DNA from: Maribellus sediminis
GTDB lineage: Bacteria; Bacteroidota; Bacteroidia; Bacteroidales; Prolixibacteraceae
Direction: 5' to 3'
DNA length: 64,000 nt
Assembly (NCBI RefSeq): GCF_011799805.1
Contig: NZ_WXUB01000003.1
Location: 682,001-746,000, forward strand
Below the pieces are notes generated by a model. It was given only the letters and a program-made list of their open reading frames with translations, ran no database searches and was not told the DNA's origin. The position numbers and the translations under genes were made by a program. Numbering within the stretch: the first letter of the stretch is position 1; each line of letters starts with the position of its first letter. Below, in pieces: positions 1 through 64,000 of this stretch.

Positions 1-2232
1 ACGAGCCTGTACTTCGGCTTTTTGTAAATCGAGGAAACGGGTGTAAGACTGATCGAAGACAACTCCAAACCGTTTAAAAATGCCATTTTCCTCCTCGCCG
101 AACTCATTCGATTGATATCGCTGAAATACTAGAATTGAGTTTTTATTGACTACAACTGACCTTGCATACCCCGGGGCTTCAAGAATGAATTTTTGTCTTT
201 CCACGGGTGTTCTTTTAAAATCGGAATACTTAAAGAGTAATCTGAAAAACCGGTTTTTTTCGGTTTTGGAATATTTTTCTTTGTAAAAATTTTTTCCATC
301 CTGAACTGCCTGAAAAGCATTATCCATGATCGGATGATCGAGGTATGGGATATGAAATTTTTCCAGGTAATCCCGTCCTTCGACCGCTATCCAATCGATT
401 ACCCCCTTTTTCGGATCGGAAAAATCCGTTATTATTTGTGTTCCTGCAACGAATTGTATTCCCAGTCCCCGCACTTCTTTTTCAAGCAGCCGGACAACTT
501 CGATCAATTCCCGGCTGTGGTGCATTCCCATTGAGCGTGCACGTAAGCGCTCCAATGCGGCTTCAATCTGTGCTTCGCGAGCCTGTTCTTCAGCTTTTTG
601 AAGGTCAAGAAAGCGGGTATAAGCTTGTTCAAATACTTTTCCGAAACGTTTGAAAATTTCTTCTTCTTCCTTTGTAAATTTAGTAAGATTCAACCGCTGA
701 AATATCATAATTGAATTCCTGCAGTGAACAGAAGCCCTGACCCAACCCGGAGCTTTGTATACAAATTCCTGTCTTTCCTTCGGTAATCTTCCAAAATCTG
801 AATACTTATACAACCACCTGAAATAGCTATCCTTTTCTGCCTTCGAATATTTTTCAGTATAAAAATTGATTTCATTTTTTCTAGCCTCCCAGAACCTGTT
901 TGGTTGTGGATGATCACTATTGGGAACGTGAAATTTTTCCAGGAACTTTTGTCCGTCCCTGGCATACCAGCTATTCACGCCTTTTTCCCTGTTTTCGAAA
1001 TCAGTGACTATTTGAGAACCGTTAATCTCAATACCCAGTCCACTTATTTCCTTGTCGAGCATCCGGACAACTTCAACGAGTTCTGTACTTTTGTGCATCG
1101 CCATCGATTGGGCACGTACTCTTTCCAGAGATGCTTCGATCTGCGCTTCCCTTGCCTGTACTTCGGCTTTTTGTAAATCGAGGAAACGGGTGTAAGATTG
1201 TTCAAAGACTTTCCCAAAGCGCTTCAAAACATCCTTTTCATCTTCTGAAAACTTTCTTCCATGATGATTAATGATAAAAATACTGGTGTATTTCGAAACC
1301 GCGCAGCATCGGGTATAGCCTCCCGGCCTCGACATAATTTCCTTTTTGCGTTCGGATGGAGCTTCCGTGTAAGGAGGATGTTTGAAAAGGTGATTGAAAA
1401 ACTTTAACTTTTCCTCATTCGTGAATTCCTCAGTATAAAATCCCGGTCCTTTATTTATCCCTTCAATAAGTCCGGAGTATATAGGGTGGTCATAAAAAGG
1501 AATGTGAACGCGCTCCACATAATCTGCAGTACCACCGGCTCCCCAGCAGTTAACTTCAGTCTTATTTTCTTCGTTTATGGCAATAAATGCACCTCCGGTA
1601 ATGGCTATATTAAGACTCTTCAATTGCTGATGGACGGTATTGATCACATCCTGCAATTCGGAAGTATGGTGCATGGCTAACGAACGGCTTCTAACTTTTT
1701 CCAGCGCTGCCTCAATTTCAAGCTCGCCGTTCTGTTTTTTGAGTTCAGCGGTTTTTTCATCGACCAAGCGCTGCAGTTCTTCGTTTTTCTTTTTCCATTC
1801 GTCTTTGTGCCAGGTATCTCCTTCACTGGTGTCGGCACCCATTGATCCGTGAATGTGGACCAGTTTCCAGGTGTTTCCATAATATTCGAATACAGAGCTA
1901 AGCCGCAATGGAATAATGTGTTTGCCTTCTGGCAATTCCATAGAGAGCAATAACTCATCCGTGTAAATGGCAGTATCCTGCTCAGGACTGATCCTACGGT
2001 GGATAGGCGTCTGCTGCCATTGCATTTCGATACCGGCACCTTGTACACGTTGATCGATGACCATTTGTCGAAGACGTTGGATTTCCCTGAATTTTTCATC
2101 CTGTGTAGATCCAAATCCCGTTACATCGTTAGCAACGAGTTCACTCATTTTTTCAATAGGAAAATCGTACATCATCAGGTCGAGGTAATCCCTGTAGGTT
2201 TTATCCAGTATTTTTTCCTTGGTTGAATTCAT
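1..2232 (-). CDS. Multi-GAF-like sensor protein with SnoaL-like N-terminus (partial, C-terminus outside window)
   Basis: An uninterrupted frame of 744 codons reads leftward from ATG at 2232 to the window edge, so the C-terminal output domain is not visible. Residues about 1-130 look like a SnoaL/NTF2-type domain with a conserved VHIHGS stretch; a charged coiled coil follows, then three GAF-like blocks (about 190-350, 385-540, 575-730). The blocks are joined by near-identical helical linkers of the type QKAE-QAREAQIEA-LERVRA, each followed by a MAMH motif. Such linkers are common in Bacteroidota GAF-containing kinases and cyclases, so an output domain of that sort is inferred. No signal peptide or membrane segment is seen, so it is probably cytoplasmic. 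The second and third blocks are very alike, which points to internal duplication. The 45-bp DNA at 4-48 recurs almost unchanged at 1157-1201. Confidence 0.8.
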   Translation of the reverse strand, partial: MNSTKEKILDKTYRDYLDLMMYDFPIEKMSELVANDVTGFGSTQDEKFREIQRLRQMVIDQRVQGAGIEMQWQQTPIHRRISPEQDTAIYTDELLLSMELPEGKHIIPLRLSSVFEYYGNTWKLVHIHGSMGADTSEGDTWHKDEWKKKNEELQRLVDEKTAELKKQNGELEIEAALEKVRSRSLAMHHTSELQDVINTVHQQLKSLNIAITGGAFIAINEENKTEVNCWGAGGTADYVERVHIPFYDHPIYSGLIEGINKGPGFYTEEFTNEEKLKFFNHLFKHPPYTEAPSERKKEIMSRPGGYTRCCAVSKYTSIFIINHHGRKFSEDEKDVLKRFGKVFEQSYTRFLDLQKAEVQAREAQIEASLERVRAQSMAMHKSTELVEVVRMLDKEISGLGIEINGSQIVTDFENREKGVNSWYARDGQKFLEKFHVPNSDHPQPNRFWEARKNEINFYTEKYSKAEKDSYFRWLYKYSDFGRLPKERQEFVYKAPGWVRASVHCRNSIMIFQRLNLTKFTKEEEEIFKRFGKVFEQAYTRFLDLQKAEEQAREAQIEAALERLRARSMGMHHSRELIEVVRLLEKEVRGLGIQFVAGTQIITDFSDPKKGVIDWIAVEGRDYLEKFHIPYLDHPIMDNAFQAVQDGKNFYKEKYSKTEKNRFFRLLFKYSDFKRTPVERQKFILEAPGYARSVVVNKNSILVFQRYQSNEFGEEENGIFKRFGVVFDQSYTRFLDLQKAEVQAR

Positions 2233-2705
2233 TTTTTCAGCTTTTGTGCTTTGCTAAAGTTTTACTTAGGCGCCTTCTTCTATTTTAGGAGTGAATTTTT
2301 TATCATAATGTATTTGATTGTATTTTTTTGGATCAACAACTATTTCTGTTGTCACTATTGACAGGTTTCATTAGCGTTTCAGTAATTTTTAATAAGTTAA
2401 GAAAAAAAGATATATAAATCCGATAAATTAGCAGAGAGACACTAATCTTATCTGTATTTTTACTCTGGAGAAGTCACGAAAATTTGGTCATATAGTTACC
2501 CTGATTAGAATAACATTCTAGTTGTCAAATAGTTTAAGCGATGTGCGCATTTGTTTGAAATGGAGTTTCCATCATTGGAACCGGCTTCGATTTAGTTACC
2601 TGTAAAGCAGCAACGAGAAAATTACAGGCTGCAAAAGATGGATTTTTATGAAGTGATTTTTTGTAATGAATTGTTTTGTTCCGGCAATCCTATTTTTTTT
2701 GCCTC
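2233..2705. other. AT-rich intergenic region
   Basis: A 473-bp AT-rich stretch between the start of the sensor gene and the end of the M20 gene, both on the minus strand. It should hold the promoter of the sensor gene. I see no convincing small gene, hairpin terminator or repeat family member here. Confidence 0.5.
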
Positions 2706-4052
2706 TTAACGACTAGATGTTGAAGCATGCTGACTGGTGTAATCGAGAACAAGATTAACCATGGCATTAACTCCGGTAACAAAGCTGCTTTCATCGAGGT
2801 AGAAATCAGCTGTATGATGAGGCGCTGCAGTTGCCGGATCCTGTCCCTTTGGCATACCACCAATAAAAAAGTAAAGTCCCGGTACCTTCTGTGCAAAAAA
2901 CGAAAAGTCTTCGGCCCCGGTAATGGCCTTAATTTCCATTACATTTTCTTTTCCGGCACTGCGTTCAAGTGTTGGCAGCATTTGGGCGGTCAAGGCTTCA
3001 TTGTTAAAGGTTACGGGGTATTTCGCTGAGTATGGTACATGCACGATAGCTTTTGCGCCGTTTGCTTCAGCCACATTTTCGGCAATTTCAGTCAGTCGTT
3101 GGTGGATTATTTGCTGGTCTGAATCGCTGAAAACCCTGATGGTACCCAGCATTTCCACAGTTTCGGGAATAATGTTCGAGCGGTTACCGCCTTTTATTGC
3201 ACCTACAGTAACCACGGCCGGATTCATTGTAAGGTTGATGTTTCTGCTTACAATTGTCTGTATGCTGTTAACGATCTGTGCGGCAGTGGCAATCGGGTCA
3301 ACCGATGACCACGGTTGTGAACCGTGTGAACCTTTTCCTAAAACTTCGATCTTGAAATCGCTGACACCAGCCATCATGGGTCCTGGTTTATAAACAATTT
3401 TCCCGGCTTCAAGATTTGATCTCATATGTTGGCCAAAGATTACCTCAACCTTAGGATTTTCGAGCACTCCCTCTTTGATCATCAGTTCGGCACCGCCTTC
3501 TTCTCCTTTTGGAGCACCCTCTTCTGCAGGCTGAAAAATGAAAACAACAGTTCCTTTCAGATCATCTTTCATTCCGGCAAGTATTTCGGCCACGCCCATC
3601 AACATCGCGGTATGCGCATCATGGCCGCAGGCATGCATCACACCTGTATGTTCGCCATTGTATTCGGTTACTACTTTCGAAGCAAACGGCACATCGGTTC
3701 TTTCAACAACAGGCAGGGCATCCATATCGGCGCGCAGGGCAACAACGGGCCCTGGCTTGCCACCTTTTAATACCGCTTTAACCCCGGTAATTGCAATGCC
3801 TTCGGTTACTTCCATTCCCAGCGATCGGAGATGTTCTGCTACCTTTTCTGCGGTACGGAATTCGCGGTTCGATAATTCGGGATGTTCGTGAAAATCGCGT
3901 CGCCAGTCGATCACCTTTTCTTCAATTGTTGAAGAAGCCCTGAAGGAATCGTTTCCGTTTTGTGCCTTCGACGGAGCTACAGAAAAACATAGCACAAGAA
4001 TCAGCAAAGTACACAGGGAAAAAATCTTATGGATTGTTGTAGTGTTTTTCAT
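2706..4052 (-). CDS. M20 family metallo-amidohydrolase (exported N-acyl amino acid amidohydrolase / hippurate hydrolase type)
   Basis: 448 residues. A signal peptide (about 1-30, ending SKAQ) suggests export to the periplasm. M20D-type motifs are in order: RDFHEHPEL (52-60), ALRADMDALP (105-114), HACGHDAHTAM (140-150) with the metal-binding Cys/His, QPAEEG (174-179) with the catalytic Glu, GQHM (207-210), GAEDFSFF (379-386) and HHTADF (412-417). The family hydrolyses N-acyl amino acids, indole-acetyl-amino acids or hippurate using two divalent metal ions; the substrate cannot be told from sequence. Length and motif set are complete, so the enzyme should be active. It appears to be a single-gene unit, with 176 bp separating it from the upstream lipoprotein gene. 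Confidence 0.92.
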   Translation of the reverse strand: MKNTTTIHKIFSLCTLLILVLCFSVAPSKAQNGNDSFRASSTIEEKVIDWRRDFHEHPELSNREFRTAEKVAEHLRSLGMEVTEGIAITGVKAVLKGGKPGPVVALRADMDALPVVERTDVPFASKVVTEYNGEHTGVMHACGHDAHTAMLMGVAEILAGMKDDLKGTVVFIFQPAEEGAPKGEEGGAELMIKEGVLENPKVEVIFGQHMRSNLEAGKIVYKPGPMMAGVSDFKIEVLGKGSHGSQPWSSVDPIATAAQIVNSIQTIVSRNINLTMNPAVVTVGAIKGGNRSNIIPETVEMLGTIRVFSDSDQQIIHQRLTEIAENVAEANGAKAIVHVPYSAKYPVTFNNEALTAQMLPTLERSAGKENVMEIKAITGAEDFSFFAQKVPGLYFFIGGMPKGQDPATAAPHHTADFYLDESSFVTGVNAMVNLVLDYTSQHASTSSR

Positions 4053-4228
4053 AGGATTAAAATTGTTTGTTTAGTATCGGTATCATTGGTATCCAGTAAT
4101 TTATGTTGTTGTAACAAAAAGAAGCTGTTTAGACATATTACAGCCGACAAGATCTACTTAATAACCTATGGTGGTATGAATTTGTTTATAGGCTGATTTT
4201 GAAATTAGCCATTGCGGATGCGGTAATG

Positions 4229-4741
4229 CTAGACTTTTCTGAATTCCACCCGATAGGTAATGCTTCCGTCGTCGCTGAACCACAAGTCTTTTAATACCAG
4301 TCGTTGAGCGCTTATTTCAACCTGAACCTGAACAAGTGTAGGGTCATCTTTTCCGGGAACATTAAATTCGAGGAATAAAGTCGTTTCGGTATCATTCAAA
4401 CTCCATTTTCCGTTTTCATCAATCGGAGTGCAACCGGTTGGTGTTAGAATCACTTCACCGTCAACAATATCGATGTCGTAAGTAGCATCGAAAGAGGTAG
4501 TTGTAAAGTTGCCACGGGAGGTAAACGAAGCTTCCATCATTACGCAGTCCATTTCTTCAAACAGATCAGTATGGCTGGTTCCGTCGCCGTTTTCATCAAC
4601 CGGTTCCGAAGTGGTGAAGCTTATGGCCTCCCAGTCGCCTGCTAACGGAGTTTCGGATTCCTCTTTTGAACAGGAAGCTGTAATCACGAAGACGGAAAAC
4701 AGCAACAGGCGTATCGCTTTTTTTAGAAATGGAGCATCCAT
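4229..4741 (-). CDS. Lipocalin-like lipoprotein
   Basis: 170 residues with a lipoprotein signal: charged start, hydrophobic core and a TASCSK lipobox with Cys24. The mature part begins LAGDWEAISF and shows alternating beta-rich segments with a GKWSLND-type strand near residue 130, the usual look of Bacteroidota lipocalin-like domains. The ligand is unknown. It is likely anchored in the outer or inner membrane facing the periplasm. It is divergent from the plus-strand barrel gene downstream, so the roughly 195-bp gap between them may hold two promoters. Confidence 0.75.
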   Translation of the reverse strand: MDAPFLKKAIRLLLFSVFVITASCSKEESETPLAGDWEAISFTTSEPVDENGDGTSHTDLFEEMDCVMMEASFTSRGNFTTTSFDATYDIDIVDGEVILTPTGCTPIDENGKWSLNDTETTLFLEFNVPGKDDPTLVQVQVEISAQRLVLKDLWFSDDGSITYRVEFRKV

Positions 4742-4935
4742 AGATCGTATTTGAAAGTTTAAATGTATTGAAATTATGGTTTAATTCAATGCTTCCGGAG
4801 TTTTGACTGACAGTGTATTGCAAAATGTTCGGAGCTCGATAAATGCTTGACTAAGCGATTTTGCACAATATAAGTCCGAAGTATATGGTTTTTGGCAGTT
4901 CTGTTGTAAATTACACATCAAAAAACCAGAATGCT

Positions 4936-5697
4936 ATGAAAAGAAACAACATGAATTCTTTAAACAAGTTTTGCCTGCTAATCGCACTAATTGTTGTGCT
5001 CGGTGTCGGAAAAGCCATGGCTCAAAAAGTGTACCCCATTACCAGTGGTGAAATGATCTTCTCTACCGGAACCACCGAGTTTACAGATGCCTACCTGCAA
5101 CAATATCCCGGAGCTTCAGTATCCGAGAATCCACTTCGTTTTACCATGTTCTTTCATTTTACACAATACTGGCATCTTGATTTCGGGAACAATTTTGGCA
5201 TGTTTATGGGTTTGGGAGTTAAAAACGTTGGAACGATCTCGGACGAGGTGTTATACAATGGAGCTGTAAGCGATTATCAGAATTATAAGATCATCCGAAG
5301 GGTATATACCGGAGGTGTTCCGTTGGCTTTGAAACTCGGCTCTTTTAAAGATAACTTATACTTTTTTGGCGGAGGCGAAGTAGAGTTTCCCGTTCACTTT
5401 AAGGAGAAGTACTGGAACAGTCACGACCGTGATGGCTCCAAGACAAAAACCAATGAATGGTTTGGCAGCCAAACACAAACTGTAATGCCTTCAGTGATTG
5501 CCGGCGTGCAATTTCCCGGAGGTGTAAATCTGAAATTTAAATATTACCTCAACGATTTTTTGAATAATGACTATACCGCTACCAATTTTGTATCGGACCT
5601 GACACGTTACAAAACCAGTCAGCTATGGTATTTTTCACTTTCGTGGCAGTTTAATACCGCCTATATTTTTAAGGGTGAAGAAGCCAGGGTTTATTAA
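4936..5697 (+). CDS. Outer-membrane beta-barrel protein, function unknown
   Basis: The frame is open from 4861, but ATG at 4936 (MKRNN) begins a clean signal peptide (hydrophobic LLIALIVVLGVG core, cleavage after MAQ), so that start is chosen; ATG 4951 is an alternative. About 253 residues. The mature protein has alternating aromatic/polar strands, glycine-rich turns (FFGGGEVEF, AGVQFPGGVNLKFKYYLNDF) and a C-terminal strand rich in Trp, Phe and Tyr, typical of small 8-12-stranded barrels. No specific family is recognised. It stands alone; the next gene is more than 500 bp away. Confidence 0.72.
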   Translation: MKRNNMNSLNKFCLLIALIVVLGVGKAMAQKVYPITSGEMIFSTGTTEFTDAYLQQYPGASVSENPLRFTMFFHFTQYWHLDFGNNFGMFMGLGVKNVGTISDEVLYNGAVSDYQNYKIIRRVYTGGVPLALKLGSFKDNLYFFGGGEVEFPVHFKEKYWNSHDRDGSKTKTNEWFGSQTQTVMPSVIAGVQFPGGVNLKFKYYLNDFLNNDYTATNFVSDLTRYKTSQLWYFSLSWQFNTAYIFKGEEARVY

Positions 5698-6217
5698 TCT
5701 GCTTTTATTGCCAATAAATAGACCGTTGGAGTTACAAACCTGCTAAAAGGTCTTCTAGTTCAATCATTTCACAATGTTTGTTGTTTTACAATTGTTGTTT
5801 ATCAGGCGACAGCGGATAGCTTGCGCTCGTGATTTGGACGCTTTAGTTGGTTGTAGCCGGCACCATAAAGGTTCTTAACAGTTGACAAGCGTTCAGAACA
5901 ATGTTCATTTTTTAAAACCAGCCAGCTAATACTACCAGAAACTTGACAGATGCAGAAACTGTCCGTTTCTTTTGGTAGGCCTTCAAACCCATGTACTTTT
6001 CACTTTATTATTTGAACCGCTTAACTGTTTGCATGTTATTAAATCTGGAAGAAATTAAAGGGTAATCAACGAGCGTTGCGCTCAGTTTTGCAATGCTAAG
6101 TTTATCTGGTTGTTACGTGCAAAAACCCCAACATATGGGGATGGTATAAGATGTTGTACATGTGTATTTTTGCGCGCGAAATGGAATAGTTACAGAATAA
6201 CAGTAAATAGAAATTAA
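5698..6217 (+). promoter_or_regulatory. Long leader/regulatory region upstream of pflB
   Basis: 520 bp without a gene. Near its 3' end a palindrome-like site (6127-6142, CCCAACATATGGGGAT) is followed by TATTTTTG at 6165-6172, which fits the Bacteroidota -7 element TAnnTTTG. The site closely resembles the perfect palindrome at 59209-59228 in front of the porin gene and sits at nearly the same distance from the -7 element. The rest (5700-6100) holds no repeat or small gene I can support. Confidence 0.55.
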
Positions 6218-8446
6218 ATGGATTTAAAAGACACCTTCAAAACCGGATGGTGGTGTAACGCTATCGAGGTTAAAGATTTTGTTTCTCTTAATATCTCACC
6301 CTACGACGGGGATCATCAGTTTTTACAGGGACCAACCGAACGTACCGTAAAACTTTGGAACATTTGCAAGGATGCACTAAAAGAAGAGCGTCAGAACAAC
6401 GGATTACGCGATGTAGACGTAAATGTGGTTTCGGGCATGAAAGCTTTTGATGCCGGTTACATCGATAAAGAGAGTGAAGTAATTGTTGGCTTGCAAACCG
6501 ATAAGTTGCTAAAACGCGCCATGAAACCGTATGGCGGTTACAATGTGGTTAAAAAGGCCTTATCGGAACATGGGCTTAAACCCAACCCGATAATAGACGA
6601 ATGTTTTGGAAAATACACCAAAACCCACAACGATGGTGTATTCGATGCCTACAACGAAGAAATCAGAAGTTTCCGTTCGTTGGGATTCCTTACCGGACTG
6701 CCCGATAATTATGCTCGTGGCCGTATTATTGGCGACTATCGTCGTGTGGCGTTGTATGGTATCAACCGTTTAATTGAAGCAAAAAAAGAGGATCTGGCCA
6801 ACATTCACGGTCCGATGAGTGATGCAACCATCCGCTTGCGGGAAGAGGTTTCGGAACAAATACGTGCCCTGTATGATATGATTGAAATGGGCAAAATCTA
6901 CGGCCTCGATTTATCACGTCCGGCAGAAAATGGCCGCGAAGCAGTGCAATGGACTTACATGGCTTACCTGGCTGCGGTAAAAGAGCAGGATGGTGCTGCG
7001 ATGTCGCTTGGAAGTGTTTCTTCATTTCTCGACATTTTTATCGAAAAAGACCTGGTGGACGGAATAATTACGGAATCGGAAGCCCAGGAATACATCGATC
7101 ATTTTGTGATGAAATTGCGTATGGTACGTCACCTGCGCATGGAAGCTTACGACCAGATTTTTGCCGGCGATCCAACCTGGGTAACCGAAAGTATTGGCGG
7201 TTTGCTTATCGATGGTCGCAGTAAGGTGACAAAAACCTCGTTCCGTTTTCTGAATACACTTTACAACCTGGGGCCGTCGCCCGAACCAAATATTACCATT
7301 CTCTGGTCGAAAGACCTGCCGAAGGGATTCAAAGATTATTGTGCAAAAGTATCGATCGAAACCTCGTCTATTCAGTATGAAAATGACGATTTGATGCGAA
7401 CAAGCTCAAATTGCGACGACTACGGAATTGCCTGTTGTGTGTCGATGCAGGAACTGGGAAAACACATCCAGTTTTTTGGTGCACGTACCAACCTTGCCAA
7501 AACCTTATTGCTGGCCATTAACAGCGGACGTTGCGAAAACACCGGAACACAAATGGTTAACGGGATTCCTTTTCTTGAAGATGAATACCTGGATTACGAT
7601 AAAGTAATTGCCAACTTCAAAATTGCGATGAAAGAAGTGGCGCGTGTATATAACGATGCGATGAACATTATCCATTATATGCACGACAAATACTACTACG
7701 AAAAAGCGCAAATGGCTTTGATCGACACCAATCCAAAAATCAACATTGCTTATGGTATTGCCGGATTGTCGATTGTTGCTGACTCGCTTTCAGCAATAAA
7801 ACATGCCAGGGTAAAACCTGTTCGCGATGAAAACGGTCTTACTGTTGATTTTCAGATTGAAGGCGATTTCCCGAAATACGGTAACGACGATGACCGTGTT
7901 GATCATATTGCGCGAGATGTAGTTGAGCATTTTAACATGGAGCTGGAAAAACTTCCGGTGTATAAAAATGCCACTCCAACCATGTCGGTACTTACCATTA
8001 CATCGAACGTGGTTTATGGTAAAAAAACCGGTGCTACACCCGACGGTCGCGCCAAGGGAGTAGCTTTTGCCCCGGGTGCCAATCCAATGCACGGGCGCGA
8101 TACACACGGAGTGATTGCATCGCTTAACTCAGTAGCTAAAATCGATTACAAGGATTCGAAAGATGGTATTTCGAATACGCTTTCGGTGGTGCCAAAATCG
8201 TTGGGAGCAACACCCGAAATGCGAATTGCCAACCTTGTCCGTACGCTTGACGGCTACTTTGGATGTAATGCACAACACCTGAATGTAAATGTACTCGATC
8301 GCGATACCTTGCTGCATGCCATGGAGCATCCCGAGGACCATCCTCAGCTGACCATCCGTGTTTCAGGTTACGCAGTTAACTTTGTTCGTCTAACGCGCGA
8401 GCAGCAACAGGAAGTACTGACTCGTTCGTTCCACGAAACGCTTTAA
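6218..8446 (+). CDS. pflB: Pyruvate formate-lyase (formate C-acetyltransferase)
   Basis: 742 residues, close to the roughly 760 of E. coli PflB. It converts pyruvate and CoA to acetyl-CoA and formate in the cytoplasm under anoxia by a glycyl-radical mechanism. The adjacent catalytic cysteines are visible at 406-407 (GIACCVSM), and the glycyl-radical loop RVSGYAV near the C-terminus places the radical on Gly717. The CC pair and the strong match to the PFL subfamily argue against a glycerol or choline lyase, which have a single Cys. The next two genes encode the activating enzyme and a formate channel, so the three form one functional unit. A hairpin terminator lies between this gene and pflA. 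Confidence 0.97.
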
Positions 8447-8474
8447 GAAAAATTATACATCAGAATAGAAAGCG

Positions 8475-8508
8475 TGCTGCCGGCTTTAAACCCGGCAGCA
8501 TGTTTTTT
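8475..8508 (+). terminator. Hairpin terminator between pflB and pflA
   Basis: A 9-bp stem (TGCTGCCGG 8475-8483 with CCGGCAGCA 8492-8500) and an 8-nt loop are followed by a T-rich run (TGTTTTTTGTTTT). It ends 14 bp before the pflA start and would lower pflA expression relative to pflB, or overlap its ribosome-binding region. Confidence 0.75.
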
Positions 8509-8521
8509 GTTTTAAAGAAAT

Positions 8522-9271
8522 ATGTCTCAAAACCAGGAAATACTGATGGTGCACTCCATCGAATCCTTTGGTACGCACGACGGGCCGGGAATCAGGTTGG
8601 TGGTATTTTTACAGGGCTGCAACATTCAGTGTAAATACTGCCAGAATCCCGATACTATTCTCTTGAAAGGTGGCACGCCTACCGAAATTGAGAGCCTTGT
8701 AAAACGTGCAAAAAACATGCTTACCTATTTTGGCGACGATGGCGGAGTAACCGTATCAGGGGGCGAACCCATGTTGCAGAGTAAGGCCTTAATCCCATTT
8801 TTTGAGGCTTTAAAGGCTGAATCGATACATACCAATATTGATACCAATGGGTTGGTACGTACTCCTGAAGCTCAGTATTTACTGGCAGAACTGGCCGATT
8901 TGGTAATGTTTGATGTGAAGGGAACCAGCGAAACGATGTTTAAATCGATTGTCGGAGCAAAAGGACTGGAGCGTTTACTGGCAAACATTACCTTACGCGA
9001 ACAGAGTAAAAAATTATACTGGTTGCGGTATGTTCTGGTTCCGGGATATACCGATAGTGAGGAATCGTTAGACTGGCTTATTCAAACTTTTTCTGAAAAC
9101 AAGTACCTCGAGAAACTTGAAATTTTGCCCTACCATAAATTGGGAAAATATAAATGGGAAGCTTTGGGAATGGAATATAAATTTCAGGATGTGAAAGAAA
9201 ATACGCCGGAACAAATAGAACGCGCTTTTGAAAAATTGAAGCCACATTTTAAGGAAGTGATAGTTAAGTGA
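8522..9271 (+). CDS. pflA: Pyruvate formate-lyase activating enzyme (radical SAM)
   Basis: 249 residues, the usual PflA length. The radical-SAM CX3CX2C motif is at Cys33, Cys37 and Cys40 (GCNIQCKYC), and the SAM-binding SGGEP at 79-83. It uses a 4Fe-4S cluster and S-adenosylmethionine to abstract hydrogen from the target glycine of PflB. No additional ferredoxin-like cysteine domain is present, which fits a PFL activase rather than the larger activases of other glycyl-radical enzymes. It lies 75 bp downstream of pflB, behind a hairpin terminator, so some transcription probably reads through. Confidence 0.95.
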   Translation: MSQNQEILMVHSIESFGTHDGPGIRLVVFLQGCNIQCKYCQNPDTILLKGGTPTEIESLVKRAKNMLTYFGDDGGVTVSGGEPMLQSKALIPFFEALKAESIHTNIDTNGLVRTPEAQYLLAELADLVMFDVKGTSETMFKSIVGAKGLERLLANITLREQSKKLYWLRYVLVPGYTDSEESLDWLIQTFSENKYLEKLEILPYHKLGKYKWEALGMEYKFQDVKENTPEQIERAFEKLKPHFKEVIVK

Positions 9272-9454
9272 TAAAAGCTAGAAGTTGGAAGAAAGAAGAC
9301 AGTAGTCAGTTGGCAAAATGGCAATTGGCAAAGAAGTTACAAGTTGCGAACCACGAGTTTTTTGATCGGTGCTCCGTGCTTCCAGCCAACAGACTGCGTT
9401 AGAATTACAGAATAGTAAATCAACTATTAAAAAAACATTGAAGAACGAACAACC
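9272..9454. other. pflA-focA spacer with low-complexity GGCAAA/TTGGCAA motifs
   Basis: A 183-bp spacer containing degenerate repeats of GTTGGAAGAAAGAAG and TTGGCAAA type at about 9280-9335, similar in style to the purine-rich GGCAAAAG tracts near 39.0 and 40.0 kb. No gene is seen. Confidence 0.4.
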
Positions 9455-10240
9455 ATGAGTTTATATTCACCAAAGGAAATTATTAAAGAGGCAGGTAAAC
9501 TCGCCATTGCGAAGGATGCATATTCGGCAAAAAAAATACTGGTACTTGCTTTTATGGCCGGTGCTTATATTTCGTTTGGCGGACTGCTGGCTATTCTGGT
9601 AGGGGGTGGCGTTCCCGGAATTGGTGCTGCAAATCCGGGTATTCCCAGGTTTCTGATGGGGGCCATGTTTCCAGTTGGGTTGATGATGGTTGTTATGGCC
9701 GGAGCTGAACTCTTTACAGGAAACAACGCCTACTTTATGCCCAATGTTCTGAGTGGCAGTCAACGCTGGACAGCACCTTTGCGAAACTGGGGGCTTGTAT
9801 ATGCCGGAAATTTTATCGGATCGTTATTTGTTGCATGGTTTCTGGTACACCTCACTCACCTGGTAGCTGACTCACCATGGATTGATACCGTAAGAAACAT
9901 TGCCGTATCAAAAACATCAAATTCGTTTTATACTACTTTTCTGAAAGGAATTGGCGCCAACTGGTTGGTTTGCCTGGCATTGTGGATGGGAATGTCGGCA
10001 CAGCATACCAGCGGGAAAATTCTGGGTATCTGGTGGCCGGTGATGGCTTTTGTAGCCATGGGATTCGAGCACAGCGTAGCCAATATGTTTTTTATCCCGC
10101 TTGCTATTTTCGAGGGGGTTGATATTACCTGGGCTACGTTTATCGTTAAAAATCTTATCCCGGCAACGCTTGGTAATATCGTTGGCGGCGCTTTTTTTGT
10201 TGGTACCTTCTACTGGTATGCTTATGTAAAGGAAAAATAG
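9455..10240 (+). CDS. focA: Formate/nitrite transporter family channel (FocA type)
   Basis: 261 residues with about six hydrophobic segments, the family fold for pentameric formate/nitrite channels of the inner membrane. Recognisable family stretches are GAYISFGGLLAI near residue 35, the membrane segment with GAELFTGN near 88, and the SVANMFFIP-type stretch near 208 including the glycine/asparagine-rich helix break. The position directly after pflB-pflA indicates formate export or re-import during pyruvate fermentation; nitrite transport (NirC-like) is a less likely alternative. Confidence 0.92.
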   Translation: MSLYSPKEIIKEAGKLAIAKDAYSAKKILVLAFMAGAYISFGGLLAILVGGGVPGIGAANPGIPRFLMGAMFPVGLMMVVMAGAELFTGNNAYFMPNVLSGSQRWTAPLRNWGLVYAGNFIGSLFVAWFLVHLTHLVADSPWIDTVRNIAVSKTSNSFYTTFLKGIGANWLVCLALWMGMSAQHTSGKILGIWWPVMAFVAMGFEHSVANMFFIPLAIFEGVDITWATFIVKNLIPATLGNIVGGAFFVGTFYWYAYVKEK

Positions 10241-10256
10241 ATGGTCTTTTTTTGAC

Positions 10257-11918
10257 TTATTTTTTCAGTTTGGCCACTTCAAAACTAGCTATATAAAAAT
10301 CTTTGTCTACCTCCACATTGTTGATTTTTCTGTCCAGTTCAAGCTCTTTCCAGCGACGTGAAGGTTCGAGCCAGTGTACTTCGTTATTGATGTGCACCTT
10401 GGTCCTCATTTTGAATTCAGGAACCACATTTCCCCAGCGGTAACGCAGTACTCCGTCGACAATTGCGTATTCAAAAATCGGTATCCGGGTGTCATACAGG
10501 TATTGTTTGAAAAAGCCTTCCAGCGGCAGGCCGGTTTGCTCGATGAGGTACGCCTCAATTTGTGTGGTTTTTACCGTCTGGTGGTAGAAATCACGGTTCA
10601 TTCCACGTAGGATCGATCTCCATTTTTCATCGTCGTCAACCATTTGGCGAAGGGTGTGCAACATGTTGGCGCCTTTGGGGTACATATCGCCCGAGCCGGG
10701 ATAATTTACACCGTGTATGCCAACAATGGGGCGGTCGTTGTTGATGCCGAGCCGACTCCCCCGAATGTATTCGCCACCAGCTTCTTTTCCCCAGAAATAC
10801 TCTACAAACAGGTTTTCGGAATAATTGGTAAAGCTCTCATGTATCCACATATCGGCTTCGTCGAAATTGGTGATGTTATTGGCAAACCACTCGTGTCCCG
10901 ATTCGTGAATGATAATGAAATCAAATTTTTCGCCCCAGCCCGAGTAGCTGATATCGCGGCCGCCGTAGCCATTGCGAAAGCCATTGCCATAGGTTACCGA
11001 ACTCTGGTGTTCCATTCCCGGATAGGGTACTTCCACCAGTTTGTAGCCGTCTTCGTAAAACGGATAGGGGCCAAACCAGTGTTCAAAAGCCTCGAGCATC
11101 ATTTTGGCTTGTTTAAAATGTTTTTTGGCTTTTTCGAGGTTGTAATCGAGTACCCAGAAATCGCAGTCGAGCTTGCCTTTTTCGCCTTTGTAAATTTCGT
11201 GCCAGTGTACATAGTTGCCGATGTTTATGTTCACTCCGTAATTATTGATTGGATTGTCAACAAACCAGTTCGCGGTTTTTGTACCGTCGCCGTTATCTTC
11301 CAAACTGCGCAAGCGACCATTGGAAACATCCATCAGGTCATCCGGGAAAGTAATACTGATGAGCATGCTATCGGGTTCGTCGTAAGGATGATCCTTGCAA
11401 GGCCACCAGAGGCTTCCGCCATCTCCCTGAACAGTTGTAACCACAAAGGGATTGCCGTTCTCATCTTTTCGCCAGCTAACTCCGCCGTCCCAGGGTGGGC
11501 GACGGCTCACTTTTGGTTTGCCTGAATATTCAATAAACAGCTCATTGATGTCTCCAACGTTTTGGTTTTTTTTCAGGCTGATATACCACACATTTCCATC
11601 GTTTTCAACCTCCAGCTCTTCTCCGTTTTGGGTGATTTTACTGATCTTCATCGGTGGCTGCAAGTCGATTTGCATAAGTTGTTTTGCCTGCAGAACACGG
11701 TACTGCACGAGGTTTGACCCGGTAAAACTACTATCCTCAGGATTAACCTTAACGCTTAAATGATAATAAGTTAAATCCCACCATTCGCGCTCGGGTGTTA
11801 CGCTTCCCCGTAAAGTATCCTGTCGGGTAAATGTGGTTTTTTGGGCAGCAGCACTAAAAGTTATCAGCGTTAGTAATATAATTAAGAGTTGGCTTTTAAA
11901 CCAGATTGTTTTATGCAT
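10257..11918 (-). CDS. M1 family zinc aminopeptidase, exported
   Basis: The frame is open from 12008, but ATG 11918 (MHKTIWF) begins a signal peptide ending in SAAAQ, so this start is preferred, giving 553 residues. The gluzincin signature is complete: HESGH at 338-342 with the third ligand Glu361 (18 residues between), and a GMEH motif (301-304) that corresponds to the substrate-recognising GxMEN loop. The enzyme should remove N-terminal residues from peptides in the periplasm or outside the cell. It lacks an obvious T9SS C-terminal domain. The gene is convergent with focA, with only 16 bp between stops. Confidence 0.92.
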   Translation of the reverse strand: MHKTIWFKSQLLIILLTLITFSAAAQKTTFTRQDTLRGSVTPEREWWDLTYYHLSVKVNPEDSSFTGSNLVQYRVLQAKQLMQIDLQPPMKISKITQNGEELEVENDGNVWYISLKKNQNVGDINELFIEYSGKPKVSRRPPWDGGVSWRKDENGNPFVVTTVQGDGGSLWWPCKDHPYDEPDSMLISITFPDDLMDVSNGRLRSLEDNGDGTKTANWFVDNPINNYGVNINIGNYVHWHEIYKGEKGKLDCDFWVLDYNLEKAKKHFKQAKMMLEAFEHWFGPYPFYEDGYKLVEVPYPGMEHQSSVTYGNGFRNGYGGRDISYSGWGEKFDFIIIHESGHEWFANNITNFDEADMWIHESFTNYSENLFVEYFWGKEAGGEYIRGSRLGINNDRPIVGIHGVNYPGSGDMYPKGANMLHTLRQMVDDDEKWRSILRGMNRDFYHQTVKTTQIEAYLIEQTGLPLEGFFKQYLYDTRIPIFEYAIVDGVLRYRWGNVVPEFKMRTKVHINNEVHWLEPSRRWKELELDRKINNVEVDKDFYIASFEVAKLKK

Positions 11919-12421
11919 GATGTAACAGACGTATGGTAAGCAAGCAAATTTAGTTTTTTTCTTGTAGAGAAGAAACTCATTGCTTAACAGGTGCTGTACC
12001 TGCGGCACTTTTATTGGGCGTCAATAATTCTTTACCGAATGTCGTCCATAAGGGACTTGATGGATATGGCCTTCTGTTTATCTACCGGTATACCGTCCCT
12101 CCGGGACTCAATGCTCATTATCTTATGCTTTAGCTACCGATAAAGCGTTCCTACAGGTCTTAGATATGGACTTGTTTTCAGAATTGCATACGCTGTAATT
12201 AGAGTCCCGGAGGGACTTAGAACTTGTCCCGTTTTATAAAAGATAGGCATCAGAAATTAGTCCCGGAGGGACGGAAGATTGGCAAAATAAGAGCATAACT
12301 AGATGAGAAGTACCATAGGTAAGGAACGTTTTACTGAAATACCAAAAACAAAATTGTTTAGAATCCGTTTAAATAAACCTGTGGCTTTCCATCGAAGGAA
12401 ACCATCATTAACTTAAAATTT
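11919..12421. repeat. Intergenic region with three GTCCCKSMGGGAC palindromes
   Basis: Three copies of a short palindromic unit: GTCCCTCCGGGACT at 12095-12108 and AGTCCCGGAGGGAC at 12203-12216 and 12259-12272, the first inverted relative to the others. The stretches between them also contain paired motifs such as TACCGATAAAGCGTTCC. This resembles REP-type extragenic palindromes spread through many Bacteroidota genomes. No gene is seen in the gap. Confidence 0.6.
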
Positions 12422-13969
12422 ATGCATGCAGCTACTGCCGAAGTAATTTCGGCTACCAATAAAAATCACCCTGAACTAGTTCCATTTTCTCAGTTTTTGG
12501 ATAAACTGAAAGAAAAGATGAAGCAGGTGTTTCATGTTCGGGCAGATATCGATGACTTGAGTTTAAAGCGTGGACTTCCACCTTTTGTAATGCGCGAGAT
12601 CATGTCGGTAAATCCGCTTTCGGTGGGCATTCCAAAGCAATACGGAGGTCGTGGAGGAGTAATGAAAGAAAACATTGCTTTGCTGGCTACGGCTTCGTAT
12701 GAATCGCTGGCGCTTTCACTGACCTTCGGTATTAACTCTGCTTTGTTTTTACAGCCTTTTGGCAAGTTTGGCCAGGATGAAGTAAAAGCCGGGGTTTTTA
12801 ATCGTTTTCTGAAAGAAAAAGCCATGGGAGGTCTGATGATTACCGAGCCGGATTTCGGGAGCGATGCTCTAAACATGCAAACTTCTTATACCGAAAAAGG
12901 ATCGAAATATCATTTGAAAGGGAAAAAACACTGGGCCGGTCTTACCGGTTGGGCCGATTACTGGCTACTTTCAGCCAGGCAGAAATCGAGCTCGGATAAG
13001 TTGATGCGCGACATTGATTTCTTTTTGTGCGATGTAAATGCGCCCGGGCAAAATATTGTGGTAGAAGAGTTTTTTGAAAACCTGGGTTTGTACGCCATTC
13101 CATACGGAAGAAACCGACTGGATGTGCAGTTGCCGATGGCGCACAAGCTCGTGCCTGAAACAACAGGTGTAAAAATGATGCTCGATCTTTTACACCGCAG
13201 CCGAATGCAGTTCCCGGGTATGGGAATGGGCTTTATTCAACGCATGTTAGATGAAGCACTTACTCACACCAGAGAAAGACAGGTTGGCGGGAAAAGTCTG
13301 TTTCATTACGATCAGGTACAGCACCGTTTGTCGGAATTACAGGCCTCGTATACCATTTGTTCGGCCATGTGTGCCAACAGCAGCGAAAAAGCCGGGCTTG
13401 ATGTCGATCTGTCGTCGCAGGGAATGGAAGCCAATGCGGTAAAAAGTGTGATAACAGATTTAATGCAGGATGCCGCACAATCGGTGGTTCAGCTGGTTGG
13501 TGCAAAGGCTTATAAAATCAATCATATTGCCGGACGAGGTACTGCCGACAGCCGTCCTTTCCAGATATTTGAAGGCTCGAACGATATTCTTTATGCCCAG
13601 ATTTCTGAAGCGCTGGTAAAAATGATGAAACGTACCCGGGAAAATAACCTGTTCCAGTTTTTAAAAGGATTTGATTTAACCGATAAGGCTGTACATTTTG
13701 TAAAAAAACAGCTGGACTTTAACCTCGATCTTCAGATTCAGCAACGAAAACTCGTGGAAATGGGTAAGGTCATCGGTCGCGTAATTTCGCTCAACCAGGT
13801 TCTGGATCTTGGCGACAAGGGATTTAAGAAGGAACTGATTGACGGAAGTGTGACTTTCCTGCAACAGGAGATCAGCAAATTAATGTCAGCATTCAATTTT
13901 AAGAACAACGAAACAGTAGTTGACGGCTATGAGGAAAACTCTTCGTGGATGAACTTTGTGGCCGGGTAA
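12422..13969 (+). CDS. Acyl-CoA dehydrogenase family protein
   Basis: 515 residues with no signal peptide. Typical acyl-CoA dehydrogenase features are visible: the FAD/substrate-binding strand GGLMITEPDFGSDA near residue 135-148, KGKKHWAGLTGWADYW in the middle domain, and the C-terminal QIFEGSNDILYAQISEALVK helix region near 380-400, which matches the family pattern ending in EGT.xI. It probably oxidises an acyl-CoA with FAD in the cytoplasm; the substrate is uncertain, and it is longer than ordinary short-chain enzymes (about 380-400). No electron-transfer flavoprotein or beta-oxidation partner is nearby. Confidence 0.85.
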   Translation: MHAATAEVISATNKNHPELVPFSQFLDKLKEKMKQVFHVRADIDDLSLKRGLPPFVMREIMSVNPLSVGIPKQYGGRGGVMKENIALLATASYESLALSLTFGINSALFLQPFGKFGQDEVKAGVFNRFLKEKAMGGLMITEPDFGSDALNMQTSYTEKGSKYHLKGKKHWAGLTGWADYWLLSARQKSSSDKLMRDIDFFLCDVNAPGQNIVVEEFFENLGLYAIPYGRNRLDVQLPMAHKLVPETTGVKMMLDLLHRSRMQFPGMGMGFIQRMLDEALTHTRERQVGGKSLFHYDQVQHRLSELQASYTICSAMCANSSEKAGLDVDLSSQGMEANAVKSVITDLMQDAAQSVVQLVGAKAYKINHIAGRGTADSRPFQIFEGSNDILYAQISEALVKMMKRTRENNLFQFLKGFDLTDKAVHFVKKQLDFNLDLQIQQRKLVEMGKVIGRVISLNQVLDLGDKGFKKELIDGSVTFLQQEISKLMSAFNFKNNETVVDGYEENSSWMNFVAG

Positions 13970-14552
13970 TTTCAGTGTTGGAATCCTATTCCATGCTTCA
14001 GATTTTATATTGAAAAATGAACATATCTCCTCCTTTAGAAGGAGGAGTACCCTGATGTAGCTATGCGGAATCAGGGGGAGGTGGTTGATGTCCGGTTGAC
14101 TGAAACACCACCCCGTCCCCGTCCGTCAGCTGACGGATCGGGGCCACCCCTCCTCAACGAAGAGGGGAATCTGTTCGTGCCGGGAGGTTATTCTGTACTT
14201 TCATAAAATTATTTGGATAAAGAATTTTCTCCTCCTGTTCAGGAGGAGTGGACTTTGCGTAGGAACGAAGCAAAGGTCGAAGTGGTTGCTATACATTTCC
14301 CAAAAAACATGACAGATCTGTTTTGAATATTCATCGTTCGGCTGTATGTTTATAAGCTGTTCTAATTATTAAATCTCGAAATGAAGTTGTGATGAAATGA
14401 GTCCCGCCCTGCCGGACGAATTCCATGACTTACAGCTAAAGTCAAAAATTCAAACGAATGAAACGAGCATGAAAAACATTTGCCCAATACGCTTAGTGTT
14501 AAAATCATGGGAGTTCCATCTTATACCTTTAAAAAATAACAATTTTAATAAG
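13970..14552. repeat. Composite palindromic repeat (A-B family) and A' half
   Basis: 14028-14175 is a composite element. Part A has CTCCTCC-GGAGGAG arms, then a CCCTGAT-ATCAGGG hairpin, then GGAGGTGGTTGAT. Part B is CACCACCCC, the inner palindrome CCGTCAGCTGACGG and CACCCCTCCTC-GAAGAGGGG. The A and B parts are about 20 bp apart. A second A-type half (14230-14286) has CTCCTCC-GGAGGAG arms and a CTTTGCGTAGGAACGAAGCAAAGG hairpin. The same families recur at 28.2, 31.2, 34.7-35.7, 41.6, 43.3 and 50.6 kb. The remaining sequence up to the S9 gene holds no supported gene; an upstream in-frame extension of that gene runs through here and is judged non-coding. Confidence 0.75.
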
Positions 14553-16643
14553 ATGAAAAATCAAAAATCTGCACTGTCGGTCATTGTAGTGTTAATGACC
14601 CTTATTACTTCTGTTCAAGTCTCTGCTCAGCAGTGGATAAAATCGATGCCCGGATATGAGCAATACACTGAAAAAGCTCCACAGATCCGAAATTCGGTAA
14701 AACCCGGTCGAATTGCTGCTGATTGGGCCGAAGACGGAAAGTCTTTCACCTATAACGAGGATGGAAAACAATACAAATTTGATGTAAAGAAAAAGCAGGC
14801 CGAAGAGATCGGTGATGCACCCGAAGAAGAATCAATGATGGCGCGTTACCGGAGAATGTATGCCGGTCGTCCGCAAAGGGGCAGACAGTATGCCGAAGAA
14901 ACCTCGGCGGATAAAACCTTAAAAGCCGTTTACCGTGGCGGAAATGTATACATCAGCAAAGCTGACGGCAGCGATGAATACGCTGTTACCACTGAAGGTT
15001 CAATAGAAAAACGTTTCACTTTTGGTACCGCAACCTGGGTTTACGGCGAGGAGCTGGATCAGCTGCATGCCATGTGGTGGTCGCCTGACAACAGTAAGCT
15101 GGCTTTTTATCATTTTGATATGAGCAAGGTGCGCAATTATTACCTGCAGTACGAACAAACCGAGTTGTACGACTCGATGAACATTGAAGCCTACACTAAA
15201 GTTGGGGCGGTTAATCCGGTGGTCGATCTCATGATTTATGACCTGGAGACCAAAAAAACAATCACCGTTGATGTGCGCGACGGACAGCCTTTTGATGATA
15301 ATGTTGTTGGTCATTATGTGTACGGAATTGAGTGGGCTCCCGACGGAACAGAGCTTTTATTTCACCGTACCAACCGTAAGCAGGATATTATGGAATGGAC
15401 CGCCGCCAATGCCGAAACCGGGAAATGCCGCGTGGTTGTTCGTGAGGAGTGGCCGGCAAGTTTTACCGAAAATCATCCGTACATGCAGTACCTCGAAGAT
15501 AAACAGCGCTTTATCTGGGAGAGCGAACGAAACGGTTTTAAAAACTACTACTTATACGATCTGAAAGCAGGTTTGATCAATCCGATCACTTCACATGAGT
15601 TTGAAGTGGCCGGCGTGGTAAAAATCGATGAAGCCAAAAATCAGCTGTATTACATGGCACGCAGTGGCGATAATCACATGAAACTGCAACTGCACCGTGT
15701 AAAACTCGACGGTAAAGGTGATGTTCGCCTGACCGATCCGGCGCTTACACACAGCGTGTCGGTATCGCCCGACGGGAAATATTTTATTGATGTGGCTGAA
15801 ACTCATGACACACCGCCTTTCACCCAGTTGCTCGATGCCAAAGGAAAAGTAGTGGCAAAACTGGCCGAAAGCGATATGAGTAAATTTGAAGAACTCGGCC
15901 TGAAAAAGACAGAGATCTACACTTTTACTTCAGCCGACGGTGAAACAGAACTGCACGGCATGATCCATTTCCCAAGCAATTTCGATCCGAATAAGAAATA
16001 CCCGGTTATCCTGTCGAATTATGGCGGACCGGCAACCAACGCTGTTCGCGAGAATTTTACCACACCCAGCGCTTTGTGCGAGTATGGTTTCCTGGTGGTG
16101 AACATCGACGGACGCAATGCCGGCTGGAAAGGCAAAAAAATGCTGGATAAATTGTACGGACACCTAAGCATTGTTGAACAGGACGACTTTGCCGAAGGAA
16201 TTAAAGCTTTGTACGATCGCCCATATGTAAATAAGGATCGGGTGGGAGTGTTCGGAACTTCTTACGGAGGAACAACATCGGCAGCCTGTATTTTGCGTCA
16301 CCCGGATGTTTTCCATGCATCGGTGGCCAACTCAGGTGTGATGGACTGGCGCAACTACGACAACATTTACACCGAGCGTTACATGAACCTGCTGGAGAAT
16401 AATCCCGAAGGTTACAATGCGGCCAACCTGCGCAATTATGCCGAAAATCTGGAAGGCTATCTGATGATTTACTACGGAACAACTGATAACAATGTACATC
16501 CGTCAAACTCGTTGCAGTTAATAGAAGCGCTGCAAAAAGCGGGCAAAAGTTTCGAAGTTCAGGTGGGTCCCGACCGTGGTCATACGGCTGTGAGCACCGA
16601 GCGCATGATGGAATTCTTTATTCAGCATTTGGTGTTGGAGTAG
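14553..16643 (+). CDS. S9B dipeptidyl-peptidase IV-like serine peptidase, exported
   Basis: The chosen start is ATG 14553 (MKNQK), which gives a signal peptide ending SAQ; the frame continues upstream to 14397 but that part is repeat-adjacent and not signal-like. 696 residues. The first two thirds resemble the DPP-IV beta-propeller domain (FTFGTATWVYGEEL matches the Glu-containing loop that binds the substrate amino terminus). The C-terminal alpha/beta-hydrolase domain shows the triad: Ser570 in GTSYGG, Asp645 in YYGTTDNNV, His677 in PDRGHTAV. It should release X-Pro or X-Ala dipeptides in the periplasm. Confidence 0.93.
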   Translation: MKNQKSALSVIVVLMTLITSVQVSAQQWIKSMPGYEQYTEKAPQIRNSVKPGRIAADWAEDGKSFTYNEDGKQYKFDVKKKQAEEIGDAPEEESMMARYRRMYAGRPQRGRQYAEETSADKTLKAVYRGGNVYISKADGSDEYAVTTEGSIEKRFTFGTATWVYGEELDQLHAMWWSPDNSKLAFYHFDMSKVRNYYLQYEQTELYDSMNIEAYTKVGAVNPVVDLMIYDLETKKTITVDVRDGQPFDDNVVGHYVYGIEWAPDGTELLFHRTNRKQDIMEWTAANAETGKCRVVVREEWPASFTENHPYMQYLEDKQRFIWESERNGFKNYYLYDLKAGLINPITSHEFEVAGVVKIDEAKNQLYYMARSGDNHMKLQLHRVKLDGKGDVRLTDPALTHSVSVSPDGKYFIDVAETHDTPPFTQLLDAKGKVVAKLAESDMSKFEELGLKKTEIYTFTSADGETELHGMIHFPSNFDPNKKYPVILSNYGGPATNAVRENFTTPSALCEYGFLVVNIDGRNAGWKGKKMLDKLYGHLSIVEQDDFAEGIKALYDRPYVNKDRVGVFGTSYGGTTSAACILRHPDVFHASVANSGVMDWRNYDNIYTERYMNLLENNPEGYNAANLRNYAENLEGYLMIYYGTTDNNVHPSNSLQLIEALQKAGKSFEVQVGPDRGHTAVSTERMMEFFIQHLVLE

Positions 16644-16727
16644 TAGGTATAACGATATATACCGCCGCGGCAGAAAGTGCACGCCGTTTTGGAGTGGGAG
16701 ATGCCTGGTTTAACGGCAAAACCAAAC

Positions 16728-17684
16728 TCATTTCTGGCGCACAACAAATTTACCCGAAGTAAGGGCATTTTTATTGTCTGCAATCCGGTAAAAATATAAA
16801 CCGCTGCTCCAGTTGGAAACATTTAGCTGAAGCGTCGTTCCGGGAGTTACAGTCCACTGACCACAGGTTTCCCCAAAACTGTTGCTGATTACCAATTTTT
16901 GGGCGTCGGCAGGGATGCGAAAATTTAGTTCGTTAACAACGGGATTAGGAAAGACATGAATTTCTGGGGACGCTTCTGCTAAAAGCTCAGTGGAAGTACT
17001 AAAATCAAGCTGTACCTTTTGCAGGATCCGCTCCACCCATCGTGCGTACATTTCTCCACTTGGGTGCAGTTTATCCGATGCGAGGTATTCGGGCTTTTCC
17101 AGTGCCTGCCGGCTTATGTCGGTGATGTTGAAGTAAACTACGTCCAAATTTTCCGCAATCTGTTTGTTGATGGTGTTGTACAGATCAATTTCGTGGCTAA
17201 TTGCTTCCCTGTTCGATGCTCCAAATGGCGTATATCCGTAATCGGGGATCGAAAGTACAAAAACACTTTCGTTTTGTCCGCCGCATAAGTCAATGGCTTT
17301 TTGCAACAACTGACGGAATTGATCGGGGTACAGGTCAATGGCTACACCCTGATATTGATTGTTCACCCCGATGAGTAAAGACACCAGGTTGTATGGCGGC
17401 TTGTTGGGAGCGAGGCCGGCCACCATGCTCCACAGGTTATCGGTACGCCAGCCTGTTTGTGCAATAAATTTCACTTCTTCTACCACAACTCCTTCTTGTT
17501 GCAGTGCCGTGGCCAGTTGGTTGGGCCAGCGGTCTTCTTCGGCAACACTCTGACCGATGGTGTACGAATCGCCCAGGGCCAAAAAATGCAACGGGTTTTT
17601 TACCACCAGTTCCTGTGCCCACAGGTTGACTGACCCCAAAAACAAAAATAGCAGTGCGATACATTTTCTGCTTTGTTGTTTCAT
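16728..17684 (-). CDS. SGNH/GDSL hydrolase with T9SS sorting domain
   Basis: Start taken at ATG 17684 (MKQQSRK), which begins a signal peptide ending LWAQE; the open frame reaches 17735. 318 residues. The GDS block is FLALGDSYTIGQS near residue 35, and an SGNH-type C-terminal block with Asp and His (SDKLHPSGEMY) lies near 215. The last 75 residues begin HVFPNPVVNELNF and have the beta-sandwich pattern of T9SS type A sorting domains, so the esterase/lipase is expected to be carried across the outer membrane or attached to the surface. The substrate could be an acyl ester or acetylated glycan; this is not determinable here. Confidence 0.87.
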   Translation of the reverse strand: MKQQSRKCIALLFLFLGSVNLWAQELVVKNPLHFLALGDSYTIGQSVAEEDRWPNQLATALQQEGVVVEEVKFIAQTGWRTDNLWSMVAGLAPNKPPYNLVSLLIGVNNQYQGVAIDLYPDQFRQLLQKAIDLCGGQNESVFVLSIPDYGYTPFGASNREAISHEIDLYNTINKQIAENLDVVYFNITDISRQALEKPEYLASDKLHPSGEMYARWVERILQKVQLDFSTSTELLAEASPEIHVFPNPVVNELNFRIPADAQKLVISNSFGETCGQWTVTPGTTLQLNVSNWSSGLYFYRIADNKNALTSGKFVVRQK

Positions 17685-17759
17685 TTTATTGGGTATTGCT
17701 GTTTGCTGACTAAAATGATATCCTGCATTTACCAATAGTGCCGGCGATTGTATAATGCA

Positions 17760-17930
17760 TCACTTGACGGTTCTGAGTGCATCCATTTTTTGCTGAACGA
17801 GTTTTGCCTCGGCATATTTCTGATCGGCCATCCGGCGGTTTATCCTCGACAGGCGAAACGCCTCTTCCATCAATTTGTCGTGTTGGCGTATCAGGGCCTT
17901 CATCGGGTCTTTTTTTAAAAATCCAAACAT
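17760..17930 (-). CDS. Lacal_2735 family small protein (copy 1)
   Basis: A 56-residue protein read from ATG 17930 to TGA at 17760. The sequence (MFGFLKKDPM start, then LMEEAFRLSRINRRMAD, QKYAEAKLVQQKMDAL) matches my memory of the Lacal_2735 family, a conserved Bacteroidota small protein of unknown function. It is almost entirely charged amphipathic helix, with no signal peptide. Another member lies 78 bp upstream on the same strand, so the two are probably co-transcribed. Confidence 0.75.
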   Translation of the reverse strand: MFGFLKKDPMKALIRQHDKLMEEAFRLSRINRRMADQKYAEAKLVQQKMDALRTVK

Positions 17931-18008
17931 ATCTTTTCCAGTTTTAACGTTTCTGCATTTTTATTTCTATTTGCTTGCCAGAAAGGCTTTTCTATTGTTT
18001 TAAAAAAA

Positions 18009-18179
18009 TTAATTACGAAAGCGTAAAGCCTGAATTTCCAGGGCCAAAAAGCTGGCTCTGTTGTATTTTTTTCGCGACAATTTCTGGTTCAATCCCTCAA
18101 GCCGGTAAGCTTCCTTTAACAGCAGGTAATATTCTCCAAGCAGTGGTTTGAGCGGATCGTTTTTTATGGTCCTTTTCAT
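18009..18179 (-). CDS. Lacal_2735-like small protein (copy 2)
   Basis: Also 56 residues, from ATG 18179 to TAA at 18009. It shares the framework of the downstream copy: KxDPxKxL near the start, LLKEAYRLEGLNQKLS, KKYNRASFLALEIQAL. It lacks the MFGFLKK opening and is more basic. The pair looks like a tandem duplication followed by divergence. No function is known for the family. Confidence 0.68.
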   Translation of the reverse strand: MKRTIKNDPLKPLLGEYYLLLKEAYRLEGLNQKLSRKKYNRASFLALEIQALRFRN

Positions 18180-18290
18180 GGCATTTAACTTTTATTGTTT
18201 TCAGCTGTTTTGATTTAGAACGTTTTATTTCACGGTAATACTTTGCAGCATTCCGAGCTCAAAATCCTTCAGTTCGACCCACACCTCGTT

Positions 18291-18845
18291 TCAGCGGTCG
18301 AACACATCGTAGGGCGCATTGTAACCCAGATATTCGAAATTGCCTTTATGGGAAATTCCCAATTTTTCGAGGGCAGCGATTAACTCCTTTTTGTGCATTT
18401 CAATCTCGCGGTTACTGGTGTAGCCGCCAAAACGTACCACGGCGGCATAGGCTGGTTCCGACCGGTGTAAAACAATGTCCTTGTTCAAGGGCTCGGGAAG
18501 TTGGTTGAAATTCATTTCCGAAGGCAGTACAAAACTCATTGTACTGGAATCAGCAGTGTTACTCATACGCACCGGAGCGGTCATTGCTATTTTTTGATTT
18601 TCCTCGTTACCACCAAAAATGTAACCGGCAAGTACCCGAAACCCTGAGTTGCGTGATTTATCAAGATTTCCGTTCATGACTACCGAAGCAAGGATGGCCT
18701 GCGGATAAAAGCGTATCTCGAAATTGCCCGACTGGTAAAGTGTTTCGTAGGGCTGTATTTCCGTTTCTGCATGACTCTTGTTGTGCAGCGATGCCACTAA
18801 GAATAATCCGAGGGTGATGAACGTTACGATCAAAATCATTTTCAT
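18291..18845 (-). CDS. SOUL family haem-binding protein, probably truncated by a nonsense codon
   Basis: 184 residues to TGA at 18291-18293, with a signal peptide near 1-26. The SOUL core is clear: YETLYQSGNFEIRFYP near 33, SGFRVLAGYIFGGNEENQKIAMTAPV near 82-107, and a C-terminal YLGYNAPYDVFDR. Beyond the stop the same frame continues for 21 codons (NEVWVELKDFELG and more) to TAA at 18225-18227. In SOUL proteins the segment after the NxP motif is normally followed by an R-R-NEV-type tail, so the TGA most likely replaced an Arg CGA codon. The protein may still fold without the last strand. Family members bind haem or tetrapyrroles. Confidence 0.82.
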   Translation of the reverse strand: MKMILIVTFITLGLFLVASLHNKSHAETEIQPYETLYQSGNFEIRFYPQAILASVVMNGNLDKSRNSGFRVLAGYIFGGNEENQKIAMTAPVRMSNTADSSTMSFVLPSEMNFNQLPEPLNKDIVLHRSEPAYAAVVRFGGYTSNREIEMHKKELIAALEKLGISHKGNFEYLGYNAPYDVFDR

Positions 18846-19010
18846 TTTGTTTAACTATTGATTATAAAGATTAAACAAAAATAGACCCAATAAAGTTCAT
18901 TCGGGTTTTTGCACATTCAACACTTCTGTTTTTTTGTGTGCTTTAGCAGGAAACCTGATCGGAGTTATTGCTACTCCCAAAGTGGCGAACAGATTGCCGG
19001 ATTAATGTGT

Positions 19011-20342
19011 TCAGGCTACTTTGGCGGGTTTATTTTGTGGCAAGTAAGTATTTATTTCTATCTCATCAGCCTTCAGCATGTGCATCAGATTATAAAGACC
19101 AAAGAAAGTGCGGTTCATGTAAATAAAGTGTCGCGAACCACGGTTTCCATTCATATTGCGGAGCTCGGTATTTTTCGAATATTCTGTTCCCAAATCGCTC
19201 AGCTGTTTGAAAAATCCGGCATCGGAGAAATCAAAGATTTCGGACTGAAAAGGCTGCGTAAACAAACCAAGCAAGCGGTGAAACATTTCGGTAAAAAATT
19301 CAATTTCTTCTTTGCTGTCATCGCTGCGAAGGATCTCCAGTTGGTAAAGTTTGGAATGGAACACTTCAGCATTGTTTCGGTTTTCGGGAAGTGCCAGTTC
19401 GAAGTAGGGCGTGTAAAAGGTATCGGGGATGCTCTTCATACAACCAAAATCAAGTGCGACCAGTTTCTTGTTGTCCGATACCAGAAAATTTCCGGGGTGG
19501 GGATCGGCATGAAACTTTTTAAGCCGGTGGATCTGGAACATGTAAAAATCCCAAAGTGCCTGGCCTATTTTATTTGCCAGCGTTTTATCGGTATTTCGTG
19601 CAGCAAACTCAGATATGTGCCTACCCTGTATCCAGTCCATGGTAATTATCCGTTCCGTCGACAGTTCCCGGTAATAATTCGGAAAACACAGGTTGGGGAT
19701 ATGGCTGCACCGCTGTATGGTTTCGAGGCTTTGTTCCACTTCAAGAATATAGTTGGTCTCATCCAGCAATTTTTCTTCCACCTCTTTGAAATAAACCTCC
19801 GAACCCTTTCCGCGAATGTTAAACAGTTTCATGGCCATGGGTTTCACCATTGCCAGGTCGCTGCTAATGCTTTCCGAAACACCCGGATACTGAATCTTGA
19901 CTGCCAGGTCCTTTCCGTCTTTACGGGCTTTGTGTACCTGCCCAATACTGGCACCGTGCTTTGCATTGGGATCGAAGTCATCAAATATCTCGTTGGGTGT
20001 TTTCCCAAAATATTTCTGAAAGGTTTTTACCACCAATGCAGCCGACAACGGCGGTACCGAGAACTGCGACAGCGAAAATTTTTCGACATACGCTTCGGGC
20101 ATGATGTTCTTTTCCATACTGAGCATTTGTGCCACCTTGAGTGCACTTCCTTTCAGGTTTTTTAGTCCGTCGTATATGTCTCCGGCATTCGAGCGGTTCA
20201 GCTTTTCACGCGCGGCTTCTTCCGGCGAGTTAATTCTATCGCCGTAGTACTTCAGGTAGTTTATGCCCACTTTAGCACCGGTTTGCAAAATTTTCGTGGC
20301 CCGCTCAATTTTCGAGGTTGGTATGCTGTCAATGGTTTTCAT
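19011..20342 (-). CDS. ABC1/AarF (UbiB-like) atypical protein kinase
   Basis: 443 residues. Family motifs: the KxGQ-like region LKGSALKVAQMLS near 65-77, the A-rich nucleotide loop KHGASIGQVHKA near 128-139 followed by the catalytic-type Lys in DLAVKIQYPG, the HADPHPGNF loop near 279-287 and the metal-binding ALDFG near 296-300. ABC1 proteins act as ATPases or kinases in isoprenoid-quinone or lipid metabolism at the membrane; the exact partner is unknown. The ATG overlaps the TetR stop by 4 bp (ATGA), indicating translational coupling and a two-gene operon. Confidence 0.88.
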   Translation of the reverse strand: MKTIDSIPTSKIERATKILQTGAKVGINYLKYYGDRINSPEEAAREKLNRSNAGDIYDGLKNLKGSALKVAQMLSMEKNIMPEAYVEKFSLSQFSVPPLSAALVVKTFQKYFGKTPNEIFDDFDPNAKHGASIGQVHKARKDGKDLAVKIQYPGVSESISSDLAMVKPMAMKLFNIRGKGSEVYFKEVEEKLLDETNYILEVEQSLETIQRCSHIPNLCFPNYYRELSTERIITMDWIQGRHISEFAARNTDKTLANKIGQALWDFYMFQIHRLKKFHADPHPGNFLVSDNKKLVALDFGCMKSIPDTFYTPYFELALPENRNNAEVFHSKLYQLEILRSDDSKEEIEFFTEMFHRLLGLFTQPFQSEIFDFSDAGFFKQLSDLGTEYSKNTELRNMNGNRGSRHFIYMNRTFFGLYNLMHMLKADEIEINTYLPQNKPAKVA

Positions 20343-20992
20343 ACCTTGCTCATTATTTTTTCGTAGTACAAAAATTTACCCAGGTCGAATACTGAATTCA
20401 GGGTAGTTGCGTCAAGCAGTACAAAAGCAGTATTGATTGATTTCTCAATAAACAGATCGGTCTTTTCAAAATCGGGGGAATTATCCTCGAGCCAGAACCG
20501 GAGTGTAAAAAGCAGTTGCGCCCAAGCTGAATCCCGAATACTTCGCATTTTCATTTTTTCGATTCGCTCGTGGGGGATTTCGGGGGTTTCAATCTCCAGT
20601 CCTGCAACAAATTCTGAAAAGGCTCTTTTTAACTCCGATAGCGAAGCCAGCATTTTGAGCTGACTTTTCTCCTTATTGAGTAACAGAAGCACATAACTTC
20701 TGTTGGCTTTCAGTACCTCGAAAAATGTATAATAAAACGAAATCAATTTATTTTTTGCATCGAAATCGCGGTATTCCTGATTTTGGTTAAGTAGTTTCAT
20801 GCTCTGTTCGAAGAAGGCCTTAAAAATAGCTTTCTCCAATGCTTCGAACGAGCCAAAGTACTTGTAGAAATCGGCCTCTTCCATTTCCAGTTCCCGGGCA
20901 AAAGCATAAATGCTTGCCGGCCGTGTTCCCTTTTCAAGCATGTGATGCATGTATGCCGAAAGGATCGTCTCTGATGTTTTCTTGTTTTCCAT
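20339..20992 (-). CDS. TetR/AcrR family transcriptional regulator
   Basis: 217 residues. The N-terminal helix-turn-helix (about 8-55, with RPASIYAFARELEMEEADFYKYFGSFEALEKAIF) is the standard TetR DNA-binding domain; the rest is a helical ligand domain without recognisable family. It precedes and overlaps the AarF gene, an arrangement often seen in Bacteroidota, and may regulate that operon in response to a lipid or quinone-like ligand (inference). Confidence 0.85.
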   Translation of the reverse strand: MENKKTSETILSAYMHHMLEKGTRPASIYAFARELEMEEADFYKYFGSFEALEKAIFKAFFEQSMKLLNQNQEYRDFDAKNKLISFYYTFFEVLKANRSYVLLLLNKEKSQLKMLASLSELKRAFSEFVAGLEIETPEIPHERIEKMKMRSIRDSAWAQLLFTLRFWLEDNSPDFEKTDLFIEKSINTAFVLLDATTLNSVFDLGKFLYYEKIMSKV

Positions 20993-21203
20993 ATAGCAGA
21001 AACAGCATTAAAAACCAAAATGTTTAAAGGATTTCTCAAAAAGCTAAACAATACTGTGAAATACATTTGGCGGAACACACGAAAGTGCTGCAAATTAATA
21101 TAGAGTGATACTGCCACTGTTGATGAGCGAAACTCTGCAACCATAATCCGGTGTGTTTACGTATCTTGGCTAACAGATAAATCGAGGAATAAAAACAAAT
21201 AAC

Positions 21204-21455
21204 ATGGCATTATCGAAAAACAGCGAAGAAGACAAGAAAAACAAGGATTCCGGGCAAAAAGAAGAATCGTGGATGGATAAGGCCAATGAATACATTGATG
21301 AAAAGGCCGAGCAACTGCACAAAAGCAGCACCTATCGTAAAGCGGATGAATCGTTAGAGAAAGCCACCAGGAAGCTCTTTCGTAAAGCCGGAATATTATG
21401 GGGGAAATCGGAGCGTTACCTCAAGGAAGGGAGAAAGGACAAAGATTCAGACTAA
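21204..21455 (+). CDS. Small highly charged protein of unknown function
   Basis: 83 residues rich in Lys, Glu, Asp and Ser, with no Cys and no signal peptide. The centre (WMDKANEYIDEKAEQLHKS, then KADESLEKATRKLF) is a long amphipathic helix. The start is preceded by a purine-rich stretch. It is divergent from the TetR gene. The composition resembles stress-type small proteins such as the CsbD or YtxH classes, but no family signature is clear. Confidence 0.6.
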   Translation: MALSKNSEEDKKNKDSGQKEESWMDKANEYIDEKAEQLHKSSTYRKADESLEKATRKLFRKAGILWGKSERYLKEGRKDKDSD

Positions 21456-21693
21456 AAAAATATTGCGTACCAGATCCAACCAGGATGCGACAATTCTCTT
21501 TTCATGCTTGCCGGTTTTGGTTTTTCTTCTGTATCCAATCCGCAGAATATTGTTCTTACCAAATACAGAACGTTTCGTCGACCTGCCAGCATCCACCCCT
21601 TTCCTAACGTTCTAAAAATTCGTAACTTGAATAGTATCTCCTACCCGTTGAGTTGCAGTTAGCCAGTTTATTGTTTCACCTAAATTTAGTATC

Positions 21694-22458
21694 ATGAAGA
21701 AATTTTCCTTACTACTCGTAATGTGTCTCTTTGCAGGTGCATTTTTCGTTAACACCACACAAGCACAGGAATCTGACGACCCGGGGCTTATTTTTCTTAT
21801 GGAAGAGTTTGTGGCTCCTGCCGACATGGCTGAATTCTGGAAAGTGCAGCAGGAAGCGTTCGACCTCTTCGATGAACTGGACTTTAACTTTACCATTTGG
21901 GCTTATCAAACCAGCGAAAATTCGTTTTACTGGGCCATGCCTATGAAGAACTTTGCCGGTATCGACAAGATTTATGGTGACATGATGAAGTACAGTCAGC
22001 TGATGAAAGAAAACGGATACGATGGCGATGCCAAATTCCGGGATATTTCCAACATTAGCCAGTCGGTGGTGATGTGGAATAAAGAGCTGTCGTACCATCC
22101 CGATGGTGTAAGCGACGAAGGAAAAGGTTTTCATGAATGGACGTTTATGTACCTGAAATCGGGTCACGAAAAGGAAGCTGCCGATGCTGCTAAAAAGTAC
22201 ATCGAATTTTATAAAAATATTGATTCAGATTATTCCTGGGATATTTACCAGGTGGTATTTGGCGAACACACTCCCTGCTGGATACTCGAAGTTCAGGCCG
22301 AAAGTGAGGCTGCTTTAAGAGAGACGGAAGATGCCCTGATGAAAGAATACCGCGATGATTTTAGAAAACTCTGGCAAAATATGGTGCAGCATGTGCGAAC
22401 GATAGAAACCAAAAAAGGCTGGTACCTTTCAGCTTGGTCGAGGCAGGCTGAGGAATAG
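21694..22458 (+). CDS. Exported protein of unknown function, paralogue of the protein at 50763-51536
   Basis: 254 residues with a signal peptide ending QAQE. Two internal halves look alike: each has an aromatic strand (FLMEEFVAPADMAEFW near 36; HEWTFMYLKSGHEKEAA near 148) followed by a helix and an aromatic strand (SENSFYWAMPM; EHTPCWILEVQAES). This suggests a tandem pair of ferredoxin-like dimeric alpha/beta-barrel domains, the fold of ABM/NIPSNAP-type proteins; that fold assignment is inference. The paralogue near 51 kb shares the MEEFVAP motif, the SYHPxG motif and the C-terminal KGW stretch. Confidence 0.72.
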   Translation: MKKFSLLLVMCLFAGAFFVNTTQAQESDDPGLIFLMEEFVAPADMAEFWKVQQEAFDLFDELDFNFTIWAYQTSENSFYWAMPMKNFAGIDKIYGDMMKYSQLMKENGYDGDAKFRDISNISQSVVMWNKELSYHPDGVSDEGKGFHEWTFMYLKSGHEKEAADAAKKYIEFYKNIDSDYSWDIYQVVFGEHTPCWILEVQAESEAALRETEDALMKEYRDDFRKLWQNMVQHVRTIETKKGWYLSAWSRQAEE

Positions 22459-22593
22459 TTTACCAGTCTGATCAATTCTCGTTTCAAGGTTAGCCCCCTT
22501 GATTTACGATACAACAAAACCACCTTCCCGGAAACTCGTATAAAGCAGCGTGAATAATACCAGGAGCGATTGTAAGAACGTATTCAAAATAAA

Positions 22594-23415
22594 ATGAAAC
22601 AGCTTTTATTATTCATCCTGGCAGTTTGTATGCTGGGCTGTTGGGCACCCCCACTTTCAGCACAAAAGCAAAACGACATTATCATCGACAAGGATCTGGA
22701 AGCCCATTCGAAACCGTTAAAGATCAAACTTGGCACCCAGACTTTTAGCAAAATGGCTAAATATAAGTTTGGTGATTATGCCGTAGTTGAAGGTAAAGTG
22801 GGATGGACGACTACCACGGGAGGTTCGAACCTGTTTGAAACAAAAGCTGAATCGCAAACCAAAAACAAGTTTTCATTCATAATGGCCGATAAGACCTCAA
22901 ACACAGCAACCCTTAATGCAGCTTATAACCTGAAGATAAAAGCAAAAATGGAGCAGGAAGTATTTCCCCTGTTTTATGTTGGGGAGGATGAACTGTTGCT
23001 CAGCGAAGAGAATTTTACAGCCGCCCTGTTTCTGAATAAGGATACTTCGAACCTGTGGCTTTTGGTAATGAAAAAATCGTTTGGTACTCAGTCGGAGGAC
23101 CCGGGTGGAGCTTTTCTTACAAGCAGGGAAAGAAAGATCCTCATTGTCTCCGCATCTTCCAATATGCCCAATGCCGTTCAGCAACGCATGCTGCCGGCGC
23201 GGGGTTATCAGTTTATGGAAGGCGAAACCGTATTGTCGGCCATGCAGTACCTGGGGGCCGGTGCACTTGGGATGAACAAATGTTATGTCTGGCTAAGGGA
23301 TGAACTCGATTCCGAAACCAAACTGGTTCTTTCAGCGGCCATGACCGCACTCCTGCATAAAGAGCTGAGCGAAATGGATGGCATGAATAGTCCAGATATA
23401 TTTGATGATGAATAG
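22594..23415 (+). CDS. Exported protein of unknown function
   Basis: 273 residues with a signal peptide (residues 1-24, ending LSAQ; a GCW near the cleavage zone could alternatively be a lipobox). The mature part is a mixed alpha/beta protein with KFGDYAVVEGKVGW near 60 and a C-terminal acidic tail ending DIFDDE. No family is recognised. It lies 135 bp after the preceding exported-protein gene, so a shared transcript is possible. Confidence 0.65.
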   Translation: MKQLLLFILAVCMLGCWAPPLSAQKQNDIIIDKDLEAHSKPLKIKLGTQTFSKMAKYKFGDYAVVEGKVGWTTTTGGSNLFETKAESQTKNKFSFIMADKTSNTATLNAAYNLKIKAKMEQEVFPLFYVGEDELLLSEENFTAALFLNKDTSNLWLLVMKKSFGTQSEDPGGAFLTSRERKILIVSASSNMPNAVQQRMLPARGYQFMEGETVLSAMQYLGAGALGMNKCYVWLRDELDSETKLVLSAAMTALLHKELSEMDGMNSPDIFDDE

Positions 23416-23775
23416 TTTGCTCGGGTTTGAAATGAGAAGTAGAAAAGGCAGTCCAAATCCGAAAGGGTTTTTCCGATAAACCCGGAACAGTCTTTTCGAA
23501 CTTGGGGAGTTTCTGGTTTCTTACTGGGGAAAATCAAAATGTTAACTGGAATTATCCATTATATCTTGCTGAGCATTATAATCTAAAAAGTGATTCACGG
23601 AATTATACCATTCCAGCACTTCTTTTTTTTTTAAGTTTTGTCCCTAAAGGTGAGGGAACGGTCAAGAACTTTTTCACAAACCTGTTGTTGTTTTGTATAG
23701 GTCAGATAATCAGCAGTTTTCTATGCATGGATGTTTGGCTCCGCTTTCAACAACGCCGATACAAAAACTAAGCTT
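23416..23775. other. Intergenic region before the DUF4242/AraC gene
   Basis: 360 bp. A short GGGTTTTTCCGATAAACCC inverted repeat at about 23466-23484 could act as a terminator for the preceding gene. The rest is presumably the promoter region of the regulator. In-frame extension upstream of 23776 exists but lacks a DUF4242-like match. Confidence 0.4.
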
Positions 23776-24870
23776 ATGCCTATCTACATGGATCGACACG
23801 ATGTTTCAGCCGAGGTAACAGCCGAAAATGTGGCGGAATTACATCAGCAGGATTTGAAAGTTCAACACAAATTCGATTGCCGGGGACTTACTTACTGGTT
23901 CGACGATTTACGGAAAACGGCGTTTTGTTTGATTGAAGCGCCCAGTGCCGAGAAATTGAAACAAATGCACGACCATGCGCATGGCGAAGTTCCGCACCGC
24001 ATCATCGAAGTGGATCCGTCTATTGTTGAATCATTTCTGGGCAGGATAGAGGATCCCGTAAAAGCCAAAGATACCCGCCTGAACATCATTAACGATCCTG
24101 CTTTCCGGATTATAATGGCCATTGAACCGGCTTTGAATTCGTATAAAGACTACAGTAAAGAGTTGCTTCAACGGCAGAGCGAAAACTACAAAAAGCACAT
24201 CAGTGAAACGGTTCCGGAATTTGGAGGCCGGATTGTAAGCAATAAGGAAAACCGTTTTCTGGTATCGTTTACCTCAGTTACAAAAGCTGTAGAGTGCGCG
24301 CTTCAGCTTGAGTCGGGAGTTAAGGGAAAAGCAGTGGACGAACTACCTGATCTGAAAATCGGATTGAGTGCCGGAGTTCCTGTCACCGAAAAAAAGGCCC
24401 TGTTCGAAGATACCGTAAAGCTGGCCGAAAGCATGTGTTTTCTGAATGCCGGGATCAGCATTTCCGAGGAAATTAACGATCTGTACCGAAGCGAGAATTT
24501 GCATCATACTTCTTTTGGCAAGCGGATTTTTGTGCTGTCGGAAGCCGATCAGCAGTTTTTAAGTGGTCTGGTTGAATTTACAGAAAATGCCTGGACCGAT
24601 ACCGGCCTGAACGTTGTAGATTTCGAGCGGCACCTGGCTTTAAGCAAATCGAAATTGTACCGGAAAATGACAGCCCTTATCGGTACTTCTCCCAATGGTT
24701 TTCTGATGCACTACCGTGTAAAGCGTATCAGGGAGCAGTTGCATAAAAAGAACAGCAACATTGCTGAAGTTGCTTATAACGGAGGGTTTAACAGCCCATC
24801 GTATTTTGCAAAATGTTTTAGCAAAGTATACGGCCTGACTCCTTCGGCCTATAAGCGTTTATGGGTGTAA
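23776..24870 (+). CDS. DUF4242 - cyclase-like - AraC helix-turn-helix fusion regulator
   Basis: Start at ATG 23776 (MPIYMDRHD), where the DUF4242-type domain begins; an upstream ATG at 23731 adds 15 atypical residues. 364 residues. The domains are: about 1-80, DUF4242 (small alpha/beta domain with MDRHD and HDHAHGEVPHRI, rich in His and a candidate metal site); about 110-255, a region reminiscent of a degenerate adenylate-cyclase homology domain (FGGRIVSNKENRFLVSFTS, LKIGLSAGVPV); about 260-364, an AraC-type DNA-binding domain with VAYNGGFNSPSYFAKCFSKVYGLTP. It probably senses a small ligand or metal and controls a nearby target, possibly the truncated haemoglobin gene downstream. Confidence 0.82.
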   Translation: MPIYMDRHDVSAEVTAENVAELHQQDLKVQHKFDCRGLTYWFDDLRKTAFCLIEAPSAEKLKQMHDHAHGEVPHRIIEVDPSIVESFLGRIEDPVKAKDTRLNIINDPAFRIIMAIEPALNSYKDYSKELLQRQSENYKKHISETVPEFGGRIVSNKENRFLVSFTSVTKAVECALQLESGVKGKAVDELPDLKIGLSAGVPVTEKKALFEDTVKLAESMCFLNAGISISEEINDLYRSENLHHTSFGKRIFVLSEADQQFLSGLVEFTENAWTDTGLNVVDFERHLALSKSKLYRKMTALIGTSPNGFLMHYRVKRIREQLHKKNSNIAEVAYNGGFNSPSYFAKCFSKVYGLTPSAYKRLWV

Positions 24871-25147
24871 CATCGGCCTGATATCCGGCCTGAACCAAAT
24901 GTGTCATCCTTTGAACCAAAAGTGGGACTTGTTTCAACACTACTGCCGTAATTTTGAATCAGTGAGACTCTGATTTTGTGCGCAAAATCATTTAGCCGAA
25001 CTGATCCCGGGTATTTGGCGAGGGATCTCTTGGGTTTTATTTCACGCATCTTGCATATAGGAGTTTCTTATAACGCTGATAAAAATTTCTTTATGAAAAT
25101 TTTACAAGGCGGGTAAAACGATATTCATCAAACTAAAATACTGTAAA

Positions 25148-25543
25148 ATGGAAACAACAAAAGAAGTTGAAAAAGCGACCTTATTCGAACGTCTGGGCGG
25201 AACTGCCGGGATAACTGCAATTGTCGACGAGGTGGTTCAAACACACATGGAAAATCCGGCTATCAGCGCGCGTTTTATGCCATATGGCGAGCAGCCCGAA
25301 CGGCTGGCTGTGATCAAAAAGCACACCGTCGATTTTTTTAGTGCCGGTAGCGGAGGAGCGGCCGAATACAAAGGCCGTTCGATGGAAGAAACGCACACAG
25401 GGATGAACATCAGCCGTGAGGAATACACCCATGTGATGGACGACATCATGCTGGTACTCGGTAATCATGGCATGAGCGAGGACACTAAAAAAGAAGTGCT
25501 CTACATCCTTTGGTCGTTACGCGATATGATCATCGCACGCTAG
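25148..25543 (+). CDS. Group 1 truncated haemoglobin
   Basis: 131 residues, the normal 2-on-2 globin length. FERLGGTAGITAIVDEVV at 13-30 is the standard opening, the phenylalanine-rich B/E helices and Tyr-Lys of the GGAAEYKGRSM stretch follow, and the proximal His is the one in MEETHTGMNIS near 81. Such globins bind oxygen or nitric oxide and often act in NO detoxification. It follows the AraC-type regulator by 277 bp on the same strand and has its own AT-rich leader. Confidence 0.9.
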   Translation: METTKEVEKATLFERLGGTAGITAIVDEVVQTHMENPAISARFMPYGEQPERLAVIKKHTVDFFSAGSGGAAEYKGRSMEETHTGMNISREEYTHVMDDIMLVLGNHGMSEDTKKEVLYILWSLRDMIIAR

Positions 25544-25550
25544 AATCTGC

Positions 25551-25718
25551 TCCTCGTTTGCAACAGCCTGTCCCGAATTGTTCGGGCTGGGGTAAACAAC
25601 AGGTCGTTTGTAACGACAAGCCGACATAAATCAATTTGTAAGCATATATATTTATGGTCAGCAAAAAAGGTCGATGCAATCGACATGCTATTAACCCCTC
25701 GGCACAGACGAGGGGTAG
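25551..25718. repeat. Composite palindromic repeat, E-D family, copy 1
   Basis: The E part starts CCTCGTTTGCAACAGCCTG and carries an inner CCCGAATTGTTCGGG palindrome, then GGTCGTTTGTAACGAC. The D part (25671-25718) is TCGATGCAATCGA followed by CCCCTCGGCACAGACGAGGGG. The outer ends of E and D pair with each other (CCCCTCGTT against GAGGGG). Copies recur at 28391-28541, 34539-34643 and, inverted, 36474-36637; D alone is at 31085-31133. Confidence 0.75.
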
Positions 25719-25732
25719 AAGGGTACTTACTA

Positions 25733-25769
25733 TCAGGCCTTCAAGGTTACTGTAACCTTGAAGGCCTGA
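25733..25769. repeat. Perfect 18-bp-arm hairpin (CCTTCAAGGT family)
   Basis: Arms TCAGGCCTTCAAGGTTAC (25733-25750) and its exact complement (25752-25769) separated by one base. Related hairpins with CCTTCAAGG or CCTTCGAGG cores occur at 26579-26613 and 28596-28628. It may terminate transcription of the haemoglobin gene, but no T-run follows, so it is treated as a dispersed repeat. Confidence 0.75.
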
Positions 25770-25849
25770 TTCTAACAGGAGCGGTTGAAAGTTTTAATAC
25801 GCATTTTTACATTAGCGATTACTTAAAACCTATTTCAAATATTAATGGC

Positions 25850-26281
25850 TTAGAGGCAAATCCATTCGCCGGTTCCATTATCAAATTCAACTGTCACTTC
25901 TCCCTGAGCATTTACGGATATATGGTAGGTGGTTTTGGCCATGGCAATCGGAACACCTTCGCACTTAATAATACTTATTGCGGTATTTGTTTCGGTATAT
26001 GCCTTACCCTTATACGTTTTCCAATTCCAGTTTTGAACCAGGCGCCATGAGTATTCTTTACCCGATTCGCCAACATAGGTTCCTTCATATCTGAACTGGT
26101 ATTTGTTATTCCAAACGCTTACTATATACGACTCCGTTCCGGTAACTAAGTCGTCGGTGCACACCATGTAATCTACATAATCGTAAGAACCGGTGTACAC
26201 GGTTTTCATTTGAGCAGTGGTACTTGAGGCAATCAAGAGAAGAATTGCCATTGTTGCTAACAGAACTCCAGATTTTTTCAT
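25850..26281 (-). CDS. Small exported protein of unknown function
   Basis: 143 residues with a signal peptide ending TTAQM. The mature part is rich in Tyr, Trp, Thr and Gly with alternating polarity, suggesting a small beta-sandwich; two Cys (in MVCTDD and IKCEG) plus a third near the C-terminus (WICL) are present. No family is recognised. It is flanked on both sides by CCTTCAAGG hairpins (25733-25769 and 26579-26613). Confidence 0.62.
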   Translation of the reverse strand: MKKSGVLLATMAILLLIASSTTAQMKTVYTGSYDYVDYMVCTDDLVTGTESYIVSVWNNKYQFRYEGTYVGESGKEYSWRLVQNWNWKTYKGKAYTETNTAISIIKCEGVPIAMAKTTYHISVNAQGEVTVEFDNGTGEWICL

Positions 26282-26643
26282 AGTTGTAAAGTTTAAATGA
26301 ATAATGTAGTTGTACTCTGGTAGTCTGAAACAACTTAAATGGGCATGAACAAACAGCGCAAAACGAATAATGAGTGTTAGTATAATTGTGTATCCAATTA
26401 ATTTTTCAGAATGGTTTACGATTTAAAAATTATGCTGTGTTATACGAAGGAAGCACCCAATTGTTCGGGTTCGTGTAAACAGGTTGGAATACTCCTTCGA
26501 TAGTTCGAATTTGTAATTTTTACCTCAGCAATTGCCTGAAATTTTATTCACCATTTTTAGTATGGCCCGCAGAAATTGAGGACCTTCAAGGTAAGAGAAA
26601 CCTTGAAGGTCCTATTTCAAATTTACGAGGTGTTTAACCGGAT
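26282..26643. repeat. Intergenic region with CCTTCAAGGT hairpin
   Basis: The hairpin at 26579-26613 has 13-14-bp arms (AGGACCTTCAAGGT with ACCTTGAAGGTCCT) and a 6-7-nt loop. A partial E-type motif (CCAATTGTTCGGGTTCGTGTAAAC, about 26457-26480) lies upstream. No gene is seen in the rest. Confidence 0.55.
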
Positions 26644-27234
26644 TTATCTTTTCCCTTTCTTCAATGTTAAATGTCCTTCGCTCCAGAAATCGGTTCTGAA
26701 TTCTGTTCCGTCGCCAACATAAACATAAGCGTTGGTTAAGGCCATGCCCATGGCACCATCAAAGCGGCCGGTTCCGCCCATGAAATACATGGTATCGTTA
26801 AAGTGGGCCACATAACCATCAATGTCCGATCCGGGAAGCACCTGTCCGGATGGAACATCAATAAAAAGCGTGTCGCCATTATCGGCAACAAAATACCCTA
26901 GTTCGGTTAAGGCATATTCGCTGGTTGCCATATCAACACAGAAAGTCATAAAGGTGGTCATTTCTCCCAGGTGGGTAATGTCGCCTGCTCCCATCATGGT
27001 CTCTCTAAAATGACCATCATCGCAGGCTTCACCTGTGCCCGGTGGCATAGCACGCCATACCGAGAATTCGGCCTTAAACGGTACCGTCACCATTTTGTCG
27101 GCACCCGTTTTATCGGCGCCATACATGTTACCACTTTTCAGGTCGACGATTTGCGACTCGTCAACAGCTTCTGAGCATGCCAATACCAATCCCAGGCAGC
27201 ATGCTGCTAACAGCAATGTTCTCAATTTTTTCAT
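26644..27234 (-). CDS. Lipoprotein with allene-oxide-cyclase-barrel-like C-terminus
   Basis: 196 residues. The lipobox is LVLACSEA with Cys20. The mature protein ends in a barrel-like segment with YFMGGTGRFDGAMG near 150-163 and a final HLTLKKGKR strand; the GGTGRF-G-G pattern is typical of allene-oxide-cyclase-barrel and related DUF3224-like domains that form small beta barrels. Enzymatic activity is not implied. Its location is the periplasmic side of a membrane. Confidence 0.68.
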   Translation of the reverse strand: MKKLRTLLLAACCLGLVLACSEAVDESQIVDLKSGNMYGADKTGADKMVTVPFKAEFSVWRAMPPGTGEACDDGHFRETMMGAGDITHLGEMTTFMTFCVDMATSEYALTELGYFVADNGDTLFIDVPSGQVLPGSDIDGYVAHFNDTMYFMGGTGRFDGAMGMALTNAYVYVGDGTEFRTDFWSEGHLTLKKGKR

Positions 27235-27669
27235 ACCTGTAGTTTTTAGTTCAACAAAAGCTACCGGTTGCTATCCAACTAATTGGGTGATCTTATTTTT
27301 TATCCTAAATTCAATAACGTAATCCAATTAAACCGCAGGCCGAAATCCCGGTTATCTTGCGCTGCTGATTTATAGTTTGTGGAGGTATTTCAGTTCTGTT
27401 CTTCAGACCTAAACCGGGAATAAAACGATGTTAAGATTATTCAAGTTCTCGAAAACTGTATTAAAAGATACAGATAATTACATCAAGAATGAATTTAAAT
27501 AATATTGCTTGACGTTCGTATTGGGTTGTTGTTCAGCGGTTAAAAAGGTGTTTGGATAATTTAAGTACTGTACAATACTGTCATCAAACAGCTGTAAATT
27601 GCCTGAAAATGATCGTTGGATTCCTTAACTTTGAATTACGATTTTTTGTATCGTATAATCCACATTCCA
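27235..27669. other. Intergenic region between divergent lipoprotein and MerR genes
   Basis: 435 bp, AT-rich, with no repeat-family element. It must contain both promoters of the divergent genes. A short in-frame extension upstream of the MerR start (from 27616) is not supported by similarity to MerR proteins. Confidence 0.4.
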
Positions 27670-28113
27670 ATGTCACAGATACTTCACAACGATTCAGAAC
27701 CCATCTATACCTTGAGTATTGCGGCAAAATTGTCGAATACCCCGGCTCATTCAATCCGGCAATACATCGATAAGGGTTTGCTTATCCCCTATAAAAAGGA
27801 TACCAACCGTCATTTGTTCTCTGCGTACGACATTCAGCGGCTGATTTGGATAAAAAAGAGTATTGAAGAACGGGGGCTGAACTTTGCCGGCATTAAAACG
27901 CAGTTGGCCTTAATCCCCTGCTGGAAAATTACCGGGTGCAAATCGAAATCGCGAAACACCTGCGATGCCTATTATTCCAATGATCAGCCTTGCTGGCTGG
28001 CATCGGAAAAAGGAAAGGAATGCAAAAACAAAGAATGCCGTTTGTGCGAAGTGTACCGCCTGATGCTGCCCGACACCGATGTAAAAGCCGTGTTCAAACG
28101 GTTTATGGTATAG
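27670..28113 (+). CDS. MerR family regulator with two-CW-like cysteine domain
   Basis: Start at ATG 27670 (MSQILH). 147 residues. Residues about 11-75 are a MerR winged helix-turn-helix (TLSIAAKLSNTPAHSIRQYIDKGLL, HLFSAYDIQRLIWIK). The C-terminal part carries seven Cys in the order CWKITGC, C, CW, C, CRLC; the C-W-x4-C ... CW ... CxxC pattern resembles two-CW domains, which look like metal- or Fe-S-binding modules. It may respond to metal or redox state. Similar MerR-Cys proteins act as stress regulators; the target genes are not evident here. Confidence 0.8.
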   Translation: MSQILHNDSEPIYTLSIAAKLSNTPAHSIRQYIDKGLLIPYKKDTNRHLFSAYDIQRLIWIKKSIEERGLNFAGIKTQLALIPCWKITGCKSKSRNTCDAYYSNDQPCWLASEKGKECKNKECRLCEVYRLMLPDTDVKAVFKRFMV

Positions 28114-28124
28114 ACCGGATCAAA

Positions 28125-28383
28125 GGGGTAGACGGAGATTTTATTTTGTTCTTCATGGAATTGAATTGAAAAAAGAACTTTCTCCTCCTTTGTAAGGAGG
28201 AGTACCCTGATGTAGCTATGCGGAATCAGGGGGAGGTGGTAGAATCTGCAGACATTTTAAAGGGCGATTGCTTCGGTCTCCGTCAACTGACGGATCCCTC
28301 GCAATGACACGGTTTATCGTGGGATTTGGCAGTGGACCATGTAGTTTTTTGTCGGAAACATGATTCCTGTGGTCCGCTGCCCT
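28125..28383. repeat. 259-bp composite repeat, near-identical to 31126-31384
   Basis: The block joins an A half (CTCCTCC-GGAGGAG, CCCTGAT-ATCAGGG hairpin, GGAGGTGG), an R arm (GATTGCTTCGGTCTCC to CTCGCAATGAC, 28270-28310, with inner TCCGTCAACTGACGGA) and an h hairpin (28328-28383, GGCAGTGGACCA paired with TGGTCCGCTGCC). The second copy differs at only a few bases, so the duplication is recent. The pair flanks the S8 protease gene. Confidence 0.8.
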
Positions 28384-28390
28384 AACCTCC

Positions 28391-28541
28391 CCCTCGTTTG
28401 CAACAGCCTGTCCCGAATTGTTCGGGAAGGGGGAAATAACAGGTCGTTTGCAACGACAATCAAGTAAACATAAATCAGCAAGTATTTTAAATGTCGATAC
28501 AATCGACAGTCTATTAACCCCTCGGCACAGACGAGGGGTAG
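28391..28541. repeat. Composite palindromic repeat, E-D family, copy 2
   Basis: The E part is CCCTCGTTTGCAACAGCCTG with inner TCCCGAATTGTTCGGGA, then GGTCGTTTGCAACGAC; the D part (28493-28541) is GTCGATACAATCGAC then CCCCTCGGCACAGACGAGGGG. It is the best-preserved full copy. Confidence 0.75.
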
Positions 28542-28595
28542 AATACGTTCGTGTAGGCGTTAAATAAATTGGGAAACTGTTTGTTGATCCTTTCC

Positions 28596-28781
28596 AAACC
28601 TTCGAGGTTTCGCTTACCTCGAAGGTTTAGTTCTGATAAATTCATTTCCTTTTCGGATTTAATCCTAACCTGAAAATGAAAATGGTTTTTCATCAATTCC
28701 CAGGCGAAAGTATCAGCTACCGGGGAGATTTATTTATCAATAGGACGCAGGTTCCCCAAGCTTCCCGGGGGACCTACGTCC
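28596..28781. repeat. Two hairpins in the tail of the S8 protease intergenic region
   Basis: 28596-28628: AAACCTTCGAGGT arms (13 bp), related to the CCTTCAAGG hairpins. 28743-28781: GGACGCAGGTTCCCC with GGGGGACCTACGTCC (13 of 15 paired). Either could serve as a terminator for the minus-strand protease gene that ends at 28842. No gene lies between 28542 and 28841. Confidence 0.55.
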
Positions 28782-28841
28782 AGGCATATCAAGTTTTATT
28801 GGCATCGTGCATGCCATTTTTCCGGCCTGTGGCACCAGTAA

Positions 28842-30713
28842 TTACTGAAGCATTCCCAGCGACCGTTGTGGATAAATCAACAGTATTTCCGGTTTTTCTG
28901 CCGAAGGTGTAGCTCCTTTTATAATCAGGTTTTTTACTTCGGCAACACTTAAATCCGGATTCTTTGCCCAGAGTTTGGCTGCCAGGTTCACCACCTGAGG
29001 CGATGCCATCGATGTTCCCGAATATTTACGTGTTTCTCCTCCCGGAATAAAACTTTCCACCTCGTAGCCATTTGAATACACATCCACTCCCTTTCCTATC
29101 GTGGTGAAGCCGGTTTCTTTCCCTTCCATATCAACGGCACCCACTTTCATCAGGTTCGGAAGCGTTAACCCGGCAGGGATATCATTTGCAAAGTCAACAT
29201 CGTTGTTTGCATTTCCCGCCGCTACCACAAACAGAATATCCGGTGCATCTTTCATCGCGGTATACAAGGCATCTTTTTCCATCCCAAAGAGTTTTTTAGC
29301 CAGGGCTTTTCTTTCCTCCTCGTTTTCTCCAATCCCATTCATGGCTAAAACGCTTTCATAATAGTTTTGCGAATATCCCCAACTCATGTTCACTACCCTG
29401 ACATGGTTGTCTTTAAAATACTGTACCGTATTTTTATATAGCTGCGCCCAGTTTTTTGACGTTTCCATGGTTGGAGGAGCAGGAATGTTCTCGTACGGAA
29501 AAGTTAATCGTGCAGCCAGTATTTTGGCCTGCGGATTTCCTTTGGCGGCAATTCCGGCCACGTGGGTACCGTGCGAAAAATTGCCATACAGACCCAGGTT
29601 CTCTACAAACGGGTTAACTTCATCAGGAGTCAGCGCAGAAATGTATTTTTTCAATTCATCAGCTTCCTCGCTTTTTATCATGGCCTGCAGGTCCATCAGG
29701 CCTTTCAGGTATTTTTCATACTGATGATAATTGCTGTTAACTTCCGCAATTGGGAAAAGAATTTCGCTGACCTTATTGCCGTTGATATCGTAGGCAATTC
29801 CGTTTATGTCATCTACATAGCCATTGTTGTCATCATCCTTGCCATTGGGTTTTTCGGCTTTATTCACCCAGCGGTTATTTTCCGGGAAAACGGATTCATC
29901 CACTCCGGCATCCCAGATTCCTACCACCACCGGTGTCAGCTTCATGTCGTTAGTAAAGGCAATATCCCGTTCCTTCCATATATCCACCATTTCCACCTCA
30001 ACATGGTTTTTATCGTAATAAGCCTGAAATACCGGTTTATACACCTCCTCCACATATGGCAGAGTCATATCGTAAGTCATTCGCAGTCCCAAAAGTTGAT
30101 TGGCCACAAATTCGGGGACCTGCTTTTCGGCCTTGTCTATGATGGGTTGTAACTGTCCTTCGATGATTCCCTGCAACAGATTAGCCGAGAGAATATCCAA
30201 CGATCCGGTCATAGCTTCGATTTCTTCACGGACCACTTCAAAAGGCATTTTTTCCAGCGCAGCTTCCAGGTTCGTTTTGAATGCAGCCTTAAACGCTTCT
30301 TCCGGGAGATCAGGATGTTCCAGCTTTGTTTTCATGTATACTTCCTCGGTGAGGTTCCACATGTATTTATCCGATTCTTTTTCGGTTAGTTTCCTACCGG
30401 CGTGTATTTCGTCGAGTGCCGGTTCGAAGTCGTTTTTTAAGAAACTTATGACCGAAAACATGGAATAGTAACCGCGCCGGGTCGCTTTGTCCTGAATGTC
30501 GTATTTCTCCAGGTCGTCCCTGAGGTTCGCTTCGAGTTTACCGGCCAGTTCCAGCAGCAAAGCCCGGTTGTTGATGTAGTCCATGGCTTTGTTTCCTTTC
30601 AGATCGTAATAATGTTTGGGAAGGTCTTCTGCTCTTTCAATTTTAATTTTTTCTTGTGCAAAAACAAATTGAATGGCGAACAACATTAGTAATCCAACAA
30701 TTAGTTTTTTCAT
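28842..30713 (-). CDS. S8 family (subtilisin-like) serine protease, exported
   Basis: 623 residues with a signal peptide ending VFAQ. A long N-terminal helical propeptide-like region (about 25-255) is followed by the peptidase domain. The triad is Asp268 (VVGIWDAGVD), His381 (SHGTHVAG) and Ser568 (SGTSMASP), with the oxyanion Asn501 (AAGNANN). A DDDNNGYVDDINGI calcium-type loop at 293-306 and an insertion of about 75 residues between Asp and His are unusual in length but seen in Bacteroidota members. No T9SS domain is visible, so a periplasmic location is likely. The gene is flanked by near-identical 259-bp repeats. Confidence 0.93.
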   Translation of the reverse strand: MKKLIVGLLMLFAIQFVFAQEKIKIERAEDLPKHYYDLKGNKAMDYINNRALLLELAGKLEANLRDDLEKYDIQDKATRRGYYSMFSVISFLKNDFEPALDEIHAGRKLTEKESDKYMWNLTEEVYMKTKLEHPDLPEEAFKAAFKTNLEAALEKMPFEVVREEIEAMTGSLDILSANLLQGIIEGQLQPIIDKAEKQVPEFVANQLLGLRMTYDMTLPYVEEVYKPVFQAYYDKNHVEVEMVDIWKERDIAFTNDMKLTPVVVGIWDAGVDESVFPENNRWVNKAEKPNGKDDDNNGYVDDINGIAYDINGNKVSEILFPIAEVNSNYHQYEKYLKGLMDLQAMIKSEEADELKKYISALTPDEVNPFVENLGLYGNFSHGTHVAGIAAKGNPQAKILAARLTFPYENIPAPPTMETSKNWAQLYKNTVQYFKDNHVRVVNMSWGYSQNYYESVLAMNGIGENEEERKALAKKLFGMEKDALYTAMKDAPDILFVVAAGNANNDVDFANDIPAGLTLPNLMKVGAVDMEGKETGFTTIGKGVDVYSNGYEVESFIPGGETRKYSGTSMASPQVVNLAAKLWAKNPDLSVAEVKNLIIKGATPSAEKPEILLIYPQRSLGMLQ

Positions 30714-31125
30714 GCTTTTTGATTTTTTAGTGAATGTTAGTTGTGATAAGAAATTGCTTTTCTGAGTTTCCGGGTTAATTTATTTTGGGAAGATTCTTTT
30801 TAAGCGGCCATCCTGTTGGTGGCTATTAATTTGGTTTAAAGGAAAGATAAAACGCGATAAGAAGGCGATGGGGTAATGGGCTGCAATGCGGATTTGGCTC
30901 CTTAATTAAATTCCCTGAATAATTAAGTTTTTTTCATCCAAACCGCTAAGGGTTGGTTACAAGAACCGTTTTTGTACATCAGTGCTTTGCTGTGGCACCG
31001 ATAAGAAATTGCAACAATAATTTACGCAAAAATGCATTGAAAAACAATATGGTCATTGTTGGCTCCCAGCAAGTATTTTAAATGTCGATACAATCGACAG
31101 GCTGCTAACCCCTCGGCACAGACGA
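30714..31125. other. Intergenic region upstream of S8 protease, with D-type repeat
   Basis: About 410 bp, AT-rich, probably with the protease promoter. The last part (31085-31133) is a D-type unit: GTCGATACAATCGAC then CCCCTCGGCACAGACGAGGGG. No gene is seen. Confidence 0.45.
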
Positions 31126-31448
31126 GGGGTAGAAGGAGATTTTATTTTGTTCTTCATGGAATTGAATTGAAAAAAGAACTTTCTCCTCCTTTGTAAGGAG
31201 GAGTACCCTGATGTAGCTATGCGGAATCAGGGGGAGGTGGTAGAATCTGCAGACATTTTAAAGGGCGATTGCTTCGGTCCCCGTCAACTGACGGATTCCT
31301 CGCAATGACACGGATCATCGTGGGATTCGGCAGCGGACCATGTAGTTTTTTGCCGAAAACATGATTTCCGTGGTCCGCTGCCCTGTATATGTAAATAACA
31401 TGTTATTGCGACGACGATCCGTCGATTGACGAAAGGAGGAAGCAATCA
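31126..31448. repeat. 259-bp composite repeat (second copy) plus degenerate L arm
   Basis: 31126-31384 repeats 28125-28383 with A half, R arm (about 31270-31308) and h hairpin (about 31329-31384). It is followed by an L arm with an inserted palindrome (31402-31446, TTATTGCGACGACGATCCGT then GAAGCAATC), so this copy keeps the R-h-L order that the 28-kb copy has lost. Confidence 0.72.
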
Positions 31449-31489
31449 CTTGCTGCCCATCTTTATTAACGACAATCCTCCAGACATAT

Positions 31490-32461
31490 CTATTCAGAAC
31501 TATACGAATACTGGTAACTCGGTACAAGCGTAAGCTGTTCTTCCGTATTCAGGTTAAATAATTGAATTCCGCCGTCGGAATAAACGAGGTAATTCAGGTC
31601 GGGCGATATGGATGAACTCCAAAAATAAATGTAAGAATACGACTGATACCCATAGCTGCCATACGGACTGTAACCGGATGTGTTAGCATTTGTTATTTGT
31701 ATTTTTCTCAGGATGGAAGAATCGGGCCACCTGCAGATTTTAAGCGTATCGAGGTCGAAGTCGAGGTACTGGTGCTGCGTTCCGAACCACAGGCTTGCAT
31801 CGGGGTGTGAGTAGGTAGCAAATTCAGTCCCTTCAATTTCGGTCAGCACAGAATCAATCGCTTCGTTTTTCAATAGCAAACCAGTAGCATTCCAGTCTAC
31901 AACCGTATCGGCCAATACTTTTACAAGTGCTGCTTGGGTGTTTTTTATCAGTTTATTTACAACATAATACCCGCCATCCGGGGACACCGGAAAATTATGA
32001 TACGGAAACCCGTAAGCCATATCCTTCAAATCGCTGTCCTCAACATTTGAAAGTATATTGCCGTCCAGATCCATCAGCATGATCTTGAACCTGGATTCTC
32101 CTTCATAAAGTACCGTGCTGTATCCTATTGTTATTGTTTTCGAGGCTTTCGAATAATTAATGGCATAGCAATAATTAAAATCCTGTACCGGGTTATCCGA
32201 ATCGGTCAGCCGCCAGATGGTAGCGATGTCCTGGCCATTGGTGTCGATTATTTTAAAACGGACATCAGCTTCTCTTACCGGGCCTGAATGATCCCGGATA
32301 CCCGAATTCTCTTTTACGTAATATTCAATGTAAAGAATGCTGTCGGTCCCAACAAAAATGGGTTGTGTGTACGAGTAATATTCGCTGGTGTTGGAAGGAA
32401 ATTCTTCGGTGCATGATGACAGGGCTGCCAACAGTACCAGTAAAAATGTGAGCTTGTTCAT
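31490..32461 (-). CDS. Lipoprotein of unknown function, probably beta-propeller
   Basis: 323 residues. The lipobox is ALSSCTEE with Cys17. The mature part contains repeated aromatic and Asp/Gly-rich beta strands (WFGTQHQYLDFDLDTL, ISPDLNYLVYSDGGIQLFNL near the C-terminus) as in WD40- or six-bladed-like propellers. An odd Tyr/Ser-rich low-complexity segment (YSPYGSYGYQSYSYIYFW) lies near residue 270. No enzyme motif is visible. Its 3' end abuts the 31-kb repeat. Confidence 0.65.
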   Translation of the reverse strand: MNKLTFLLVLLAALSSCTEEFPSNTSEYYSYTQPIFVGTDSILYIEYYVKENSGIRDHSGPVREADVRFKIIDTNGQDIATIWRLTDSDNPVQDFNYCYAINYSKASKTITIGYSTVLYEGESRFKIMLMDLDGNILSNVEDSDLKDMAYGFPYHNFPVSPDGGYYVVNKLIKNTQAALVKVLADTVVDWNATGLLLKNEAIDSVLTEIEGTEFATYSHPDASLWFGTQHQYLDFDLDTLKICRWPDSSILRKIQITNANTSGYSPYGSYGYQSYSYIYFWSSSISPDLNYLVYSDGGIQLFNLNTEEQLTLVPSYQYSYSSE

Positions 32462-33207
32462 GGTGGTTAATTTTTGATTTTCACTCGTTTACGTGAAATC
32501 CGTCCGATGGTTCCGTGCAACTGGTTTTTGCTCTACTACAACCTGTCGTTGCAAACCAGAGGTAGAAGGATTAGAAGATTGCTTCAGTCTCCGTCAACTG
32601 ACGGATTCCTCGCAATGACACGGTTCATAGTAGGATTTGGCAGCGGACCGTGTAGTTTTTTGCCGGAAACATGTTTCTTGTGGTCCGCTGCCTTTCATTG
32701 TATTGCGATTCTGTCATTGCGAGCGTAGCGAAGCAATCTATTTCTCATTGTAATGAGATTAAGGTTGAAAAAGATTGCTTCGTCGTTCCTCCTCGCAATG
32801 ACACGGATCATCGTGGGATTCGGCAGTGGACCATGTAGTTTTTTGTCGGAAACATGATTCTTATGGTCCGCTGCCCTGTATTTGTAAATAGCGATCCCGA
32901 TTTATCGGGAGAAGCAATCTCAACCTAGCCCCATGCTCATTCGAGGGGTAGTGAAGAATTACCGGTGAATTATGTTCACACTGCCATATGTGCAATATAC
33001 GGTTCAGCCTGCAATACCTGCAGTTCATACTTAATATCTTATCGTTCAGCGAAATTCATGTAACGAAAATCGTTTTAATGTGTCAATTTTATACAAGGAA
33101 ACAGGAAAAGACCGATTAGCCAGCGGCCTGTTTCGAAAGCGAAAACAGAAAACAAAATAAACAGGAAGTTGAATGTTTCAGCATTCGCTTCACAAAAAGC
33201 AAAAGCC
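32462..33207. repeat. Tandem R-h-L repeat units with empty 32-bp spacer
   Basis: Two complete units in tandem: R 32576-32619, h 32639-32692, L 32713-32739; spacer 32740-32771; R 32772-32802, h 32822-32875, L 32891-32920. R begins AGATTGCTTC and ends CGCAATGAC; L is its inverse (GTCATTGCGA to GAAGCAATCT); h is GGCAGCGGACC paired with GGTCCGCTGCC. The same tandem order at 40919-41578 holds a GIY-YIG gene instead of the 32-bp spacer. 32921-33207 has an E/D remnant (CCCCATGCTCATTCGAGGGG) and otherwise no gene. Confidence 0.82.
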
Positions 33208-33789
33208 ATGAAAACAAAAACAATTACTTTAATGCTACTGGCGCTTGTAATAGCAGCCGGTGCATTTGCCACCGAAATTTCTAAAATGAGTATGGTTGCA
33301 CTTAACGATTCGAAAGTATACGTTGCGGCCGAAACCAGTACTAACAGTCCGACTGAGATTACCTTGCTTGACGCCAGGGGTGAAACAATCTATTTTAAAC
33401 GAACGAAAGCTGCGCCCCAATTCAGGTCGGTTTTGAATTTACAGGAGTTAAGCGACGGAACCTATACTTTCAGCTTAAAGAGCGGGAAGGCAGTTACGAA
33501 GCGTGAAATAACTGTAAGCAACGGTAAAGTAACAGTTAAGAAAGTTGCAGAAGAATTTGCTCCTTATTTTGCATACAAAAACGGCAAGGTGTTGTTATCG
33601 TATCTGAATTCGAACCAGGCCGATGTGTCGGTTTTGATCTACAACGGCAATAGGCTGGTACTCGATTCAAGCCTGGGCAGCGATCTTGCTATCCAACGCA
33701 GTTTCGATGTGTCGAAATTGAAAAATAATGAGTTCGAGTTTGTCCTTTACGGGAACAACCATCGATACAATTACCGGTTTACACGCTAA
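33208..33789 (+). CDS. Exported protein of unknown function (DUF3244-like)
   Basis: Start at ATG 33208 (MKTKTIT), giving 193 residues with a signal peptide ending FATE. The mature protein contains two similar beta-sandwich-like segments (VYVAAETSTNSPTEITLLD and VLLSYLNSNQADVSVLIYN) resembling small secreted Bacteroidota proteins with a T9SS-CTD-like fold; DUF3244 is the closest class I can name. A strong terminator follows immediately, so it is probably monocistronic and well expressed. Confidence 0.68.
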   Translation: MKTKTITLMLLALVIAAGAFATEISKMSMVALNDSKVYVAAETSTNSPTEITLLDARGETIYFKRTKAAPQFRSVLNLQELSDGTYTFSLKSGKAVTKREITVSNGKVTVKKVAEEFAPYFAYKNGKVLLSYLNSNQADVSVLIYNGNRLVLDSSLGSDLAIQRSFDVSKLKNNEFEFVLYGNNHRYNYRFTR

Positions 33790-33805
33790 TAAAACGGTTA
33801 CCTCA

Positions 33806-33845
33806 AAAACAGGCCTCTGTAGTAATGCAGGGGCCTGTTTTGTTT
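33806..33845 (+). terminator. Rho-independent terminator
   Basis: AAAACAGGCC (33806-33815) pairs with GGCCTGTTTT (33832-33841) and inner bases CTCTG/CAG extend the stem; a T-rich tail follows. It lies 17 bp after the stop of the preceding exported protein. Confidence 0.85.
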
Positions 33846-33880
33846 ACTTGCTCCTTGTATAGAGACGAGGGACAGAAGAA

Positions 33881-33963
33881 AGATTGCTTCGGTCTCCTTA
33901 AGCCGACGGAGACCGAAGCTATTCTCTAATCATCAAATCTGTCTAAACGAGGATTCAGACGAG
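33881..33963 (-). pseudogene. Decayed repeat arm with remnant of a GIY-YIG nuclease 3' end
   Basis: 33881-33918 is a hairpin formed by fused arms (GCTTCGGTCTCC paired with GGAGACCGAAGC). The next 44 bases (33919-33962) align with the 3' end of the GIY-YIG gene at 41095-41138: both read CTATTCTYTAATCATYAA, then diverge a little, then end in GGATTCAGACGA. On the minus strand this gives RLNP followed by a degenerate tail and stop, against RLNPEWTDLMIKE in the intact gene. Confidence 0.65.
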
Positions 33964-33969
33964 TAGCGC

Positions 33970-34458
33970 TTACTGAATTTTTATCCGAAACAAAAAGTTA
34001 TAGATCTTCGAAGGAATACAATAATCGGTGGTGGTAAGCAGCAGGGGAACACAAAACATGGCTGCCCCCGAAATATATCCGGCGGTCATGTGTCCGTTGG
34101 CAAACAGGTAGATATTAACGGCGGTCCAGGAGGTGGCCAGAAAACACGCAAATTTTAACTGGTTCGAGCGCCGGTGTAACTTTGGCTTGTTCATTTTGTG
34201 CCGCAGCCAGTGGTTGTACAGGTAGTCGAAAACATGGTAGGGCAGCACAATCGACAACGCCGATACCACCAGTAAAACCACCAGCACGGGAATGTTCGCC
34301 AGCGCCACACCCACTCCCAGCAGAATCAAACAGATGATCATCGGAAAGCGGTTGGCAAAGGCCAGTTGCGTAATCTCTTCATCGCTGTAAGCGGTAAATC
34401 CCTGACATTTTATCCTGTAAATACGTTTAGCTGAAAGCGGTGTTTGGGTCTTTTCCAT
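33970..34458 (-). CDS. DUF4395-like membrane protein
   Basis: Start at ATG 34458 (MEKTQTPLS); the frame is open to 34569 but the extra 37 residues are Lys/Arg/Cys-rich and unlike the family. 162 residues with about four hydrophobic segments (about 35-55, 58-78, 105-125, 130-147). The opening NRFPMIICLILLGVGV after a short cytoplasmic part and the C-terminal SKIYNFLF are like DUF4395 inner-membrane proteins, whose function is unknown. Confidence 0.68.
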   Translation of the reverse strand: MEKTQTPLSAKRIYRIKCQGFTAYSDEEITQLAFANRFPMIICLILLGVGVALANIPVLVVLLVVSALSIVLPYHVFDYLYNHWLRHKMNKPKLHRRSNQLKFACFLATSWTAVNIYLFANGHMTAGYISGAAMFCVPLLLTTTDYCIPSKIYNFLFRIKIQ

Positions 34459-34538
34459 TTTACTGTTCTCCTTTTGTTTAATTCGCTGGCTATCCTTTCT
34501 ATAAGATTCGGGAGGCGGTTTTTGTTCATGTGCACAAC

Positions 34539-34643
34539 GAGCCCCTCGTTTGCAACAACAATCAAGCAAACATCACTCAGCACGTATTTTAAAGTCGATA
34601 CAATCGACAGGCTATTAACCCCTCGGCACAGACGAGGGGTAGA
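34539..34643. repeat. E-D composite repeat, short copy
   Basis: A reduced E part (CCCCTCGTTTGCAACAAC, without inner CCCGAA palindrome) runs into the D part 34595-34643 (GTCGATACAATCGAC, CCCCTCGGCACAGACGAGGGG). It shows the form of the element without the nested insertion. Confidence 0.7.
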
Positions 34644-34705
34644 GATGTCTTTCGTACTGCAGTTATTGTCTTGTACATCAGAAATTATATTGAAAAACAA
34701 ATTTT

Positions 34706-34858
34706 CTCCTCCCTGCCTACCGGCAGGCAGGCTTTTAAAGGAGGAGTACGCAGCCGGAGTTTACGGAGGCTGTGGGAGGTGGTTGTATTAGTAGAATTGC
34801 GCACCACCCCCCGTCCGTCAGCTGCCGTCCGTACCCCTCCTCACCGAGGAGGGGAAAC
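34706..34858. repeat. A-B composite repeat copy 1 (empty loop, 20-bp nested palindrome)
   Basis: A: CTCCTCC and GGAGGAG arms with the nested 20-bp insert CCTGCCTACCGGCAGGCAGG (34712-34731), then CAGCC-AGGCTG hairpin and GGGAGGTGGTTG. Loop about 34784-34801. B: GCACCACCCC, an altered CCGTCAGCTG unit, and CCCCTCCTC-GAGGAGGGG. Confidence 0.8.
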
Positions 34859-34913
34859 TTTCGTGCTTGATATTAATTCGATACTTCAAAAAGTAAAATT
34901 GAAAACAGAATTT

Positions 34914-35501
34914 CTCCTCCTGGGCAGGAGGAGTGGGCTTTTGTGACGTAGGAGCAAAAGGTCGAGGTGGTTGATAAATCTACTTACCTCCTTCAAAATC
35001 AAGAATATCCTGTTGTATAACTTCCGGGTATTCAAATACCCAGCGATTCTCATACCTCAAGACTGTAATGTCATGATCAGAGAGCCATTTATCCCTTTCT
35101 TCATCCTTTGCAATCTGATAAAGGTTGGCATGTGGTTCGCCGTCAAGTTCAATGGAAAGTTTTAATTCAGGGCAATAGAAATCGACAATGTAATTGCCAA
35201 CCGAATGTTGTCTTCGGAATTTAAAACCACCTACCTTTCTTTGTTTAACTATTTTCCAAAGTTCAGCTTCTGCGGCAGTTGAATGATTTCGCAGATGTTT
35301 ACGAACGTTCTTCAGGTATTTGCGGTTGTGGAGTTTCATCGTTTTTCAAAGTTATGTGATTTTTGTGGATTGCACCACCCCCCAGTTTGTAAGGCGGAAT
35401 AGTGGAGTTGAGCACCACCCCGTCAGCGAAATAGTGAAAGGTATACCAGATCAATCAATCGTCGCTGACGCCCCTCCTCGGTGAGGAGGGGAAACTTTCG
35501 T
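34914..35501. mobile_element. A-B composite repeat copy 2 carrying a DUF559 nuclease gene in its loop
   Basis: The A' half (34914-34975: CTCCTCC-GGAGGAG, CTTTTGTGACGTAGGAGCAAAAG hairpin, GAGGTGGTTGAT) is followed after 4 bp by the stop codon of the nuclease gene; the B half begins 34 bp upstream of the nuclease start (CACCACCCC, 35373), is repeated at 35413 and ends in CCCCTCCTCGGTGAGGAGGGG (35471-35491). In copies 1 and 3 the A-B spacing is only about 18-40 bp. A mobile-element reading is inference. Confidence 0.6.
34980..35339 (-). CDS. DUF559 (PD-(D/E)XK, VSR-like) endonuclease domain protein
   Basis: 119 residues, the usual length of stand-alone DUF559 proteins. Visible family stretches are LRNHSTAAEAELWKIVKQRKVGG (13-35), FKFRRQHSVGNYIVDFYCPELKLSIELDGEPH (36-72) and the C-terminal VLRYENRWVFEYPE. 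The catalytic core fits PD-(D/E)xK: Asp54 in YIVDFYCP, then Glu65 and Asp67 in SIELDG. The family is related to very-short-patch repair nucleases; many stand-alone members have no known role. It sits precisely in the loop of a palindromic repeat, which suggests it travels with that repeat. Confidence 0.88.
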   Translation of the reverse strand: MKLHNRKYLKNVRKHLRNHSTAAEAELWKIVKQRKVGGFKFRRQHSVGNYIVDFYCPELKLSIELDGEPHANLYQIAKDEERDKWLSDHDITVLRYENRWVFEYPEVIQQDILDFEGGK

Positions 35502-35551
35502 AGTACGGTTATTATCCTGTACTTCAGAAATTATATTGAAAAACAAATTTT

Positions 35552-35704
35552 CTCCTCCTTTTAAAGGAGGAGTACGCAGCCGGAGTTTACGGTGGCTGTG
35601 GGAGGTGGTTGATTTAATTCAGGGGGTTTTGCTTCTTTTTGCCACCCCCGTCCGTCAGCTGACGGATCGGGGCCACCCCTCCTCGGTTAGGAGGGGAAAC
35701 TTTC
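35552..35704. repeat. A-B composite repeat copy 3 (empty loop, no 20-bp insert)
   Basis: A: CTCCTCCTTTTAAAGGAGGAG then the CAGCC-GGCTG hairpin and GGGAGGTGGTTGAT. Loop of about 35 bp (35612-35640). B: GCCACCCCC, CCGTCAGCTGACGG, GGGGCCACCCCTCCTC-GAGGGG. Its first 32 bp plus preceding bases (35527-35558) match 34681-34712 exactly. Confidence 0.8.
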
Positions 35705-36038
35705 GTGCGGGGAGTTGTCCCGAGGGGCCGTGGCCGTGGAAATTATTTCGCAGGACTGCTCCACCATCGTTCAAGACAAGGAAATGAAGCCTCCGGACAA
35801 GGTAAGAACGATGCCGGACAAGGAAATCATCGATATTTCCTAAGAAATAATATCTCTGGCATAGAAAATGTCTATGGTGGACCAGGAAATTGTTCCTCCG
35901 GACAAGTCCCGAAGTCCTGTGGACAAGGAAATAATTGTTACGAACAAATCCTAAAATCGCTGTAAGCCCTCTGTACTAAGGGATACGGGCTGTTTATAAA
36001 CTTCCGGCGATGCTTGCTGCACTGCTCCGTTAGTACAT
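35705..36038. repeat. Degenerate minisatellite of GGACAAGGAAAT units
   Basis: From about 35775 to 35955 the core GGACAAGG(AAAT) or a one- or two-base variant recurs roughly every 24-30 bp (near 35776, 35797, 35818, 35880, 35900, 35922), with a gap around 35840-35875. A plus-strand open frame across it is Gly/Gln/Asn-rich and unlikely to be a real gene. The remainder up to the GYD gene is unremarkable. Confidence 0.5.
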
Positions 36039-36371
36039 TTAGGGCAGCCAGTCGACACCGGGAGCGCGGTATTCTCCTGTTTTTTTAGCCGCCTCGTCAA
36101 TATCTTCGGGTGTCATCAGCGGGATGCAGCTAACGCTTACCAGTCCGCTCGACGATGCCCGCATCGAAAAGGCCGCCATGCTGCTGCTGTCGGGCATATC
36201 CACAATGCCGTAAATATCGTATTCGCCAAAGGCGTAATAAACACTTTCTACCGTTCCTCCCAACGAAGTGGCCAGTTTATGAACCACCGAACGCCTGCTC
36301 GAGCCGCCCTCACTCAACAATCCCTTTACTCCTTCGCCAATGTATTTGCCACAAACCAGGTACTTTGCCAT
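36039..36371 (-). CDS. GYD domain protein
   Basis: 110 residues. The opening MAKYLVCGKYIGEGVKGLL and the centre VESVYYAFGEYDIYGIVDMPD (about 41-61) with the FGEYD motif are characteristic of the GYD family, small dimeric alpha/beta-barrel proteins of unknown function in the cytoplasm. No signal peptide. It is separated from its neighbours by repeats. Confidence 0.85.
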   Translation of the reverse strand: MAKYLVCGKYIGEGVKGLLSEGGSSRRSVVHKLATSLGGTVESVYYAFGEYDIYGIVDMPDSSSMAAFSMRASSSGLVSVSCIPLMTPEDIDEAAKKTGEYRAPGVDWLP

Positions 36372-36473
36372 AATCTTTCTATTTAAGACCCTAAGGTCTG
36401 TTAATAATATTACAGGCTACGTTGGTGGGTTGAAATGGTTGCAAAGGCTGATGCTGGCAAAACTCTTCTACCC

Positions 36474-36637
36474 CTCGTTTGTAACGAGGGGTTTCGGGTT
36501 TATCGTTTTTTAACGATAAGAAACTTCAAGCTTTTGTATGAATAGTATAAGGCTGTTTTTCTCTGTCGATTCAATCGACTTGCTTTTTACCCCTTCTCGA
36601 TCAGTTCGGGGCAGGCTGTTGCAAACGAGGGGTAGAG
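36474..36637. repeat. E-D repeat, inverted copy
   Basis: 36474-36497 is CCCCTCGTTTGTAACGAGGGG; TTATCGTTTTTTAACGATAA follows near 36500-36520. 36565-36580 is TGTCGATTCAATCGACT, then CCCCTTCTCGATCAGTTCGGGG and GTTGCAAACGAGGGG to 36632. Read on the minus strand this is E (with a different nested CCCCGAACTGATCGAG palindrome) followed by D. Confidence 0.65.
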
Positions 36638-36659
36638 GGAGGTTCGAGAATATCTCGAT

Positions 36660-37622
36660 TCAGAATCCGAATTTTGAGCGATGCTCCCGAAGGTGATTCA
36701 CTGATGGATGAAATTTAGTGTTGGAAGGAAGAAAGATATCCTTGTTTTCGAATTGTCTTATGCCAGCTTCAGGTTTGTAGTCTTTCAGTTTAGGATGAAC
36801 TAAAATCCTGTATTGATCTGAAATGGCAATTAAACCACGGTCGAAAGCCCTGTGAAAAGTAGGAGAAAGCGCTAAGCCATTTCTAATTGAATCGTTATAG
36901 CTCTCAGCAAAGGGTGTAATGTGACAAGCATCAACAAGTGAACGGTTTTTTGAATCGGCTACCTTCAATCCTGATACAGCACATTGATTGTCGTATACTT
37001 CCAAAATGGCTTTTCGAAATACAGAACTTCGCATTACAACGAATTCATCTCGTATTTCTTTGGGTTGTTCTTCAATTGTTTGTTTTACTTTTCGTGCGTA
37101 GTTCTGTTCCGGATCGTAAAGTATTTGTTGCTTAATTTTAGCTGAATAAACTTCTTGTCTTTGGTATTGTGTTGACTTACGAATGTCAAAATAGTGTTCG
37201 AGAATTGCGGCTTTTATCTTCTCACATGTTATCGGATCGGACAAGGCAATATATAATTCATCAGAAAGTGTGGCCGCGCACACTGTTTCGGTTAAAGCCC
37301 TATAACTTTTTATTGAATTACTATTTGTTGTAGGTATTTCTTTACCGGGGTAAGTAATCAGTCTCCAAAACTGACCTTTTTCGTTTTTCAGATGAAAAAA
37401 AGGAAGTGCAAAAGTTGCAACATGAGGTGTTTTTACCAATACGCTCCAATTATCGAGAAAGTGCTGAACTAAATCGTCGGTAATTTCAATCCAATTTTCA
37501 GAAACTTCTCCTTCTTCGAACAGATCGATCACCGCCAATAAAAGAATTGGCTTGTGAGGCGCTTTACCGTATTTGGTAACGCCTTGGTTTAAGGAGAGGA
37601 TACTTTTGAGAACTGTATTCAT
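36660..37622 (-). CDS. HNH endonuclease with N-terminal SBD-like (phosphorothioate-DNA-binding type) domain
   Basis: 320 residues. The N-terminal part has GKAPHKPILLLAVIDLF (19-35), ATFALPFFHL (69-78) and a Trp (86), which resemble the sulfur-binding domain of McrA-type enzymes that cut phosphorothioated DNA (ScoMcrA, SprMcrA); this match is from memory. The C-terminal HNH domain (about 198-275) shows FRKAILEVYDNQCAVSG with Cys214, DACHI with His234, NGLAL with Asn248 and FHRAFDRG with His257, the HNH_2 pattern. It likely acts as a modification-dependent (type IV) restriction enzyme. The start overlaps the stop of the upstream HNH gene by 4 bp (ATGA), so the two are coupled. Confidence 0.82.
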   Translation of the reverse strand: MNTVLKSILSLNQGVTKYGKAPHKPILLLAVIDLFEEGEVSENWIEITDDLVQHFLDNWSVLVKTPHVATFALPFFHLKNEKGQFWRLITYPGKEIPTTNSNSIKSYRALTETVCAATLSDELYIALSDPITCEKIKAAILEHYFDIRKSTQYQRQEVYSAKIKQQILYDPEQNYARKVKQTIEEQPKEIRDEFVVMRSSVFRKAILEVYDNQCAVSGLKVADSKNRSLVDACHITPFAESYNDSIRNGLALSPTFHRAFDRGLIAISDQYRILVHPKLKDYKPEAGIRQFENKDIFLPSNTKFHPSVNHLREHRSKFGF

Positions 37623-38389
37623 CGTAAAAATTTTTCCTCCCGATGTTTTTCTAAAAGGAGTGAGCTTGGCAAAAAACGCTCTGGTCGCTTGATTTCTTTA
37701 TTGTGATAATCTGAGAAATATTGTTGAATAAATATGTCTTTCGATTTTCGAAATTCAGAACAGATTAAAATTTTGTAGTTCTTATCAATTGCCAAATAAC
37801 CATTCTCAAAAGCCTTATCATGCAAATTATTTAGTAGTAATCCATTTTGTGGATTCAATCGGTTTTCAACATCTTTTGCCCACGGAATAATATGGCTTGC
37901 AATTAAAAAATCGGTATTCGAAAATCCTGTAATGGTACAACTACCTTGATAGTTGGCAAGAACGATATCCCGGAAAACCTTTTGATTTACTCTGGTTTTA
38001 ACTTCTCTAAGCTTTGTTTTTCCTTTGAGATTCTCAGTTCCTTTTAAGATGCTTGCGTATTTATTTTCGATTGTAGTTTGTTGTATTTCTGCAAGAATTC
38101 GCTCACTTTCAAAAACAAGTTCTTCCATATTTTCATGAAACTCATCCCAAATTGGCTGAACTTGCTTTATTCCTCCAGTCAAACCTTTAATCCCTCTTTC
38201 CTGATGGTATGGGTCAACACTTGCAAAATTGCTTAAACGCATTGATACTGCACTTGGAGTTCTTCCTATTAGTTTTGCCAATCTGATAATGTCAGTATTG
38301 CTATGATGAAATTTACCAAATGGTATTTTTAGATATAAGTTGAATGCTAAAATTAATTCAGCTTTGGACCATGGTTTTCTCTGTGACAT
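37619..38389 (-). CDS. HNH endonuclease with N-terminal helix-turn-helix-like recognition region
   Basis: 256 residues. The N-terminal 65 residues (WSKAELILAFNLYLKIPFG, then IGRTPSAVSMRLSNFASVDP) look like a DNA-recognition helical domain common in Bacteroidota HNH nucleases. A helical linker follows (about 75-125). The HNH core is at about 138-205: FRDIVLANYQGSCTITG with Cys151, ASHIIPW with His166, NPQNGLLLNNLHDKAFENG with Asn182 and His190. It is translationally coupled to the SBD-HNH gene. The paired nucleases suggest a heteromeric or two-specificity restriction unit; no methyltransferase is seen in the window, so it is probably modification-dependent. Confidence 0.85.
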   Translation of the reverse strand: MSQRKPWSKAELILAFNLYLKIPFGKFHHSNTDIIRLAKLIGRTPSAVSMRLSNFASVDPYHQERGIKGLTGGIKQVQPIWDEFHENMEELVFESERILAEIQQTTIENKYASILKGTENLKGKTKLREVKTRVNQKVFRDIVLANYQGSCTITGFSNTDFLIASHIIPWAKDVENRLNPQNGLLLNNLHDKAFENGYLAIDKNYKILICSEFRKSKDIFIQQYFSDYHNKEIKRPERFLPSSLLLEKHREEKFLR

Positions 38390-38439
38390 GCTCGGAAAAG
38401 TTTATTAGCATAAAACTAATAGAATTTTTATTAAAAGTC

Positions 38440-38631
38440 CTAGCTGTCAGATGTTAGAAAGATAAAACTACATATAGGTGACAAACAGATGTTAACTTGA
38501 TAGATTAGTTCTGAGTCAGACAAATTTAAAATTGGTTCTGTTCTTACGCCACATTGGGGACAAGTAGTTGGTTGATCAGAATTGAGAAATATTTCAAGAG
38601 CAGAAATAGTGGCCTGACTATGTTTATTCAT
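38440..38631 (-). CDS. Small zinc-ribbon-like protein in the HNH operon
   Basis: 63 residues. A CPQCG motif at 24-28 and a second Cys pair (NICLSPIC near 48-55) could form a four-Cys metal knuckle. It overlaps the end of the upstream 85-residue gene by 8 bp and lies 50 bp before the first HNH gene, so a common transcript is likely. No family is recognised. Confidence 0.6.
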   Translation of the reverse strand: MNKHSQATISALEIFLNSDQPTTCPQCGVRTEPILNLSDSELIYQVNICLSPICSFIFLTSDS

Positions 38632-38881
38632 TTGACTGTCTTAACAAAATAAATTCGCACCAATCATGATCCAATTCTGGATTATAAGCGGGAAACTGGG
38701 GTTTAATTAATCCAAAGTCATGAGGAATAAAATATAATCCATCAATCAATCGATCATTAAACCACTTTTCAAATTCTTGAAGCGTTAGGTTGTTTGGATT
38801 TGCGATTTCTGCTTCTTCAAACAATTTATAGTTGCCCGCATCGCGATATAAATATTCGATAATGATTTTATGTTTTTTCAT
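38624..38881 (-). CDS. Small acidic protein of unknown function, first gene of the HNH operon
   Basis: 85 residues with an alpha/beta appearance: KKHKIIIEYLYRDAGNYKLF strand region, LTLQEFEKWFNDRL helix (about 31-45), then FIPHDFGLIKPQF and HDWCEFILLR strands. It has no signal peptide. It heads the four-gene minus-strand cluster (85 aa, 63 aa, HNH, SBD-HNH), all tightly spaced or overlapping. It could be an accessory or inhibitor of the nucleases, but this is only inferred from position. Confidence 0.6.
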   Translation of the reverse strand: MKKHKIIIEYLYRDAGNYKLFEEAEIANPNNLTLQEFEKWFNDRLIDGLYFIPHDFGLIKPQFPAYNPELDHDWCEFILLRQSNE

Positions 38882-38911
38882 TCACAAATGAATGAAAGAA
38901 AGTCGTGCTAG

Positions 38912-39028
38912 TCAACGGACTATAAGTAACATTCGAAATTTCCGCACTAACATTTCGGGTTTGGTGTTTTTGCCCTTAATGCGGCTCATGTTGTAGGAGC
39001 GCGTTGCTTTATCATGTACGTCAGCCAT
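38912..39028 (-). pseudogene. vsr: Truncated vsr (very-short-patch repair endonuclease) fragment 1
   Basis: ATG 39028 gives MADVHDKATRSYNMSRIKGK, then NTKPEMLVRKF, matching the start of Vsr proteins, which normally continue for about 100 more residues with the catalytic core. Here the match ends after about 33 residues and a TGA follows at 38912. The fragment therefore lacks the active site. Confidence 0.75.
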
Positions 39029-39370
39029 AATCAAGGCAAAAGTAAAAAGAAACAAGGTAAAAGTAGAAAGGCAAAAATAGAAAGGCAAAAGTGGAAAGGA
39101 AAAGAGAAAAGGCAAAAGTGTTTGGAGTTTAAAGTTCAGCGTTCAAAGTTAGGGAAGAAAGTTTACAGTTTTCGGTGGTAGCAGGCAATTCGTTGTTGCC
39201 GGGCTTTGCACTTTAGCCCGTTAATAGTTTGCCTGCTTTACGAAAGCAAACCTTTGGGGAGGTATTGCCGTATGAGCAGAAAAATTACAGCACAGAGTCT
39301 GGTATAACACCGGGGCATTTACGGGGCAGGACTTTGGACTGTTTTCAACATCACCTTTAAAACCTACGCA
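39029..39370. repeat. Purine-rich GGCAAAAG tract and spacer
   Basis: 39030-39120 is a run of AGGCAAAAGT/AGAAAGGCAAAA variants, paired with a similar tract at 39985-40050 upstream of the second vsr fragment. 39121-39370 has no supported gene except the promoter region of the next one. Confidence 0.5.
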
Positions 39371-39820
39371 ATGAAAAAACTATTGGTACTGGCTGTACTC
39401 GGCTTTCTTTTCTTAAATGTACAGGGGCAATGGTATTCGCGCCAGTTTAATGTAAACAGCATCGACGATTTAAGCCAGGCACAACTGAATTATGCCCTGC
39501 AGCGGGCCGAGGCAAATTTAAAAGCCGGTAAAATATTAACCCTTTCCGGAGTTGGCGCTTTTACTGTTGGTACGATTATAGCCGCCGCTGCATTTAGTGA
39601 TTTTTGGAATTGGGATGAATCCGATACCGGACTTTATGTGACCGGGGGCATGCTAATGTTTTTAGGCATGGGGTCCACTGCTGTCGGTATTCCATTTTGG
39701 ATACACGGCGCCACTCGCAGAAATAAAGTGGAGGTGGCGCTGATTAAGTTTAATACATCGGCTGTTTCAGGCTTCAGGCAACCGGCGCAATTAGGGCTCT
39801 GTGTAAATATAACTTTTTAA
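39371..39820 (+). CDS. Small exported/membrane protein of unknown function
   Basis: 149 residues. A signal peptide (MKKLLVLAVLGFLFLNVQGQ) is followed by a charged helix (LSQAQLNYALQRAEANLKAGK) and two hydrophobic segments (ILTLSGVGAFTVGTIIAAAAF and LYVTGGMLMFLGMGSTAVGIPFWIHG). This layout is common among Bacteroidota hypothetical proteins. It lies between two vsr fragments that are arranged as direct repeats, and its stop overlaps the end of fragment 2 by 4 bp. Confidence 0.65.
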   Translation: MKKLLVLAVLGFLFLNVQGQWYSRQFNVNSIDDLSQAQLNYALQRAEANLKAGKILTLSGVGAFTVGTIIAAAAFSDFWNWDESDTGLYVTGGMLMFLGMGSTAVGIPFWIHGATRRNKVEVALIKFNTSAVSGFRQPAQLGLCVNITF

Positions 39821-39981
39821 ATCACTGCGATAATCATCAGAACCAACCCGAATGATCCGGGCATGTATTGCTCTGCTATTTCGGGTTTTGCGTTTTTGCC
39901 CTTAATGCGGCTCATAGTGTGCGAACGCCCGCCTGACTGAAGCATTCGGGCTGGGGTTGCCCGGTTATGTAGGTCGGCCAT
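39817..39981 (-). pseudogene. vsr: Truncated vsr fragment 2 with internal insertion
   Basis: ATG 39981 gives MADLHNRAT, then nine extra residues encoded by a Pro/Gly-type palindrome-containing insertion (CCCGAATGCTTCAGTCAGG region), then RSHTMSRIKGKNAKPEIA, matching fragment 1 and Vsr. It ends at TAA at 39817 and lacks the catalytic part. The insertion includes CCCGAA/GGCGGG halves like the nested palindromes seen in the E repeats. Confidence 0.7.
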
Positions 39982-40099
39982 ACCTCTAAAGTAAAAAGTA
40001 AAAAGTAGAAGGGCAAAAGGCAAAAGGCAAAAGTAGAAAGGCAAAAGTGATCAGTATTCAGTCGCAGTTGGCAGTCACTGGTCATTAGCAATCTATACC

Positions 40100-40822
40100 C
40101 TAAACCTCGCGGCTGTAGATCAGTGGCATTTGTCCTTTCCAAAGGTTCCAGGTGGGAGCGTCGCAAATCAGTTCGGCCATAAAACGGGCTACGTTTATGC
40201 GGCTTACTTTTCCCGGGTTAAACAGTGCACTTCGGATGGGCGAAGGATGTACCGAGTAAGGGCTTACGAGGTCGGCATCGATCAGGCTGTCGGGGCGTAC
40301 GGCTGTCCATTCAAGGTGCGGGTGCTGCTGCCCGATTTGGGTGCGGAGGTATTCGGCCGCCTGTATGTTGTCGGTATAGGGAGGCAGCAGCGTACTTAGC
40401 AGCGCAACCACTATTTTTTCGGCAAAGCTCAGGGGCTCGTTTAAATCGCGGTTCCGGCAGCCCGAAGTATTCATGAGAACAACTTTCACCGGCTTTTCGG
40501 GCCTGTTGGCCTCAATGGCCTTACACAAGCGGCGGGTGGCATCGGCTACCAGGCGGCGTGGCTTTCCGTACATGCCTTTCAGGGTGAGGTTATGGCCCAG
40601 ACACGAAGCTACGGCATCGCAATCCCGAACGAGTTCGGCCAGCTTTTCATCGCTAAGGTCGAGAACAGCCGCCTCAACCACAGTCAGGTTTTTGTTAGCG
40701 GGTAAATCACCTAGCTTTTCGGTTGAGCGTACTACCGCCGTTACTTTTTCTCCGCGCTGTAATAGGTCGTTTACCAGCAGCCGCCCGGTTGCGCCGCTTG
40801 CTCCCACAATAAGAATCTTCAT
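40100..40822 (-). CDS. NAD(P)-binding SDR-type oxidoreductase (NmrA/HSCARG-like)
   Basis: 240 residues. MKILIVGASGATGRLLVNDLL contains the Rossmann GxxGxxG motif (7-13); AVVRSTEKL gives the basic stretch expected for NADP preference; DCDAVASCLGHN and LMNTSGCRNRD correspond to later strands of the fold. No Tyr-x3-Lys catalytic pair is evident, so it belongs to the atypical NAD(P)H-binding group used as reductases or redox sensors. It stands alone; the vsr fragment 2 region lies downstream. Confidence 0.82.
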   Translation of the reverse strand: MKILIVGASGATGRLLVNDLLQRGEKVTAVVRSTEKLGDLPANKNLTVVEAAVLDLSDEKLAELVRDCDAVASCLGHNLTLKGMYGKPRRLVADATRRLCKAIEANRPEKPVKVVLMNTSGCRNRDLNEPLSFAEKIVVALLSTLLPPYTDNIQAAEYLRTQIGQQHPHLEWTAVRPDSLIDADLVSPYSVHPSPIRSALFNPGKVSRINVARFMAELICDAPTWNLWKGQMPLIYSREV

Positions 40823-40918
40823 ATTTTGTGCTTTGCGTTATAAGTTAGGGCTTTTTGGGGTAGATCGACAAATAAATATGACGTATACGGGCACAGGATC
40901 GACTAAGGGGTGATTAAA

Positions 40919-41096
40919 AGATTGCTTCGTTCCCGAGTATTCGGGACAAGCAGTTCCTCCTCGCAATGACAATTATTAGTTTATAAAAGGCAGCGGACCA
41001 TGTGGTTTATGTTGGGATTGGGAAACTTGTGGTCCGCTGCCTGTTTCACCCTTATCGCGCGTCATTGCGATCCCGAGGACTCGGGAGAAGCAATCT
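40919..41096. repeat. R-h-L repeat unit, left of the GIY-YIG gene
   Basis: R 40919-40970 (AGATTGCTTCGTTCC, nested CGAGTATTCGGG insert, TTCCTCCTCGCAATGAC); h 40989-41041 (GGCAGCGGACCA with TGGTCCGCTGCC); L 41061-41096 (GTCATTGCGA, nested TCCCGAGGACTCGGGA, AAGCAATCT). Its last bases overlap the stop codon of the GIY-YIG gene. Confidence 0.8.
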
Positions 41097-41385
41097 ATTC
41101 TTTAATCATTAAGTCAGTCCATTCAGGATTCAGACGATTAATGAGATCAATTTTTTTCTGACGGGAACCTGCCTTTAATTGTTTTTCACGCGCAATGGCA
41201 TCATTGATATCCTGAAATAATTCGAAATAAACCAATTTATTCACCTTGTATTTAGATGTAAATGCATTCTTGAAAATCCCTTTTTTGTGTTGTTGAATTC
41301 GCTTGGTGAGGTCACTCGTAACGCCAACATAGAGAACCCTGTTTTCGGCGTTTGTAAGAATGTATATATAAGCTTCTCTTTTCAT
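41095..41385 (-). CDS. GIY-YIG nuclease family protein (UvrC/UPF0213-like)
   Basis: Start at ATG 41385 (MKREAYIYILTN); upstream in-frame sequence to 41682 is translated repeat DNA. 96 residues. The motif AYIYILTN ... VLYVGVT (5-22) is the GIY-YIG core, followed by the catalytic Arg region SDLTKRIQQHKKG (23-35), FELFQD with Glu, and AIAREKQLKAGSRQKKIDLIN ending in RLNPEWTDL. It is a complete stand-alone nuclease of the small bacterial type. The TAG stop lies inside the L arm of the flanking repeat, and the start is 32 bp from the next R arm. Confidence 0.92.
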   Translation of the reverse strand: MKREAYIYILTNAENRVLYVGVTSDLTKRIQQHKKGIFKNAFTSKYKVNKLVYFELFQDINDAIAREKQLKAGSRQKKIDLINRLNPEWTDLMIKE

Positions 41386-41416
41386 GAATCGGAGAATTTG
41401 GGTTAAAGTTACAAGA

Positions 41417-41790
41417 AGATTGCTTCGGTCGCAAACTCCCTCGCAATGACTGTCATTAGTAAATACAAGGCAGCGGACCATATGGTTTTTTGTTGGGAGT
41501 GGGAAACTTGTGGTCCGCTGCCCAATACTTAATATCGCATACGTCATTTCGATCCCGAGTACTCGGGAGAAGCAATCTGTTCCGTACCTACCCCTCGTTG
41601 CAAACGAGGGGTAGGTGGTTGATATGTTAATCTTTTTATGTACCACCCCGTCCCCGTCCGTCAGCTGACGGATCGGGGCCACCCCTCCTTAGACCCCCTT
41701 TGTCGGCCTCGCCCGGTCCGTACGCTGACATTTCCCCCTGCAGGGGGAAACAAAGCGGTAATTTTGATTTTTGGAGGGGAAATGTTCGTG
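41417..41790. repeat. R-h-L repeat unit right of the GIY-YIG gene, then A-B/E repeats
   Basis: R 41417-41450, h 41469-41522, L 41543-41578 (nested TCCCGAGTACTCGGGA). 41589-41608 is CCCCTCGTTGCAAACGAGGGG-like (short E/D hairpin). 41611-41790 is an A-B remnant: GGTGGTTGATATG, ACCACCCCG, CCGTCAGCTGACGG, GGGGCCACCCCTCC, then TTTCCCCCTGCAGGGGGAAA (nested palindrome) and GGAGGGGAAA. No gene lies between 41386 and 41950. Confidence 0.75.
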
Positions 41791-41950
41791 TTTCAAGTTT
41801 AATTCTCTTAAGTCCGAACTTCAGCCATCCGTGAAACCCTGAGGCAGCTGAAACAGTAAAAAATAAAACAGCATTTACCCCCACCTGCTCCCGGCACACG
41901 ATTAACCTTTCCTGCACAGAATGAGGTTTAAAAACAAAAAATGATCGGCC

Positions 41951-43240
41951 ATGGAACTACTAAAAAACAATGTCAAAAAGCGAATAGATTTCCTGGGAGA
42001 GGAGATATCGGTGCTGCTAAAAGAACACCCGGATTGCAGCCTTGGTGAAGTCAAACTCAAACAGGTACTAGGCGGAATGCGGGGACTGACAGCCCTGGTA
42101 TGCAATACCTCGTTTGTAGATCCTTACCAGGGATTGTTCATCAGCAATTATGCGATTCCTGAATTTGAGGACAAGTTACCCGAAGAGATCTTTTACCTGC
42201 TTTGTGCGGGTAAGTTTCCCGACGAATTCGAACTGGAGGAGCTTAAGGAGGAATTTCGTTTGCGTGCTGAATTACCGCACTACATGTGGTCGTTCATCCG
42301 TAATCTGCCTGCCGGGATGCATCCGATGACCATGTTCAGCATGTGCATACTGGCGATGGAAGGACTTTCAGTGTTTAAACGGAAGTATGCGGCAGGGGAA
42401 ATTTCAAAATCGGAATTTTGGGAATATACCCTGGAAGATGCACTTAACCTGCTGGCCAAACTGCCAACGATAGCGGCGGCAATTTACCGTATTCATCTGC
42501 TGCACGAGGAAGCCATTGCCTATAATCCTTCACTCGACCTTGGCGGTAACCTGGCGAATATGCTGGGTGTGAATCCGCGGATCTCGTGTGCCGAGCTCAT
42601 GCGTTTGTACCTGGTGCTGCACTGCGATCATGAAGGCGGAAATGTAAGTGCTTTTACGTCGAGGGTGGTGAATTCGGCGCTGTCGAACCTTTACTATGCC
42701 GCTTCGGCAGGGCTAAACGGACTGGCGGGGCCGCTTCACGGACTGGCGAACCAGGTATGCCTGAAGTTTATCCATACTATTCATGAGCATTTCGGGGAAT
42801 CGCCTTCCACCAACCAGCTCAGTGAATTTGTTAAGGAAGAGCTAAATGTCGGGCGGGTAATCCCGGGTTACGGGCATGCTGTGCTTCGTGTCACCGACCC
42901 GCGGTTTACGTCCTTTATGGAGTTTGGCAACCGGCATTGCCCGAATACACCCTACCTGCAAACCGTAAAGAAACTGTACCATGTGGTGCCCGACATTCTG
43001 AAAAGCTATAAAGGCGGAAAGGTGGCCAATCCCTATCCCAACGTGGATGCCATTTCGGGAACCCTGCTTTACCATTACGGGATCACGCATTTTGATTTCT
43101 ATACCGTGATGTTTGGGATCTCGCGCACTTTTGGGTTCTGTGCACAGAGCATTATAGCACTGGGACTGAATCAGCCCATAATCCGGCCCAAAAGCGTAAC
43201 CAATAAATGGTTGAAGGATTATTTGGAAAAGACGGAATAG
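41951..43240 (+). CDS. gltA: Citrate synthase, eukaryotic (Si) type
   Basis: 429 residues. Condenses oxaloacetate and acetyl-CoA in the cytoplasm at the entry of the TCA cycle. The catalytic set is visible with the spacing of the pig enzyme: His263 (GPLHGLANQ), His309 (GYGHAVLR) and Asp366 (NVDAISG); LHCDHEGGN (223-231) is the family signature. The lack of an N-terminal hexameric NADH-binding domain of the Gram-negative type supports the eukaryote-like subfamily known from some Bacteroidota and Deltaproteobacteria. It stands alone between repeats. Confidence 0.95.
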   Translation: MELLKNNVKKRIDFLGEEISVLLKEHPDCSLGEVKLKQVLGGMRGLTALVCNTSFVDPYQGLFISNYAIPEFEDKLPEEIFYLLCAGKFPDEFELEELKEEFRLRAELPHYMWSFIRNLPAGMHPMTMFSMCILAMEGLSVFKRKYAAGEISKSEFWEYTLEDALNLLAKLPTIAAAIYRIHLLHEEAIAYNPSLDLGGNLANMLGVNPRISCAELMRLYLVLHCDHEGGNVSAFTSRVVNSALSNLYYAASAGLNGLAGPLHGLANQVCLKFIHTIHEHFGESPSTNQLSEFVKEELNVGRVIPGYGHAVLRVTDPRFTSFMEFGNRHCPNTPYLQTVKKLYHVVPDILKSYKGGKVANPYPNVDAISGTLLYHYGITHFDFYTVMFGISRTFGFCAQSIIALGLNQPIIRPKSVTNKWLKDYLEKTE

Positions 43241-43659
43241 ATGAGGCACCACCCCGTCCTCGTCCGTCAGCTGACGGAGAAACAAAGCGGTATGTCTGAT
43301 TTGTTGAGGCGGGGGAAATTTTCGTACCGGGATTTTGTTTTTCAGTCCGTTTAACTATTTTGGAAAAAGAATTTCTCCTCCTTACGAAGGAGGAGTACGC
43401 CCTGAGAATTCGGGGTGGGAGGTGGTTGTAATAACAACAACACATACCAGGGTAGTAAAATCAACGCTTGTACAACAAACGCTTATCTTTGCGGCTCATG
43501 CATGCTTCGCTTTTCAAACGCTTTAATCAGATGAGCCTTTCTACCTTTGATGTACCTTTCCCGGGTTTTAACCCGGGGTTATTTGAGTTTAATTCTTTTA
43601 GGGCAATTTTCAATGAAGAAGTTTTACAAGCTCACGGCTCGCAGCTCAAAGCTCTCCCT
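43241..43659. repeat. A-B repeat remnants and a promoter-like element without a gene
   Basis: 43246-43320 is a B part (CACCACCCCGTCC, CCGTCAGCTGACGG, AAACAAAGCGG); 43372-43430 an A part (CTCCTCC, GGAGGAG, GAGAATTC-type hairpin, GGGAGGTGGTTG). TATCTTTG at 43484-43491 fits TAnnTTTG, with ATG 9 bp downstream (43498); the frame soon meets CCCGGGTTTTAACCCGGGG (43559-43577), a repeat also present near 45.2 kb, so any gene there is broken or absent. Confidence 0.55.
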
Positions 43660-44865
43660 TTAAAGCCTCTGACTAAACCTATACCTAAATGACAACTGAA
43701 CTTTGGTGGCCGAGGTGTTCCAGCCGTCGCTGTGGTTTTCGCGGTCGATCCATTGCAACTCAATCCCGGCCATCACGTTGCTTAGAGGGGTATAGAGGAG
43801 GTTGGCACTGGCATAACGCCCGTTACGAAAAGCTTCAGGTTTCTGTCCGTCGGAGTTTTGAGTATGTATGGCTGAGTAGCCTGCGTCAGTGCTCCACTTT
43901 TTATTCCAGTGGTGGTTGATGTAGCACGAATAGCTGTAAAGGGGCAGCGCCACACCTTTTATGGGGCGCAAGGTATTGCTGAAATCGTTTTTTATACCGA
44001 TGTCGGTGGGGGCATCGTTCATCAGGTTTTGTATACCTTTTCCGCCAACTGTTTGCAGCAGCAGCACATTGTTTTCGTTCAGGTTCAGGTTCGAACTCAG
44101 GTTAAAGCCCCAGCCCCAAACCTTACCGCTAAGGTCGTAAGGCTCGTTACCCTGATCCACCCATTCGATCTTTCTCAGTACCGCGGCAATTTCGGCATAA
44201 CCCCAGTGGCGTGTCATCCGGTATTCGGCCGCAAAATCGGGGATATTAAATCTGGGCTTTACATCCGATAGTTCGATGCGGTCGCCATAAACTCCTTCGT
44301 CGGCACTCGCACCCGGCTGTTCGAGGGCAAAGGCCAGGTAGTCGTCGCCTCGTAAAGGCATAAAGCGCAGTTGTACATTTTTGCACAGCGACAGGCCCAC
44401 CGGTCCCCAGTATTCGAGCATATTCGGAAAGCCGTCAACATCGCTGAAGAGGCTCCAGTTGCGTCCTGCTCCAAACATACCCAGTTCGGCCCAGGCATAG
44501 AGCAGGTGAAAGGTGGTTTCGTCGGCATTTTCACCCGAGCCAAACAAATCGAAGGCAAAATGGATCATGAGCTCGCCGTATTTGGTAGGCGTAAAACTCT
44601 GTACCCGAAACAACGATTGCCGCACCCCAAAAAATACATTGCCATCGCTGCCATATTCGTTTTTGTAAGCTGGCAGTTGCGTGGGGCGCATAACATCGAA
44701 ATAATCGGGATTGATCTGGTTGAAATTGTAACCGGCATCCGTCATCACCTGCCCCGATATCAGAAGCCGGGTTTTGTTTTCTTCCTGTGCATTTATCTGA
44801 AAGACGATAAGCGCAAATACAATGCTCAGGCAAAACGTGAAAATAGGCCGGGATGTGTTGTTCAT
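43660..44865 (-). CDS. DcaP-like outer-membrane porin
   Basis: Start at ATG 44865 (MNNTSR), beginning a signal peptide ending INAQ; the open frame extends to 45006 but that DNA is repeat sequence. 401 residues. Features: TRLLISGQVMTDAGYNF near the start, FRVQSFTPTKYGELMIHFAFDLFG (about 80-105), and a final strand VQLSFRYRFSQRL ending in an aromatic-type barrel terminus. This resembles the DcaP-like porins that admit anionic or dicarboxylate solutes. It is convergent with the citrate synthase gene, separated by repeats. Confidence 0.8.
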   Translation of the reverse strand: MNNTSRPIFTFCLSIVFALIVFQINAQEENKTRLLISGQVMTDAGYNFNQINPDYFDVMRPTQLPAYKNEYGSDGNVFFGVRQSLFRVQSFTPTKYGELMIHFAFDLFGSGENADETTFHLLYAWAELGMFGAGRNWSLFSDVDGFPNMLEYWGPVGLSLCKNVQLRFMPLRGDDYLAFALEQPGASADEGVYGDRIELSDVKPRFNIPDFAAEYRMTRHWGYAEIAAVLRKIEWVDQGNEPYDLSGKVWGWGFNLSSNLNLNENNVLLLQTVGGKGIQNLMNDAPTDIGIKNDFSNTLRPIKGVALPLYSYSCYINHHWNKKWSTDAGYSAIHTQNSDGQKPEAFRNGRYASANLLYTPLSNVMAGIELQWIDRENHSDGWNTSATKVQLSFRYRFSQRL

Positions 44866-45315
44866 AAGTCGGTGTTCTGAGAATGCTTCATTAAATTTAC
44901 GAAGAGGTTGGGGAAAAACAAGGGGGAAGGGATTAGTTTGCAGTCGCAGAGAAGATTGCTTCGTTCCCGAGTATTCGGGACAAGCAGTTCCTCCTCGCAA
45001 TGACAATCATTTGTGAATATAAGGCGGTGGACAAGTAATTGCCACGAAGTGGTAAAATTTGAATAACCTCGGGTGAAACCCGTGGGACAATGCCGAATAC
45101 GAAACAGCCACGAAGTGGTTGAATGTGCACCAATGAGGGATAAAAGGATTATTCACCCCTTTCAGGGATAACAAAAAACCTTGACTTCTTCACCGGGTTG
45201 AAACCCGGGGTTATTCCTATTTAATTCCTTCGGGATAATGGAAAAGCAATCTGTTAGAATAAAGATCCCTGGTTGCAAACGATAGGCAGGACAGGTTTCC
45301 GTTAGCGAATGCTCA
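44866..45315. repeat. R arm and CCACGAAGTGG/CCCGGGTTTCAACCCGG repeats
   Basis: 44952-45003 is an R arm with the same nested CGAGTATTCGGG insert as 40919-40970, followed by a cut-off h hairpin (GGCGGTGGAC). 45040-45240 holds GCCACGAAGTGGTAAAATTTGAATA, CCTCGGGTGAAACCCGTGGG, a second GCCACGAAGTGGT, and CCGGGTTGAAACCCGGGGTTATT. No gene is seen. Confidence 0.65.
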
Positions 45316-46305
45316 TCAAAAATTCGGATCCTCAAAAATGATTTCGTCGATTTTTCCGGCAATTTCAAGTGCGGCGTTGCGGCCGGTATCGTGAAAAAGG
45401 CTTTTGCCGTTGCTTCTTTCGGAGAGTGAGATTGTCAGCTCAGAAGTCATGCTTTCGCTGATGCGGCCCTCCATGATACCGGCAATCGGTGAGGCCAGCT
45501 CAGTGGCGTTGTCGCGGTGTGCCATTACTTTCAGCCGGTATTGTTTGTTTTCCATCAGCAGCATCACTTTTTGGCTGTCGGCATACGAGTGCAGCAGTTT
45601 GGTGCCATTGTAGGTGGTGAATTCAATCAGCTTTCCGTTAAAATACAATCCGGCAATAAAGCCGACAAAAGAACTGCGCAGCCAGGGAATTTTAGCAACT
45701 GAAGCTTTAAAGGATATGCCGGGCTGTGAAAAATGATTCGACTGCATCCAGAAGTAGGCCGAAGGGAAGGAGTGGCCCCAGTCTTTTTCGATATAACCCC
45801 GTCCGCCCGTAAAATCGATGTTTTTACCCCCGATTTTTAAGGTGCCATTCAACTCATGATCCATGCTGATGATGCCATGATAACATTCCATGAAGGGCAC
45901 AAAAGTATAAGGTCCCATGATTCCGGGAGAATACCACTTATTTGGCCATGGAACAGGATTTTTAAACTGCAGTATCCCAGAATAATTATCAAGGTCGAGT
46001 TGTATAAAGTTGCCTGTAAATTGATTACCGGCTATTCCTATTTCGAACGAAGTTGCACTGGCAGAAAAAGCACTCGCCGGAAATTTAATGTATTCGGCTG
46101 TTTGTGCTTTGCCGTCGAGCACCTGCACGAAAGCATGCGCCCCACCTTGCTCGTCCATGGCAATTCCGGGAATAAAAGCAAAGGCATGTTGCTCGTTGGC
46201 CGAAACTATTTTGTAGTACCAGCCTTCGAAATACTTTTTTGAACGCAACCAGCCGTGGTAGCGCTCCGGGTGGAATAAGGCCTGTATTTGATTGATCCAG
46301 TGCAT
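45316..46305 (-). CDS. Tocopherol-cyclase family protein
   Basis: Start at ATG 46305 (MHWINQI); the frame is open to 46353. 329 residues. HPERYHGWLRSKKYFEGWYYKIV (13-35), GRGYIEKDWGHSFPSAYFWMQSNHF (about 160-184) and the C-terminal WGHSFP-type core are hallmarks of the tocopherol cyclase (VTE1) family, two lipocalin-like beta barrels. Bacterial members are unlinked to tocopherol synthesis in most genomes and their substrate is unknown. There is no signal peptide. It is probably a single-gene unit. Confidence 0.87.
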   Translation of the reverse strand: MHWINQIQALFHPERYHGWLRSKKYFEGWYYKIVSANEQHAFAFIPGIAMDEQGGAHAFVQVLDGKAQTAEYIKFPASAFSASATSFEIGIAGNQFTGNFIQLDLDNYSGILQFKNPVPWPNKWYSPGIMGPYTFVPFMECYHGIISMDHELNGTLKIGGKNIDFTGGRGYIEKDWGHSFPSAYFWMQSNHFSQPGISFKASVAKIPWLRSSFVGFIAGLYFNGKLIEFTTYNGTKLLHSYADSQKVMLLMENKQYRLKVMAHRDNATELASPIAGIMEGRISESMTSELTISLSERSNGKSLFHDTGRNAALEIAGKIDEIIFEDPNF

Positions 46306-46435
46306 GGTGCTTAAAGGTAGTAAGAAAATCTTTGTTGATTTGGATGTTGACAATCATAGTTTTAAGTCGCCAGTAGAATGAAGAACAATGAGGGGGGACT
46401 GAACAACGGAAACCTTTGAGGGAAATAAAAAAGTT

Positions 46436-47011
46436 TTACAGAAAAACAGGATCGAATATAGCATTGTTAACAACCTGGTGAATGATCACAAAAATTACAG
46501 TCAGTACAAAACCAATGGCCAGCCGCCCGGTAATCCGGAGTTTGGGTTGCGATTTGAATATCCATAAGGCAATTCCTGCAAGAAACAGCGCAAGAAACAA
46601 ACAATCGATTAAATGCCCCTCATAAGCTGCGCCCAACGCTGCCTGGGCTTCCTGAAATTCGCTTGCATCATGTCCTCTTCCCACCAGGAAAAACCGAAAT
46701 GTGTACATTCCGGGCATGGCCAGAACACCCGCCAAAACAGCAGAACTGTATTTGAACTTTTTGACCAGGAATAAAACCATTACAACAAGGGTAATCAACA
46801 CGGTTCCGATAATACCACCCAGTGATACCTTCTGCTGCAGATCGGCTGGAATTGTTTCCAGAATGTACTCTTTGGCAGGCGTTGGTATAGCCCTGATTCC
46901 TTTCACCCAAACAGGAATACAGTGACCCAGTTCATGAAAATAGATGCTTATAAAAATTGTCAGGAAATACAATCCCCATACATTCAGCTCCTTTTTAAAA
47001 TCAAGTCTCAT
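46436..47011 (-). CDS. Membrane protein with HExxH motif (M50-like metalloprotease fold)
   Basis: 191 residues with about four transmembrane segments. The first (about 12-30) ends in FHELGHCIP with HELGH at 26-30, the zinc-binding motif of site-2-protease-like families. A second aspartate ligand motif (NxxPxxxxDG) is not clearly visible, so catalytic activity is uncertain. It is an inner-membrane protein of unknown substrate. Confidence 0.65.
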   Translation of the reverse strand: MRLDFKKELNVWGLYFLTIFISIYFHELGHCIPVWVKGIRAIPTPAKEYILETIPADLQQKVSLGGIIGTVLITLVVMVLFLVKKFKYSSAVLAGVLAMPGMYTFRFFLVGRGHDASEFQEAQAALGAAYEGHLIDCLFLALFLAGIALWIFKSQPKLRITGRLAIGFVLTVIFVIIHQVVNNAIFDPVFL

Positions 47012-47188
47012 ATCAGCTTAGTGATTATTAACGGTTATTTTTTTATGCAGTTCCTGAAATTACCGTGAACAAGCTGAAATACGAATATTATTCGACAAAT
47101 ACTCGACTTTAAGGGTTGAAAGCAAGGGAACAGGGGCAGAGAACCGATGCTTAAGCAGAGCGCAACTGATCCTCGCCAATAAGGCAGG

Positions 47189-49348
47189 TTAGTTCCTTTT
47201 GATGAAACGCTCCGTGAGTACCTGTTGATCTCCTATACGCACCTGCAACAGATAAACACCCGGATTCATGGATGAGGGCAGGTCGATATGTGTATGATTA
47301 TTCCCGTTAATCAATAAGCCGGGTTTGATTTGATGAACAGCCTGCCCCAGGTTGTTAAAGATGGTAAGCGTTACCTCTTCACTGCTGTTGAGCGTAAGGT
47401 CGACATTCAGATGATCGGTGGCCGGGTTGGGATACATCAGCAATTCAGTATCGTTCTGAATTTCTTCCACCACCACGTAAACCGAAACTTTTGCCATTTC
47501 GTCGTCGATCCAGTTCCAGCGTTTTATGAGGTATTCTTTCATGCTGTTGACCTGCTTGTCGTAGGTGTCGAGCAGCTCGAAACCGGGTAGCTCGCGCCAG
47601 ATCCATTTTCCGAGGTTGGGCCATTTTTTAAAATTCCGGTCTGCTGCTTCACTCAGGTTGGCAGCAATGGAATCAATGTACTGGAACATATTTTCGGTGC
47701 TCCACTCGTTTTGCCGTAAGGTTTCCCAGCGTTTTTTCATCTGGTACTGAAAGTAAGGCTCATGTATCATCATCTGGTAAAAAGCAGGATCGGGCCAAAA
47801 GTTGTAATCGATGCTCCATCCCCACCAGCGATCGCCATCGCGGTAAGTAGAATTGTGCATCGACTGGTCGAAATCCCATGCCGGTCCGGCCTTTAATTTT
47901 CCGCCTTTATCTTTGTGGAAATAGCAGCTCCATCCATAACCGTCGGGGTCGCGGGTGGCTTCGGTTACCAGCAAAAAGTCGACAAAACTGGGTAGATCGA
48001 TCCACTGGGCATACAAATCCCCGGGATTATCGGTATTAAACTGCTGCATCGCAAAACGGAAATCGTCATCGTATTTTCTGATATAGGCCAGCTGTTCAGG
48101 CATTACCTCATCCATATCGGGGTAACGCAGGCGCCGTGCCTGTCCAAAATCATCGTACTGTCCGGCGATTTCATAGATGTATCCCCCGGTGAGTTCCTCT
48201 CCTGAAATATCCTCGGGTTTTAGCTTGGCAATATTGAGCCGGTTTTTGGTGCGTTTTATTTTTTCAAGCAAAATATAAATGCCCTGGTATTCGCCGTTCA
48301 GCACCACCTCTACATGTTTGTTTCCGCTCGACCAGTGATCTGCACGGCGCGACAGCTCATGCCCCACGGGATTACGTAAAAAGGTATGGTCGATGTAGGA
48401 GGCCCTCAATATCCAGTCGTTCTCTTCCGGGAAACCAAGCAAGGCAACATCGTTATTATCGCCGTTTTCGAGGCGTGTTTCAAAGGTATAAGGCTTTTTC
48501 GGGTAGCCCATTGTTGAGTTTCCTCTCAGTTCAATACCAATGGTTCCATCATAGTGGTTAAAGGGATCGCTCAGGTTGTTTCTTTTTCCGGGACCGTTAA
48601 AAATTACTCCAAGGTGTCCGTTTATTTTGGGTTCGTCCACAATGGTCTGCCCTTTGGTATCGATCACGAATATGGGAAGATTGGAACTGGAAAATACCAG
48701 TGGGATTTCAATGCCCCCGGGCATAGGTAGATAGCGCCTTTCTTCGGAATCGACTTCAACCGACAAAAGCAAAGTAGAAGACATATCAGAAGAGTTGACA
48801 CTGGAATTGTGTATTTCAACAGCCAGCACATTCGTGCCGGTGAGTAACAGTTCGTTGAGTTTGCTTTTATCAATAAGAAACGACTCGTAATTTCCGCCCT
48901 GGTAAATCCGGGCTTCGTGGTTAACAGTTGAAATCTCGTCGAAAGCAGGAAATCCTGCTGAAAGTCCGGCCGAGCGGGCAATCTCCTGTCCGTTTAGGTA
49001 AGCTACAAAGGCATCGTCGTAATCGATGCTTAAAAGCGCGGTCTGAATTTCAGCTTTATCGTGGATCGAAAAAGTACGGCGTAAAAAGAGCGCGTTTGTT
49101 TGTTCAATAATTGTATTGTCGTCGTTATCGGCATAACCGATCCCGCCTTTCCCTTCACTCCATCCCGTTGCATCGAAATCAACATTGCGCCAGTTACTAT
49201 TTGGAGCTCCGTTGTTGCTTAAAGCATATTGAAAAATAGTATCGGGATAGAAAACGCTTTCCCAGTGCAGGTTTGAAAAACCCTTAGCGGGCAGAATACA
49301 TAAAATAGATAACAGTATAATAATGCCGTATTTCTGATTAGTTGCCAT
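47189..49348 (-). CDS. Secreted CotH-kinase-family protein with T9SS sorting domain
   Basis: Start at ATG 49348 (MATNQKYG), with a signal peptide ending KGFS. 719 residues. The order is: N-terminal jelly-roll-like segment (about 25-200, ALFLRRTF, VAYLNGQEIARS); the CotH atypical kinase domain (about 225-560) with GNSTMGYPKKPYTFE, DHTFLRNPVGHELSRR, GEYQGIYILLEKIKRTKNRL and AWDFDQSMHN, which are the metal- and ATP-binding segments of CotH; and a T9SS type A domain (from YPNPATDHLNV, about 645-719). It is expected at the cell surface, and CotH-like enzymes phosphorylate secreted proteins. Confidence 0.9.
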   Translation of the reverse strand: MATNQKYGIIILLSILCILPAKGFSNLHWESVFYPDTIFQYALSNNGAPNSNWRNVDFDATGWSEGKGGIGYADNDDNTIIEQTNALFLRRTFSIHDKAEIQTALLSIDYDDAFVAYLNGQEIARSAGLSAGFPAFDEISTVNHEARIYQGGNYESFLIDKSKLNELLLTGTNVLAVEIHNSSVNSSDMSSTLLLSVEVDSEERRYLPMPGGIEIPLVFSSSNLPIFVIDTKGQTIVDEPKINGHLGVIFNGPGKRNNLSDPFNHYDGTIGIELRGNSTMGYPKKPYTFETRLENGDNNDVALLGFPEENDWILRASYIDHTFLRNPVGHELSRRADHWSSGNKHVEVVLNGEYQGIYILLEKIKRTKNRLNIAKLKPEDISGEELTGGYIYEIAGQYDDFGQARRLRYPDMDEVMPEQLAYIRKYDDDFRFAMQQFNTDNPGDLYAQWIDLPSFVDFLLVTEATRDPDGYGWSCYFHKDKGGKLKAGPAWDFDQSMHNSTYRDGDRWWGWSIDYNFWPDPAFYQMMIHEPYFQYQMKKRWETLRQNEWSTENMFQYIDSIAANLSEAADRNFKKWPNLGKWIWRELPGFELLDTYDKQVNSMKEYLIKRWNWIDDEMAKVSVYVVVEEIQNDTELLMYPNPATDHLNVDLTLNSSEEVTLTIFNNLGQAVHQIKPGLLINGNNHTHIDLPSSMNPGVYLLQVRIGDQQVLTERFIKRN

Positions 49349-49495
49349 TGGTAAAATGTTAGTTAGCTGCAAAGCTAAAATTTTTCAGCAAACAAGAAGG
49401 GAAAAAGAAGATTAGCAATCTGTTATCAAACAGATAATGCGCGAAAATAGCCAATGTTTGCGGGAGACCGTTTCGAAAGTGGTAAGGTAATGTTG

Positions 49496-50536
49496 CTAAT
49501 CCTTTACTAAAAAAGCTTTCAGGGCCTTGGTGGGTTTGCCATCGTCGCCCCAGGCGCTAAGCGGGTAGCGGCTCCAGCTGCGTGCACCTTCCGGTTCCCA
49601 GTAGAATACACCTTTGCCACGTTCGTTGGGCACTTCCCTGACTTTTTGCTGCACAGTCACGAGCATGTCGTAGGTGTTTTGTACCATGGTATCGATGCCT
49701 CCCACTTCCACCACCATTACATCCTTGTTGTAACGCGAAGCCATGTCGTTGAGGTTGGCAGCCAGATCGTCGATATTTTCGGTGTAATCGGGTCGTCCTT
49801 CCAGCCAGTAGGGATAATACGAAAGGCCAATCATGTCGTATTTTGCACCGTTGGCTTCGGCAGCATCGAACCACCAGCGAAAACGCTCGTTGTTATTCCC
49901 CTGGTCGACATGCAGAATAACGATGGATTGCGGACTAACCGCTTTTATGGCTTCGTACCCTTTGTTGATGAGTTGCGCCAGTTGAGGCCAGTTGTCGGTG
50001 CTGCCCTCAGGATAGATCATGCCACCCGGAATCTCGTTGCCCACCTGCACCCATTCGGGAGTTACGCCGGCATCTTTTAGTGCCGACATCACATCGTACG
50101 TGTAATCGTACAAATCGGTCAGCAGCGTGGGAAAATCGTGACCTACCCATGCTTTGGGTTTTCGTTGTTTCCCGGGATCGGCCCAGCTGTCGCTGTAATG
50201 AAAATTGAGCATCACTTTCATACCCCATTCCTGAGCGCGAAGGGCCATGGCAACGGTTTCGTCTTTGCTGCAGTGTCCGCTAAACGGATTATCGGAAGGA
50301 TCGACAAAAGTTCGCAGACGAATGGCATTAATCCCATGATCTTTCAGGATTTGAAAGCAGTCTTCAGCTTCACCATTCTCGTTGTAAAAGGTATAGCCGC
50401 TGGCTTCCATTTGCGGCAACCAGCTGATGTCGGCGCCTTTTGCAAAATCATCTTTGGAACCTGGAGAAGTTGTTGGTTTGCATCCTGCGAAAAGTAGGAT
50501 TACCAAAGCAATAACATAAATTGTGGTTTTATACAT
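49496..50536 (-). CDS. GH53 arabinogalactan endo-beta-1,4-galactanase, lipoprotein
   Basis: Start at ATG 50536 (MYKTTIYV); the frame is open to 50638 but there encodes repeat DNA. 346 residues. The lipobox is LFAGCKPT (Cys19). GH53 motifs: FAKGADISWLPQMEASG (31-47), AIRLRTFVDP (71-80), LNFHYSDSWADPGKQ (110-124), acid/base Glu168 in WVQVGNE, nucleophile Glu277 in VVEVGG, and GVFYWEPEGA. It should hydrolyse beta-1,4-galactan of pectin or arabinogalactan at the surface. No sugar-uptake or SusCD genes are adjacent. Confidence 0.93.
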   Translation of the reverse strand: MYKTTIYVIALVILLFAGCKPTTSPGSKDDFAKGADISWLPQMEASGYTFYNENGEAEDCFQILKDHGINAIRLRTFVDPSDNPFSGHCSKDETVAMALRAQEWGMKVMLNFHYSDSWADPGKQRKPKAWVGHDFPTLLTDLYDYTYDVMSALKDAGVTPEWVQVGNEIPGGMIYPEGSTDNWPQLAQLINKGYEAIKAVSPQSIVILHVDQGNNNERFRWWFDAAEANGAKYDMIGLSYYPYWLEGRPDYTENIDDLAANLNDMASRYNKDVMVVEVGGIDTMVQNTYDMLVTVQQKVREVPNERGKGVFYWEPEGARSWSRYPLSAWGDDGKPTKALKAFLVKD

Positions 50537-50587
50537 GGTTTTAGTTTTTATGTCAGGCGACTTTAAAGATATAAAAAGATTGATTCG

Positions 50588-50762
50588 TTGAAGCACCAAT
50601 CCGTCCCCGTCCGTCAGCTGACGGATCGGGGCCACCATTCCTCAGCGGGGTGGGGAATATTCAATGATCATTCAATCCATCACTCCTCCGGTTTTTGTCA
50701 GGCGTTAAACCTTATAGTCTGATTTTCGTATCGTTACGTACTTCACAAAAAAATCATGTATT
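50588..50762. repeat. B-type repeat remnant upstream of the GH53 gene
   Basis: CACCAATCCGTCCC, CCGTCAGCTGACGG and GGGGCCACCATTCCTCAGCGGGGTGGGG (50592-50654): a B part with base changes in the outer arms. Confidence 0.6.
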
Positions 50763-51536
50763 ATGAGAAAATCGACTTTATTAATCGCTTTGTGTATCCT
50801 GTTCGCAGGATTTGTATCGTTCAGTTCACGGGCTCAGGAAACTCCTGCAATGCCCGAAATCTTCTTTGTTATGGAGGAGTTTGTAGCTCCGTCAGATTTG
50901 CAGGCTTTTATTGAAACCCAGCAAAAAGCCGTGGATCTTTGGAAAAAACACGAATTGGATATTCCGTTATTCACCTACAGGACTGCGGTAAATTCATTTT
51001 ACTGGGTGGTTCCTATTGAGAATATGGGAAGTATTGATGGTGTATTTCAAAAAGCCGGCGATGTGGTAGCTAAAATGAAAGCTGACGGTTTTGATGCCGA
51101 TAAAGAATTTCGCGATCTTTCTACTTCACGGCAAATGGTTATTCACTGGATGAAAAACCTGTCGTATCATCCCAACGGTAATATGGGGCAAACGAATGAC
51201 AACCGGTATTGCGAATGGACCTTCGTTTCCTTGCGTGCAGGCCACGAAAAAGCAGCAGCTGATGTGGTAAAGAAATACATCGACTTTTACAACAGCATTG
51301 AAGAAACGGATGAATGGGATATTTACTCTGTTGTAATGGGCTACGACACCCCGATGTGGATTTTAATGTTCAGGGCCGAAAATGCACTAACCATGCGGGA
51401 ACATGAGAAAATGTTAAACGATAAATACCAGGATACCTACCGGAAATTGTGGATGGAATTTAGTACCCATGTCAGAAAATACGAAGATCAGAAGGGCTGG
51501 TTCCTGCCCAATTGGTCGCTGAATGTATCGGAATAG
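50763..51536 (+). CDS. Exported protein of unknown function, paralogue of the protein at 21694-22458
   Basis: 257 residues with a signal peptide ending SRAQE. Shares with the 21.7-kb protein the order FFVMEEFVAPSDL, VNSFYWVVPIENMGSIDG, NLSYHPNG, CEWTFVSLRAGHEKAAADVVKKYIDFY, and a C-terminal KGWFLPNWS. Each has two similar halves that would suit two stacked ferredoxin-like domains. The degree of divergence suggests an old duplication. No neighbour shows what it works with. Confidence 0.72.
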   Translation: MRKSTLLIALCILFAGFVSFSSRAQETPAMPEIFFVMEEFVAPSDLQAFIETQQKAVDLWKKHELDIPLFTYRTAVNSFYWVVPIENMGSIDGVFQKAGDVVAKMKADGFDADKEFRDLSTSRQMVIHWMKNLSYHPNGNMGQTNDNRYCEWTFVSLRAGHEKAAADVVKKYIDFYNSIEETDEWDIYSVVMGYDTPMWILMFRAENALTMREHEKMLNDKYQDTYRKLWMEFSTHVRKYEDQKGWFLPNWSLNVSE

Positions 51537-52163
51537 TGATTCTTCGAATAGGATCACATTAGATATGCAATGGAGAAAACTTAGGTATTAAATAAACTGT
51601 ATACATAGTGAAAAAGGTTGTTGCCTTATCAGGCGGATTTTACCCTTTGGCTTAGCCCAAAGAGTAAACAGAAAACCCAAGGCTGCGCCCGCTTCCTTCA
51701 AAAAAGCCCTGCTTACCGGCAGGCAGGTACGCGATGCCGACTAAAATTACTGAACTCGTCGTACCTCCTCAAACAACAGTAATTTTTTAACGTCGTCACA
51801 GCTTGTTTTCTGCCCATCAGCGGACGGACGAGGCCAAAGCTCCGAAGGTAGCATTCAAATTTGTTGTTCACACAGAAGTGGACCGGCCTCTTTTGATCAT
51901 TGCCTGGAGTTGAAATAAAACCTTAGTGAGCGCGGGAAGCTCCGAGGAATCAAGGAGATCACCCGTCCGAACTTAGGTTTTATGAAAACGAAAGGGAAGG
52001 ACCAAAAGCAGCCTTGAACTTTGTGCATACTATTTGGTTCAAGCCAAATAGTATGGCCGCCGGCAGGCACAAAATTCAGAAGCTTTATTGTTAATCTAAT
52101 ATTGTAATCATCCAGATTTTCATTTTGATCCTTTAAATAGCCTATAGTTAACATGTGAAGAGA
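51537..52163. repeat. Noncoding mosaic of short palindromes
   Basis: About 600 bp with no supported gene. It includes TTTGGCTTAGCCCAAAG (about 51647-51663); CCTGCTTACCGGCAGGCAGG (51708-51727), nearly identical to the insert at 34712-34731; and a perfect hairpin CATACTATTTGG/CCAAATAGTATG (52026-52037 and 52044-52055, 6-nt loop) followed by GCCGGCAGGCA. Short open frames here (for example 51897-52154 minus) have no supporting features. Confidence 0.55.
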
Positions 52164-52219
52164 TAAAAAACAGCCACCGGCAGCTTACAGCACTTTTTCT
52201 GCAATCCGGACCGGTGGCT
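52164..52219 (-). terminator. Terminator of the lipoprotein gene at 52249-53028
   Basis: On the minus strand, AGCCACCGG (52219-52211) pairs with CCGGTGGCT (52180-52172) around a 30-nt loop and is followed by TTTTTTAT. It lies 30 bp after the stop of the lipoprotein gene. Confidence 0.75.
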
Positions 52220-52248
52220 CTCGGGGAAAATAATAATATGATAGTTAG

Positions 52249-53028
52249 TTAGTCCTCATCGTCATCACCATGTTCGTGATGATCTTTCTTCTTTTTGTGT
52301 CCCCAGTATTTGTATTCTGCGTGGCAGTCGCGTTTTAAGTTTCCAAAAATGGTTTCGTAAATCGAACGGTTTACTTCCCTCGAAATCAGGATTACGCCAT
52401 CGCTAAGCTGCGCATTGTCAAGGTCCTCCGGTTCAACATTTAGCATCAGCTCATCCAGGTAAATATGAATTTCTGACGTAATGTCAATTCCTTCGTCGGT
52501 CACTTCAACATCCTCCCTTTCGGTTTTAAAACTCAGGTCGTCCCAAACTTCAACTGCAATGGGCCAGCTTCCGGTGCTGCTTTTGTAGGTTCCCGAAAGA
52601 TAAAACACAGGGTCATCGCCGGCGTCTTCTTTGTCGCCACTTACTTTCAGTTCAATCTCATCGTAAATTGCCGGTGTAAGTACAAAGTTCCCCAGCGTGA
52701 GGTTCGTATCCAGCAGATTGACCAGCTGAGGGCCGTGCCACTTGTACTCCACTTCAATGGAATCGCGACCGGTACTCAGGCTTTTCAGTTCGGCCTCAAA
52801 CTTAATGGTTGAAACAATCATTTGCGCGCTGTCCCAGGTAATGGAATCCATGGCAATTGCGCCGGATTTGGTTGTGTTTACCGGAAGCGCAAAACTCGAA
52901 TTAAGTGCTTTCAGTTGTACACCAAGTTCTGAACTTTGATCCTTGTCGCTGTTAAAATCGTTTTTCTGGCAAGCCGCAAGTACGACGGCCAGTGCTGCAA
53001 TAGCAAGTACTAATTTTCTCCTTCTCAT
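52249..53028 (-). CDS. Lipoprotein of unknown function with His/Asp-rich tail
   Basis: 259 residues with a lipobox VLAACQKN (Cys20). The mature part has beta-rich segments (SITWDSAQMIVSTIKFEAEL, PAIYDEIELKVSG) and ends in a strongly charged tail, HKKKKDHHEHGDDDED, which could bind divalent metals. A DUF4382-like reading is possible but not clear. It has its own terminator. Confidence 0.65.
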   Translation of the reverse strand: MRRRKLVLAIAALAVVLAACQKNDFNSDKDQSSELGVQLKALNSSFALPVNTTKSGAIAMDSITWDSAQMIVSTIKFEAELKSLSTGRDSIEVEYKWHGPQLVNLLDTNLTLGNFVLTPAIYDEIELKVSGDKEDAGDDPVFYLSGTYKSSTGSWPIAVEVWDDLSFKTEREDVEVTDEGIDITSEIHIYLDELMLNVEPEDLDNAQLSDGVILISREVNRSIYETIFGNLKRDCHAEYKYWGHKKKKDHHEHGDDDED

Positions 53029-53218
53029 AATCTGTCTTAATTTAATGGTTGTAAAATATACAGGTGCACACGGTACACATGTTACGTCATTTCAATTCTT
53101 ACAAATTCTAAAGGGATGGTTTATTGACTTAAGCCATTTGGCTTTTGACAGTCGATGCTTGCAAATTGAGGCTTTGAAGTAGTCGTTCAGACTAAACTAT
53201 AACGCAAGGGAAGCAGAA

Positions 53219-53632
53219 TTATTTTCTTCTACCCAATAGCTGGTCCACCGAAAATTTTCCGCTACCGTTAAGTAAAAGCACTACGTAACTCACAAGATAC
53301 ATCAGTGCCAGTTCTTTACGTCCGAACGGATCGTCGCCATGAGCAATAAAGGCAGCAACACTCATTGTTACTATCAAGGGAATTACTGCCAAACGTGTTC
53401 CTATTCCAAGCATTACCAGTATGGAACAAAAGAATTCGGCAAACACCGCCAGTACCAGCGATACTTCAGGGCCAAGCCCCAGGGGATCGCCAAAACGCAT
53501 TTCTCCCGACAGCAGTCGTTGTAACTTCGGATAACCATGGGTAAGCATAAAACCACCGGCGCTTAAGCGCAATAACAATAATCCAATGTTTGCAGCAAGC
53601 GGGCTAACCCGGGTTTGAAATACTTTTCTCAT
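53219..53632 (-). CDS. DoxX family membrane protein
   Basis: 137 residues with four hydrophobic segments. LLLRLSAGGFMLTHGYPKL (19-37) and the VLAVFAEFFCSILVMLGIGTRLA stretch (60-82) are typical of DoxX; HGDDPFGRKELALMYL matches the third-fourth helix junction. DoxX-like proteins are linked to quinone or thiosulfate metabolism or stress in various bacteria; the specific role here is unknown. It stands alone. Confidence 0.85.
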   Translation of the reverse strand: MRKVFQTRVSPLAANIGLLLLRLSAGGFMLTHGYPKLQRLLSGEMRFGDPLGLGPEVSLVLAVFAEFFCSILVMLGIGTRLAVIPLIVTMSVAAFIAHGDDPFGRKELALMYLVSYVVLLLNGSGKFSVDQLLGRRK

Positions 53633-53914
53633 GACCTTTCCTGATTTTCCTTAAACTAATAACATTGAACGGCGCGAATTGTTAGAAGATGGTTTTCCAA
53701 ATTTTTCGGACCGGCTTTTAAATCGTGGAACTAAGTCTTCATTATGTATTGTAAGTTACAATTTTGAGCAAAAAGCAGCTGGTTCAAAAATAAATATAGT
53801 GCAAGGACTCAACCATTTGGCTTTGTGGTTGTTCTATGTGTTAAAAGAGTATAAAGTCTTTTAAAGTTTCTTTTTTTAGCAGGATTTTAATTTACTAACA
53901 TAATTTTTTGGAAG
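53633..53914. other. Intergenic region before the DUF2892 gene
   Basis: 282 bp, AT-rich. It should hold the promoter of the plus-strand redox block and of the divergent DoxX gene. No repeat element or small gene is seen. Confidence 0.4.
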
Positions 53915-54118
53915 ATGAAGAAGAATATGGGAATAGTCGATCGTATTGTTCGGATTATTGTTGCAGCAATACTTGCAGCGCTTTATTTCTCGGGCACTGT
54001 TAGCGGAACTTTAGGGATCGTTTTAGTGGTTTTGGCAGCTGTATTTTTGCTGACCAGTATCTTCAGTTTTTGTCCCCTATACCTTCCGTTAGGTTTAAAA
54101 ACTACCGGGAAGAAGTGA
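53915..54118 (+). CDS. DUF2892 (YgaP-like) small membrane protein
   Basis: 67 residues. GIVDRIVRIIVAAILAALYFSG and LGIVLVVLAAVFLLTSIFSFCPLYLPLG form two membrane helices with the CPLY motif of DUF2892, the membrane part of YgaP-like proteins. It lies 72 bp before the cupredoxin gene on the same strand and may be co-transcribed, but the leader contains no obvious promoter to decide. Confidence 0.85.
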   Translation: MKKNMGIVDRIVRIIVAAILAALYFSGTVSGTLGIVLVVLAAVFLLTSIFSFCPLYLPLGLKTTGKK

Positions 54119-54190
54119 TCAGGCGATTGGACCTTTTTTCTTTTCGTGTAATCCAGAAGCAGTTTCAAACTATAAATAAAACAATAGCCT

Positions 54191-56083
54191 ATGAAAACAA
54201 TCATTACTTTAAAGTCAATAACCCGCAATGCCGTTGTTCTTCTTGCCGTTATGATTGCAGTTATAGCGCAAGCCCAAACCAAACACGTGGTAGGAGTCAC
54301 CAGTAATGTTTTCACACCCGATGAACTGACTATTTCGGTTGGTGATACTGTTGAATGGCAAAATACTCAGGGCTGGCACAATGTTAATGGTACACAAGCT
54401 ACATTCCCAAACAACCCGGAATCTTTTGGCAATAATCAGGGGAGTGGCTGGACTTACTCGTATGTTTTTAACACTCAGGGTAGTTATGATTATCATTGTG
54501 ACCCTCATGCCGGTTTGGGTATGACAGGTAAAATTGAGGTAATAGACAGTAATGCTAAACAATTGCTGACCATCAATTTTATGTCAATGAATCCACATGT
54601 TGGGCAAATGATGAACTTGCGAGTCGTTGAGCAAGGTAGTATGGAAGAGGTTTACAGGACAAGCACCACGGTTACTGCTGATTTCATGCTTAATGCTGAA
54701 GTACTGGAAGTCGGGAAATCATATTACATCGATTTTTTTGCCGACCATAATGGTAACGGGATGTATGATGCCCCGCCAACAGACCATGCCTGGCGACTTG
54801 AACTAAATGATACGATGGGAGATACCACGCTAAACTTCACTCATAATACCGGTTTCACTGATATTATGTGGCCATACAAGCTGATGCTCAATTTTATGTC
54901 GATGAATCCACATGTAGGGCAAATGATGAACTTGCGAGTCGTCGACCAAAGTAGTATGGAAGAGGTTTACAGAACAAGCACTATGGTTACAGCTGATTTC
55001 ATGCTTCACGCTGAAGTATTGGAAAGCGGGAAATCATATTACATCGATTTTTTTGCCGACCATAATGGTAACGGGATGTATGATGCTCCGCCAACAGACC
55101 ATGCCTGGCGACTTGAACTAAATGATGCGATGGGAGATACTACGCTGAATTTCACACATAATACCGGTTTCACTGATATTATGTGGCCATACAAGCTGAT
55201 GCTCAATTTTATGTCGATGAATCCACACGTAGGGCAAATGATGAACTTGCGAGTCGTCGACCAAAGTAGTATGGAAGAGGTTTACAGAACAAGCACCACG
55301 GTTACAGCTGATTTCATGCTTCATGCGGAAGTATTGGAAGTCGGGAAATCATATTACATCGATTTTTTTGCCGACCATAATGGTAATGGGATATATGATG
55401 CTCCGCCAACAGACCATGCCTGGCGACTGGAACTAAATGATGTGATGGGAGATACCACGCTAAACTTCACACATAATACCGGTTTCACTGATATCAAGTG
55501 GAAGTATTTGCTAACATTAAGTTTCAATTCCATGAATCCTCATATAGGACAAACTTTGCATTTTTACTTGTATGAACAGGGTATGGATACCGTGATTTTC
55601 ACTTCGGAAACTACTGTTATGAGTGAATTTTCAATCTTTGCGCCTGCATTGGAGGCCGGAAAATCGTACACAATCGATTTTTATTCCGATCATAACTCTA
55701 ATGGAACTTACGATGCACCACCAACAGACCATGCCTGGCGACTGGAACTAAATGATGTAATGGGGGATACCACACTTAACTTTACACACAATACAAATTT
55801 TACCGATATTTTCCCGCTAACCGCGGTCGAAGATTTCAGAACTTACGCGGTTAAAATGTATCCCAATCCAGCGAAATCAAGAGTTACACTTGAGTATCCG
55901 GATTTTGGCCACAAGCCCTCAATTCGGGTATTCGATCTGGCCGGTAAGGCTCGTGATGTTCGTATATCTGAGAATACAGGATCCAGGATAGAGCTCGACA
56001 TTTCGGAATTACCTATCGGGATTTATCTTGTTCAACTTCAGTATGATGAATCTGTTGTGACACGAAAATTACTAAAGAAATAG
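54191..56083 (+). CDS. Exported cupredoxin with four 105-residue repeats and T9SS domain
   Basis: 630 residues. A signal peptide ends IAQAQT. Residues about 32-118 form a plastocyanin-like domain with copper ligands His63 (GWHN), Cys103, His106 and Met111 (YHCDPHAGLGM). Then four repeats of 105 residues (315 bp, beginning about 54576, 54891, 55206, 55521): the first three are nearly identical at DNA level, the fourth diverges in its first half but keeps PPTDHAWRLELND and DTTLNFTHNTxFTDI. A C-terminal T9SS type A domain (YPNPAKSRVTLEYP, about 556-630) sends it to the surface. It is followed after 6 bp by the DUF5777-like gene and then a Rieske gene, so a surface electron-transfer role is likely. 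Confidence 0.88.
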   Translation: MKTIITLKSITRNAVVLLAVMIAVIAQAQTKHVVGVTSNVFTPDELTISVGDTVEWQNTQGWHNVNGTQATFPNNPESFGNNQGSGWTYSYVFNTQGSYDYHCDPHAGLGMTGKIEVIDSNAKQLLTINFMSMNPHVGQMMNLRVVEQGSMEEVYRTSTTVTADFMLNAEVLEVGKSYYIDFFADHNGNGMYDAPPTDHAWRLELNDTMGDTTLNFTHNTGFTDIMWPYKLMLNFMSMNPHVGQMMNLRVVDQSSMEEVYRTSTMVTADFMLHAEVLESGKSYYIDFFADHNGNGMYDAPPTDHAWRLELNDAMGDTTLNFTHNTGFTDIMWPYKLMLNFMSMNPHVGQMMNLRVVDQSSMEEVYRTSTTVTADFMLHAEVLEVGKSYYIDFFADHNGNGIYDAPPTDHAWRLELNDVMGDTTLNFTHNTGFTDIKWKYLLTLSFNSMNPHIGQTLHFYLYEQGMDTVIFTSETTVMSEFSIFAPALEAGKSYTIDFYSDHNSNGTYDAPPTDHAWRLELNDVMGDTTLNFTHNTNFTDIFPLTAVEDFRTYAVKMYPNPAKSRVTLEYPDFGHKPSIRVFDLAGKARDVRISENTGSRIELDISELPIGIYLVQLQYDESVVTRKLLKK

Positions 56084-56089
56084 TAGAGT

Positions 56090-56926
56090 ATGAAACAGCG
56101 ATTTTGGCTTGTAATATTTCTGGTTTTTGTGTCGGGAGCATTAGCGGCACAGGATGATGAAGTTAAGAATGCTTTTCAGGGAAACCGACTGGTTAACGGG
56201 CAATCGACCAACTTATCGAAGGATGGTGAACTCGACTTGCTTATCCAGCACCGTTTTGGAGATATCAGTGGCGGATTATACGAATTGTTCGGGCTTGATC
56301 TTGCGTCGATGCGACTCGGCTTCGAATATGGTCTGGGGAATAACCTAAATTTAGGAATTGGGCGAAGTACCTGGTTAAAAACCTATGATGCTTTTGCAAA
56401 ATACAGTTTCGTTCAGCAAAATAGCAGTTTTCCGTTTTCTGCCGTACTAAGTGCAGGAGGTTCGGTGCCAACAATTCGGGATTATTTCCCGGATGAATAT
56501 GATCAGTTTTCCGATAAGTTCTCGTGGAACGCGCAACTTCATCTTTCAAAAACAATGGGAAGTTTTGCTTTACAGCTTTCGCCGGGGTTCATGAAAACCG
56601 GTTATTTAACCGACGTAGGCGACGATCTTTCAATGTTTACGCTGGGAACGGGTGCTGCAGTACGTATTTCAAAAAAGGTATCTGCAAATCTCGAATACCT
56701 CATCCCTTTTGACGATGAAATACCCGGTGATAATGCCCTGTCACTGGGAGTGGATATTGATACGGGAGGGCACCTGTTTCAATTGGTCCTATCGAACAAT
56801 AACAGGATGTTTGACCAGGCGGTATACACCAATACAACAGGGAATTGGGGCGACGGGCATCTGTATTTCGGCTTTAATCTGATTCGTAAATTCAAACTTA
56901 AATATGATCCATTATGGACAGAATAG
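56090..56926 (+). CDS. Outer-membrane beta-barrel protein (DUF5777-like)
   Basis: 278 residues with a signal peptide ending LAAQ. The mature protein starts DDEVKNAFQGNRLVNGQST and shows paired aromatic strands (LDLLIQHRFGDISGG, MRLGFEYGLGNNLNLGIGRS, GHLYFGFNLIRKFKL at the C-terminus) as expected for DUF5777 barrels, which commonly lie beside exported cupredoxins and Rieske proteins in Bacteroidota. It starts 6 bp after the cupredoxin gene and overlaps the Rieske gene by 13 bp: one operon. Confidence 0.82.
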   Translation: MKQRFWLVIFLVFVSGALAAQDDEVKNAFQGNRLVNGQSTNLSKDGELDLLIQHRFGDISGGLYELFGLDLASMRLGFEYGLGNNLNLGIGRSTWLKTYDAFAKYSFVQQNSSFPFSAVLSAGGSVPTIRDYFPDEYDQFSDKFSWNAQLHLSKTMGSFALQLSPGFMKTGYLTDVGDDLSMFTLGTGAAVRISKKVSANLEYLIPFDDEIPGDNALSLGVDIDTGGHLFQLVLSNNNRMFDQAVYTNTTGNWGDGHLYFGFNLIRKFKLKYDPLWTE

Positions 56927-57339
56927 ATTTTTTAAGAAAAGTAGCTGCCGGAGGTAGCTTATTGCTGATTGCTCCGGCTTTCATGACTTCCTGTTCAAAG
57001 GATGATGATATGACGGATCCCGGCAATGGGGGCGGAAATGAAGGAATTACCATTGATCTTACCGATTCGGCATTCGATGCTTTGGATACGGTTGGTGGCT
57101 ATGCCTATTCCGGGACACTGATTATTTTCCGAACCGGAACCGACAATTACATGGCCTTGTCGAGAAAGTGTACACACCAGGGTTGCGATGTAACCTACAG
57201 TCATGCAAACGGAAATATTCCATGCCCGTGTCATGGTTCGATGTATACCACATCAGGAGTGGTAACTAACGGACCGGCCATGGCCAATCTTAAAAGCTAT
57301 ACCGTGACTAAGAGTGGCAATACTTTAACAATAAAATAA
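56914..57339 (+). CDS. Rieske 2Fe-2S lipoprotein
   Basis: 141 residues. A short N-terminus with a DFLRKVAAGGSLLLIAP core and MTSCSK lipobox (Cys27) suggests a periplasm-facing lipoprotein. The Rieske site is complete: Cys86-Thr-His88 (CTHQGC) and Cys104...His107 (CPCHGS), with Cys91 and Cys106 available for the disulfide of high-potential Rieske proteins. It shuttles electrons, probably between quinol-derived donors and the copper protein of the same operon (inference). Its start overlaps the preceding gene by 13 bp. Confidence 0.93.
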   Translation: MDRIDFLRKVAAGGSLLLIAPAFMTSCSKDDDMTDPGNGGGNEGITIDLTDSAFDALDTVGGYAYSGTLIIFRTGTDNYMALSRKCTHQGCDVTYSHANGNIPCPCHGSMYTTSGVVTNGPAMANLKSYTVTKSGNTLTIK

Positions 57340-57392
57340 ATCGGTGTAGGACTGTCCGGGATGTCTCCACTTGTTTGTATGAGTGGATGCTA

Positions 57393-57770
57393 TTAATGCA
57401 TGCCCATGATCATCCCGCCGATGTATGGAACCAGCCAGATCACCCATACAATTAAGCTGTATCGGTGAAATTTCTGACGCAGTTGCTCATGGTTTTTAAG
57501 AACTACGCGGGTAGCCCAAATGGCGTGAGCAAGCATCAGCCATAAGGCTAGCTGGCCGGTGAGCGTGTGTGTATCTTTTAAGTCGAAAGGATTTTCTGAA
57601 ATAAAGTGCATGGCAAGTGTACCGGTTACATCAAAGGTAAACCCAATCCAGAAAGTAACTACGTGCCAGGATTTCAGGTACGATGAAAGGCGTTCGGCCC
57701 ACACACCAAGCGAATAGAAAACCAGGGCGAGGGTAATTGTTGTGGTTGAAAAAAGCAGTATCCCTGACAT
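57393..57770 (-). CDS. HsmA/TIGR03987 family membrane protein
   Basis: 125 residues with four membrane segments. WHVVTFWIGFTFDVTGTLAMHFI (35-57), TGQLALWLMLAHAIWATRVVL (70-90) and YSLIVWVIWLVPYIGGMIMGMH (104-125) match this small family, linked to heat stress in some bacteria. Histidines in several helices could ligate haem, but no assay is known to me. It is convergent with the Rieske gene and divergent from the haemerythrin gene. Confidence 0.78.
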   Translation of the reverse strand: MSGILLFSTTTITLALVFYSLGVWAERLSSYLKSWHVVTFWIGFTFDVTGTLAMHFISENPFDLKDTHTLTGQLALWLMLAHAIWATRVVLKNHEQLRQKFHRYSLIVWVIWLVPYIGGMIMGMH

Positions 57771-57796
57771 ATTTCTGAAATTACGATCTGAAAATA

Positions 57797-57829
57797 ATCA
57801 CAACTTTTGTAAAAACCGTTTGTTGTGAT
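57797..57829. promoter_or_regulatory. Inverted repeat in the divergent promoter region (ATCACAAC)
   Basis: ATCACAAC (57797-57804) and GTTGTGAT (57822-57829) are exact complements separated by 17 bp, between the divergent HsmA-like and haemerythrin genes. It could be an operator for the LuxR- or Crp-type regulators of the region. Confidence 0.45.
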
Positions 57830-57902
57830 ACAGAAACGGGTAAAGAAAAGTTTAAGACCTACATTTATTAGAGTTTTTCTTTCTTTGCCAAAAATTTGGG
57901 TG

Positions 57903-58598
57903 ATGCAGGTATTTTCAAAAAACGATAAAATGGTACACCTGGTACAGGCCAATCACAACTTGTTGCCGGTGATTCACCGCTTTGGTATCCGTTTAGGATT
58001 CGGGAATAAAACCGTGGAAGAACTCTGCTTCGACTACGAAATAAATTCGGATTTTTTTCTGGCCATTGTAAACACGTTTCATAACAAGAATTTTTTTCCG
58101 AAAGACCAGCTGCTGGCGTTTTCGCCGCTCCTGTTGGTTGATTACCTGAAAAAAACACATCAGTATTATGTCGATTATTCGCTTCCGCGTATTGAAAAGC
58201 TGATTCATCGGCTGTTGATGAGTACGCCCAAACAAAACAGCGAAATGCAGATGATCGAGAAGTTCTACCTGGCTTACAAAAAGAAACTGCTAGAACATTT
58301 CGATGAGGAAGAACAGGAAGTATTCCCGATCGTTGAAAAGCTTGTTTTGCATCCCGATCAGGTAGCGGATAAAAATTTCGACGCCAATTTTGAGAAGGAA
58401 CACGAGCATGTGGATTTTGAGTTGGACGATCTGAAAAACCTGATTCTGAAATACCTGGTTCCCGAATACGACGAACTGATCTGCAACAAACTGATGGAGG
58501 AGATCTACCACTTCGAACGGGATATTCACGATCACTCGAGGATGGAAGATGCTATTCTGATTCCGCAAATGACACAGTTACTGAGGGCTGCAGAATAA
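57903..58598 (+). CDS. Haemerythrin-domain protein with degenerate RIC-type N-terminus
   Basis: Start at ATG 57903 (MQVFSKNDKMVHLVQANH); the frame is open to 57825 but the extra stretch is not family-like. 231 residues. Residues about 10-60 (LLPVIHRFGIRLGFGNKTVEELC) resemble the ScdA/YtfE-N domain of iron-sulfur-cluster repair proteins, but the CCGG motif is replaced by GFGN. The C-terminal haemerythrin domain has di-iron ligands: His near KTHQYYVDYSLPRIEKLIH, HFDEEEQEVFPIVE, EKEHEHVD, and FERDIHDHSRMED. It may sense or scavenge NO or oxygen. The TAA stop overlaps the next ATG by one base. Confidence 0.85.
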   Translation: MQVFSKNDKMVHLVQANHNLLPVIHRFGIRLGFGNKTVEELCFDYEINSDFFLAIVNTFHNKNFFPKDQLLAFSPLLLVDYLKKTHQYYVDYSLPRIEKLIHRLLMSTPKQNSEMQMIEKFYLAYKKKLLEHFDEEEQEVFPIVEKLVLHPDQVADKNFDANFEKEHEHVDFELDDLKNLILKYLVPEYDELICNKLMEEIYHFERDIHDHSRMEDAILIPQMTQLLRAAE

Positions 58599-59185
58599 TG
58601 GCAAAGTCAATCGTTATTATACATCCGGCAGAGATCATCAGAAAAGGCATTTCTTCACTGCTGGAAGATATTCAGTCGGTTCGGATCAGCTGTTTCCCTG
58701 ATTTTTCAAAGCTAAACATGCAGGAACTTAAAGCGGCTCAAAAGCTGTTATTAATCGTTCCGGCCAATTGCCGCTATGCCCAGGAATTGCTGGAGCTGCG
58801 CACATCAATTGGCGAGCATGAGTTGGTAGGTGTCCTTACGAACGACAAGGAGAAGTGCGAAGACAACGCTTTTGATCATCTGATCCCGATTGATGTACCT
58901 GCCAAACAGCTCATTCAGATTGCTGAAGGATTTTTTGAGAGTGATGACACCGATAATTCAGGTGAACTTACCATTCGCGAAAAGGAGGTATTGCGCCTGA
59001 TCGCACTTGGAAACACCAATAAAACCATTGCCGACACCTTGTTTATCAGTACGCACACGGTAATCTCGCACCGTAAAAACATCACCGAGAAACTGGGTAT
59101 AAAGTCCATTCCCGGATTAACCGTTTATGCCATTATCCAGAAAATTGTAGGTCCGTCCGATATTTCTCCCGACCAACTTTCCTGA
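58598..59185 (+). CDS. LuxR-type response regulator-like protein with degenerate receiver
   Basis: 195 residues. The first 110 residues have a receiver-like alpha/beta pattern (SIVIIHPAEIIRKGISSLL, KLLLIVPANCRY, HELVGVLTND, FDHLIPIDVPAKQLIQI) but the acceptor Asp is absent and the acidic pocket is reduced, so phosphorylation control is unlikely. Residues about 123-180 are a LuxR helix-turn-helix: LTIREKEVLRLIALGNTNKTIADTLFISTHTVISHRKNI. It is translationally coupled to the haemerythrin protein, which may be the sensor for it. The porin promoter palindrome lies just downstream. Confidence 0.88.
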   Translation: MAKSIVIIHPAEIIRKGISSLLEDIQSVRISCFPDFSKLNMQELKAAQKLLLIVPANCRYAQELLELRTSIGEHELVGVLTNDKEKCEDNAFDHLIPIDVPAKQLIQIAEGFFESDDTDNSGELTIREKEVLRLIALGNTNKTIADTLFISTHTVISHRKNITEKLGIKSIPGLTVYAIIQKIVGPSDISPDQLS

Positions 59186-59208
59186 ATTTTAACATTCTTC
59201 ATTTCAAA

Positions 59209-59256
59209 TATCCCAACATGTTGGGATAAAATTCCGCTGCATTCAAAATAATTTTG
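59209..59256 (+). promoter_or_regulatory. Porin promoter with perfect 20-bp palindrome
   Basis: TATCCCAACATGTTGGGATA (59209-59228) is a perfect palindrome. TAATTTTG at 59249-59256 is a TAnnTTTG -7 element, whose first T lies 30.5 bp from the palindrome centre, which places the centre near -41 to -42 from the expected start. The pflB upstream site keeps 15 of 20 positions at almost the same spacing (31.5 bp). Confidence 0.7.
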
Positions 59257-59311
59257 CCCCCGGAATGTAGATTAATGGCTTTTGCCGTGAAATAATAATT
59301 TAATCAGACAA

Positions 59312-60493
59312 ATGAAAAGATCAATGCTTTTTGTAGCGCTATTGTTTATTAGTGCACAATTATTCTCTCAAAATCAAACAAACAATTCTTCTGCTTTAAA
59401 TGCAGCTGAAACACTTTTGAATTCCGATTCAAAACTTTCGATAGGTGGTTATGCGCAAATCGATTTTAACCAGCCATTGAGCGATGGCCAGCGCCAAAAT
59501 GCAACACTCGATGTTCATCGACTGGTGTTGCTATTTGGATACCGCTTTGGCGAAAAAACAAGTTTTGTTTCTGAAATCGAGTTGGAACATGTACAGGAGG
59601 TTTACGTGGAACAGGCTTTTATGAATCACGAGTTTCTGCCCTGGTTGAATTTGCGCGGCGGATTGATGCTGGTTCCGATGGGCATTATCAACGAATATCA
59701 CGAGCCACCAACATACAATGGTGTTGAGCGTCCGAATCTCGACAGTAAGATTGTACCAACAACCTGGCGTGAAGTCGGTTTAGGTTTTACGGGGCGCTTA
59801 GATAATGCTTCTTTGAAATACCAGTTGTATGTAATGAACGGATTTAACGGCTACGATGGCGGAGGCAAGTTTCGCGGAAGCGATGGCTTCAGAAAAGGCC
59901 GTCAGAAAGGTGCAGAGTCGTTCATGAGTTCGCCAACACTGGCAGCAAGAATCGATTATTACGGTTTGCCGGGATTAAAACTGGGACTGAGCACTTACAA
60001 CGGAAAATCGCAATCGGCCTTGTATGATGGATTGGCGGATGACGACGATGCCGCTTTAGCCATGGCTGATTCGTCGGTAGTTGGAATAAATATGCTTGGC
60101 TTTGATGCCCGTTACCGCAATGGAGGTTTCGAAGCCAGAGGCCAGTTCAACGTTGCCAATATCTCGAATACTGATGAATACAACGATTTGACAGGCAGCG
60201 ACCTTGGAAGTCAAATGCTGGGCTGGTACCTGGAAGCAGGCTACAACATACTTCACGGAAACCAAAGCGGACAACGTCTGGTACCTTTTGTGCGTTACGA
60301 GCAATACAACACCCATTCAAAAACTGATGGAAATCTTGCCGTAAACGACAAGTATAACAGAACTGACGTAACTGTTGGTGCAGGCTGGTGGTTGACTACC
60401 GGTACCGTATTGAAAGCCGATTATCAGTTCTTTTCTAATGCAAACGACAGCAACAGCGGTCAATTTAATCTTGGAATAGGAATTTGGTTTTAA
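59312..60493 (+). CDS. Outer-membrane porin (phosphate-selective porin O/P-like)
   Basis: 393 residues with a signal peptide ending LFSQNQ. The mature protein opens with LSIGGYAQIDFNQPL, has many alternating strands (VEQAFMNHEFLPWLNLRGGLMLVPMG near 107-132; LKYQLYVMNGFNGYDGG) and ends NLGIGIWF with a terminal Phe as expected for barrel insertion. This matches 16-18-stranded porins of the OprO/P class in Bacteroidota. It is followed after 11 bp by the FMN-binding protein, implying a joint redox function. Confidence 0.82.
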   Translation: MKRSMLFVALLFISAQLFSQNQTNNSSALNAAETLLNSDSKLSIGGYAQIDFNQPLSDGQRQNATLDVHRLVLLFGYRFGEKTSFVSEIELEHVQEVYVEQAFMNHEFLPWLNLRGGLMLVPMGIINEYHEPPTYNGVERPNLDSKIVPTTWREVGLGFTGRLDNASLKYQLYVMNGFNGYDGGGKFRGSDGFRKGRQKGAESFMSSPTLAARIDYYGLPGLKLGLSTYNGKSQSALYDGLADDDDAALAMADSSVVGINMLGFDARYRNGGFEARGQFNVANISNTDEYNDLTGSDLGSQMLGWYLEAGYNILHGNQSGQRLVPFVRYEQYNTHSKTDGNLAVNDKYNRTDVTVGAGWWLTTGTVLKADYQFFSNANDSNSGQFNLGIGIWF

Positions 60494-60504
60494 GAATTTG
60501 TAAT

Positions 60505-61014
60505 ATGAATCGTTTACTGCTACTTATCGCTTTAATGGCAATTTCGGTTTCAGCCTTTTCTTCTGATGGCTTTTATCCCGAAAACAAGGCTCTAAGTCAA
60601 CTTCAGAAAGCCTTAAAAAATAAGGACCTGGAGTTGGGAGATTGCATCGACTTAAGCGACGAACTGGCGGAAGGCCGCAACTTGGTTGCGTACCGATTTA
60701 CTTACCCGGGTGAAGCTAAACAGTGGTATGCCGTGTTTACAGAGTCGAAAGGACGTTACGAGATGTTCGACTACTTAGTGGTTATTAATCCAAAAGGCGA
60801 AATTGAGACTGTAAAGGTTTTGAAATACCGTTCCGAACATGGCGGCGAAATTGCATCATCAAAGTGGCTGTCACAATTCGAGCATTACTCGGGAGGCGAT
60901 TTGTATTACGAAGAAGAAATTTCAGCTATTTCCGGTGCTACCATTTCGGCCATGTCGATTACTCGCGACATTCCAAAAGTGGTTCGCATTATTCAATCGC
61001 ATAGCAATGAATAG
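60505..61014 (+). CDS. Periplasmic FMN-binding protein (flavinylation motif)
   Basis: Start at ATG 60505 (MNRLLLLI), giving a signal peptide ending SAFSS; the frame is open to 60484. 169 residues. The FMN-binding domain (about 65-165) carries EEISAISGATISAMSIT with the flavinylated Thr146 in SGAT, as in RnfG/NqrC and PplA-type proteins where ApbE links FMN to Thr. It is expected to take part in electron transfer in the periplasm. It lies 11 bp after the porin gene and is followed by a terminator. Confidence 0.9.
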   Translation: MNRLLLLIALMAISVSAFSSDGFYPENKALSQLQKALKNKDLELGDCIDLSDELAEGRNLVAYRFTYPGEAKQWYAVFTESKGRYEMFDYLVVINPKGEIETVKVLKYRSEHGGEIASSKWLSQFEHYSGGDLYYEEEISAISGATISAMSITRDIPKVVRIIQSHSNE

Positions 61015-61070
61015 CAATAATAGAATTAGGGACTAAATTACAGTCCGACATAACGTTTTTTGAATGATGA

Positions 61071-61106
61071 AAAAACCATGCCCGATGTAAGGCATGGTTT
61101 TTCTTT
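61071..61106 (+). terminator. Terminator after porin-FMN operon
   Basis: AAAAACCATGCC (61071-61082) pairs exactly with GGCATGGTTTTT (61091-61102), 8-nt loop, followed by CTTTT. It closes the porin/FMN transcript. Confidence 0.85.
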
Positions 61107-61339
61107 TACGAAGTAATTAGTTTTTCCGGATTGAGCCGGATAATTTGTGTACTGCCTTTCATACTTTTTGTTTGCCGTTATTTCAATCACGATTTCGCGG
61201 CTTTCACTGTTAATGTTTGAGGCAGGAATGTTGTGCCATGTAGTCCAGGGAAAATCAAAATATTTATAATAACAAGATTTTCAATTTCGCCGAATTTATT
61301 ACACTTTTGAAACTTCGGTTCAAGAATATGGTGTAGAAT
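61107..61339. promoter_or_regulatory. Leader region of the Y_Y_Y sensor gene
   Basis: 233 bp, AT-rich, presumably with the promoter of the sensor gene; together with the terminator this makes a gap of 325 bp after the FMN gene. No repeat-family element is present. Confidence 0.35.
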
Positions 61340-64000
61340 ATGATTAACAGGCGAAATATTTTTGGGATACTAATAAAGAATGCATTCATGTGGATTCTTG
61401 TATGCTTCGCCATATACAGTTCTGCGCTTCCTGCACTTGAATTTCAGCAAATCACCAAAGAAGACGGACTTTCGCACAACAATGTCGAATGTATTCTACA
61501 GGACAGGAATGGATTTATGTGGTTTGGAACCCGGAACGGATTGTGCCGATTCGACGGATACGATTTTAAGATCTATTTAAAAAACTCTGATCCGGGATCG
61601 ATTTCAGGGAACCGGATTTTATCGATGGCGGAAGATCAGGATGGAAACATCTGGATTGGTACCTACCAGAACGGGGTAAGCAAATTTGATGCGAGAACCA
61701 ACACGTTTGAACGATACGACAGTATCGGGAACATCGGTAACCAGGTTTATTCGGTTAGTGTTTTGAGTGATAACACCGTCTGCCTGGGCACAAACTATGG
61801 TTTAACTTTATATTATCCCGAACAGGATAGTTTTTACACTTACACTCCGAACACCGGTCAGGGATTAAACTCGTTCATGGTTAGCGACGTGATTGAAACT
61901 ACAGAAGGAGAAGTTTATGTGGCCACATGGGAAGCGGATATTCAGCGTTTCAACCGGGAATCAAATCGATTTGAATCAATTGCTTATCAACAAGGAAACC
62001 GGGCCGTTTCGAATTATAGAAAAAGGCTGCTGGATGATGAGAATGGGAATTTATGGATAGCCGCTAATATTCACGGGCTATTTAAATACAACATTCAGTC
62101 GGGGGATGTGAAATTCTATTTTGAGGGTGATAACGAATTGAATACCGATGTGCTGAACGGCGACATGGTCAGAGCACCGGATGGAAAAATATGGTTGGCT
62201 ACAGATGGCGGCGGCATCAATGTTTTCAATCCCGAAAACGAAACATTCGATTACCTGACACATGACGGGCTCCGGGAAAACAGCCTGCCTTCGAATAACA
62301 TCTACACCTTGTTTATCGACCGGAGCAACCGATTTTGGATAGGAACCTTTAAGAGTGGTGTGGCCTTGTATGATCCCCAGCAACACCGGTTTAAAAATAG
62401 CCAGCTGCCTGACAATATATTTTCCTTTTTTAAGGATAAATCTGTTTTGAGTGTTTTTGAAGACAGCAGGGAGAATATCTGGATCGGAACCGACGGCTAT
62501 GGCTTACATAAAATCACTGATTTTAATAAACTTACCAGTTATTATACCGAAGAGAACAATAAAAACAGCATCTCCTCAAACGTAATTACCAGCATAACCG
62601 AGGATGCTGAAGGCAAAATTCTGATCGGAACCTATACCGGGGGGCTCTGTGTTTACGATCCGGCAAGCGATAAGTTTACCCGCCATCTTCCTGAATCGAA
62701 TAATAACCAAAAGATCCACTCGGATAATGTTTGGACCCTGCTTTCCGACAGTGAAGGGAACAACTGGCTCGGCCTGCTGGGCAACGGCGTTGATTTGTAT
62801 TATCCGAAAACGAACGTATTCAAAAATGTTGGTCCGTATTCCAACGAGCTCATTAAAGTAGGGCATCCCAATGTAATGGCACTTTTGGAGGACGCCGATG
62901 GTGATATTTGGTTTGGAACCGAAGGCGATGGTATATACATCTATGATAAGCAGGCGGGAAAAATGTTACGCCTGGATACCCAGCCAAAATCAACGGTATG
63001 CCGCGAAGGTGTTATCAAGGATTTTTACCAGGACGGCAATGGTGAGATCTGGATCGCAACCGAAGGAAGCGGGCTTTTCAAATACAATAAAGCTGATAAA
63101 TCGATAAAGCAATACACAACAGAAGATGGTTTGCCCGGAATGATCACCATGGGTATCCAGGAAGATCGAACAGGTAATATCTGGGTATCGACCTATGACG
63201 GCCTGGCACGTTACGATAAAAAGAACAATGTTTTTACGGCCTTTTACAGTTACGATGGACTGACTTCAAATGAATTCAATGCAGAAGCATTTATAAAGTT
63301 GAATAACGGCTATTTCATTCTGGGATCGGTTGCCGGCATCGATGTTTTCGATCCGGTTTCCATCTCATTTAATCAGAATATTCCTCCCTTGTTTTTCACG
63401 AAGCTGACGATACTTAACCAGGAAATTACGCCCAACCAAACTTCAGGGAAGAAGCGCTATCTCGAAGAAGATATTCTTTATACAAAGGAGTTAACACTGA
63501 ATTACAGCGATAAAATTTTCGCTATCGAGTTTGTTGCTCTAAACTACACCCAACCACAAAAATGTCAGTACAAATACATGCTCGAAGGTTTCGACAACGA
63601 CTGGATTTTTACTTCACCCAATCGCCGATTTGCTACCTATTCAAATTTGCACGAGGGATTTTACACCTTTAAGGTTCAGGCATCGAATAACGATGGAAGA
63701 TGGGGGAATAACCAAATCGAACTGAAGATCAGGGTGCTTCCACCATTTTGGAAAACCAGTTGGTTTATTGCATTGGCGCTGGTTTTGGTTCTAGGAATCT
63801 TGTTTGCCGCTTACCGCTACAGGGTAAATTTGTTGAAGAACAGGTTCCTGCAGGAGAAAGCGTCAAAAGAAAAGCAGATTATTGAATTGGAAAAGCAGAA
63901 CGTTGAAAAGGAACTTGAAAAACTAACTTACTACTCGGTATATCGGAAACGGATTTTAGTGAATTATAAAATCAGGTTGCAATCCTTGTCATTAAAAGCC
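61340..64000 (+). CDS. Two-component-type sensor with propeller and Y_Y_Y domain (partial, C-terminus outside window)
   Basis: The frame runs 887 codons from ATG 61340 to the window edge. A signal/anchor segment (about 8-32) is followed by ITKEDGLSHNNVECILQDRNGFMWFGT, the first of about a dozen two-component propeller repeats (WxGT-type motifs to about residue 660), a Y_Y_Y domain (about 690-805: YKYMLEGFDNDWIFTSPNR, YSNLHEGFYTFKVQASN), a membrane helix (about 810-830, WFIALALVLVLGILFAAY) and a coiled coil with EKQNVEKELEKLTYYSVYRK. The coiled coil resembles members ending in a LuxR helix-turn-helix rather than a kinase, but this part is not visible. It likely senses a carbohydrate or other extracellular cue. 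Confidence 0.88.
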   Translation, partial: MINRRNIFGILIKNAFMWILVCFAIYSSALPALEFQQITKEDGLSHNNVECILQDRNGFMWFGTRNGLCRFDGYDFKIYLKNSDPGSISGNRILSMAEDQDGNIWIGTYQNGVSKFDARTNTFERYDSIGNIGNQVYSVSVLSDNTVCLGTNYGLTLYYPEQDSFYTYTPNTGQGLNSFMVSDVIETTEGEVYVATWEADIQRFNRESNRFESIAYQQGNRAVSNYRKRLLDDENGNLWIAANIHGLFKYNIQSGDVKFYFEGDNELNTDVLNGDMVRAPDGKIWLATDGGGINVFNPENETFDYLTHDGLRENSLPSNNIYTLFIDRSNRFWIGTFKSGVALYDPQQHRFKNSQLPDNIFSFFKDKSVLSVFEDSRENIWIGTDGYGLHKITDFNKLTSYYTEENNKNSISSNVITSITEDAEGKILIGTYTGGLCVYDPASDKFTRHLPESNNNQKIHSDNVWTLLSDSEGNNWLGLLGNGVDLYYPKTNVFKNVGPYSNELIKVGHPNVMALLEDADGDIWFGTEGDGIYIYDKQAGKMLRLDTQPKSTVCREGVIKDFYQDGNGEIWIATEGSGLFKYNKADKSIKQYTTEDGLPGMITMGIQEDRTGNIWVSTYDGLARYDKKNNVFTAFYSYDGLTSNEFNAEAFIKLNNGYFILGSVAGIDVFDPVSISFNQNIPPLFFTKLTILNQEITPNQTSGKKRYLEEDILYTKELTLNYSDKIFAIEFVALNYTQPQKCQYKYMLEGFDNDWIFTSPNRRFATYSNLHEGFYTFKVQASNNDGRWGNNQIELKIRVLPPFWKTSWFIALALVLVLGILFAAYRYRVNLLKNRFLQEKASKEKQIIELEKQNVEKELEKLTYYSVYRKRILVNYKIRLQSLSLKA

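Follow-up and report, generated by a model that had tools for sequence, protein, structure and literature searches.

A family of small GIY-YIG nucleases bounded by GTCA-tagged palindromic repeats: a candidate partner enzyme for CGTC-type REPs

Background

REPs carrying a CGTC tag, among them dRS3 of Neisseria and RPE-4/RPE-6 of Rickettsia, were described by Di Nocera et al. (2013, PMC3733652) as repeats that "apparently lack a dedicated transposase", with either loss of the partner or the use of various transposases suggested as the reason. The accessible portion of that article names A. lipoferum 4B and S. meliloti as CGTC-bearing, lists Bacteroidetes among the phyla concerned and gives a CGTC (or TGTC, CCTC) tag adjoining a stem that starts with an A-T pair, a stem length of 8-9 bp, a loop of 4-5 bp and a CCA-like tail; the term GIY does not occur in it and no partner enzyme is reported there. 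Likewise, 'palindrom' is absent from the accessible text of the GIY-YIG survey of Dunin-Horkawicz et al. (2006), as are 'GIY' and 'nuclease' from that of RepRanger (2025), and among the titles listed in literature searches, made mostly without subscription papers and preprints, none reports a link between GIY-YIG proteins and REPs.

Several described systems resemble the locus studied here, which lies in a 64,000-nucleotide window of the Maribellus sediminis genome (5.6 Mb, 13 contigs). Like the RAYT/REP systems (REPtron, REPIN), it combines an enzyme gene with its own tagged palindromic repeats, many copies of these elsewhere and clade-specific sequences, but the enzyme of those systems is an HUH/Y1 transposase and their tag GTAG, whereas here they are a GIY-YIG nuclease and GTCA. 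GIY-YIG homing endonucleases (I-TevI etc.) have the same catalytic domain, and presence or absence at similar sites would fit homing; unlike I-TevI relatives, the window protein has only about 96 aa, consists of the catalytic domain and was not seen inside an intron or intein. Its closest solved fold is that of the UPF0213-type protein BH0048 (1zg2), both by sequence (E 4.3e-13) and by structure (E 3.4e-4), followed in the structural comparison by Slx1, with the UvrC repair nuclease also among the nearest structures. Slx1 cuts branched DNA, and we know of no repeat link for UPF0213-type GIY-YIG proteins.

The arms of the window repeats are like CGTC REPs, as far as the accessible description of these goes, in the GTC(A) tag, a palindromic stem that begins with A-T and frequent inverted pairs; the arms at 41061 and 32713 and the R arms read (C/T/A)GTCATTGCG ... 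GCAATC, the base before GTC being not always C or T. Many dispersed copies are also present, with 21 exact R arms in the 5.6-Mb genome vs 0 for a reversed control pattern. We call the window arms CGTC-like because they depart from the published families in stem (an outer one of about 5 bp), in loop (long and variable, containing inner palindromes) and in tail (TCT, with no CCA).

Methods

An arm was defined by the rule GTCA-N4-N{4,50}-rc(N4)-TC, N4 being its core, and the flanks searched were 300 bp long. Since the rule was framed after the flanks of the genus set and some of the named set had been viewed, only a set from Bacteroidota counts as held-out; the rule was fixed before the held-out test and remained unchanged, and the far windows of that set lay 600-900 bp away. 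The genus set comprised 69 places, of which one without a tblastn match (L103) and two with short flanks were removed, leaving 66 loci. The named set consisted of the best 80 of 581 matches, four of them short-flanked, leaving 76 loci. For the held-out set 118 Bacteroidota genomes were drawn, 51 of which have a match at E 1e-15; the 106 places found were reduced to 101 (three from the window's own genome and two not fetched) and then to 97 (one without a match and three with short flanks), and some of these genomes may belong to the same species as named loci. A stricter label required either a shared core or a nearest properly oriented arm within 130 bp. For tests of arm copy number, broken gene copies were counted as present, and L006 was put in the TTTC clade by best match though its own arms are TTCC.

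Results

The original prediction placed a GIY-YIG nuclease gene between two repeat units at 40919-41578, each unit consisting of an R arm, a central hairpin (h) and an L arm, and all of these parts were located in that order (Table 1). The TAG stop, said to lie in the L arm, occupies 41095-41097 and overlaps the final two bases of that arm, while the distance from the gene start to the next R arm, given as 32 bp, needs correction to 31 bp. The tandem at 32576-32920, in which two R-h-L units enclose a 32-bp spacer and no gene, is likewise present as described.

Table 1. Coordinates of the nuclease gene and repeat features in the window
Feature	Position	Strand	Remarks
R arm and h, no L arm	28265..28381		absent from original prediction
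Additional R-h-L unit	31266..31447		L arm GTTATTGCG; absent from original prediction
R-h-L unit, first of gene-less tandem	32576..32739
32-bp spacer	32740..32771		between the two units, in the position occupied by the gene at 41 kb
R-h-L unit, second of gene-less tandem	32772..32920		L arm without its GTCATT end
Unit 1 R arm	40919..40970	minus	GTCA tag on minus strand, core TTGC, inner palindrome
Unit 1 central hairpin h	40989..41041	n/a	GGCAGCGGACC...GGTCCGCTGCC
Unit 1 L arm	41061..41096	plus	last two bases belong to the stop codon of the gene
GIY-YIG nuclease gene	41095..41385	minus	96 aa; NPEW near C-terminus; KAGSR loop is residues 71-75
Unit 2 R arm	41417..41450	minus	31 bp upstream of nuclease ATG
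Unit 2 central hairpin h	41469..41522	n/a
Unit 2 L arm	41543..41578	plus	decayed: GTCATTTCG
Lone R arm	44953..45004	minus	absent from original prediction

Each arm is a palindrome in itself (ATTGC...GCAAT; GTCATTGC ... GCAATC), a feature absent from the original prediction, and its inner loop differs from copy to copy and often contains a further small palindrome. The sequence of h varies among the units of the genome, most of those inspected by eye having a strong hairpin there. Single-stranded folding is strong for both units at the gene (z -9.8 for unit 1 and -5.0 for unit 2, 200 dinucleotide shuffles each); the proposed cruciform of the whole unit is possible as judged from folding energy only.

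The window protein belongs to the GIY-YIG superfamily by its match to Pfam PF01541 (E 4.5e-18, 65.8 bits against a cut-off of 22.6), and it also matches T5orf172 (E 2.8e-4). Its structure model has a pLDDT of 93.2. Among 237 aligned relatives the catalytic residues are kept in nearly all proteins (Y8 in 229, Y19 in 236, R29 in 234 and E67 in 235), and the active-site columns Y8, Y19, G21, R29 and E67 as a whole are retained in 229 to 236. Neither the Pfam search nor the structure model gave a separate DNA-binding domain in the protein of about 96 aa, which comprises the catalytic domain only.

The linkage of nuclease and repeat proved far more general than originally thought. Arms were found in 88 of 132 flanks of the genus set, compared with 8/245 far windows and 3.5/132 shuffled flanks, and in 111/152 flanks of the named set (best 80 of 581 matches; far 9/268, shuffled 3.5/152); in the held-out set the figures were 146/194, 18/186 and 3.0/194. 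Rather than lying mostly away from such repeats, the relatives have at least one arm within 300 bp at 52/66 genus loci, 83/97 held-out loci and, among the best 80 of 581 matches, 67/76 named loci. By the strict rule no arm was present at 14/97 held-out loci and 9/76 named loci (best 80 of 581). A narrower pattern used in an early test, GTCATT(C/G)C, found arms at only 20/68 genus loci, with 42 arms in 45,491 near bases vs 3 in 88,102 far bases.

Where arms occur on both sides of a gene they usually share one core. This holds for 27 of 36 two-sided genus genes (permuted mean 9.9) and for 35 of 44 in the named set (best 80 of 581; permuted mean 7.9), with a maximum of at most 17 in 2000 permutations in either set, and for 51/63 held-out genes (permuted mean 10.3, maximum 21 in 2000 permutations). 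The nearest 5' arm is in '+' orientation at 45/56 named loci and the nearest 3' arm in '-' orientation at 36/55 (both from the best 80 of 581 matches), and 48 of 87 first '-' arms on the 3' side start within 10 bp of the stop codon. Reading of the genus flanks suggested a separate palindrome for each nuclease clade. One clade with a K/TAWTYITTN-type start (L045-L048, L069, L070) has, by eye, palindromes of the TGAGACC...GGAATCCTGCAC type, which are differently tagged and are therefore missed by the arm rule.

The genome of the window contains nine GIY-YIG matches, three of them of the window type with a C-terminal NPxW. The arms are TTGC at the window gene and TTCC at L006, while the third gene, L007, is enclosed by arms of the GTCATTCCCGC type. 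Five short genes of another type (L001, L002, L004, L005, L009) lie at tRNA genes (Asp, Val, Ala, Arg, Gly), beside partial tRNA copies recognized by eye, and look like a separate tRNA-associated group; the remaining match, a domain within a 610-aa frame, is probably uvrC. None of these six other GIY-YIG loci bears arms, nor does any of the seven Y1-transposase loci of the same genome (L031-L037). A Y1 transposase of the RAYT type was accordingly rejected as partner of the arms, and the REPtron hallmark, a Y1 gene flanked by the repeat, is lacking at the window locus, where the flanked gene is GIY-YIG. By eye, the Y1-transposase loci seem to carry different flanking repeats of their own. At L007, L050, L051 and L068, in four genomes, the GIY-YIG frame is free of stops through the following arm and into the next gene, giving frames of 541-619 aa; from its sequence, we take this next gene to be a 6-phosphogluconate dehydrogenase.

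Relatives at E 1e-12 occur in 28 of 37 genus genomes, with 1-7 matches per genome where present. In these 37 genomes TTGC arms have a median of 25 copies with a TTGC-clade gene vs 7 without (p 0.015, relatedness ignored), and TTTC arms a median of 34 with a TTTC-clade gene vs 10 without (p 0.011, relatedness again ignored). The crossed tests in the same genomes gave no association of TTGC arms (p 0.69) or TTTC arms (p 0.63) with the other clade. The maximum per genome was 46 TTGC and 116 TTTC arms. Some of the nine genomes that have no relative at E 1e-12 are rich in arms, namely G001 (116 TTTC, 15 TTGC), G022 (52 TTTC), G033 (42 TTTC, 34 TTGC) and G008 (23 TTTC, 15 TTGC).

Under the stricter label, 61 of the best 80 of 581 matches in the multi-phylum set were labelled; they span 14 of 15 named phyla, the exception being Verrucomicrobiota (0/2), and include all eight genes without phylum assignment. 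Many named loci among these 80 have long direct repeats on both sides, like the window. On plasmids, tblastn matches were found in 20 records, and eight of nine examined had arms by the rule, among them loci of A. lipoferum and S. meliloti; the plasmid of Sinorhizobium sp. K101 had no arm by the rule and, by eye, a CTCATTCC-type palindrome. The alphaproteobacterial arms (A. lipoferum, S. meliloti, Shinella, Rhizobium) have the GTCA tag and mostly a CCA-like tail, and fit the definition of CGTC REPs better than the window arms do. Two plasmid loci have distinctive neighbours: on Planktothrix agardhii plasmid p1 (L267) an MmeI-type restriction gene and DISARM drmA stand on either side of the arm-flanked GIY-YIG gene, and on Azospirillum lipoferum 4B AZO_p3 (L265) sufB and sufC do so. 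Phage records gave ten weaker matches, of 33.8-36.4% identity.

Residue 73 of the protein, a glycine in the window and a tryptophan in most relatives, is associated with the third base of the arm core. In the development sets (genus plus the best 80 of 581 named matches), proteins without W73 had a purine at core base 3 in 21 cases and a pyrimidine in three, compared with 4 and 80 cases for W73 proteins, and in the held-out set the corresponding purine/pyrimidine counts were 14/6 and 1/53 (p 1.2e-9). The six held-out misfits without W73 have Y, K or R at residue 73, or a KNGHK motif. All 12 labelled held-out proteins with an xG(S/N)R loop have cores ending in GC, four more such proteins being unlabelled. 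At all eight arm-bearing plasmid loci W stands at the residue-73 position, and the nearest clear arm has a pyrimidine as its third core base. For the complete set of 179 labelled rows whose first 90 residues contain no stop, the purine/pyrimidine counts were 37/7 without W73 and 5/130 with it; collapsing at 70% identity left 19/4 vs 4/62, and at 60% identity 8/3 vs 1/24 (p 4e-5).

A scan of all 96 columns ranked residue 73 first (z 21) and residue 74 second (z 10), with z taken from plain shuffles; the residues that followed core base 3 most closely were 73, 74 and 72, and for core base 4 they were 74 and 72. The tree, built on 93 columns, is poorly resolved, and an independent-pairs test had only one or two usable pairs on supported branches. 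The covariation of residues 72-75 with the core bases appears strong across the aligned proteins in a tree-uncorrected test, and may in part reflect descent. In the structure model residues 73-74 form the turn between two helices (60-72 and 75-85), the first of which bears the catalytic Glu67, and this position, taken with the covariation, would be expected of a turn that contacts the arm.

The original prediction also held that the gene moves within the repeat array, or that the nuclease spreads the repeats, and proposed a comparison of filled and empty sites. Gene-less R-h-L arrays do occupy the site orthologous to the window locus, upstream of its right-hand neighbour, in G017 and G004, which favours the proposal indirectly. 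At the same site no arm fits the rule in G005, G009 or G013, the only matches in G002 have an AATT core, and G019 has one distant arm. The L046 gene is absent from three relatives (L255-L257), where the adjacent R arm is present and the other side lacks a clean junction, and no pair compared gave a clean junction. In a search for an orthologous empty site for L040, run without a positive control, the flank was not found in seven relatives.

Two 400-kb stretches from genomes 95.7% identical (229 kb aligned) share six of seven mappable arm clusters, with eight unmapped. One R-h-L unit present in only one of these genomes corresponds to a scrambled intergenic stretch with no clean insertion boundary, and no exact insertion footprint was found in this comparison. 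Between G030 and G031, at joined-stretch position 194761 (L224), a 20-bp palindrome GCCTGCCTGACGGTAGGCAG is found in the arm loop of one genome only, which suggests insertion of a second, smaller palindrome into arms. L072 has an extra 91-bp repeat unit beside the gene compared with L073, which may be due to plain recombination or slippage. Two similar arm-bearing nuclease copies about 2.5 kb apart (L039 and L066, at G026:C27:10205-13014) suggest a local duplication of gene and units. Some nuclease genes look vertically inherited: in one clade, seven loci can be aligned along most of the locus at about 84 to 96%. With no clean junction or insertion at the sites compared, movement of the gene or its units is plausible rather than demonstrated.

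Discussion

On the sequences compared, relatives of the window nuclease are mostly bounded by GTCA-tagged arms, usually with one core per gene, and the clades differ in that core. The association of this nuclease family with GTCA-tagged REPs is well supported by genomic sequence and, as far as our literature searches show, unreported. The nuclease protein likely recognizes the arm, and the gene more likely than not encodes a dedicated endonuclease of a REP-like repeat family; the most likely reading of the sequences is that the nuclease recognizes and cuts its own REP.

How such a system might spread can be outlined as follows. The protein would bind its own arm through the turn at residues 72-75 and cut there, perhaps on an extruded hairpin, and the break would be repaired by copying from another arm-bearing locus, whether or not this carries the gene. 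In this way new sites and tandem arrays would gain arm pairs and, rarely, the gene itself, a process resembling homing. GIY-YIG enzymes are known to cut by hydrolysis, and for this reason we propose repair instead of strand transfer. On this scheme L-gene-R would represent the complete element, with L-spacer-R or R-h-L units as incomplete relatives of it. Spread by cutting and repair seems to us the best mechanism, at about an even chance or slightly above it.

One possible alternative is that the arms are only a homing site, into which a selfish free-standing endonuclease inserts after they have spread by another route. The existence of arm-rich genomes without the gene, the absence of the gene at sites where arms are present, and the few nuclease matches per genome (1-7 where present) beside up to 116 TTTC arms would all agree with this. 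Nevertheless we consider it unlikely, since arm copy number tracks the cognate clade and not the other one, and the stop codon lies at the arm edge in about half of the measured cases, which fits gene and arms as a unit.

A domesticated host function, in which the nuclease restrains arms or cruciforms (in repair, recombination or at transcription ends) and the gene stays close to its target through co-inheritance, appears improbable. Some clades have long, stable loci, Slx1 and UvrC repair nucleases are among the nearest structures and the arms fold strongly, but the presence of the gene is patchy (51/118 Bacteroidota genomes at E 1e-15, 28/37 genus genomes), and multiple copies per genome together with broken copies containing internal stops would be unusual for a housekeeping gene. 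Hitchhiking, by which arms collect in loose intergenic space where small non-essential genes happen to sit, is very improbable: although the arms are largely intergenic and in arrays, and held-out far windows are not empty (18/186), the agreement of cores on both sides is far above permutation, the Y1-transposase and other GIY-YIG genes of the window's own genome bear no arms (0/13), and protein residues follow arm bases.

A dedicated nuclease that acts on its own repeat is the reading we favour. In its widest form, which we hold tentatively and somewhat short of probable, a single-domain GIY-YIG family across bacteria would be the missing enzyme of GTCA/CGTC REPs, with a partly legible code in residues 72-75 (cores that end in GC would be read by xGSR, for instance, and a pyrimidine at core base 3 by W) and spread by cutting and repair without transposase chemistry. 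A candidate partner with a recognition loop visible in the sequence makes the origin and persistence of CGTC-type REPs directly testable. If the reading is true, REP systems originated on two or more occasions, each time around an unrelated enzyme, and a nuclease of 96 residues that owes its specificity to a short loop would serve as a simple model of the evolution of DNA recognition.
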